Part shown: positions 1 to 37,412 of the stretch, one piece after another | How positions within the stretch are numbered: position 1 is the stretch's first letter | How the letters are laid out: every line of letters begins with the position of its first letter | Assembly: GCA_905235415.1 (NCBI GenBank) | Contig: CAJOKX010000032.1 | Location: forward strand, 1 to 37,412 | Source: an uncultured Lachnospiraceae bacterium | Lineage (GTDB): Bacteria > Bacillota > Clostridia > Lachnospirales > Lachnospiraceae | Length of the DNA stretch: 37,412 bases | Reading direction: 5' to 3' | The notes under the pieces: generated by a model | Database searches by the model: none | What the model was told of the DNA's origin: nothing | The model's input: the letters and a program-made list of their open reading frames with translations, nothing else | Program-made: the position numbers and the translations under genes

Positions 1-116
1 ATCTGCTCCCATTCACCGGATCGATGACGGTTCTTATAATAGCCATCCAGGTAGATCAATACCAACAGGTATCCTGCCTGGATCAGGAGAAACAGAAGAC
101 TGAAGTGAAGGGGCAT
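1..116 (-). CDS. N-terminus of a membrane protein (partial, runs off the window edge)
   Basis: Minus strand reads MPLHFSLLFLLIQAGYLLVLIYLDGYYKNRHRSGEWEQ from ATG at 116, with GAGGAG just upstream overlapping the stop of the next gene. Confidence 0.5.
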   Translation of the reverse strand, partial: MPLHFSLLFLLIQAGYLLVLIYLDGYYKNRHRSGEWEQ

Positions 117-122
117 CTCTCC

Positions 123-803
123 TCAGTCTGTAATGTAATACACGATCGCATCCACCGACCCGATCTCGATCCCATTTGACTCTAAATAATTGATATTATC
201 TCTGTCAATGTACAGGGAGAAGGTGGCGGTGCTCCCGGCATGCAGGCCGACATTCTCATACTGGTTTGTGTCCACATAAACAAGATTGCCGGCCGTATCC
301 AGCAATGCGCCTACCAGATAGTATCCTTTCCGGGTCTGATCCGATTCGTTTGTAACCGTAATGTGAATATAGTTGTCATAACTGTCAGATCCGTTGATCT
401 CATATTCGGCTTCGCACGGGATCCTCTCTGCATTCGTTCCTCTGTCAGTGGAATCTACGGAAAACTTTATGTCGCCAATTGTCTGGTTCTTCAGAGCGCT
501 GTCCCAGAGGAATTCCTTGACATAGGTGTATTCGCCGGGGTTCAGTACGATCCTGCTCGGAAATGTGTTAACGAAGTCCGAGGTGACCAGAATCTCATCG
601 TTTCCGGAGAACAGAACGAGCTTTCCATTGTCGACGCCTGCTGGGGCATCTCCGTCATTTTGAATCTTCGCATAGAAGTTCCCGGAATCATCGCCCGGAG
701 CAATGACAATTGCTTTATCAGATACTGATATGTTTCCGTCCGCATAGCAGCTTCCGGTAATCGCCAAGCTTGCTATGAGTGCCAGCAGTGCAGCTTTTTT
801 CAT
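123..803 (-). CDS. Secreted protein of unknown function (FxLYD/beta-sandwich-like)
   Basis: ORF with a clear signal peptide (MKKAALLALIASLAITGSCYA) and a beta-rich C-terminal half. Confidence 0.75.
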   Translation of the reverse strand: MKKAALLALIASLAITGSCYADGNISVSDKAIVIAPGDDSGNFYAKIQNDGDAPAGVDNGKLVLFSGNDEILVTSDFVNTFPSRIVLNPGEYTYVKEFLWDSALKNQTIGDIKFSVDSTDRGTNAERIPCEAEYEINGSDSYDNYIHITVTNESDQTRKGYYLVGALLDTAGNLVYVDTNQYENVGLHAGSTATFSLYIDRDNINYLESNGIEIGSVDAIVYYITD

Positions 804-931
804 GATGTGTGTCCCTCCTTTGTATTGTGAATCGATCTTTGATTACAGTCCGGGAGAGGCACTTTTGTGCCTCACGCCGGATGATTCCTGTTCTCTTATG
901 ATAGAAATTCGGAGTCCGGATTCCCACCATC

Positions 932-1501
932 TTAAAGGTGCTTTTTGGCAACCTGAAGTTGCGCCTCCAGCCGAATTCTGTCGAGCGTGTCCCACGGCAG
1001 AAGGAGCTGGCCGATCTCAGAGCTGTCCATCTCGGCAAAGGACTGAATGCTTTCATTGCCTGATGGGTCTGTCCCGGTTGTCTCTTCAAAAACTCTTCCG
1101 TCGTAGAAGATGCAGGCTCTGGTTCCCGCAAACTCGTCTGTGTCCACCTTCTGCACGATCTCGAATCCGTCAAGAACATGCACCATCCTTTTCAAAAGGT
1201 CCTGCCGGATGGTGTTGTTCAGAGAATGCCTGTCCTGTATAAATGCAGGATCCTCGGAATAAACGCGATCCGACTCACCCACCTGCGGCCTGAACCGGTC
1301 TACCTTCTCATCGCTGAAGAGCCAGTCCAGATCCTTCTCCAATATGTATGACAGTTCCAGCAATGTCCTGATCTCCGGATAGGATATACCGGTCTCCCAT
1401 TTTGTAACGCTCTGGCGGCTTACATCGAGCCTTTCTGCCAGCTCTTCCTGTGAAAATCCTTTCTGCTTCCTGGTAACCTTCAGTCGATCTCCAAAACTCA
1501 T
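932..1501 (-). CDS. XRE-family HTH transcriptional regulator
   Basis: MSFGDRLKVTRKQKGFSQEELAERLDVSRQSVTKWETG is a classic HTH_3; ATG at 1501 preceded by GGGG. Confidence 0.85.
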   Translation of the reverse strand: MSFGDRLKVTRKQKGFSQEELAERLDVSRQSVTKWETGISYPEIRTLLELSYILEKDLDWLFSDEKVDRFRPQVGESDRVYSEDPAFIQDRHSLNNTIRQDLLKRMVHVLDGFEIVQKVDTDEFAGTRACIFYDGRVFEETTGTDPSGNESIQSFAEMDSSEIGQLLLPWDTLDRIRLEAQLQVAKKHL

Positions 1502-1640
1502 AATGATCCCCTTTCGTTTGTGCATGGCCGGTCCTGTATGAGGTTTCAAAACCGGCAGACTATTGCTCTCTCTATAGGGGCGAAAAAAAATGCGAATTTG
1601 TTAGTTTCGACTCACTTCATGCATTGGCTGCCTGGAAGGA

Positions 1641-1666
1641 TAAAAAAAGGATCGCCGAAGCGATCC
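1641..1666 (-). terminator. Rho-independent terminator with a UUCG tetraloop
   Basis: Minus strand GGATCGC-TTCG-GCGATCC-TTTTTTT, downstream of the minus-strand gene ending at 1761. Confidence 0.85.
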
Positions 1667-1760
1667 AATGAAGAGTACTGATCTTATGCAGGCACCATCT
1701 CCAGACCCGGCGCTGATGCCCTTCTTATGCCTGCTCTGACAGGTCCGGGGGTTCATATTT

Positions 1761-2159
1761 TTAATCATCCGCATCTGCGTGCATTTTCTTTGCTTCCAGG
1801 TTCATTACCACAACTTCAAGAAGGTAGGCTTCCTGCCTGTCCGGCGGGAGGGAATTATACTGGTACAGGAACAGATGCTCCATGATCTCCCTCACGCTCT
1901 TGGCTCCGCAGTTGCGTATGCCCTTCAGCTCCCGGCCTGATGCTACTGCCTGTGCCACATCACCTATTGTGTGAAAATCAGCCCTTTTCAGGCTGTTGAA
2001 CGACCTTACGCTCAGGTCCAATGATTCGATCGGTTCATCTTTCATCCTGCCAGTCAGGTTCATGTAAAAATGGAATTTTCCGCCTTTCTTCTCATGAAGG
2101 TTCACTCCCTCCATCTGGTTCATTACATCCATCACGCTGCGGCGCTGATCGTTTTTCAT
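1761..2159 (-). CDS. Stand-alone RNA polymerase alpha C-terminal-domain-like protein
   Basis: SLDLSVRSFNSLKRADFHTIGDVAQAVASGRELKGIRNCGAKSVREI matches the alpha-CTD pattern (L-x-VRSxNxLK...IxxIGDL...NxGxKSLxEI). Start chosen at MKNDQ. Confidence 0.75.
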   Translation of the reverse strand: MKNDQRRSVMDVMNQMEGVNLHEKKGGKFHFYMNLTGRMKDEPIESLDLSVRSFNSLKRADFHTIGDVAQAVASGRELKGIRNCGAKSVREIMEHLFLYQYNSLPPDRQEAYLLEVVVMNLEAKKMHADADD

Positions 2160-2598
2160 ATCGAATTCCTCCGTAAACATCCTTGATGACCTCTTTGACG
2201 GCATGGCAATGGATCTCCAGGATCCCATCGCCGCACTTCTTTTGGATCATCTTTGTCAGGTATTGGAGGTTTGAGGCCTGGTCGGACACCGCGACCATGT
2301 GGATATGGTTCTCCTTTGTAGTACGGAAGATCTGCCGGATGTACGCCGTATGGGTGGTGACATACTGCAGCACCTCCTCATACTTCTCCGGAACCGTTAC
2401 GATATCAATGAACATCGTGATCTCATCCTCACGATAGATACAGGTGTTGTATCCGCGGATGATTCCCTCTTCTTCAAGCTTTTTCACTCTCTTCTTTGCC
2501 GCAACCCTGGTCATCCCGATTGCATTCCCGATGTCCTGATAGCTCATCCGGGCATTTCCCTTCAGAAGATCCAGTATCCTAAGATCCGTCTTATCCAT
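2092..2598 (-). CDS. Lrp/AsnC-family transcriptional regulator
   Basis: MDKTDLRILDLLKGNARMSYQDIGNAIGMTRVAAKKRVKKLEEEGIIRGY is a typical AsnC HTH, followed by a RAM-like domain; overlaps the downstream gene. Confidence 0.85.
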   Translation of the reverse strand: MDKTDLRILDLLKGNARMSYQDIGNAIGMTRVAAKKRVKKLEEEGIIRGYNTCIYREDEITMFIDIVTVPEKYEEVLQYVTTHTAYIRQIFRTTKENHIHMVAVSDQASNLQYLTKMIQKKCGDGILEIHCHAVKEVIKDVYGGIRYEKRSAPQRDGCNEPDGGSEPS

Positions 2599-2768
2599 AA
2601 CCTCAACCCTCTCATCAGCGTCGACCCTGATGGAACCATCATACAGAATCGGATGAAGAAAAAGCAATAGGCGCGGTTTCGTTTCGAAACCTTCGGTATC
2701 GTTTGTTAACCCGGAGCTACCTCTTCATTGTTACGGCTTCTGATCGTCTTTATTGAAATGATCCATTG

Positions 2769-2795
2769 ACAATACCACTCATTGGGTGGTATTGT
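2769..2795. promoter_or_regulatory. Perfect inverted repeat, candidate autoregulatory operator
   Basis: ACAATACCAC-TCATTGG-GTGGTATTGT; overlaps TTGACA and lies 21 bp before the XRE start codon. Confidence 0.65.
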
Positions 2796-2816
2796 TCTCT
2801 CATGGAGGTGACGGTC

Positions 2817-3176
2817 ATGACGATAAAGGAAATGAGAATGAAACTGGATATGACCCAGGAGGTGTTTTCCCAACGTTACAATATCCCAAAGCGCACCATT
2901 GAGAACTGGGAATCCGGGAAACGGACGCCCCCGGCCTATGTCATTGAGATGCTCGAAAACGCTGTCATGCATTACAAACCCCGTACGATGGAAGAGATCT
3001 TGCGTATGCCTCTTACGATCGTTGACCTGAAGTATATGTGTGATGTCCTGATCCGGAAAGGATACGGGGAAAAATCTGTGCTTCTCAGCAACGACTCGGA
3101 GGAAACCGGGTACCATGGAATGTACTACGGTTTCGGGCCGGAAGATGAGTACGAAGACTATGTTACCCTGAACTGA
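2817..3176 (+). CDS. XRE/HTH-type regulator
   Basis: MTIKEMRMKLDMTQEVFSQRYNIPKRTIENWESGKRTPPAYVIEML; GGAGGTG Shine-Dalgarno before ATG at 2817. Confidence 0.8.
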   Translation: MTIKEMRMKLDMTQEVFSQRYNIPKRTIENWESGKRTPPAYVIEMLENAVMHYKPRTMEEILRMPLTIVDLKYMCDVLIRKGYGEKSVLLSNDSEETGYHGMYYGFGPEDEYEDYVTLN

Positions 3177-3187
3177 CACATTAAAAA

Positions 3188-3210
3188 CCCCGCACTGTGA
3201 GTGCGCGGGG
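3188..3210. terminator. GC-rich terminator hairpin
   Basis: CCCCGCACTgtgAGTGCGCGGGG directly after the XRE gene, with an A-tract on the left (U-tract on the minus strand). Confidence 0.6.
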
Positions 3211-3251
3211 CAGATCTATGGATCACTGCAGAAATAAACCTGCAAAAAGCC

Positions 3252-3292
3252 AAAAAGCGTGGACACAGGCTCTCCCAATGTCCACGCTTTTT
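3252..3292. terminator. Bidirectional terminator between convergent genes
   Basis: AAAAAGCGTGGACA ... TGTCCACGCTTTTT, 14-bp perfect arms. Confidence 0.9.
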
Positions 3293-3336
3293 AGAGTATA
3301 ACACTTATAACACTTTCGTCCCGCTCCCGGTCTTTC

Positions 3337-3744
3337 TTATCCGAACAGGTCCAGGATCTGCGCCTTGTCCTCGTCTGTCAGCGTGCCCGGCTTCCATCCG
3401 AGTTTCACCGAATCGTCCGCATATCTCGGGATCAGATGGATGTGGAAATGAAATACCGTCTGGCCTGCGCTCTCCCCGTTATTCTGTACAATATTGAGGC
3501 CGTCCGCATGCAGTCCTTCAAACAGTCTCGTTCCTACCTTCCTGGCAACAGCCATGGCCTTTCCGAGCACATCCTCCGGAATCTCAAACAGATTTGCGTA
3601 ATGCTCTTTCGGCAGTACCAGCGCATGTCCCCTGGACGCCGGATTCAGGTCCAGGATGACACGAAATGAATCGTCTTCATAAAGTGTCGCAGACGGAATC
3701 TCTCCATTGGCAATCTTACAGAAAATGCAGTTGCAGTCTTTCAT
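3337..3744 (-). CDS. HIT family protein
   Basis: CIFCKIANGEIPSATLYEDDSF ... FHFHIHLIPRY (HxHxH motif). Confidence 0.93.
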   Translation of the reverse strand: MKDCNCIFCKIANGEIPSATLYEDDSFRVILDLNPASRGHALVLPKEHYANLFEIPEDVLGKAMAVARKVGTRLFEGLHADGLNIVQNNGESAGQTVFHFHIHLIPRYADDSVKLGWKPGTLTDEDKAQILDLFG

Positions 3745-3800
3745 AACCTTTCCGTTTCCTCCTCTTTCCCTTCCAGTTGTTACTCCGATTGTTACTCCGG

Positions 3801-4421
3801 TTACTCCGATATTCTTCGGACGGTCCGCTTCTTCGGATGATACAGCAGCGCCGCAAGCAGAAAACCGCACGCCATGCCGCCCAGATGCGCCGCATTGTCC
3901 ACGCCTTTGTCCACCATGCTCTGCATGATCATCAGCATCACCAGCAGCCCGAGTCTGCGCATGTTACTGCTCCCGAGCTGTTTCCGGTTCTGCAGGGCAA
4001 AACATAGATATGCGCCCATGCAGGCGAAGATCGCTCCGGACGCCCCCGCGGATACCGCATATCTTCCGGCACGCGCACTGACGAGCACCGAGATGACGTT
4101 GCCGCCGATCCCTCCAACAAAATAAATAATCAGGTACCGAACGGGGCCCATAATCATTTCCACGAAATCCCCGAGAAACAGCAGGCTGAACATATTATAG
4201 GCAAGATGCTCAAATCCGAAATGCAGGAACATCGATGTAAAGAGCCGCCAGTATTCACCCTCCAGAACCAGCGGTCCGTAGGAGGCGCCATGTGCCAGCA
4301 TAAATGAAGCGTCTGTCGTATCTCCCATACACTCCAGCACGATGAAGACAACAATATTAATCACTGCAAGCGTGAGATTGACTTTCCTGCGTTCTTTGAT
4401 GAAATTGGCAAATTCATTCAT
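3801..4421 (-). CDS. Rhomboid family intramembrane serine protease
   Basis: Multi-TM; GASGAIFA (GxSG) serine motif and C-terminal AAHLGG histidine motif. Confidence 0.9.
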   Translation of the reverse strand: MNEFANFIKERRKVNLTLAVINIVVFIVLECMGDTTDASFMLAHGASYGPLVLEGEYWRLFTSMFLHFGFEHLAYNMFSLLFLGDFVEMIMGPVRYLIIYFVGGIGGNVISVLVSARAGRYAVSAGASGAIFACMGAYLCFALQNRKQLGSSNMRRLGLLVMLMIMQSMVDKGVDNAAHLGGMACGFLLAALLYHPKKRTVRRISE

Positions 4422-4554
4422 AACCCGTCACTTCCTGCATCCGGGATCTGTCCTCACCTGCAAGATCCCCTTCAGGTTGCATCATACCATGCACAGGTCT
4501 TCCAGAAAAGCCCCCCGTGACCCGAAAGTCGGATGAAAGCGAACCCGGTCTTCC

Positions 4555-6087
4555 CTACCCCATCCGGAACCTGTACTGCAGGGAGCCGATGCTGATGACG
4601 GAACCGTCTTTCAGAAGGGTGGCCCTTCCGCTCTCCAGCCGCTCCCCGTCCACTCCGGTTCCGTTGGTGGAATACAGATCCGTCAGATAGAATCCGTCGG
4701 TCCTCAGCTCGATTCTGGCATGAACCCGGCTGACCGCGTCATCGGGCAGAACGATATCCGCCTTCTCCCTGCTCTTTCCCAGAATCATGTGCGTTGAAGA
4801 GAGAACAATATCCGGGCAGCGTTCTGGCTGCAGACTGATCAGACAGGGGGACGCTTCTTCCTCCCGCACACGCTGTGACATATAGGAGACTTCTTCCTCC
4901 CGCGCGCGCTGGGACGCGGACAGTTCATCCTCCGCATAGACCTGCTTCAGAAGAGACTGATAAAACGCATCATCCCCCGGATCCTCTTCATCGATCCAGA
5001 CATTGTGAATTTCAGATCGATCTTTATCGATCACGCTGTATGTCAGCCATATCAGTGCGATACTCATCAGCCCCACTCCGCCGATCTGTGTCAGATCCAT
5101 GCGGAACAGTATGATTGACAGGACTGCGGCAGGGACGATGACCAGCACCGGAAGAAGACGCCGGACGGACATCTTTTTTCTGTATCCCGCGCCTGCGCCG
5201 CTGCCCTTCCCCGCCGTCTTTGAGCCGGTTTGTTTCCGGCGGCCTGCACTTCTTCTCTGCCTGTCCGGTGGTGGGAGCACCCGGATATTTTCCTGCCCGG
5301 GAGGAGTACCAGGCACCGTCCTTCCGGGAGGCGTACCGGGTACCGTCCTTCCGGGAGGCGTACCGGGCGCCATTCTTCCGGGAGCCGGACCGGACATCGT
5401 TCTTCCGGGCGGCGTACCAGGCGCCGTTCTTCCGGGAAGCGGGCCGGGGCTGTACGCCTGTTTTGGAGTGTCCGGCCCTGCATAGCCTGAAGAAGCATAA
5501 CGCGCCTTCGGATCTTCTTCCTGTATCTGCGCCGCGCAGTCATGCAGCAGTTTCCGGAGCACTTCTCCCAGCATGTATTGATCAGCGCTGACCTTGTCAA
5601 ACAGTCCGTAAGACAGGTTGGCTGCGGTCTGGTCTGAATGATCGAGCTTCTTCAGAAAAAACTCTGCCAGGATCCGGATCGTATCCGGATCTTCCTCTGA
5701 CAGGTGCGGGATGTAGCACAGCAGCACCTCGTCTCCGCCCGGTCCGAGAAAGATATAGTCCGGATCCAGGCACAGATCCCCGGGATCCAGCAGATACCCG
5801 GGCAGTTTCAGAACCGTATCCCTGACAGCTGTCAGAATCTTCCTTATATCATTTCCTGTCAGCTGCACCGGCTTATAGCGCGCGGCAATGCTCGTGCATC
5901 CCGTCACATCCGCGCGCAGGCTGGTCTCTCCGTCTTTGACAGACAAACTCAGCGGCAGAAGAGAGGGAAGCTTCCCCCTGAGCGCCATCTGCAGAATATA
6001 TTCATTTTCATCGATGTGTTCTGTATCAAAGACCATGTACATCCGGTCGAGATCTTTTACAAGTCTTCCGTACTCTCCTCTTTTCAA
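4555..6087 (-). CDS. FHA domain-containing protein of the Flp/Tad locus (DUF6382-like N-terminus)
   Basis: C-terminal FHA (GKSREKADIVLPDDAVSRVHARIELRTDGFYLTDLYSTNGTGVDGERL), central TM pair, low-complexity PGRTxPGTP linker. Confidence 0.85.
   Translation of the reverse strand: MKRGEYGRLVKDLDRMYMVFDTEHIDENEYILQMALRGKLPSLLPLSLSVKDGETSLRADVTGCTSIAARYKPVQLTGNDIRKILTAVRDTVLKLPGYLLDPGDLCLDPDYIFLGPGGDEVLLCYIPHLSEEDPDTIRILAEFFLKKLDHSDQTAANLSYGLFDKVSADQYMLGEVLRKLLHDCAAQIQEEDPKARYASSGYAGPDTPKQAYSPGPLPGRTAPGTPPGRTMSGPAPGRMAPGTPPGRTVPGTPPGRTVPGTPPGQENIRVLPPPDRQRRSAGRRKQTGSKTAGKGSGAGAGYRKKMSVRRLLPVLVIVPAAVLSIILFRMDLTQIGGVGLMSIALIWLTYSVIDKDRSEIHNVWIDEEDPGDDAFYQSLLKQVYAEDELSASQRAREEEVSYMSQRVREEEASPCLISLQPERCPDIVLSSTHMILGKSREKADIVLPDDAVSRVHARIELRTDGFYLTDLYSTNGTGVDGERLESGRATLLKDGSVISIGSLQYRFRMG
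5296..5445 (-). repeat. 27-bp coding minisatellite encoding (PGRTxPGTP)n linker
   Basis: About five copies of a 9-aa repeat PGRTAPGTP/PGRTMSGPA/PGRMAPGTP/PGRTVPGTP x2. Confidence 0.85.
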
Positions 6088-6093
6088 AGATTC

Positions 6094-6615
6094 TCATCCG
6101 TCCTTTCCAAGAAGCTTGCTCACATACTCCAGTCCGCGGATCTTCCGGATCGTATCCGCAGGCCGGAGCAGGTCCCGTTTCGCGGATGCGCCTGTATCCA
6201 GCGTGCTCTTCCCGAACAGGTTCGGGAGAAGTCCCGGAAGGCGGAGGGATGCGCTGTAGGAAACCGATGCCTGTGTGCCGGATGCGGAAGCAGTGGAAGA
6301 TGCCTTTCCGGACGCTCCTGTGCGGTCCGCCAGCTTCGCGGCGCTTCTTCCCAGATGCGCGTTTCCGCTTTCCTTCCAGTGGTTCAGATCCGCGATCGCC
6401 GCGATCTCCTGTGCAGCGCCGTTCAGTACGCCTCTGTCATGCAAATAAAAGCCCAGATACAGCAGCGCCAGCAGGACCGGCAGGATCACCGCCATCAGCA
6501 GGGCCGCTTCCACGGTATAGCTTGCCCGGAGACGGTCCGGACAGCTCCTCCATCCGCCAGCCGCACGTCCAGCTGCCTTCTGATTCCTCCACGAATCTCT
6601 GTCCATTTCGTTCAT
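6094..6615 (-). CDS. TadE-like pilus assembly protein
   Basis: RASYTVEAALLMAVILPVLLALLYLGFYLHDRGVLNG: class III signal-like segment typical of TadE/TadG pseudopilins. Confidence 0.75.
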   Translation of the reverse strand: MNEMDRDSWRNQKAAGRAAGGWRSCPDRLRASYTVEAALLMAVILPVLLALLYLGFYLHDRGVLNGAAQEIAAIADLNHWKESGNAHLGRSAAKLADRTGASGKASSTASASGTQASVSYSASLRLPGLLPNLFGKSTLDTGASAKRDLLRPADTIRKIRGLEYVSKLLGKDG

Positions 6616-6800
6616 CCTTTCACACGAGGGCCAGACCAGGTCGAGCTTGCGATGCCTGGTCGCCCTCGTCGTTCACCCATTCACATGGATTTCAGACCAG
6701 GTCGAGCTTGCGAAGCCCGGTCGCCCTCGTTTCTCATCCTTTCACGTGGGGGTGCCAGACCAGTTCACGCTTGCCTAGCTCGGTCGCTTTCGTCGTTCAC
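6610..6800 (-). repeat. 61-bp tandem repeat array (3 units plus partial), each with an internal hairpin
   Basis: CATCC/CACCC landmarks at 6613, 6674, 6735 and 6798; core CAGACCAGGTCGAGCTTGCGAwGCCyGGTCGCCCTCGT; arms CCAGG/CCTGG within units. Confidence 0.85.
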
Positions 6801-6804
6801 CCTC

Positions 6805-7239
6805 TTATATGGTGCTCAGTCCCTGCGCCGCGAGGACCAGCACGTGCCCCGCTGCCAGAAACGGAAGAAACGGCAGGCTGGAGCTGCGCGTCACTTTCCT
6901 GCGGACCAGCTGCAGCACCGAATATGCAGCGCACAGCAGCAGCGCCGCAGTCAGTGCACTGAATTCCGCATCAAACCCGATCGCGCTTCCGCACACCGCG
7001 CACGTCATACCGTCGCCGGTTCCGATGGAAGCATGAAACAGGAGCGCGAGAAGCAGCATCCCGGCGCCCGGTATCATCCCCGCAAGCATCCCCGGCAGAG
7101 TCATATCCCGCAGGAACACATGCAGCGCGCATATAAGCGCCGCAAACAAGCCCATCGGCTTCACCGGAACCGTGCGGCTCTTCAGATCGCAGACCGATAA
7201 GTATATAAGAAATACAAGTACGGCGATCCGGAAGATCAT
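6805..7239 (-). CDS. A24-type prepilin peptidase (TadV/CpaA-like)
   Basis: Small multi-TM protein with the two aspartate motifs CDLKSRTVP and GTGDGMT. Confidence 0.85.
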   Translation of the reverse strand: MIFRIAVLVFLIYLSVCDLKSRTVPVKPMGLFAALICALHVFLRDMTLPGMLAGMIPGAGMLLLALLFHASIGTGDGMTCAVCGSAIGFDAEFSALTAALLLCAAYSVLQLVRRKVTRSSSLPFLPFLAAGHVLVLAAQGLSTI

Positions 7240-7245
7240 ATCCGC

Positions 7246-8268
7246 TCAGCCTCCTCTCCTCTTTTTGCAGTCTGCACATTCACGCAGGTGCTCGCACGCA
7301 TCCAGCGTCACCGTATTGACACTTCGCTTGAGCGACGGGCAGGAAAGGCTCGTATGCCAGCGCTCTCCGTAGGGATCGATGTAATACTGTCCGCCGACAG
7401 CGCCCGATCTTCCGCAGTGCGGACATTTCTTATACTTGCTCCCGCTCTTATTGCGCGCGCTCGTAAGTCCTTCCTCCGTTGTCGGAATGACGGTGACCTT
7501 CAGGTGGGAGCAGTTTGGATCGGTATGATAGACCGTTCCGGAATCCGTCACGTACACGGTCCGGTTCGAAGAATCCGCCGCGTCTCTCACGGCCGCTCCG
7601 TTCGCAGATCCCTTCGCGCCCGTCCATCCGCGCACCACCGCCTTCTGGACAAAAAACGTGAACGGGAGCGTGATCAGGGAGTATTTCGGCTTCGCCTGAT
7701 AGGTAAGTACCAGACGGATCCTGTCGCCCTCCTTCATATAGGAAGAATTGAGAAAAGACGCATTCCGGACCGCCCCCGGATCCTCCGCTTTCCCGATGAC
7801 CTGCGAAGAAGCCCAGGCGTCTGACAGCGCGCCTCTGATCAGGTGATTCGCATCCCCGTATTCCTCTTTGTACGCCGCCATCGCCATCTCCTGCGCCGTG
7901 GTTGTCATATACCCTGCATACTGGGCAGCCGTATAAAAGACCATCGCAAACTGAAGTACGATCGCAATCAGCACAAAAAACAACGGCAGTTCGATCGCAG
8001 CCTCAACCGTTAGGCTTGCGGAAAATGAACCGGGAAAGGATGTCCTTGAACACCGGGGGTTTGAAATGGGAGAGAGTACGCTTTCCTTTCTTTTTGTTGC
8101 ATGGTCTGTATGATATTTCGTTGTTGAACAATATGGCTTATTGTCTTTGGAGGAACGGCGGCAGACCGAAACAGAACCGGAGGAGGGCACCTCCGTTTGT
8201 TGTATGGGGAGACTTTCGTCCGCCGCCCATATGGAATTCTTCAAAAATAATTCACAGTGCAAGAACAT
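7246..8268 (-). CDS. TadE-like protein with duplicated C-terminal Cys/His module
   Basis: SASLTVEAAIELPLFFVLIAIVLQFAMVFYTAAQYAG; two C-terminal HTxxxCxxLK...CxxC modules; GAGGTG upstream of ATG at 8268. Confidence 0.75.
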   Translation of the reverse strand: MFLHCELFLKNSIWAADESLPIQQTEVPSSGSVSVCRRSSKDNKPYCSTTKYHTDHATKRKESVLSPISNPRCSRTSFPGSFSASLTVEAAIELPLFFVLIAIVLQFAMVFYTAAQYAGYMTTTAQEMAMAAYKEEYGDANHLIRGALSDAWASSQVIGKAEDPGAVRNASFLNSSYMKEGDRIRLVLTYQAKPKYSLITLPFTFFVQKAVVRGWTGAKGSANGAAVRDAADSSNRTVYVTDSGTVYHTDPNCSHLKVTVIPTTEEGLTSARNKSGSKYKKCPHCGRSGAVGGQYYIDPYGERWHTSLSCPSLKRSVNTVTLDACEHLRECADCKKRRGG

Positions 8269-8320
8269 CCTTTCTCACCTCACTTTCCGCATCCGGCCCT
8301 GCATACACTGCCCATGAGAA

Positions 8321-8470
8321 CCGGCCCTGGTCTGATCGTATCAATATGCAAATCCGGCCCTGGTCCGGCCGTATCAATATGAAAATCCGGCCCTGGTCTG
8401 ACCGTATCAATATCAAATCCGGCCCTGATCTGGTCGTATCAATATGCAAATCCGCCCTTGACCTGTGTCT
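8321..8470 (-). repeat. 33-bp tandem repeat array derived from the 3' end of the DUF5702-like gene
   Basis: CCGGCCC/CCGCCC landmarks at 8321, 8354, 8387, 8419 and 8452 (periods 33, 33, 32, 33); unit ~ AATCCGGCCCTGGTCTGAYCGTATCAATATGAA on the + strand. Confidence 0.88.
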
Positions 8471-10040
8471 GAAACGATACGGCCTCCGTTCCGAGAAGCG
8501 CCGCCGGAATCCTCCCGAATGCCGCCGGAATGGACCAGTCAGAGCAGATCGTCATCCCGATCACGCAGTTGTCCGCCCTGAACGACGCCTTTCCCTCCAG
8601 CGCGCGTTCATTCAGCTCAATCAGGTCCAGGGAGCGTTTCTTCAGTCTGGATATGCCGGTCATGTTCAGAAGGATCCTGAGAAAATCCTCATAATTCAGT
8701 CCGCTTCCGCCGCCTGCTGCCACATAGTCCGCCCGCTTCAGATCCGATGCAAGATCAATCAGCCTGTCCAGCGGGACATTCCAGGTCTCTATACTTTTGC
8801 TCAGCGGGACTCTTCCGCCGTGGAACAGAATCCGTACGTCGAACAGGCTCTCCCCGTACGCCCAGGCCAGCAGTACTGCCTGCTTGAACGCTTCCACCAG
8901 AAGCGGTTTCCCGGTCCATCCCACAACAGTCAGCGCAAGCGCCGAGATCTGCGCGTTGCAGGTCGGATTGGATACCAGGAATCCGTAATTCATGCCTTCC
9001 CGGAGGAAAAGAAGGTTCCTGGCGATCTTCTTCAGATTGGCCTCGTCACTGTATTTGCCCGCGATCAGGTACTCCGCCTGATAGCGCAGAATGTCGCTGT
9101 CGAACCGGTCTGAACAGTTGCGGAAATGATCCAGCAGATATTCACAGAACAGAAGGTTATCGGTTCCGGAGCCGCGCGGGGTATCGAGTACAAGCGTCCC
9201 CCGGTTGGCTTTCCTTTTGGACAGCAGGCTCCTGCTGTCCAGTTTCCTGTCAGAGACCCGGCCCTCCCCGAGCACCAGCTCCAGCAGCTCCTGTTTCTGC
9301 AGCTCACTGATCTTCTCAAGCGGATTCTTTTTCTCCCCTTCCTCCTGCGCCTTCTTCAGTTTTTCGGCCTCCTCCCCCTCGGCGATAATCACAATGCCTC
9401 CGGAGTCGTCCGTGCTGCTCTCCATCTCCCCTGTCAGCTCCTGTCTGGCCGAATCGACTTCCCGGTCAAAGGTCTTCATACTTTCACCGCTCGACTTTTG
9501 CTCCGCTTCAAATTCACTCTCCGCCTGCCGGATGTCCTGTGAACTGCTGTACATCGCCTCCAGCTTGCCGAGTGCATTGGCCCAGGCCGTCTGCCGCATA
9601 TATTCCACTGCCTGCTGATAGTAATAATTACCTCCCCTGTCGGTAAGAAGGGCGTATTTTTCGACCTGATGCTGCGATGCGGATATATTCCAGGGATCCA
9701 TGACCAGCCCCGGCAGCTTGCCGCTGATATCCGCCGTCACGTTTTCATTTTCCTTCACATAGCCGCTCAGTTTTGTCTGAAGATACTCCTTTGAAACCTG
9801 ATCTCCTCCCGCGCCCGCATCGACTGCAAAAAGGCCATATTCTTCCAGAAGATCATTGTCATATTCCGAAAAAACAGACCACAGTCCCAAAGTGGATGCA
9901 TTCGCACACGCTGCGCGCGCACCCGCCACACGGACTGCTTCTACGACCGCGCCGGAGATTCCGAGGAACACCACACTGAGCAGGCTGAAAAAAACCGTGA
10001 TGACAGCACGCTGTCTTCGCATACGCCCTCCTTCCTTCAT
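8439..10040 (-). CDS. DUF5702-like Flp/Tad-locus protein
   Basis: RRQRAVITVFFSLLSVVFLGISGAVVEAVRVAGARAACANASTLGLWSVFSEYDNDLLEEYGLFAVD: N-terminal TM then the typical beginning of this family. Confidence 0.75.
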   Translation of the reverse strand: MKEGGRMRRQRAVITVFFSLLSVVFLGISGAVVEAVRVAGARAACANASTLGLWSVFSEYDNDLLEEYGLFAVDAGAGGDQVSKEYLQTKLSGYVKENENVTADISGKLPGLVMDPWNISASQHQVEKYALLTDRGGNYYYQQAVEYMRQTAWANALGKLEAMYSSSQDIRQAESEFEAEQKSSGESMKTFDREVDSARQELTGEMESSTDDSGGIVIIAEGEEAEKLKKAQEEGEKKNPLEKISELQKQELLELVLGEGRVSDRKLDSRSLLSKRKANRGTLVLDTPRGSGTDNLLFCEYLLDHFRNCSDRFDSDILRYQAEYLIAGKYSDEANLKKIARNLLFLREGMNYGFLVSNPTCNAQISALALTVVGWTGKPLLVEAFKQAVLLAWAYGESLFDVRILFHGGRVPLSKSIETWNVPLDRLIDLASDLKRADYVAAGGGSGLNYEDFLRILLNMTGISRLKKRSLDLIELNERALEGKASFRADNCVIGMTICSDWSIPAAFGRIPAALLGTEAVSFQTQVKGGFAY

Positions 10041-10075
10041 TCATTTGCAACAGGAATAATGGACATGGTCAAAGA

Positions 10076-10279
10076 TCAGACGCCTTTGGCATCCTTGGCC
10101 GCCCTGGACAGAACATCCTTGACGATCTGGGTTACCTGAGACTTAAAGATGACCACAAGCGAAATGAGCACGACCAGGATCAGGATGATCTCCACAACGC
10201 CCACGCCCTCCTCATCCGTAATGAGAAGATGCGCTGCCGACGCGCAGGCCTTCCTCAGACGCTTCAACGCTTTCCTCAT
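10076..10279 (-). CDS. Flp1-family type IVb pilin
   Basis: 67 aa MRKALKRLRKACASAAHLLITDEEGVGVVEIILILVVLISLVVIFKSQVTQIVKDVLSRAAKDAKGV; pilin-like hydrophobic segment after EEGVGVVEI. Confidence 0.88.
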   Translation of the reverse strand: MRKALKRLRKACASAAHLLITDEEGVGVVEIILILVVLISLVVIFKSQVTQIVKDVLSRAAKDAKGV

Positions 10280-10893
10280 GGCAAGGTCCTCCTTTCCGCG
10301 TATTTTCCTATGCCATGCCCGGACGGAACGATGGAGAGACCCGGTCAGCTGCTCTGAAACAGCCTCACCGGAACAGAACCCATGCTGCGGCACTGTGCGA
10401 TTCTTCAGATGATATGCCCTGCAGAGCCGGTCGTCCTGCCGGATACAAAGCACCAGCGTAAGAAAGAGCCGCCGCCAGGGTGCAGGAATCAAAGTGACAA
10501 TGAATCTGTGTATAAAAATGAATACATGAAGATATCTCATGTGACAGCCACGTACGCCGGCGGCGTACGCAAGCCTTGCAGCAACAAGAAGCGCTGTGGC
10601 AAACCGAACAGTCTGCCGATTGATTCACATCCGCGAATGTCCCGCTGCGATGTAGTGCCGTTATAGCACAGCACGTTTGGAATTGCACGCAGAAAAAGCA
10701 CGCGGGAATCATTTTCAGAGATATAGACAAAGATCCCGGGCCCAATCTCCCGGATGTTACGTCAGGATTGTGTGATGTTTCCGCTGACAGCAATTGCAGG
10801 CAATTCTTCCACCGAAAAAAGAGAGCCGCTTTTGCCTTGGGGGTTCACACGGGTGATTGACACTGGTGGAGTGTTAAGACCAGGCAGTTCACA

Positions 10894-10922
10894 TTGACAG
10901 GGATGCCTGGATGCACTATAAT
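10894..10922 (+). promoter_or_regulatory. Perfect consensus sigma-A promoter
   Basis: TTGACA (10894-10899), 17-bp spacer, TATAAT (10917-10922). Confidence 0.9.
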
Positions 10923-10988
10923 GCTATTATTCTGAATGATTGTTCAGAGAAAAATAATTCAGAAAAAGACGAGGGGGGGTGCAGAACA

Positions 10989-12359
10989 GTGTTTATTGGA
11001 CGGGAAAAAGAGCTAAAGGCACTTTCGGCCGAGCTTTCATCATGGAAGAAAAAGACTGCCGTTCTTATTTATGGAAAACGCAGAGTGGGTAAATCGACAC
11101 TGATCAATGAGGCAGCGAAGGTTTTTGATGGCATTGTCGTGAACCACCTGTGCGTTACAAGCACCTTTGAAGGGAATCTGGAACTCATTTACAAGAGCGT
11201 GTCTGAGAGCCTGTCTCTCCCCAATCTTCGCTTTGACTCCTTGCTTGCGATGATGGACTACCTCAGGACGCTGGACAAGAAAATTCTGCTGATCATTGAT
11301 GAGTATCCCTGTCTGAAGCAAACGAAAAAGAAAAATGAAGTCGATTCCTATATGCAGGCAGTCATCGACAGGCTTCCCGAAAATGTGAAGCTGATTCTTT
11401 GCGGATCCTACATTACAATCATGAAGGAATTGCTGGCGGAAGAGAATCCGCTATTCGGCAGATTTTCCCTGATCCAGCACATCCACGATTTCGATTACTG
11501 CGACGCTGCAAAATTCTACCCTGACCTTTCGGTACGGGAAAAAGCAGCCTTTTATGGCGTGTTTGGAGGATGCCCGTATGTCCTTGAGAATCTGGAAACA
11601 GACAAGTCTGTAAAGGATAACATTATCCGACTGCTCCTGCCGGAAACGGGGCTCATCAGATCTCACATCGAAAACGTTATGCTGAAGGAGATCCAAAAGA
11701 CCTTTGATGCCAGGATACTGGAGTCCATCGGAAACGGGAAGAAAAAATACACTGAAATAAGAGCTCAATTAGGCAATAATGAGACTGGTTTGCTGGATAA
11801 GCAGCTGAAGATTCTCCTGGACATGGAGACAATCCAGAAGACCGAGCCGATCAATCGCCGGAATGATAAGAAGAAGCAGTTTTATGAAATAACGGACAAC
11901 TTGATGCGGTTCTATTTTTCATTTATCTTCGGGACGGCTGGTACTATAACAAGGATTGGTGAGGAGCAATACTATTCCAGGAACATCGAGGAGAGGCTTG
12001 AACAGTTCATCAGCAGAAGATTTGAAGGAATCGTCCTGCAATACTTCCACAGGATGGCGGTTCAAGGGCAATACCCGGATATTGAGGACTTTGGCTCTTA
12101 TTGGTATGACGATCCGGTAAATAAAACAAACGGAGAATTCGATTGTGTTATTAAGCGTACCGGTAATCAATACGACTTCTATGAGTGTAAATATTTTGAC
12201 AGGCCAATGACGCTCCGGGAGTGTGAGCAGGAGAGGGATCAGCTTCGAAGAATCAAAGGGATGGAAGTGTCCGGCATAGGTTTCGTCTGCTCTGGAGGCT
12301 TTGATTTTGAGATCAAGACGGATTCTATCCTGATCGATGGGAACGCCCTGTATCGATGA
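10989..12359 (+). CDS. AAA ATPase with DUF234/PD-(D/E)XK-like C-terminus
   Basis: P-loop IYGKRRVGKSTLIN, IIDEYP Walker B-like, C-terminal GEFDCVI...YDFYECKYF (D..ExK). GTG start at 10989 after GAGGGGGGG; the ATG at 10911 lies upstream of the promoter -10. Confidence 0.85.
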   Translation: MFIGREKELKALSAELSSWKKKTAVLIYGKRRVGKSTLINEAAKVFDGIVVNHLCVTSTFEGNLELIYKSVSESLSLPNLRFDSLLAMMDYLRTLDKKILLIIDEYPCLKQTKKKNEVDSYMQAVIDRLPENVKLILCGSYITIMKELLAEENPLFGRFSLIQHIHDFDYCDAAKFYPDLSVREKAAFYGVFGGCPYVLENLETDKSVKDNIIRLLLPETGLIRSHIENVMLKEIQKTFDARILESIGNGKKKYTEIRAQLGNNETGLLDKQLKILLDMETIQKTEPINRRNDKKKQFYEITDNLMRFYFSFIFGTAGTITRIGEEQYYSRNIEERLEQFISRRFEGIVLQYFHRMAVQGQYPDIEDFGSYWYDDPVNKTNGEFDCVIKRTGNQYDFYECKYFDRPMTLRECEQERDQLRRIKGMEVSGIGFVCSGGFDFEIKTDSILIDGNALYR

Positions 12360-12529
12360 CAGTCAGGAAGCACCGCTCCCCCTTCCGGGCATAAAAAGCA
12401 GACGCCCCATCAGGGATGTCTGCATATGCCGCGCTCTTCATTTCACGGGATCAAAGAACATATGTGATCCTCTTTATCAGGAGCCCCCACTGCAGCGTTC
12501 CTGTGCATGAACAAAGTATACCCAGGTTA

Positions 12530-12622
12530 TTACTTCCTGCTTTTGAATACAGCTGCCACGATTATAATCATGACTATGGCGCCTCCTACTATAAATGGAT
12601 GGCCTGACATACCAATAAACAT
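12530..12622 (-). CDS. Putative 30-aa single-TM small protein (not in the supplied ORF track)
   Basis: ATGTTTATTGGTATGTCAGGCCATCCATTT... = MFIGMSGHPFIVGGAIVMIIIVAAVFKSRK*, preceded by GGAGG with a 6-nt spacer. Confidence 0.6.
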   Translation of the reverse strand: MFIGMSGHPFIVGGAIVMIIIVAAVFKSRK

Positions 12623-12820
12623 TATTTTCCTCCATTCTTAGCTTGTTCTCTTGTTAACTGATGTAAGCATATCACAGAATTTTTTAATTTTTGATCAGAT
12701 ACGCGTGGATTATCGTTGCTGTGTGCGTATAGAACTATGTTGCAAGACACACAGCAATGAAAAGTGCCATTGCAAAGTGAAAAAAAAACTATTAAATACA
12801 CCTATGGAGGAAATAAAAAA

Positions 12821-13411
12821 ATGATGAAAAAAGGTTTATTGGCAGCAGTTATGATGTGTGTGTTAAGCGCGGCGACTGTTATGTGTGTTCACGCGGAAGA
12901 GGCCCAGACTGAACAGGCAGCAACAGAAGCGACTGGCGCACCTGCGGAATTCAAGTGGGACGAGAAGATGCAGCAGATGTTTACCGCTGACGGATTCGCC
13001 GGTACTATCTATGACGTTGATGCACTCAGCATGCAGATGCTTGTTCCGGAAGGACTGGAGCAGAGACAGCCTACCGACGAGGAGAAAGAGAAGGATACCA
13101 TCCTGGTATTTGAGAATAAAGAGCAGGATCAGAAGATCGAGCTGTTACTTGGTGCCATCGGCGAATGCAAGAATCTTGATGATGTCAAGGCATATCTTGA
13201 AGAAAACATTCCGGGGATCGTGGTAACCCCGACAAAGATCAATGAGTTTGACACACTTGTATACGGCAGCGAAGAAACGAATTCTATGTGCGTACTGATC
13301 GGCGCCGGTGATGCCGGCTTCCTGCGGGTGATCTGCCGTCCGGTCAATGATCCTCAGATGAGCAAGCTGTACTCTTATGTAGCAGCATCCATCCAGGGAA
13401 TCAAAGACTGA
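12821..13411 (+). CDS. Secreted protein of unknown function
   Basis: Signal peptide MMKKGLLAAVMMCVLSAATVMCVHAEE; GGAGG Shine-Dalgarno. Confidence 0.8.
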   Translation: MMKKGLLAAVMMCVLSAATVMCVHAEEAQTEQAATEATGAPAEFKWDEKMQQMFTADGFAGTIYDVDALSMQMLVPEGLEQRQPTDEEKEKDTILVFENKEQDQKIELLLGAIGECKNLDDVKAYLEENIPGIVVTPTKINEFDTLVYGSEETNSMCVLIGAGDAGFLRVICRPVNDPQMSKLYSYVAASIQGIKD

Positions 13412-13432
13412 AACAACTAAAGGTTATTGCAA

Positions 13433-13460
13433 GGGAGGCTCCATTGAGGGGCCTCTCTCT
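13433..13460 (+). terminator. Terminator hairpin
   Basis: GAGGC-TCCATTGAGGG-GCCTC followed by TCTCTTT. Confidence 0.55.
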
Positions 13461-13489
13461 TTACGAATTTTCCATTGCGTGGTAATACG

Positions 13490-13525
13490 AAAAGGTCCGG
13501 GGGGAATCACTCCTCCCGGACCTTT
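13490..13525. terminator. Bidirectional terminator hairpin
   Basis: AAAAGGTCCGGGgggaatcactCCTCCCGGACCTTT between convergent genes. Confidence 0.8.
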
Positions 13526-13573
13526 GTGCTCATCTCAGAAAGATGCTTACACCCTCTGTCCTCGGTGCTCTGT

Positions 13574-15412
13574 TCATTTCTTGCGGAAGATCCGTTTCAG
13601 CGCATAGATCCCCAGCGTCACCCCCACCATCAGCACGATCAGTGCGATGAGCGGCATCCCGGAAGACGTTAAGGGTTTGATATCCGTCTGGCACAGCCGG
13701 CAGCCTCCTGAGAACAGTACACAGGCGATGATGACCAGGATAATGTCGTTGATCTTTTCTCCAAGCTCCCTGACCGTATCCTCATATCCGGTCAGCTCCA
13801 TGTTGATCTTCAGCCTTCCCTTCATGACGTCCGTCAGCGCTTCCGCCGCAAGCTGGGGGATTTGGGACACTTTCTTTCCCACATCCAGGACGCCCTGGCC
13901 AAGGGACATGATCTCCTGTTCCAGACTGAAAGACTTCTTCATGCGGTCCATCAGTTTCTCGGAAATGATATCGAACAGATTCAGTTCGGGGCACAGCTGC
14001 TCCATCACACCCTCTATAGTAAGGAACGAGCGTACCAGCATGGTGAATCTGCCCGGCATCACAATATGATGCTTATCCGCCAGGTCGCAGATCTCGCCCA
14101 GCAGTGCTGAAAAGTCGATGTCGCTCAGAGTGGAAACATTCATATACTTGGCGCTGAACGCCTCGAGGTCTTCCTTCAGTTTATTGCGGTCTGTTCCTGC
14201 AGAACTGGTTCCGATTGACAGAACGCCGTCCGCCATCGCATTTACATCCCCGCGCAGAAGGCCGACGATCAGCTTCTGAAGGGCATTCATATCCGCTTCC
14301 GTAATCTCTCCGACCATTCCGAAGTCGATCCAGTACACCTTGCTGCCGCTGACCATGATATTCCCCTGATGCGGATCCGCATGGAAGATACCGGCGTCAA
14401 ATACCTGATGCAGGTAGCTCTCCAGAATATCCCGTCCGGCCTGCATGGGATCGACCCCCTGTTCGGCGAGCTTCTCAAGCTTGCCGACCGAACAGCCGTC
14501 CACAAAGGTCATGGTGAAAATGCGCTCTGTCGTCAGTTCATCCACCACCGTGGGGCAGGTGACCTTCCCGTCAGTCAGGATCTCTTCCTTGAAGAAGCGC
14601 GTATTTGCAGCTTCGATCCTGAAATCCAGCTCCTCTTTGGTGACTTTTTCAAATTCTTCGATGATGGTCACCAGATCCAGGGCGTCGCCATCCGATTCGC
14701 TGCTGTCTCCTCCGCCAAGCAGTCCGCCCAGACTCTTGAGCAGATCGAAATCCTTCTGCATCATTTCCGCGATCAGCGGGCGCTGCACCTTCGTCACAAC
14801 CTTCGTGCCGTCCAGCAGAACGCCGTAGTGGACCTGGCCGATGGACGCTGCGCCGATCGGCTCATCCCGGAATTCACGATAGATCTCGTCGATCTTCTTC
14901 CCGGTCTCCGACTCAATCACGGCACGTGCAACAGCCGGCTCCAGCGGTTTCACGTTCTGACGCAGTTTCTCCAGCTCCCGGCAGTAACTCTCCGGCAGAA
15001 GATCCACACGGCTGGACATGATCTGACCGATCTTCACATAGGTCGGACCCAGATCCTCCAGCGTCGTCCGAAGCTCCTCCGGTGTGAGCCCGTTTGCATA
15101 GAAATTGTGTTTTGCCAGAACGCCCATCATCTGGGCGGCTCTCTTTTTCTCCTTCTTGTCCTCGCGGATCTGAGGCGCAAGCAGATTCTCCAGCTCCGGC
15201 GTCATCTCCATAGCGGTGTGTTCAAAGCCTTCCTTGCCTGCAGCAAGCGCTCTCTGCAGTTCATCCTTGCTCTTGACCGGAACCTCTCCTGCTTTTTCGG
15301 AGGGCACATCTGCCGCGGCCGCTTCTGCGGTCTCTTCCACCGTCTCATTTGCCAGTACTTCTTCCGTGGTTTCCCCGGACAGTTTCTTTTTACTGTTCTT
15401 CGTATCGGACAT
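13574..15412 (-). CDS. AarF/UbiB/ABC1 atypical kinase
   Basis: GPTYVKIGQIMSSR (KxGQ motif), GAASIGQVH, HADPHQGNIMV...WIDFGMVGE; C-terminal TM. Confidence 0.92.
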   Translation of the reverse strand: MSDTKNSKKKLSGETTEEVLANETVEETAEAAAADVPSEKAGEVPVKSKDELQRALAAGKEGFEHTAMEMTPELENLLAPQIREDKKEKKRAAQMMGVLAKHNFYANGLTPEELRTTLEDLGPTYVKIGQIMSSRVDLLPESYCRELEKLRQNVKPLEPAVARAVIESETGKKIDEIYREFRDEPIGAASIGQVHYGVLLDGTKVVTKVQRPLIAEMMQKDFDLLKSLGGLLGGGDSSESDGDALDLVTIIEEFEKVTKEELDFRIEAANTRFFKEEILTDGKVTCPTVVDELTTERIFTMTFVDGCSVGKLEKLAEQGVDPMQAGRDILESYLHQVFDAGIFHADPHQGNIMVSGSKVYWIDFGMVGEITEADMNALQKLIVGLLRGDVNAMADGVLSIGTSSAGTDRNKLKEDLEAFSAKYMNVSTLSDIDFSALLGEICDLADKHHIVMPGRFTMLVRSFLTIEGVMEQLCPELNLFDIISEKLMDRMKKSFSLEQEIMSLGQGVLDVGKKVSQIPQLAAEALTDVMKGRLKINMELTGYEDTVRELGEKINDIILVIIACVLFSGGCRLCQTDIKPLTSSGMPLIALIVLMVGVTLGIYALKRIFRKK

Positions 15413-15425
15413 CTCTCACCCCTCC

Positions 15426-15974
15426 TTACACGTTCCGAAGCGGCCAGACCAGGATCAGCCGCACGATGCCAACCGCAGACGCGAAGAGGACCGTTCCTCC
15501 GATCACCTTCACAAAGGAATGCGTTGTATCCCACCAGGGATTATTGAGTATGATGATGCCTGCGCCGATCAGCAGCATGCACAGAATAAGCAGAAGCCAC
15601 CACCATTTCTTCCCGGCGCGGCGTGCGTACATCCACGCATGGACTGCGCTGTGCACACCGTCTACAATCAGCAGAATGCCGAAGAACACACTCAATACGA
15701 CCAGTGTATTGTCTCCCGCTGTCAGGACATAGATTCCAAGCAGCATCAGCAGCAGTGCTGCGATAAACAGGATGTAGTCCTTCAGTTTTCTGCTCCCGCC
15801 GATGAAGTCCCACACCATCACGCCGCCCAGCAGCAGCGCGGCATATCCGAGAAGATGGACGAGAATCCCGTCATATTGTTCCGGAATGATCAGAAGAAAA
15901 AGCCCGAGAATCATCATGAGTACGGATGATATGATGATCTGGTGCTTCAGCTTGCCCAGAGCGTCAAAAAGCAT
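15426..15974 (-). CDS. DUF308/HdeD-like membrane protein
   Basis: Paired TM hairpins of HdeD type (LLGYAALLLGGVMVWDFI...LLMLLGIYVLT...VFFGILLIVDGVHSAVHAW). Confidence 0.75.
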   Translation of the reverse strand: MLFDALGKLKHQIIISSVLMMILGLFLLIIPEQYDGILVHLLGYAALLLGGVMVWDFIGGSRKLKDYILFIAALLLMLLGIYVLTAGDNTLVVLSVFFGILLIVDGVHSAVHAWMYARRAGKKWWWLLLILCMLLIGAGIIILNNPWWDTTHSFVKVIGGTVLFASAVGIVRLILVWPLRNV

Positions 15975-16965
15975 ATGTATGTCCTCCTTTTTCTGTTTCG
16001 AAAATGGTTCTGCCGGGCATGAGCGGTTCATACGGATACAGGGCAAACATCCGGTCGGAGGCAATATCGTTCAGTTCCTCCGCCGTATGCATCTCCCCAT
16101 CGCATTCGAGCGCGGTGTATTCCGGATGTTCTTCCAGATACGCCGCCAGCGTATACGGTGAATATGCTTTCGCAAATTCTATGGATTCCAGGCAGTCTTC
16201 CGGCGTGTGGTCCACAGTTTCGCAGAAATCCTGCAGGAATGATTCATAGTCTCCTTCTTCCACAACCTGCGCGTCCAGAGCCGTCAGGCTCCCGTCCTCT
16301 TCTTCCTGAACCGTCATCAGGAGCAGATCCCCGCTGCCGCACAGATAGTGAAGCTGATGTTCCTCATCCTCTGTATAGTTATATTGCATGACATACGCCA
16401 GATACGGAAACTCCTTCGAATAGCCGATCTCTTCGTAAATATTGCCGACATCCATGATCTGTACGTCACCGCTCTCCAGAAGGTCCGCGTTTCTGTCCTG
16501 CATGTACTCTGCCGCCAGTTCTGTTGCCATATTCCCCTGCTCAAGCAGCATTTCTATGTCTATGCCTTCCAGATCTGCCAGGTCTCCAAGATCCACTCCG
16601 TCTCCGAGAAGCTGTCCCAGAACAGGCGTCAGAATCTCTTTCAGCGAATCAAGATCATACGAGCCGTACTCCTCCTTCACCTTGTCGAGTATGCTGCCCG
16701 CCACCTGGGCAATCTCACTGTCTGCTTCTCCCAACTGTTCCTTCAGGGTATCGATCATACCGTCAACGTCCGTTCCCTCCGGAAGTTCCCCTTCCAGAAG
16801 TCCGCCTTCTCCAAACAGCTGATCAGCGATTCCATCCTCCCCCAGTATGGCATCCAGGATCCCGCTTCCTTCCCCGGCCGGCTCTGCCTCAGCCGCCTGA
16901 AGCGGCACCGCCGCAAAGGCTGTCATTGCAAAAATCCCTGCCAGGACCATCATTCTCCGTCTCAT
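15964..16965 (-). CDS. Acidic secreted protein of unknown function
   Basis: Signal peptide MRRRMMVLAGIFAMTAFAAVPLQAAEAE; GGAGG upstream; ends inside the start region of the next gene. Confidence 0.8.
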   Translation of the reverse strand: MRRRMMVLAGIFAMTAFAAVPLQAAEAEPAGEGSGILDAILGEDGIADQLFGEGGLLEGELPEGTDVDGMIDTLKEQLGEADSEIAQVAGSILDKVKEEYGSYDLDSLKEILTPVLGQLLGDGVDLGDLADLEGIDIEMLLEQGNMATELAAEYMQDRNADLLESGDVQIMDVGNIYEEIGYSKEFPYLAYVMQYNYTEDEEHQLHYLCGSGDLLLMTVQEEEDGSLTALDAQVVEEGDYESFLQDFCETVDHTPEDCLESIEFAKAYSPYTLAAYLEEHPEYTALECDGEMHTAEELNDIASDRMFALYPYEPLMPGRTIFETEKGGHTYAF

Positions 16966-17234
16966 ATCTATATCCTCCTTCTGTAATTGAATTGATACCT
17001 GTCTTTTGGAAATAACCCGAATGCAGCCATCTGCTGTCACGGAGCAGTGCTCCGGAAATGCATCTGCCTTCTGCGCATGGCAAAAGCGCTGCATTCGTTT
17101 ACTTACTTTAAATATAAATAATCATACACTACGCAATTGCAAAGGTCTAATAGTTTTTCTGTTTCTGCATCCATCTATGGCATTTTCATCTCGATGCTTA
17201 CGCTGTAAAATGAAAGAAATCGGCAAAGCGTCAT

Positions 17235-17591
17235 GTGGCCGGGCCATTCCGTCCGTACTGCCCAAGCCAAACTGACCGGAGGGGATATTTTGAAGAATAC
17301 AGATTTGAGAACAGAGAAGGCATCTGCCTTCCTTATGCAGGCATGAGCGGGCCTTTTGTCAGAATCGATCTGCATGGTCTCCGGCAGGAGGAGGCCATCC
17401 GGGTGATCGATCAGGCGATTGCGTCTGCCGGTCCTGCGACCTATCAGCTGCAGCTGGTCCACGGCTATCATCGCGGCACAAGCCTGCGCTCCATGATCCA
17501 GGACTGGTACCGGTATGATCCGAAGGTAAAACGCATCATGCCGGGAGACAATCCCGGCATGACAGTGCTTGTATTAAAAGAATTGTACTGA
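17235..17591 (+). CDS. Smr domain protein (start uncertain, possibly 17343)
   Basis: IDLHGLRQEEAIRVIDQAI...LVHGYHRGTSLR: LDxHG and HGxG-like motifs. Confidence 0.8.
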   Translation: MAGPFRPYCPSQTDRRGYFEEYRFENREGICLPYAGMSGPFVRIDLHGLRQEEAIRVIDQAIASAGPATYQLQLVHGYHRGTSLRSMIQDWYRYDPKVKRIMPGDNPGMTVLVLKELY

Positions 17592-17598
17592 GCGATAT

Positions 17599-17624
17599 GG
17601 AAGCCTTCATTTCCGCAGGCTTCT
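17599..17624. terminator. Hairpin between convergent genes
   Basis: GAAGCCT-tcatttccgc-AGGCTTC followed by TCT. Confidence 0.6.
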
Positions 17625-17625
17625 C

Positions 17626-18192
17626 TCAGCGCCCGAACCGCATATTCGCGGGGGCGCTGTCTGCAAAGCGGATCTCCTCGAAGCGGAAGGATCCGCCTTC
17701 GCCCACCGGAGACTGCGCCAGGATCCCAAGGCGTACGGTCTTTGGAAGCTCGGTGGCAAGGATCCTAACGAATGTCCAGTTCGTTCCGTCTTCAGAATAC
17801 TGGACAGAGACGGTCTGATCGCTGCGGCACATCTGCAGCCAGACCGTTTTTCCTGCGATGCGCACCGAATTGGCGTCGTCGGAGCGGCCGTTTGTCATGA
17901 CGGTGACCACCGCGCTCTCGCCCTCCTCTGTACACTCAAAGCAGGCCTTGCTCCACAAAGTATCATTGGCATAAGCAAGCAGGCAGCAGGCGTCGTATGT
18001 GGAAAGGAATTCGTGGGAGACCTTCGCTGAAAATGTGAAATCCCCGGTTACTTCCTCCGCCAGGTAGACGGCGTTGGACACGACCGTTCCGGACAGCGGA
18101 TCCACGACAAGATCAGATGCCGGTTTGGCTGTCAGCAGATATCCATTGTCCAGACGGGTGAATTCTGCACCGTTAAATGGGGTAAAGTTCAT
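17626..18192 (-). CDS. DUF1349 (concanavalin-like) protein
   Basis: FSAKVSHEFLSTYDACCLLAYANDTLWSKACFECTEEGESAVVTVMTNGRSDDANS is characteristic of the DUF1349 family. Confidence 0.85.
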   Translation of the reverse strand: MNFTPFNGAEFTRLDNGYLLTAKPASDLVVDPLSGTVVSNAVYLAEEVTGDFTFSAKVSHEFLSTYDACCLLAYANDTLWSKACFECTEEGESAVVTVMTNGRSDDANSVRIAGKTVWLQMCRSDQTVSVQYSEDGTNWTFVRILATELPKTVRLGILAQSPVGEGGSFRFEEIRFADSAPANMRFGR

Positions 18193-18394
18193 AGCAGTCC
18201 TCCTTTGTTTCCTTTGTTTCATCATAATGATACAGTCAGGTTCATTTTTATACCCTGTTCAGACTGTAGCATGACTCCTGCAGGGAGGCAATCGTTCTGT
18301 CTTCCCTCCTGACACAAAAATGCTGGTGCAGTCGGGAAGATCCTGTTATGATGACAGCATGCAGTTTTTATGGAGTCTGATGGAGGGACGCAAA

Positions 18395-18577
18395 ATGGCT
18401 AAAAATGACAGATTTGAAAAAGTGTATTCGCAGGGTAAGGTGGATATCGTCGAGATATGGATCGATAAGGAAACCGGCGTCAACTATATGTGCCGCGTTG
18501 CCGGCTACGCAGGCGGGCTGACCGTTTTACTGGACAAAGACGGCAATCCGGTCATCTCTCCCGTTAAGGACCGGTAA
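18395..18577 (+). CDS. Small DUF6440-like protein
   Basis: MAKNDRFEKVYSQGKVDIVEIWIDKETGVNYMCRVAGYAGGLTVLLDKDGNPVI; GGAGGG upstream. Confidence 0.8.
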   Translation: MAKNDRFEKVYSQGKVDIVEIWIDKETGVNYMCRVAGYAGGLTVLLDKDGNPVISPVKDR

Positions 18578-18653
18578 GATCTTATTCAAGAGCGCCTCGG
18601 CCCTCTTGCCGCGCCGCGCTCGGTGCGTTAGCACCATCTTCCTTAAAACACAG

Positions 18654-18689
18654 CAAAGCCGCCGCTCCTTTCCGGAGACGGCGGCTTTG
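18654..18689. terminator. Bidirectional terminator
   Basis: CAAAGCCGCC...CCTTTCCGG...GGCGGCTTTG between convergent genes. Confidence 0.85.
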
Positions 18690-18720
18690 TATCGTTTTTT
18701 TCAGATCCCGGACTGCAGAA

Positions 18721-19086
18721 TTACTTCTTCTGCTCCAGCTTCGCCCCGGCCTTCCTGACATTGTGCACCGCGACGAATGCGATGAGGTTCAGGACGATGG
18801 CGATGACAGATGTGACGACGATGATCGTCGTCGCTTTGCCCCGGACCACAGTGATAATCAGCTCGGCTGCAGAGAGAATCAGGCTGATGAGGATGACCAG
18901 CCATGCGCCGAATGCTTTCTTTGCGTCCTTTGCGGCAACAAACAGTAAAATACCGGACAGCAGCGCGACTGCCATGCCGACCCATGCACCAATACCTCCG
19001 CCCTGGTAACCGGATCCTGCAAAGAAGACCGCCTCTACCAGCTCGAAAACTGCGAACAACATCAATATTTTCTGACTCTTAGACAT
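18721..19086 (-). CDS. Four-TM membrane protein of unknown function
   Basis: 121-aa ORF with evenly spaced hydrophobic segments and a sensible start. Confidence 0.75.
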   Translation of the reverse strand: MSKSQKILMLFAVFELVEAVFFAGSGYQGGGIGAWVGMAVALLSGILLFVAAKDAKKAFGAWLVILISLILSAAELIITVVRGKATTIIVVTSVIAIVLNLIAFVAVHNVRKAGAKLEQKK

Positions 19087-19302
19087 CTGATTTCTCCTGT
19101 TCTGAAAACGGACACCATCTCCGCGTGCACATCGTTTTGCAGCAGATGTGTCTGTATCTTTCTCTTTCTGAATATATCTGCCTCTGCATTTTTATAACAC
19201 TTCAGAGCATGTCCGTAAAGGTTTTTCGGATCCGGGGTTGGACATTTCCCTAATTCGGTAGATAATGAGTGTGCAAGCGTATTACATCACGAGAGGGCTG
19301 CC

Positions 19303-19872
19303 ATGCGTGAATTCTTCCTGTATATCATCGCCACCCTGATCACACCCGGTCCCAATACGATCATCTCTTTCAGCAACGGACTCCGGTATGGCGTCCGGAA
19401 AGGGATCCGGTTCAACCTGGGGGCATTTTCGGGCTTTTCCTTTCTGATGCTTTTCTGCCTCCTGTGTTCGAGAACCATCTACCGGATCATCCCGCATATC
19501 CGCCCTGTCATGTCCGTCCTCGGCGCCGCATATATGCTGTACCAGGCATACCGGTGTCTGAAGGGCTCTGCCATCTCCGCGGACGCATCCTCCACTGCCG
19601 GCTTTAAAGAAGGCTTTCTGCTTCAGTTTGTCAATGTGAAGGCGATCCTGTTCGGAATCACGGCGATGTCCGGCTATATTGTGCCGATGGTCCCGTCCCT
19701 CGCGCTGCAGTGTCTGTTTGCGATCATCCTTGCCCTGACAGCCTTTCTGTGCGCCGTACTGTGGCTGATCGCAGGCGCATTTACAGGACGCGCCGCGCCG
19801 CTCAAGGGAAAATACATCAATTATATCTCCGGCGTACTGCTCATTTACTGCGCATTCCGCCTGCTGCAATAA
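19303..19872 (+). CDS. LysE-family transporter
   Basis: ATLITPGPNTIISFSNGLRYGVRKGIRFNLGAFSGF: LysE/RhtB N-terminal signature. Confidence 0.9.
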   Translation: MREFFLYIIATLITPGPNTIISFSNGLRYGVRKGIRFNLGAFSGFSFLMLFCLLCSRTIYRIIPHIRPVMSVLGAAYMLYQAYRCLKGSAISADASSTAGFKEGFLLQFVNVKAILFGITAMSGYIVPMVPSLALQCLFAIILALTAFLCAVLWLIAGAFTGRAAPLKGKYINYISGVLLIYCAFRLLQ

Positions 19873-19901
19873 CCGTTCAGAGAACAGAAAGGAAATGTGT
19901 T

Positions 19902-21056
19902 TTGATTCATTCATTAACAGATGACGATATCCGTATGCTGACTCAGTTCCGGCATGATCTGCATCAGAATCCGGAGCTGTCAGGCCGGGAGTACAGGACA
20001 ACCGAAAAGATCCGCGCCTTTCTGTCCGGTATTCCGGACTGCGAGATCATCGATCTGAGCGTGAAAACGGGCCTCGCCGCGCGGATCCCCGGATCCCTGC
20101 CCCGCGAGGTGATGCTCCGGGCGGATATCGACGCGCTCCCGCAGACGGAGTGCACGGATATCTCCTGGAAGTCCTCTGTGCCCGGCGTGATGCATGCATG
20201 CGGGCACGATCTGCATACAGCGACACTGTGCGGCGCCGCCCTGCTGCTTGGCAGGATGAAGCGCTCGGGATATCCCCTCCCGACAACAGACCTGGTGTTT
20301 CAGCCTGCCGAAGAGGGTACGACGGGTGCAAGGATGCTGATTGACGCCGGACTGTTTGACCGGATCCATCCGGACGTATGCTTTGGCATGCACAACTGGC
20401 CTTCCGTAGAGGTCGGCAACGCCGTGTGCCGGGAAGGCGCCCTGATGTCCGCGAAGAGAAACCTGGACATCCTTGTCCGCGGGCGAGGCGGACATGGTTC
20501 CATGCCGCACCTGCACGCGGACCCGATCGTCTGCGCGGCAGCCATCATCCAGTCCCTGCAGAGTATCCTCAGCAGGAATGTCGATCCGCTTGAGACCGGG
20601 ATCCTTACCATCCACCAGATTGAGGGCGGATGCCCTGCGAATCTTGTCGCAGACCAGGTCCGGATGAAGGCAACCGTACGCTCGCTGTCGGACACGGTTC
20701 TGGACCGCATGATCGAACGCGTGGAAACGATTGTTGAAGACACGGCGAAGGCGTATGAATGCAGGGGCGAACTGATCTGGAAAGAACGGATCCCTGCTGT
20801 CTGGAATTCCCCTGAGATGACGAAGGAAGCGATTCGCCATGCGCGCAGCTGCGGACTGACTCTTGTGGACGCGCCGCCCTCCCTGGCCAGCGAAGACTTC
20901 GCACTGTACAGAAACTATGTCCCGTCCTTCTTCTTCTGGATCGGGAGCCGGCGGGCGGGTTCAGACCTCCATGAACTGCACACGCCGCAGTTTTTCGCAG
21001 ATGACAGCGCCATCGCATATGCGGCGCAGCTGTATGCAGAATGTGCCTGCGGGTAA
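19902..21056 (+). CDS. M20-family amidohydrolase/peptidase
   Basis: FRHDLHQNPELSGREYRT, MHACGHDLHTATLCGAA, VFQPAEEGTTGARMLIDAG, GMHNWPSVEVG. TTG start at 19902 inferred. Confidence 0.93.
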   Translation: MIHSLTDDDIRMLTQFRHDLHQNPELSGREYRTTEKIRAFLSGIPDCEIIDLSVKTGLAARIPGSLPREVMLRADIDALPQTECTDISWKSSVPGVMHACGHDLHTATLCGAALLLGRMKRSGYPLPTTDLVFQPAEEGTTGARMLIDAGLFDRIHPDVCFGMHNWPSVEVGNAVCREGALMSAKRNLDILVRGRGGHGSMPHLHADPIVCAAAIIQSLQSILSRNVDPLETGILTIHQIEGGCPANLVADQVRMKATVRSLSDTVLDRMIERVETIVEDTAKAYECRGELIWKERIPAVWNSPEMTKEAIRHARSCGLTLVDAPPSLASEDFALYRNYVPSFFFWIGSRRAGSDLHELHTPQFFADDSAIAYAAQLYAECACG

Positions 21057-21082
21057 AGGGATCCTCCCCTTTTCCCCTTTTC

Positions 21083-21267
21083 GTTACAGTTCACAGGCCA
21101 GCCAACTCTGCTTTGAGTTTGTGGGCACACTGAAAACACGTTGCCTACCTTCGCTTTGCATCGGTTGCATTGCAGCCACTCGCAAAGCTTAGTCGGCTGC
21201 CTATGGTTTTCAGTTGTGCCCACAGAACTCCATGCAGAAGGTCGGAGGCTGGTCTGTGAACTGTAAC
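21083..21267. repeat. 185-bp long imperfect palindrome (MITE-like or structured RNA element)
   Basis: 21-bp terminal arms GTTACAGTTCACAGGCCAGCC / GGCTGGTCTGTGAACTGTAAC (one G.T), then TGTGGGCACACTGAAAAC / GTTTTCAGTTGTGCCCACA, then GCTTTGC/GCAAAGC and GGTTGC/GCAGCC. Confidence 0.9.
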
Positions 21268-21405
21268 CCCTTCTCCGATCTTTTTTCTGAATTCCGTGGA
21301 TTTTTATGCCGGACAGCGTATAATGCAATCGAGACATGAAGTTGATAAACAATTGTCAATGTAATCCATCCACCGGCAAGGACCGGGCAGGAAAGAAAAG
21401 GAGAA

Positions 21406-22212
21406 ATGAAAATGAAAAAGACACTTGGTATCCTGATGGCTGGCGTTCTGGCTGCATCTGCAGCAATGACCTCCTTCGCGGCGCCTCTTGGCGAATACGA
21501 CCCCAATGACGTAATGGAGCAGCTTCAGTCGGGTGATGAAGTGGCAGAAGATGTAAGCGGACAGGCTTTAAACGGCGTTACCTGCCTGACTGAGATGCTT
21601 GCCTTCGCCGGCGCCATCAACGCAGATGACGATCAGAAGGCGGCGCTTTCCAGTTATGTGGAAGCCAATGACAACACGCTGGCAGACGACTCTCTGGATA
21701 CTTCACAGAAGCTCGGTCTGTGCGCCTGCAATATGCTCCTGACACTGGACGTCATTGCCAGAGAAGCAGATCCGAACAGTGCGCATGCCGACGAGATCCA
21801 GAATCTGATGGAAACCTTCCATACTGCAGATGACGCCACCACCACCGGCGACGAGCAGTATGCCAATGCGCTGCGTTTCTCCGCCTATATGGCTGCGACT
21901 GCCGCAACGGTCTGCGCCCCGACAGAGGACCTGGCCCGGCAGCTCTCTGACGGAGTTGAAGACTTCAACAAGGAATTTGACGCCGCACAGGGAGATGAAC
22001 AGCTCCAGGTCTCTTCAAAGTGGCTGTATAAAATGATCGGTGCGCTTGTCAAGCTTCAGAACAGCAATAACGCGGAAGCGATCGATTCGTTCACCGAACA
22101 TGCAGAAGCGGAAGTAGAGTCTGCACAGGGTCCGAAGCAGGCATCCATCACCTGGCTGTACAATGCAGTCCGTGCTGCCAGCGGCCTTGCAGGCAACATC
22201 AGCGCAGACTGA
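21406..22212 (+). CDS. Secreted alpha-helical protein of unknown function
   Basis: Signal peptide MKMKKTLGILMAGVLAASAAMTSFAAP; internal duplication-like SSKWLYKMIGALVKLQ / SITWLYNAVRAASGL. Confidence 0.8.
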   Translation: MKMKKTLGILMAGVLAASAAMTSFAAPLGEYDPNDVMEQLQSGDEVAEDVSGQALNGVTCLTEMLAFAGAINADDDQKAALSSYVEANDNTLADDSLDTSQKLGLCACNMLLTLDVIAREADPNSAHADEIQNLMETFHTADDATTTGDEQYANALRFSAYMAATAATVCAPTEDLARQLSDGVEDFNKEFDAAQGDEQLQVSSKWLYKMIGALVKLQNSNNAEAIDSFTEHAEAEVESAQGPKQASITWLYNAVRAASGLAGNISAD

Positions 22213-22243
22213 TCTCAGACAGACAACTGCACAGACAATGACA

Positions 22244-22274
22244 AAGGGTCAGCTCCCCGCGGGGGCTGACCCTT
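22244..22274. terminator. Bidirectional terminator
   Basis: AAGGGTCAGC-TCCCCGCGGGG-GCTGACCCTT between convergent genes. Confidence 0.9.
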
Positions 22275-22298
22275 GATCGCAGCACGATCTGCTATTCT

Positions 22299-25200
22299 TT
22301 ACTTTGCAGCTGCCTTTTTCTTCTTCTTCCAGCGGATCAGGACGAGCGCCAGCAGGAGGATGATCACCGCCGCTGCTGCTGCGTCTGCTCCGTAGAAGAG
22401 CTTCTGCATGTTGGTCAGGCCGCCTTCGGTCTGCTCGTTGATGGTGTAGTATCCGCTGTTGCCGACCGTGTACAGGATGTTCTTGCTGGCCTGGCGCATC
22501 GCAAGGAGTGCGGTCGCGCTCTGATCGGACAGGACGTTCGTCTCCGCCCCGTTGAATCCGAGCATCAGGTCGTTTCCGTTGCGGATGCAGTGATCGGTGA
22601 TCATGTATCCGTAGGAACCGTCATAGTCGGTCTCGACCATGCCGACATATCCCCACTCGCCGCGCAGGACGTTGTTCAGCAGATTGCTGTTCGCGCAGGA
22701 GGGCTCTGTGCCGATCCAGTTGAAGGAGGACATGGTCGCAAGGGCCGTTCCCTCGTAGTTCTTGACTGCCAGCTCAAACGGCTTGAGGTAGATCTCGCGG
22801 ATGGTCTGCTCCGGCGCGTAGGTCAGCAGGAAGGAGCAGCGGTTGGTCTCCTGGTCGTTCAGGGCGAAATGCTTGATGTAGGGATAGACGCCCTTCGTGG
22901 AGGCACCGTTGATCTCATTGGCCGCAAACAGGCCTGCAAGGACACTGTCCTCGGAGTAGTACTCGAAGTTGCGTCCCGCAAATGCGCTGCGGTGCATGTT
23001 CATGGCCGGGCCGTACCAGCCGTAGTTGTTGGCGTCGGCGTATTCCTGTCCCATGGAGGTTCCGATCTCATAGGCGACATCCTTGCTCCAGGTCTGTGCC
23101 ATCAGCACTTCTGACGGATACGCGCTTCCATAGGCGCCGGTAATGAAGTTGCTCAGGCCTGCAGGTCCGTCACAGTCAGAGGTTCCGACCTTTCCGACGG
23201 AATCCACGGCAACGGTCTGCCAGCCGCCGACGTTGATCAGGGATGCCATCTCGTCGAAACTCATCTGGTCGAGCAGCTGATCCCACATCGGATCGTCATA
23301 ATCCTTGCCGGTCAGATCCGCCAGCTTCAGGCCGTTCTTCTCACCCGTCTTGGGCATCTCATCTGCATCATTGTTATATTTCGTTCCGTCGTAGGTGCCC
23401 CAGGAATACTCTTCGATCTTCGCGCGGGTCGCATCGTCCATCTCAGAATCGGCATCCTCCAGAACGCGTCCGCAGGTCTGCGCATAGTTGGCAAACGCAC
23501 CGGCGCGGGAAAGGACTTCGAAGTCTCCTCTTGCATAGTCCTGGAACTGGTTCGTGGCAACCGTCTTGTCGCTCTCGCGGCCGTCCTTGCTGTAGTCCAC
23601 ATCCTCTGCAACCGTGAAGGTCTCTTCCGCCAGGACGGTGTGGGAATCGGAGCGCACGGAGATCGTATAGTCACCCGCTTCCAGGATGTATCCGCCGCCG
23701 TCGATCCGGACGCCTTCGGAGTCGTAAGATGCAAGGTCTTCCTTCTTCAGTTCAAAATGAATCGTCTCAGACTCTCCTGCCTTCAGGGAGCCGGTCTTAC
23801 CGAAGTCGATCAGGTTGACGGATGCTTTCTCGATGCCGCCGTCGGCGTAAGGCGGAGTGAAATAAACCTCCACAACCTCTCTGCCTTCCGTATCGCCGGT
23901 GTTGGTGACGGTCACGTCGAAGGATACGGTCTTGTCATCGTCTGCAAAGTTCTCAATCTTCTGCTCAAAGGTTGTGTAGCTCAGGCCGTATCCGAACGGG
24001 TACTGCACTTCATCCTCATAGGTGATCGCACCATCGTCGGATGCAGTCTCATAGTACTTGTAGCCGACATAGATGCCTTCCACATAGTTTGCGAAAGCGA
24101 TGTTGCCTTCATAAGCGCCGTCCGCCGCCGCGATCGCCTGCTTCAGGTCGTCCACATTGGTAAATGCATGATTGCCGATGTTGTTGATATACGGCGTGTT
24201 CATCAGGTCCTTCACAAAGGTATCGACCGTACGGCCGGAAGGATTGACTGCGCCGCTCATGATCTCGCCCAGTGCCGAAAAGCCGGTGATGCCTGCGCCC
24301 GGAGCCAGGAGAACCGCTTTGATCTGCTCGTATTCATCCACCCAGCCAAGCTCCATGGCGTTGTTGGCGTTGATGATGACGATGACATCGTCGAACTCGG
24401 AGCAGACCTTCTCAATCAGGTTCTCTTCCGTGACGGACAGTTCCAGATAGGACTCGCCCTCTTCAAAATCGTCATAGGCGCCGTTGTTGGTGTAGGACGC
24501 CTGCATGTAGTTGTAGTTGGAAGGCGCCGCAGACACCTGCGCTGCCGGATTGTAAGTGCCGTTGATCACGGAATACATGTCCATGGGAAGGTCGGCGCCC
24601 TCTCCGCCGGAACGTCCGATCACGACCACTGCTGTGTCGGAGAACTCCTTCGTCGCCCCGATCAGGTCATCATTGTAGACGCTCACGGGCGGTTCCGGAA
24701 TGGTCCAGTCCTGGGACGCCATCGCGATCGTCGGACGCTCCGCCCGGTATTCGCGGTACATGGCGCTCAGGCCGTCGTTGGTTTCAAAGCCTGCATTCTT
24801 CAGGGACTGCAGAATGCTGACAGCGGTTGAAGAATCGGAGGATCCTGAACCGGTGCCGCCATAGAGCGGATTGGTGGAAGCCCACCCGAATACATTCAGC
24901 TTCTTTGTATCTGTCAGCGGAAGAAGACCGTCGTTCTTGAGCAGGACGATGCCCTCTTCACCGACCTTCTGCACGGTTTGGCGGCTCTGCTCAACCGTTT
25001 CCTCAGAAAGCTCCACTTTGGATGCATTCAGGTATCCGGCCACGTTGTTGTACATGGGGCCGAAGCAGACCGCGTTGACGATGCCGACCAGCGCGGCCAG
25101 GCCGCCCAGTCCGGCGATCCAGCGGATTACATGTCTGTTTCCCTTTTTGGCAAAATGCGCCAGAATCATTACGACAATGACTGCAATAACGATTGCGATC

Positions 25201-25310
25201 GCTGCCCAGATATACCCTGAAAGCATCGTCAGGTATGAGAGCAGGTCCGCCTCACTGACGCCCATCGGTGCAACGATCGGATAGATCAGCGAGCTTAAGA
25301 ATTGTGTCAT
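22299..25310 (-). CDS. Membrane-anchored GH3 beta-glucosidase-type enzyme with permuted domain order
   Basis: N-terminal TMs, then GH3_C-like EEGIVLLKNDGLLPL, FnIII-like region, then GH3_N-like CDGPAGL...KHFALNDQETNR...GMVETDYDG, then a C-terminal TM. SD GGAGGGG at the MTQF start. Confidence 0.85.
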   Translation of the reverse strand: MTQFLSSLIYPIVAPMGVSEADLLSYLTMLSGYIWAAIAIVIAVIVVMILAHFAKKGNRHVIRWIAGLGGLAALVGIVNAVCFGPMYNNVAGYLNASKVELSEETVEQSRQTVQKVGEEGIVLLKNDGLLPLTDTKKLNVFGWASTNPLYGGTGSGSSDSSTAVSILQSLKNAGFETNDGLSAMYREYRAERPTIAMASQDWTIPEPPVSVYNDDLIGATKEFSDTAVVVIGRSGGEGADLPMDMYSVINGTYNPAAQVSAAPSNYNYMQASYTNNGAYDDFEEGESYLELSVTEENLIEKVCSEFDDVIVIINANNAMELGWVDEYEQIKAVLLAPGAGITGFSALGEIMSGAVNPSGRTVDTFVKDLMNTPYINNIGNHAFTNVDDLKQAIAAADGAYEGNIAFANYVEGIYVGYKYYETASDDGAITYEDEVQYPFGYGLSYTTFEQKIENFADDDKTVSFDVTVTNTGDTEGREVVEVYFTPPYADGGIEKASVNLIDFGKTGSLKAGESETIHFELKKEDLASYDSEGVRIDGGGYILEAGDYTISVRSDSHTVLAEETFTVAEDVDYSKDGRESDKTVATNQFQDYARGDFEVLSRAGAFANYAQTCGRVLEDADSEMDDATRAKIEEYSWGTYDGTKYNNDADEMPKTGEKNGLKLADLTGKDYDDPMWDQLLDQMSFDEMASLINVGGWQTVAVDSVGKVGTSDCDGPAGLSNFITGAYGSAYPSEVLMAQTWSKDVAYEIGTSMGQEYADANNYGWYGPAMNMHRSAFAGRNFEYYSEDSVLAGLFAANEINGASTKGVYPYIKHFALNDQETNRCSFLLTYAPEQTIREIYLKPFELAVKNYEGTALATMSSFNWIGTEPSCANSNLLNNVLRGEWGYVGMVETDYDGSYGYMITDHCIRNGNDLMLGFNGAETNVLSDQSATALLAMRQASKNILYTVGNSGYYTINEQTEGGLTNMQKLFYGADAAAAAVIILLLALVLIRWKKKKKAAAK

Positions 25311-25381
25311 TTCTACCCCTCCTGGTTTGTGCAATGGATCCGGTCCGTCTGATGCCGGACCGTTTCCGTCTTCCGGTTCGA

Positions 25382-25407
25382 CGCAGGACCCGTGCGCGGG
25401 TCCTGCG
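25382..25407. terminator. Strong hairpin between two GH3 genes (no U-tract)
   Basis: CGCAGGACCCG-TGCG-CGGGTCCTGCG perfect arms. Confidence 0.6.
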
Positions 25408-25443
25408 CATTCTCAGATTTCATCAGCGTGTGCGCGCCTTCAC

Positions 25444-28400
25444 TTATTCCGCTTCGGTCTGCACGTCTGCATTTTCTTCAGCTTCGGTCTCAACGCCCTC
25501 CGCCTCGGTCTGTGCATCTGCGCTTTCCGCCGCCTCATATACCTTCAGGCTGTCGCCGAAGTCATAGGAGCTCACCTTCGTCAGCGGCGCTGCCGTGTAC
25601 TTGTCGGTACGCGCATCGTCAATGACGCCGGACCAGTTCAGTCCGAATGCGAAGTCATAGGTGCTGCCGTCCGCATCCTGATAGCACTCCATGTCTCTCG
25701 GAACGTCGGATACCTGTGCTTCCACCGCATCCATGGAGGATGGCTGCTGGAATACAAGCAGTCCATTCGGCTCATATTCGCCGAGGATGATCTGCGCGAC
25801 CGCATCGGTCTTCTGCGCGTTGTAGGAAACCAGGATCACGTCGCAGAGCGGTTCCACATCGGTCCAGACCATGCCGCGTTCCATGGAAACGGACGCGATC
25901 ACCGGAACGTCTTTGGAGACGGACTCTGCATACTGCAGAGCCTCCAGATGGCCGTAGTTGGGATCTGCCGGAGCGGTGACGCCCTTGTAGGAGCGGTTTT
26001 CCTTCTCGCCGTCGACAATGTTGCCGGACAGGGACGGATCCGCTGCATTTTCTGCGGTGTACTCTGCATACTGCAGGGACGCCGGATAGTACACTTCCTC
26101 GCCCTCAGGCTCGGTGGGCGGTCCGAACGCCGCGGTCAGGTAAGAGGAATAGGAAGCGCTGTAGGCGCCGGTCATTCCGACCAGGATATAGTCGCAGTCC
26201 TGAATCTCCTCTTCACTTGCACGTGTCAGGTCGTCTTTGGTGTAGACGGGATTGCCGTCTGCATCCGGCTCTCCGGTCGGATCGCCGAGGGTATCGGTGA
26301 CAACCTCGAAGTACTGTCCGAGCGTGTCAAGATCCATTCCCGGCTGCCAGCTCGGCGTACCCGGATTGATGCCGAACATCCAGTTGGCAGTGAAGCCGGT
26401 GCTGTACACATACGGTACATAGACCTTCGGTTTTCCGCCCTGCGCCTCTTCGGCTTCTGTTTCTGCTCCCGTGGAGGCTTCCGCAGATGCGCTGCCTGCC
26501 GCCCGGATGGTTCCGTCGTTCTTGAGCATGACCACGGACTGTTTCTGGGTCTCCAGCCCGTACGCGTTCGCGGATTCGCTCGCGATGATCTGGTCTGCAT
26601 ACGCGGAATCGTTGTACGGCTGGTCGAACATATTCAGCCGCATCATCAGGACGATGTAGTTGCCCGCTGCTTTGGAGAGGATCTCATCCGCCTTCTCCTG
26701 TCCGACCTTTTCAACCAGGATGTTGTAGCCTTCGGTGATGTTCTCGAGGTTGCCGTATCCGCCCAGGACATTCACGCCGCGCTCAAATCCGAGTGCGATA
26801 CGCTCCGGCTCACTCATTTCCTCGGTGCCCCACAGGCCGCCGGTCTTTTCTCCGAGTCCGCCGAATACGCCCCAGTCGGTGATCTTCAGGCTGTCAAATC
26901 CATATTCGTCAAGAAGGCTGTACATGAACGGGTTGTATGCGCCTGCATATTCGCCGCCGTAGGTATTTCCGTCCTTGTCGACGTTGATGGCGTACTCTGT
27001 CATCAGTCCGGAGGATCCGGTCTTGCCGGGCAGGTTGAACACGCCGTCGAAATACGTGATCAGATGGGCTTCCAGGTTCTCACCCGGGAAGATTGCATAG
27101 CGTCCCGCGTAGGTGTGGTCGTCGCGTCCGCCCTCGGTGGAGCCTGCGCCGCCGTAATGCTTGGTGAAGCAGTAGACGGATTCATCTCCCCAGCCAAGGT
27201 CTTCGCCGTCCTCGCCGTAGGTGGACTGCATGGCGTTGACGTAGGCGGTGGCGATATCCAGCGTCAGCTGCGGATCCTCGCCGTAGGTTCCGCCCGCGCG
27301 GCTCATGATGGGAGACGCGATATCGACCTGCGGTCCGAGCAGGGCGGTGACGCCGGCTGCGCGGTACTGCTTCGCGGTCTCATTGCCGATCTCTGCCGCC
27401 AGCTCCGAATCCATGGTGGAAGCGAGCGACAGGCACTCGATCAGTCCGGAGATATTCGCCGGGTCGATGGAGATCATGGCCGGAATGCCGTAGTAGCTGC
27501 TCTCGGCTGCCTCCTGGATGGCGTTGGTCCACTTCGCGTGCGCTGCGCCGCCGTTGCTGATGGCGCGGCTGACGCCGCCGCGGCCGCCATTTGCCAGATA
27601 GATGGCAGAGGCGTGATCTTCCGGAAGACGCTCTGTTGTGAAGTCGCCGTCCCAGCCGCCGTGCGCGAGGATCACCGCCCTCTCTGCGCCCTGCATCTGC
27701 GAGACCAGGTCTTCGGCACGCTCTTCATCGGTCTTTCTCCAGTCTTCATAGACATCCAGAGATCCGTTCTGGTTCAGGTCCTTGAACGCATATCCGTCTT
27801 CTTCAATCACCTTGACGCCGGATACGCTGGACATGCCGAGCGTCTCTCCGTCTTCGTTCTCGATCTTTACCCAGCCGTCATCGGTCACTGTGACCGTATA
27901 TTTCGCGTCCGGTCCGGGTTCCGGAATATACTCTGCGGTTTCGGCTTTTACAGCCGCCTCTGTCTGCGCCTGCGCTTCTCCGCCGCCCGCACTCTTGTAC
28001 GGATCGGAGGTATCCCCGCCGCCTGCGCTCTTGTACGGATCGGAGCTCTCTCCGCCGCCCGCGCTCTTGTACGGGTCGGACGTATCTCCGCCGCCCGCGC
28101 TCTTGTACGGATCAGAGGTGTCCCCGCCCGCATTCTTGTACGGATCAGAGGTGTCCCCGCCCGCATTCTTGTACGGATCAGACGTATCCGCGGAAGCATC
28201 CTTATACGGATCGGACGTGTCGGAAGATGCATCCGACGATGCCGCCTGCGATGCGCCTCCGCCTGCTTTCGGCTCTTCCGTCAGGATCAGTTTGTATCTT
28301 GCGTCTGTTTCGGTTTCCGGCGCTCCATCCGCTGTCTGCGCGCCGTCCCCGCTCCCTGACTCCTTGCTTCCGCAGCCGGTCAGCATACCGGCGGCAAGCG

Positions 28401-28449
28401 CAATGACAAGAGCGGAAGATATTGCTTTCCTTGCATATTTGTTATGCAT
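25444..28449 (-). CDS. GH3-family glycoside hydrolase, lipoprotein
   Basis: Lipobox LAAGMLTGCGS; GH3 motifs (NGGRGGVSRA, KHYGGAGSTEGGRDDHTY, LKITDWGVFGG); repeat linker. Confidence 0.85.
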   Translation of the reverse strand: MHNKYARKAISSALVIALAAGMLTGCGSKESGSGDGAQTADGAPETETDARYKLILTEEPKAGGGASQAASSDASSDTSDPYKDASADTSDPYKNAGGDTSDPYKNAGGDTSDPYKSAGGGDTSDPYKSAGGGESSDPYKSAGGGDTSDPYKSAGGGEAQAQTEAAVKAETAEYIPEPGPDAKYTVTVTDDGWVKIENEDGETLGMSSVSGVKVIEEDGYAFKDLNQNGSLDVYEDWRKTDEERAEDLVSQMQGAERAVILAHGGWDGDFTTERLPEDHASAIYLANGGRGGVSRAISNGGAAHAKWTNAIQEAAESSYYGIPAMISIDPANISGLIECLSLASTMDSELAAEIGNETAKQYRAAGVTALLGPQVDIASPIMSRAGGTYGEDPQLTLDIATAYVNAMQSTYGEDGEDLGWGDESVYCFTKHYGGAGSTEGGRDDHTYAGRYAIFPGENLEAHLITYFDGVFNLPGKTGSSGLMTEYAINVDKDGNTYGGEYAGAYNPFMYSLLDEYGFDSLKITDWGVFGGLGEKTGGLWGTEEMSEPERIALGFERGVNVLGGYGNLENITEGYNILVEKVGQEKADEILSKAAGNYIVLMMRLNMFDQPYNDSAYADQIIASESANAYGLETQKQSVVMLKNDGTIRAAGSASAEASTGAETEAEEAQGGKPKVYVPYVYSTGFTANWMFGINPGTPSWQPGMDLDTLGQYFEVVTDTLGDPTGEPDADGNPVYTKDDLTRASEEEIQDCDYILVGMTGAYSASYSSYLTAAFGPPTEPEGEEVYYPASLQYAEYTAENAADPSLSGNIVDGEKENRSYKGVTAPADPNYGHLEALQYAESVSKDVPVIASVSMERGMVWTDVEPLCDVILVSYNAQKTDAVAQIILGEYEPNGLLVFQQPSSMDAVEAQVSDVPRDMECYQDADGSTYDFAFGLNWSGVIDDARTDKYTAAPLTKVSSYDFGDSLKVYEAAESADAQTEAEGVETEAEENADVQTEAE
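27976..28230 (-). repeat. Coding tandem repeat: (DTSDPYKSAGGG)n linker, 33/36-bp units
   Basis: DTSDPYKDASA/DTSDPYKNAGG x2/DTSDPYKSAGGG x2/ESSDPYKSAGGG/DTSDPYKSAGGG; seven copies. Confidence 0.95.
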
Positions 28450-28497
28450 GCCTCTCCTCCTTGTGCATGAACATGAACAGGCTGCCTGTGCACGGCT

Positions 28498-29058
28498 TCA
28501 TTTCTTCTTCCCGAATCCTTCCGAGAAGATGGTCTTGTCGATCGCGAAGATGATGACCATGGATACGCCGCCCGTCACTACAGTAGTTACAATATTGCGG
28601 ATCCCGTCCGGAACGCTGAACGCTGCCGTAACCGGATTCCAGATGCAGGTAAACAGGTTCATGATGAAGAACACGCCCAGGGCGCCGGCAAAATGGCACA
28701 GGATCTGCGGGAGCACCGGTCCCTTGCTGCGGAACGTCACATTCCGCTGCAGCGGGAAGTTGATGCATTCGCCGATGATGATGGACGTGAAGTTCGCGAG
28801 CGTAAACGCGAGTCCTCCGTCCTCCAGACTGTTGCCGATGACTGCCAGCGTGAGCGGCACTCCGAACATCTTTACCTTGATCCCGGGCCACGCCCAGGCC
28901 ACATCCCCCACAATTCCGTGGAAGAACTGCGGAAGGAAGGTCAGAAGTCCCCATTTCAGGAAGGTGACTACATAACTGAAGACCAGGAAGAGCCCTCCCT
29001 CACGGACCCATTTGGCCGCGCCGGGATGTTTTTCAGTAAATTTCGTCCAGAATGACAT
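28498..29058 (-). CDS. GtrA-like membrane protein
   Basis: Four-TM protein with FPLQRNVTFRSKG (GtrA-type N-x-TF motif). Confidence 0.75.
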   Translation of the reverse strand: MSFWTKFTEKHPGAAKWVREGGLFLVFSYVVTFLKWGLLTFLPQFFHGIVGDVAWAWPGIKVKMFGVPLTLAVIGNSLEDGGLAFTLANFTSIIIGECINFPLQRNVTFRSKGPVLPQILCHFAGALGVFFIMNLFTCIWNPVTAAFSVPDGIRNIVTTVVTGGVSMVIIFAIDKTIFSEGFGKKK

Positions 29059-29119
29059 GTTTGCTATCCTCCGTTCTGCTTGCTCCCCTCAGCGCAAGTG
29101 CGCCTTTGCGAAGCTTATG

Positions 29120-31552
29120 TTAAGTCTGTTCTTCCAGCCGCTTTTCATACGCCTTGTTGAGCTTCTTGTTTCTGAAGAAACCGCTGATCACAGCGCCCAG
29201 GCCGCTGAAGAAATGTCCGTTCACGATCTTTACGATCCCGTCCACCATATCCTTCGATACCGCGCCGCCGCTCATCTTGGCGATCGCTCTGAACGGCATG
29301 TTGTAAATGAACAGGATATTCAGATCCGGAATCCCTTTCGCATCCGCCTTCTTTTTCTTTTTGTCCAGAATCCTGAAGACAAACCTTGCAAGATGGCTGC
29401 GGGCGTTCTTCATCTGGCAGATCGCGTCATTTTCCGTAAGGACGCTGCCCCACCTGCCGTCCGGGATGTCGTGTCCCAGAAGCAGCCGGAATTCTTCGTC
29501 TCCGACCTGGAGGATCTTTCCGCTGTAGTAAGAGGGCATCTTCGCCGCGTCATACGGCACGGGCGCGCCGGTGCCTTCCACGTCGAAGGACTGCTGCAGA
29601 CGGATGTCGGAAACGCTCGCGCCGACCATAATGCTGTAGCTTCCGCCCTCGACCTCCCACTGATTCGTCTTCACATTGAAATAACGGAAGGTATACGCAT
29701 CAAACGGGATCATCACCTGCGTGCTCTGCCCTGCGTTCAGGAACACCTTCACAAATCCCTTCAGTTCCTTTTTCGGACGGAAGACCTTTGCGCCCGGAAG
29801 TCCCACGTAGAGCTGGACGACTTCCGCGCCGTCCACAGTGCCCGTGTTCTGAACGGTCAGGGTAACGCCCTTCTGGGAAACACGCAGATTGCTGTATGCA
29901 AATGTGGTGTAGGACAGTCCGAATCCGAACGGATATTTCACCGCCACGCCAGCCGTGTCGTAATAGCGGTATCCGATGAACGGTCCCTCGCGGTGTTCCG
30001 TGTTGCGCTCGGCTGCCGGATAATAGTGAATGACCGGATTCTCTTCGAAGACCACCGGATACGTCTCGGCAAGCTTTCCGGACGGATTGATCTTTCCGGT
30101 CAGCAGGTCCATGATGGCGCCCGCCCCGGCCTGTCCGGTCAGGTAGCCGTGCAGGATTCCCTGCAGATGTCCGTCCCACGGCATCTCAATGGGAGAGCCG
30201 GCGCTCAGGATGCCTACGATGTTCTCGTTGACAGCGCGCATGGCGGCCAGCACGTCCACCATGTTCTGCGGAATCCGCAGATGGCTGCGGTCCAGTCCTT
30301 CCGATTCACTCATTTCATTGAGTCCGAAGAAATACAGCACCACGTCGGCTGCGGCGGCAAGGCTCACGGCCTCCCGAAGGAGCGTCTCATCCGCGGATCC
30401 GTCCCGCATATAGCCTCTGGATATGCCCGCGACATCCAGGTCCTCCGCATATGCGGGAAGGATGTTTTCGATCGTATCCAGGAAGGTATTGTTGACAGCG
30501 GATGAACCGGCGCCCTGGTAGCGGGGCTGATATGCAAAATCACCGATCACCGCCACCCGGGTTCCTTTTTTCAGCGGCAGGATGCCGCCCGCGTTCTTCA
30601 GCAGGACGGCGCACTGTGCGGCAGCCCTGCGCGCGGCGGCGTGATGCGCCTCCTTGTCAAACTCTGCAGACCCTTTCTGCTTCGTCTTCGCGGTTTCCAG
30701 GACGGCGTCCAGCAGCGTATCCACGCGCGCGTTGATATCGTCCATGGACAGACGGCCGTCCTGCACGGCCTCGATCAGCTGCCTTGCCGAATCCAGGCCC
30801 GGCGCAGGCATCTCCAGCTCCGAACCTGCCTTCACGCCGGCTACGTGATCGTTGGATCCGCCCCAGTCGGTGACCACCATGCCGTCATATCCCCACTCGC
30901 CGCGGAGGATATCCTTCAGCAGATGCGCATTCTCATTGGTATAGGTCCCGTTGACCTCGTTGTAGCTGGTCATCAGCGCCTTCACGCCGCTCTCCCGGAC
31001 CGCGATCTCAAACTGGGTCAGGTAGATCTCCCTGAGCGTCCGCTCATCCACCACGGCGTTGACCGCCATGCGGCGCTCTTCCTGGGAGTTGACCGCAAAA
31101 TGCTTTGCGCAGGCCCGTACGCCCTGGGACTGGACGCCGCGGATGTATCCGGCCGCCATGCGCCCGGCCTGAATGGGATCCTCCGAATAGTACTCAAAAT
31201 TCCTTCCGCACAGAGGACTGCGCTTCATGTTCATCCCCGGTCCGAGCAGGATCTGTACGTCTTCCGTTCTCGCTTCCTCTCCGAGCATCCTGCCGATCTC
31301 TTCGGCAACCTGCGGATCCCAGCTGTTGGCAACGGTCGCGGCAGACGGCACACAGGTGGCCGGAAGAGACGGATTGATTCCCAGATGGTCGCCGGCGCCT
31401 GCCTGTCTGCGCACCCCGCTCGGTCCGTCGGACAGGTACATCTCCGGAATATGAAGTCTCTTCACGCCCCTGGTCTGCCACTCCCCTTTTCCGCCAAGGA
31501 GGGCCGCTTTCTCTTCCAGCGTCAGTTTGTCAATCAGTGCCTGATGCTTCAT
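29120..31552 (-). CDS. GH3-family beta-glycosidase (810 aa, cytoplasmic)
   Basis: MKHQALIDKLTLEEKAALLGGKGEWQT, DGPSGVR, GMNMKRSPLCGRNFEYYSEDP, KHFAVNSQE, GMVVTDWGG; GGAGG SD before ATG at 31552. Confidence 0.93.
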   Translation of the reverse strand: MKHQALIDKLTLEEKAALLGGKGEWQTRGVKRLHIPEMYLSDGPSGVRRQAGAGDHLGINPSLPATCVPSAATVANSWDPQVAEEIGRMLGEEARTEDVQILLGPGMNMKRSPLCGRNFEYYSEDPIQAGRMAAGYIRGVQSQGVRACAKHFAVNSQEERRMAVNAVVDERTLREIYLTQFEIAVRESGVKALMTSYNEVNGTYTNENAHLLKDILRGEWGYDGMVVTDWGGSNDHVAGVKAGSELEMPAPGLDSARQLIEAVQDGRLSMDDINARVDTLLDAVLETAKTKQKGSAEFDKEAHHAAARRAAAQCAVLLKNAGGILPLKKGTRVAVIGDFAYQPRYQGAGSSAVNNTFLDTIENILPAYAEDLDVAGISRGYMRDGSADETLLREAVSLAAAADVVLYFFGLNEMSESEGLDRSHLRIPQNMVDVLAAMRAVNENIVGILSAGSPIEMPWDGHLQGILHGYLTGQAGAGAIMDLLTGKINPSGKLAETYPVVFEENPVIHYYPAAERNTEHREGPFIGYRYYDTAGVAVKYPFGFGLSYTTFAYSNLRVSQKGVTLTVQNTGTVDGAEVVQLYVGLPGAKVFRPKKELKGFVKVFLNAGQSTQVMIPFDAYTFRYFNVKTNQWEVEGGSYSIMVGASVSDIRLQQSFDVEGTGAPVPYDAAKMPSYYSGKILQVGDEEFRLLLGHDIPDGRWGSVLTENDAICQMKNARSHLARFVFRILDKKKKKADAKGIPDLNILFIYNMPFRAIAKMSGGAVSKDMVDGIVKIVNGHFFSGLGAVISGFFRNKKLNKAYEKRLEEQT

Positions 31553-31640
31553 GAATCCTCCTTTCTGAACAGTCCGCGCATGCACTGCGGCAGCTGCATG
31601 CACAAAAACGTCGGGTATTCTGTTTTCCTTATACAAAAAA

Positions 31641-31660
31641 AGGACGCCTCCCGGCGTCCT
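31641..31660 (-). terminator. Terminator of the two-component system transcript
   Basis: Minus strand AGGACGCC-GGGA-GGCGTCCT followed by TTTTTTT. Confidence 0.88.
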
Positions 31661-31665
31661 CTGGC

Positions 31666-31695
31666 ACAAACTGTATCTAAAACGGCACAAACTGC
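31666..31695 (-). promoter_or_regulatory. Candidate LytTR-family operator: two 9-bp direct repeats separated by 12 bp
   Basis: Minus strand GCAGTTTGT (31695-31687) and ACAGTTTGT (31674-31666), period 21 bp; compared with the published LytTR consensus [TA][AC][CA]GTTN[AG][TG]. Confidence 0.65.
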
Positions 31696-31703
31696 ATCCT
31701 GCT

Positions 31704-33026
31704 TCACGCAGAGAGCGGGATGAGAACGGAAACGGCAAAGAATCCGTCCGCATAGGAAAAAGTGGCGTCTCCGCCGTATTTGCGGGCCGTCTGCCGGATG
31801 CTCTTTGTCCCGAAACCGTGATACCTGCTGTCTTTGCGCGAACAGGGCATGTCCTCTTTAAAAAGCGGGGCCTCATCACAGGTGTTCCGCATCTGCATCA
31901 TCATGAAGTCTCTCTTTCTTGCAACCGTCAGATGGATCAGGCGCCGCGAGGGATCTTCCACCTGCGCGGCCGCCTCGATGGCGTTGTCGAGCGCATTGCC
32001 GAACAGAGTACAGGTATCCCGCACGGAAAGCGCCCCCAGCAGCTGTCCGTCGCACACGCAGGTAAAGGTGATCCTGTTGTGATGCATCCTTCCCTCTTTC
32101 CCGGCCAGGATGGTGTTCAGGACCGGGCTGCCTGTATCGGCGGCCGGCTTATACTCCTGCAGCTCCTCCTCCATGGCGCTGATCCAGGCCTCCCGCGTCT
32201 CGGGATCCGTCTCGCCTCTCAGGCCGGCAATCTCGTGCTTCAGGTCATGGTACTTGCGGTTGATCAGGTCAATGGATTCCTGATAGTTGCGGTACTGGCT
32301 GTACTGCAGTTTCAGGACATGGTCCATTTCCATCATCTCCTCCCGGACTGCCTGCTCATGCAGATGATCCAGATAGAAGAACAGGACGAGCACTCCGCAC
32401 AGATCGATAATCGTCCGCACGTAATGAAGGCCCCGGATTCCCTCCACCGCAAGCGGCCCTTCGGAAACCAGGAAGCTGACGTTGCTCAGCGAAAAGGATA
32501 AAAGGACCAGCCCTCCGCAGAATGCGGCATCCCTTTTCCGGATCACGGGATAGCTTCTCCCCCGGATCTCGTGGGCGCTTGCAAAGAACAGCACAGAAAA
32601 CAGGAGCGCATAGATCATCACGACCAGGACGGCCTGCAGCGGCAGCGCAAGGGCGTAGAACACGTCTCCGTACCCGAAGAACTGCCAGGTAAAGGACGCC
32701 GCAAACTCCGCCGCCTGAAAGGCAAAAAAAGCCAGGACCAGGCAGCTGGTCCATGAGTCATCCACGCACGCATAGATAAACGCGAACATAAACAGGAATG
32801 CGGCCAGCATGAACACGCCCCACCAGATCATCCGCGCACGCCCCGTCAGGACCAGGAACCCCGACTGCACAAAAAGCGCGCCCGCGCACGCCGCTGCAAA
32901 GCGCCAGCCCTTCGCCCACGCGCGCCGTTTGAGCAGATGGATAAAGACCATACACGCCGCCCATTCCGCCAGCGCCGTGAAGATCCTGGGAATATCAAGT
33001 TCGACCGTTTGAAACAATATCGGCAT
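31704..33026 (-). CDS. GHKL-domain sensor histidine kinase (AgrC/CitA-like)
   Basis: Six-TM N-terminus; KYHDLKHEIAGLRG (H-box), LFGNALDNAIEAA (N-box), HGFGTKSIRQTARKYGG (G-box). Confidence 0.9.
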   Translation of the reverse strand: MPILFQTVELDIPRIFTALAEWAACMVFIHLLKRRAWAKGWRFAAACAGALFVQSGFLVLTGRARMIWWGVFMLAAFLFMFAFIYACVDDSWTSCLVLAFFAFQAAEFAASFTWQFFGYGDVFYALALPLQAVLVVMIYALLFSVLFFASAHEIRGRSYPVIRKRDAAFCGGLVLLSFSLSNVSFLVSEGPLAVEGIRGLHYVRTIIDLCGVLVLFFYLDHLHEQAVREEMMEMDHVLKLQYSQYRNYQESIDLINRKYHDLKHEIAGLRGETDPETREAWISAMEEELQEYKPAADTGSPVLNTILAGKEGRMHHNRITFTCVCDGQLLGALSVRDTCTLFGNALDNAIEAAAQVEDPSRRLIHLTVARKRDFMMMQMRNTCDEAPLFKEDMPCSRKDSRYHGFGTKSIRQTARKYGGDATFSYADGFFAVSVLIPLSA

Positions 33027-33043
33027 ATCCTCTCCCGTTCGTC

Positions 33044-33742
33044 CTACTCCACCGTGCTGATCAGCAGGCGCATCAGTTCATTTTTCCGGGTCCGGCCGAC
33101 AGGCAGACGCTGCCCGTCCACGATACAGTCATTGCCCTGCACAGAGGTGACATGCATCAGGTTGACCAGATATCCCTTGTGAATCCTGCAGAACTGCTCC
33201 CCGCCCAGCAGCTTCTCCGCCTCGCTCATATTCTGGCGGACCATATGCTCGTTCTTCTTCGTATGGTAGATCAGGTTGTGCCCGATGCTCTCCACATAGG
33301 TGATGCGGTCCGTCTCCAGCACCAGGAATCCGGAAGCAGACTGCAGCGTAATCTTCTTCCCCCGCGAAGCGCTCAGGCGTTCGGCGGCGCGCAGCAGCGA
33401 CTCTTTCAGCGCATAGTAATTCAGGGGCTTCAGGATATAGTCCAGCGCGTCCACCTGATAGCCCTGCACGGCGTAATCCACCCGGTTCGTGATAAAGATG
33501 ATGACCACCGCACCATCCCGCTCCCGGATCCGGCGCGCCGCCGTCATACCGTCCATAAACCGCATCTGGATATCCATCAGGATAATATCCATGCCGCCGG
33601 CGTATTCCTGCGCGATCTCATCTCCGTCCGAAAAATGGGCAACCTTCAGCTGGCTGCCGGTTTCTTCCGAAAACCTGCACAGGAACGCATCCAGTTCTTT
33701 TTTATATTTTTCTTCGTCTTCAACAACCGCAATCGTCAGCAT
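33044..33742 (-). CDS. LytTR-family response regulator
   Basis: Receiver (VVEDEEKYKKEL, DIILMDIQMRFMDG, KPLNYYALKESL) plus LytTR domain (IHKGYLVNLMHVTSV). Confidence 0.93.
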   Translation of the reverse strand: MLTIAVVEDEEKYKKELDAFLCRFSEETGSQLKVAHFSDGDEIAQEYAGGMDIILMDIQMRFMDGMTAARRIRERDGAVVIIFITNRVDYAVQGYQVDALDYILKPLNYYALKESLLRAAERLSASRGKKITLQSASGFLVLETDRITYVESIGHNLIYHTKKNEHMVRQNMSEAEKLLGGEQFCRIHKGYLVNLMHVTSVQGNDCIVDGQRLPVGRTRKNELMRLLISTVE

Positions 33743-33926
33743 AGCCCATTTTCTGCAAATCTCCAGACTGTAAATGAACCTGTATATCTGTTATATAGTA
33801 TACACCAGATCATTTCTGTTAATCAGTACTTCATTATTATAATATGAAAACGGGAGAATGCTTATTGAAAAATAAGATTTCCGCATCCATATACCGCGGA
33901 TATGGCTAAATGCATCAAAGAAGTAT

Positions 33927-33955
33927 TTTACGGTTTCCGGCATCCGGTCTATAAC
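33927..33955 (+). promoter_or_regulatory. Candidate sigma-A promoter for the micro-ORF
   Basis: TTTACG, 17-bp spacer, TATAAC. Confidence 0.5.
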
Positions 33956-34032
33956 GTAATCAGAAACAAACAAACCGTTTTCTGCAGGAAACAATACGTA
34001 CAGTTTTATTTGAGAGAAAAGGAGGTTTACCT

Positions 34033-34092
34033 ATGAAAAAGATCAGCGTATTCTTCCACTGTCTGTATGGGTCCTATGCACATTCGGTATGA
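34033..34092 (+). CDS. Putative 19-aa micropeptide MKKISVFFHCLYGSYAHSV
   Basis: AAAAGGAGG Shine-Dalgarno ~8 nt before ATG; stop codon lies inside a downstream hairpin; terminator follows. Confidence 0.5.
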   Translation: MKKISVFFHCLYGSYAHSV

Positions 34093-34138
34093 CAAAGCAA
34101 TCTGCTTTTTGACATACGACATAGCTTGTGGTGGGTGA

Positions 34139-34169
34139 CGAACGCCGGGAGATGATCTCTCCCGGCGTT
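34139..34169 (+). terminator. Terminator-like hairpin
   Basis: AACGCCGGGAGA-TGA-TCTCTCCCGGCGTTT. Confidence 0.8.
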
Positions 34170-34299
34170 TGTCTGTATCCGTATTCTTCTGCGCCTGTAT
34201 TCTCCGGCGCCTGTATCCTCCGGCGGCTGTATTCCCGCATCCTGCGCATCTTTTCATACCGCACCTCCGTCCGCACACTCGATCGCCGGGGCCGCATCT

Positions 34300-35637
34300 T
34301 TATTTCCACTTGAAATTCATCAGTCCTATGATATACAGTCCCAGGATCGCGACGGGCACCAGATACTTGAAGACCGGTTTCATCCAGTCCTGCACCTTCA
34401 TGCCCTTTCCCGCATTTGCCTCTGCCTTAAAATTCTCCCAGCCCCACCCGAAGCGGTCGCTGACGCAGAACAGCGTCATAATGAGCGCGCCGAGCGGCAG
34501 CAGATTGGTGCTGACAATGAAATCCCAGAAATCAAGCCACGCGCTGTCCTCCGCAAAAGGCTGGAAATGAAGCACACTGTATCCGAGCGCTGTGGTGAGC
34601 GCCGTCACAAATACAATCACGGCACAGACCACCGCTCCTTTTTTGCGGTTCCACCCGGTCAGCTCCCTGACGCATGCGAGGATATTCTCACAGACCGCAA
34701 GCACCGTGGAGAACGCCGCAAAGGTCATGAACAGGAAAAATGCGCTTCCCCAGATCCGTCCGCCTGCCATCGTGTTGAAGACGCCCGCCATCGTGTCAAA
34801 CAGAAGCGCCGGCCCCGCAGTGACCTCAAGTCCGAGCGAGGAGCACGCCGGGAAAATGATCAGTCCCGCCATGATCGCAACAAACGTATCCAGAAAGACG
34901 ACATGAACAGACTCTCCCAGAAGCGTATGCTCTTTCCCGATATAGCTTCCGAAGATGGCCATGGACCCGATGCCGAGCGACAGCGTAAAGAACGCCTGGT
35001 TCATCGCGGCCACGACCACGCTGAAGCTGATCTTTCCGAAATCCGGCACCAGATAAAAGCGAAGGCCCTCTCCCGCGCCCTCCAGCGTAAAGCTTCTGAC
35101 TGTGAGCACAATCATCAGGATCAGCAGCGCTCCCATAATATATTTGGTCACCTTCTCAAGTCCGTCCTGGATATTGAAGGAGAGCAGCACAAACGCAATG
35201 ACGACCACAATCCCCAGATAGCTGACATTCAGCCCCGGATTCGTGATCATCGGCATAAACCCGAGCTCCGCGCTCCTGCCGGTCAGGAAGCTGACAAAAT
35301 AGTACAGGATCCAGCCGGTCACAACCGTGTAGAAGGCCATCAGGCAGAAATTGCCGATCATACACCATATGCCGTGCCAATGCCACTTGCTGCCCGGCTT
35401 CTCCAGCTTCTGGTACATCCTGACCGGGCTGGCCTGCGCCGCGCGCCCTACGGAAAACTCGACAACCATCGCCGGAAGCCCGAGGAGCAGGAGGCACACA
35501 ATGTAGATCAGCACAAAAGCGCCGCCTCCGTTCTGCCCTGCCATCCACGGAAACTTCCATACATTGCCGCATCCGATCGCGCAGCCCGCACTCAGAAAAA
35601 TAAATCCGATCCGGCTTCCCAAACGTTCTCTTTCCAT
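34300..35637 (-). CDS. Neurotransmitter:sodium symporter (NSS/SNF) family transporter
   Basis: SRIGFIFLSAGCAIGCGNVWKFPWMAGQNGGGAFVLIYIVCLLLLGLPAMVVEFSVGR: NSS TM1/TM2 signature. Confidence 0.95.
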   Translation of the reverse strand: MERERLGSRIGFIFLSAGCAIGCGNVWKFPWMAGQNGGGAFVLIYIVCLLLLGLPAMVVEFSVGRAAQASPVRMYQKLEKPGSKWHWHGIWCMIGNFCLMAFYTVVTGWILYYFVSFLTGRSAELGFMPMITNPGLNVSYLGIVVVIAFVLLSFNIQDGLEKVTKYIMGALLILMIVLTVRSFTLEGAGEGLRFYLVPDFGKISFSVVVAAMNQAFFTLSLGIGSMAIFGSYIGKEHTLLGESVHVVFLDTFVAIMAGLIIFPACSSLGLEVTAGPALLFDTMAGVFNTMAGGRIWGSAFFLFMTFAAFSTVLAVCENILACVRELTGWNRKKGAVVCAVIVFVTALTTALGYSVLHFQPFAEDSAWLDFWDFIVSTNLLPLGALIMTLFCVSDRFGWGWENFKAEANAGKGMKVQDWMKPVFKYLVPVAILGLYIIGLMNFKWK

Positions 35638-35766
35638 CTCTCCCTCCTGCTGCCCAAACTCGCTGTAATACTGATGATCATTGTACCATAAACGTGTAAA
35701 ATGCGCAGCTTCCGGATTGTTTTTTGCAGCCTGCAGGTTTATTCCCCGTGCATCGTTGTTTTTTGC

Positions 35767-35793
35767 TTGACAGAACGTATGTTCGGGTATAGT
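35767..35793 (+). promoter_or_regulatory. LexA/SOS box embedded in a promoter
   Basis: TTGACA-GAACGTATGTTC-GGG-TATAGT; GAAC-N4-GTTC at 35773-35784. Confidence 0.85.
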
Positions 35794-35823
35794 GTATAGA
35801 TACGCACCGGGAGGAGAAAGGGG

Positions 35824-37320
35824 ATGATTCGCATGAGAACGGCAGATGAGCCTGCATCGCTGTCTGCAGCGCACGGCAGACGCGCGCTGTTTACACAGAA
35901 CGCTTCCCTGTATGAAGACCCGACCCGGTTCTGGGGACATGGCGACACGCACAGGATCTATATCATCATCGACCTGAAGAGCTTCTATGCTTCCGTAGAG
36001 TGTGTCGAGCGCGGACTCGACCCCATGACGGCGAAGCTCGTCGTGGCGGATCCCTCCCGCGGAGAAGGCACGATCTGCCTGGCAGTCTCTCCGGCCCTGA
36101 AGAAGCTCGGCGTCAGAAACCGTTCCCGGGTCTATGAGATTCCGAAGACGATCGACTATATCACGGCCCCGCCGCAGATGGCGCATTATGAGGCCTGCTC
36201 CGCAGAGATCTATGCCGTGTACCTGCAGTATTTTTCCGCGGATGATATCCACGTCTATTCCTGTGATGAAGCCTTCATCGACGTGACAGACTACCTGGAT
36301 CTGTATGGGATGACGCCCAGACAGCTCGGCGTCGAAGTGATGAACGCGGTGCTCGACCGCACCGGCATCCGCTCTTCCTGCGGGATCGGGACCAACCTGT
36401 ATCTGGCCAAGATCGCCCTCGACATCACAGCCAAGAAGTCCCCGGACTTTATCGGGATCCTGGACGAAGACCGCTACCGCGAACTGCTCTGGGACCACCG
36501 GCCGATCACAGACTTCTGGATGATTGCGCGCGGCAAGTCCCGGCGTCTGGCCTCCATGGGCCTGATGACCATGCACGATATCTCAAGAGCCGCCATGCTC
36601 AACGACGATCTGCTCTACAAGGCTTTCGGCGTCGACGCGGAGATCCTGATCGACCACTCTTTCGGCGTTGAAACCGTAACCATGAAGGACATCAAGGGAT
36701 ACCGGCCGAAGGGACGCTCGCTCTCCCAGGGGCAGGTGCTGCTGCGGGATTACACATACGAAGAAGCTGAAGTCGTCATCAAAGAGATGACGGACCAGCT
36801 CTGCCTGCAGATGGCTGAGAAACACGTGGTCACAGACACACTCTCCTTCTTCGTCTCCTACAGCCATGACTTCAGGGACCAGGACGGGCTTCCCGCCTTC
36901 TATACAGGCGGCACCGTCCATGCCGCTCACATGACGGCCTCGGATGAAGTCTGGCGGCCGAAGGTGGATTCGGCTTATCTCCGGACAACCCGGCGCGATG
37001 CGCCGGTGCGCCGGATCGGACTGTCCTGCCCGATCCGGGAAGCCGGAAGCGTCGGGTATCAGTTCTCCCTGTTTGATGAGAGCGGGGAGCTGTCCCCGGA
37101 TCCGGAGGCCGCCCTCCGGAAGCAGGACGCCGACATGCAGCTGCAGAGCAGCGTCCTGTCCCTGAAGAGCCGCTACGGGAAGAACGCCGTCCTGAAGGGC
37201 ACGAACCTCCTGCGCGCCGGGACGATGATGGAGCGCAACTGCCAGATCGGCGGCCATAAGGCCGGGACGACGGACCGGTGCCTGGCGGAGAAGCTGGAGC
37301 GCGACGGCCGCGGCTCTTAA
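35824..37320 (+). CDS. Y-family DNA polymerase (DinB/UmuC-like)
   Basis: IYIIIDLKSFYASVECVERGLDP, YSCDEAFIDVTDYL, SCGIGTNLYLAKIALDITAKK; preceded by a LexA box. Confidence 0.93.
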   Translation: MIRMRTADEPASLSAAHGRRALFTQNASLYEDPTRFWGHGDTHRIYIIIDLKSFYASVECVERGLDPMTAKLVVADPSRGEGTICLAVSPALKKLGVRNRSRVYEIPKTIDYITAPPQMAHYEACSAEIYAVYLQYFSADDIHVYSCDEAFIDVTDYLDLYGMTPRQLGVEVMNAVLDRTGIRSSCGIGTNLYLAKIALDITAKKSPDFIGILDEDRYRELLWDHRPITDFWMIARGKSRRLASMGLMTMHDISRAAMLNDDLLYKAFGVDAEILIDHSFGVETVTMKDIKGYRPKGRSLSQGQVLLRDYTYEEAEVVIKEMTDQLCLQMAEKHVVTDTLSFFVSYSHDFRDQDGLPAFYTGGTVHAAHMTASDEVWRPKVDSAYLRTTRRDAPVRRIGLSCPIREAGSVGYQFSLFDESGELSPDPEAALRKQDADMQLQSSVLSLKSRYGKNAVLKGTNLLRAGTMMERNCQIGGHKAGTTDRCLAEKLERDGRGS

Positions 37321-37339
37321 TGGTCGCGGCTCGTACTAT

Positions 37340-37405
37340 ACAGGGGAGGCAGGAAACAGATACGGCAGGCTGCGGATAACAGGCGGGAGGCAGGAAACAG
37401 ATGCG
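37340..37405 (+). repeat. Direct repeat duplicating a Shine-Dalgarno/start region
   Basis: ACAGGGGAGGCAGGAAACAGATACG (37340) and ACAGGCGGGAGGCAGGAAACAGATGCG (37379); the second provides SD plus ATG at 37401 for a truncated next gene. Confidence 0.65.
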
Positions 37406-37412
37406 AAGGGTT

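Follow-up and report, generated by a model that had tools for sequence, protein, structure and literature searches.

Two direct repeats between a kinase gene and a GH3 glycosidase gene in the window (the whole 37,412-bp stretch of DNA analysed here) are very probably the operator of the adjoining LytTR-type response regulator (RR), which would act there to switch on a promoter without a -35 element ahead of a GH3-GtrA-GH3 operon. As judged by comparison with related loci, the window is one instance of a module, combining a LytTR switch with GH3 genes, that is found across Lachnospiraceae.

All genes at the locus are read on the minus strand. The RR (33044..33742, 232 aa) includes receiver and LytTR domains (Pfam Response_reg, 9e-17; LytTR, 2e-16), and is one of two LytTR proteins in the genome, the second being encoded on contig C67. 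As in a two-component system, it adjoins a membrane sensor histidine kinase with a GHKL ATPase domain (31704..33026, 440 aa; Pfam HATPase_c_5, 5e-25), and a kinase is paired with the RR in 33 of the 35 loci that carry the repeats. A candidate sigma-70-type promoter for the RR and kinase genes (TTAACA-16-TACTAT, 33795..33822, minus strand) is a weak prediction, with one found against 1.7 in shuffled sequence. Along the minus strand, the kinase stop codon (31704) is followed by the distal half-site, 9 bases, the proximal half-site, a terminator, the sequence TATAAG, a ribosome-binding site (RBS; AAAGGAGG, 31557..31564) and the start of the GH3 gene at 31552. This first gene of the operon (29120..31552) encodes a GH3 glycosidase of 810 aa (Pfam GH3 N, GH3 C and Fn3-like) in which a signal peptide was not evident, and which extends ~140 aa past the Fn3-like domain at the C-terminus (residues about 665-810), a long form that separates from canonical short GH3s. 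The second gene (28498..29058) encodes a GtrA-like membrane protein of 186 aa (Pfam GtrA_DPMS_TM), a family present in 19 of the 35 loci. The third (25444..28449) encodes another GH3, a predicted lipoprotein of 1001 aa (Pfam GH3 N), the gene order being alike in the closest orthologous locus, L059. Following its signal peptide, the N-terminal part of the lipoprotein contains (S/T)SDPYKSAGGGD-type repeats in tandem.

The DNA repeats are two copies of a 15-mer, GGCACAAACTGTATC at 31663-31677 and GGCACAAACTGCATC at 31684-31698, located exactly 21 bp apart, as an earlier note on this sequence had described. On the minus strand they include the 9-mers GCAGTTTGT (31687-31695) and ACAGTTTGT (31666-31674), separated by the 12-bp spacer given in that note. 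LytTR operators consist of direct repeats with the consensus [TA][AC][CA]GTTN[AG][TG]; the fit reported for them was reproduced, ACAGTTTGT matching at 9 of 9 positions and GCAGTTTGT at 8 of 9. The spacer of 12 bp lies within the 11-13 bp that set LytTR repeats two helical turns apart. The 9-12-9 description therefore stands as regards the direct repeats and the spacer, but not the length of the half-site, which is 12 bp rather than 9 in relatives. The part kept is the 12-mer [GA]CAGTTTGTGCC (31684-31695 and 31663-31674), and by the same comparison the final ATC of the 15-mer falls outside the conserved half-site. The LytTR box thus reads GCAGTTTGTGCC-N9-ACAGTTTGTGCC on the minus strand (31663-31695), with the distal half-site GCAGTTTGTGCC at 31684..31695 and the proximal half-site ACAGTTTGTGCC at 31663..31674 in a 21-bp register, both assigned from the sequence and a half-site matrix.

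The whole 2.54-Mb genome was searched for CAGTTTGT-N13-CAGTTTGT, and a single match was found at 0 mismatches and none at 1, while matches with 2-3 mismatches were at the control level (41 vs 39 with the reversed pattern). A longer degenerate pattern matched with fewer than 3 mismatches at the box only, and the genome-wide motif search therefore identified the box as unique. An RNA family search of the window returned no match.

The closest orthologous locus, L059, belongs to a Reindeer MAG of Lachnospiraceae and shares all five genes (74-94% identity), the RR being 77% and the GH3 85% identical. Its half-sites, GCAATTCGTGAC and GCAGTTTATGCC, are kept 21 bp apart, and a hairpin (AGAGGACGCC....GGCGTCCTTTTTTT) and GTATAAG are kept at the distances seen in the window. 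The stretch between the -10 element and the RBS differs from that of the window in both length and sequence. Hence, as the half-sites, the hairpin and GTATAAG are kept and the stretch downstream has diverged, the conserved block ends at the proposed -10 element. In the intergenic comparison the box was carried by L059 and by about 30 distant loci, so that the repeats are conserved among orthologous loci, on which the earlier note had made its reading depend.

RR homologues of 40-54% identity were taken from species genomes, and many of these were followed by a kinase gene and then a GH3 gene, with the same motif in the intergenic region. A half-site matrix with the consensus [AG]CA[GT]TT[TC][AG]TG[CA][CA] was trained on 12 distant loci, with the window and L059 left out, and used to scan both strands of 65 non-redundant loci (RRs <90% identical; 737 kb), the training loci included. 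Of the pairs scoring >21 bits, 19 had a lag of 20 and 13 a lag of 21, whereas the twenty remaining lags in the range 12-33 together gave 3. The window, which is outside the training set, had the top score of 36.5. In held-out regions adjoining GH3 genes, the lag was 20 or 21 in 13 of 14 pairs >12 bits, and a matrix-free best 12-mer self-match peaked at lag 20 in 12 of 30 held-out regions (3.1 expected); both counts are lower bounds, since the initial definition of the GH3-upstream region took the wrong start in some loci, including the window. These register tests make an 11-bp spacer between the 9-mers (the 20-bp register) the family norm and the 12-bp spacer (the 21-bp register) a second class, and the two spacings agree with those published for LytTR sites (PMC6193735, PMC2766830). 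The 12-bp spacing proposed previously thus applies to the window, but most relatives have 11 bp. Position 10 of the half-site is G in 37 of 38 sites.

A matrix of 34 fixed positions, aligned on the second repeat, was dropped in favour of the half-site matrix because it was blurred by the mixed 20-bp and 21-bp registers. A strict pattern in the 20-bp register, applied family-wide, found 10 sites in 397 genomes versus 4 for the control, with several matches elsewhere, and this weak result is attributable to the strictness of the pattern. In eight loci (L067, L076, L081, L086, L103, L106, L110 and L112) the word GGCAC/GCGCAC occurs ~6-11 nt after the box, where a -35 element would be, and repeats the end of the half-site in inverted orientation. 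This word, which is absent from the window, may provide a third contact or belong to a hairpin.

The distance from the box to the promoter just downstream is constrained. The putative -10 element of the window, TATAAG (31628..31633, minus strand), starts 29 nt downstream of the box and is kept in L059. Among the 38 sites, the best -10 element within 50 nt starts 28-30 nt past the box in 36. The same spacing holds for 24 of the 25 held-out sites, and its chance in shuffled sequence is 7.6% per site. A TGn-extended -10 is present in 30 of the 38; that of the window lacks this extension, which is common to most relatives, and has G as its final base. No -35 element was recognisable in the window or apparent among the 38 sites. 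The earlier placement of TATAAG 33 bp downstream is correct for its start as counted from the end of the proximal 9-mer, with 32 bp in between. Published promoters controlled by LytTR proteins have the same geometry, their 9-bp repeats being separated by 11-13 bp and lying about 10 bp ahead of the -35 element, often with an extended -10 (PMC6193735). For typical cases among these promoters, our own sum of gap, -35, spacer and -10 gives 32-33 nt from the core repeat to the -10, and the corresponding distance in the window is 32 nt. Transcription of the operon would start near 31621.

The same RR could also act at this site as a repressor, or both ways, with binding near the -10 blocking the polymerase or read-through from the kinase gene until the signal relieves the block. 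The window box is <100 bp from the kinase stop codon and touches the terminator, so that a bound protein could be a roadblock, and derepression at bsaA is one role of AgrA (PMC4227749). However, the box precedes the -10 by a constant 28-30 nt and a -35 consensus is missing, which is the geometry of LytTR-activated promoters (PMC6193735, PMC2838878), and repression is considered unlikely.

The dependence of the box on two-component genes was assessed in 40 further loci picked by GH3 homology alone, of which 11 had two-component genes nearby and 29 did not. A box of >15 bits was present in 6 of the 11 and in 0 of the 29 (Fisher P 1.2e-4), though the L187 box may sit within a kinase gene, and L197 is a locus overlapping one already examined; recounted at 5 of 11, P is about 7e-4. 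Canonical short GH3 genes, including a copy on contig C61 of the same genome, had no box. The GH3s with a C-terminal extension are those that accompany two-component genes, and the canonical short GH3s are not.

The position of the box was also informative. In L083, a box of its own precedes the GH3 gene, which is upstream of the RR gene; two boxes, ahead of two target genes, are present in each of L065 and L105; and in L109 and L098 the box lies ahead of a GtrA gene. Boxes ahead of GH3 or GtrA genes away from the kinase gene were found in L083, L065, L105, L103 and L109, and across the loci compared the box tracks the enzyme genes (GH3/GtrA) and not the end of the kinase gene. The identity of boxes was correlated with that of LytTR domains (r 0.28, P 0.0005) more than with that of receiver domains (r 0.12, P 0.06), as expected if the LytTR domain reads the box, though gene adjacency weakens this argument, as co-inherited neighbouring DNA inflates some of the correlations.

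A different regulator, such as an AraC or LacI protein or a LytTR protein encoded elsewhere, might bind the repeats, with the RR gene close by through a chance of gene order. AraC and LacI proteins often control glycoside hydrolase genes in these bacteria (PMC5320581), and the genome does encode the second LytTR protein on contig C67. Such an explanation is very improbable, because the box is present at GH3 loci with two-component genes and absent from those without, its sequence follows that of the LytTR domain, and both the register and the distance to the promoter are LytTR-like. The adjoining RR remains the preferred regulator. No recognisable box was found in six loci with LytTR and GH3 genes (L130-L132, L135, L190 and L192), so that either there are exceptions to the rule or these loci have diverged boxes.

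Two further sets of loci were noted. In L060 and L061, which encode the RRs nearest to that of the window after L059 (51-54%), a gene other than GH3 overlaps the kinase end and there is no box; the module is re-used there for another output. Similar direct-repeat pairs are located before an AgrB-like ORF in L152 and just after a GHKL-like kinase gene in L146, and this type of box may serve Agr-like systems too.

The predicted intrinsic terminator of the RR-kinase transcript (31635..31662, minus strand) consists of the stem-loop AGAGGACGCCGGGAGGCGTCCTTT at 31639-31662 and a T tract to 31635. The earlier note had placed the kinase terminator within the promoter region, and this holds for the window, where the hairpin fills the gap from the box to the -10, and for L059, where it is kept in the same position. 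It does not hold family-wide: in L106 the hairpin between box and -10 is an unrelated one, in L072, L103 and L109 the hairpin overlaps the box, and at nine sites the terminator is upstream of the box. On these comparisons, the nested terminator is real and recurrent, yet it is a local arrangement and not a rule of the family. Its simplest role would be to stop the kinase transcript from supplying GH3. Alternatively, the terminator could be a switch, in which the box-bound RR pauses or blocks the polymerase on the kinase transcript while GH3 transcription starts a few bases on, so that termination and activation are coupled. If so, the recurrent and apparently independent placements (window and L059; L106; L072, L103 and L109) would have been selected and not accidental. 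This coupling has a small chance of being correct and is graded as less likely than simple separation of the transcripts.

A box just past the stop codon of the kinase gene, as in the window and many relatives, and a half-site within the terminator stem, as in L072, L103 and L109, could be explained if the repeats were an RNA element of the kinase 3'-end (e.g. an anti-terminator or a processing site) or a chance feature. Against this, the same spacing to the -10 is found at boxes before GH3 or GtrA genes with no kinase gene ahead of them (L083, L065 and L105), and the repeats of the window, when folded, add little beyond the terminator hairpin. Hence, this possibility is given almost no weight, and the box is read as a DNA operator.

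Evidence for autoregulation was also sought, and the RR gene was not preceded by a box in any of the 65 loci or in the window, where the best box-like score upstream of the RR was 7.4. No conserved small ORF that might encode a signal peptide was present beside the RR among the neighbours of 35 loci (ORFs of at least 30 aa compared), and no AgrB-like family, as expected of an Agr-type system, was found among them. In the window, a tiny ORF (MKKISVFFHCLYGSYAHSV, 34033-34092, plus strand) is divergent from the RR gene, with a strong RBS (AAAAGGAGGTTTACCT) and a hairpin after the ORF. It could encode a signal peptide; no counterpart lies beside the RR in L059.

The arrangement was compared with characterised LytTR systems. 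Like the window, the HdrR/BrsR LytTR Regulatory System and bacteriocin promoters (PMC6193735) have promoter-proximal 9-bp core repeats with a 12-bp spacer (11 or 13 in some). However, the HdrR/BrsR systems include a membrane inhibitor and are autoregulated, whereas the RR of the window has a receiver domain and a GHKL kinase partner and no box before its own gene, which sets it apart from LytTR Regulatory Systems. VirSR of Clostridium perfringens (PMC2838878) similarly pairs a LytTR RR with a sensor kinase and has its operator before the target promoter, and VirR boxes, like that of the window, consist of two imperfect direct repeats of ~12 bp on the same face of the helix, the VirR repeats lying 7-8 nt from each other. 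VirR boxes are located upstream of a -35 element, which is not recognisable next to the window box, and VirR controls a regulon (PMC2838878), whereas the genome of the window has one site with glycosidase targets. In SilA DR1/DR2 of the streptococcal sil locus (PMC2766830, where the 9-12-9 repeat rule for LytTR operators is cited), the repeat exceeds 9 bp, its position 10 is an invariant G and the spacer is 11 bp, as in most relatives of the window; sil is a peptide-pheromone system, and no signal peptide gene was recognised at the window locus. Ros-7, a Gram-positive polysaccharide utilisation locus of Roseburia intestinalis (PMC5320581), shares with the window a LytTR RR and kinase beside glycoside hydrolases in a member of the Lachnospiraceae, but its hydrolases are GH25, GH43 and GH51 rather than GH3, and the text consulted on it gives no operator or promoter. 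A literature search, mainly of open-access papers, found no publication linking LytTR with GH3 in Lachnospiraceae, and the LytTR control circuit of the GH3 operon is apparently undescribed so far.

The proposal of the earlier note that the LytTR RR at 33044-33742 controls the GH3 gene via the repeats is supported by the comparative tests, namely by conservation of the box, the 20/21-bp register, the distance to the -10, the tracking of GH3/GtrA genes, the absence of the box without a two-component pair and its uniqueness in the genome. In the proposed mechanism, the GHKL membrane kinase would sense a signal and the RR would be phosphorylated. A pair of RR molecules would then bind the two 12-bp half-sites, which are separated by two helical turns and lie on the same face of the DNA, and would recruit or position RNA polymerase at the -35-less TATAAG promoter 29 nt downstream, switching on the GH3-GtrA-GH3 operon. 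The RR-kinase transcript would stop at the terminator between the box and the -10, and as this would leave no read-through supply of GH3, its expression would be expected to rely on the activated promoter.

LytTR regulators are known mainly for controlling virulence, bacteriocins and competence. In many genera of Lachnospiraceae, the LytTR RR appears, from the sequence comparisons made here, to be a dedicated local switch of a GH3/GtrA operon, and the module is within reach of cultured strains (Blautia, Hominisplanchenecus). With the site matrix and the promoter rule, it should be possible to match GH3 operons to LytTR kinases in Firmicutes of the gut and rumen, and the signal of the kinase becomes testable by a simple reporter.
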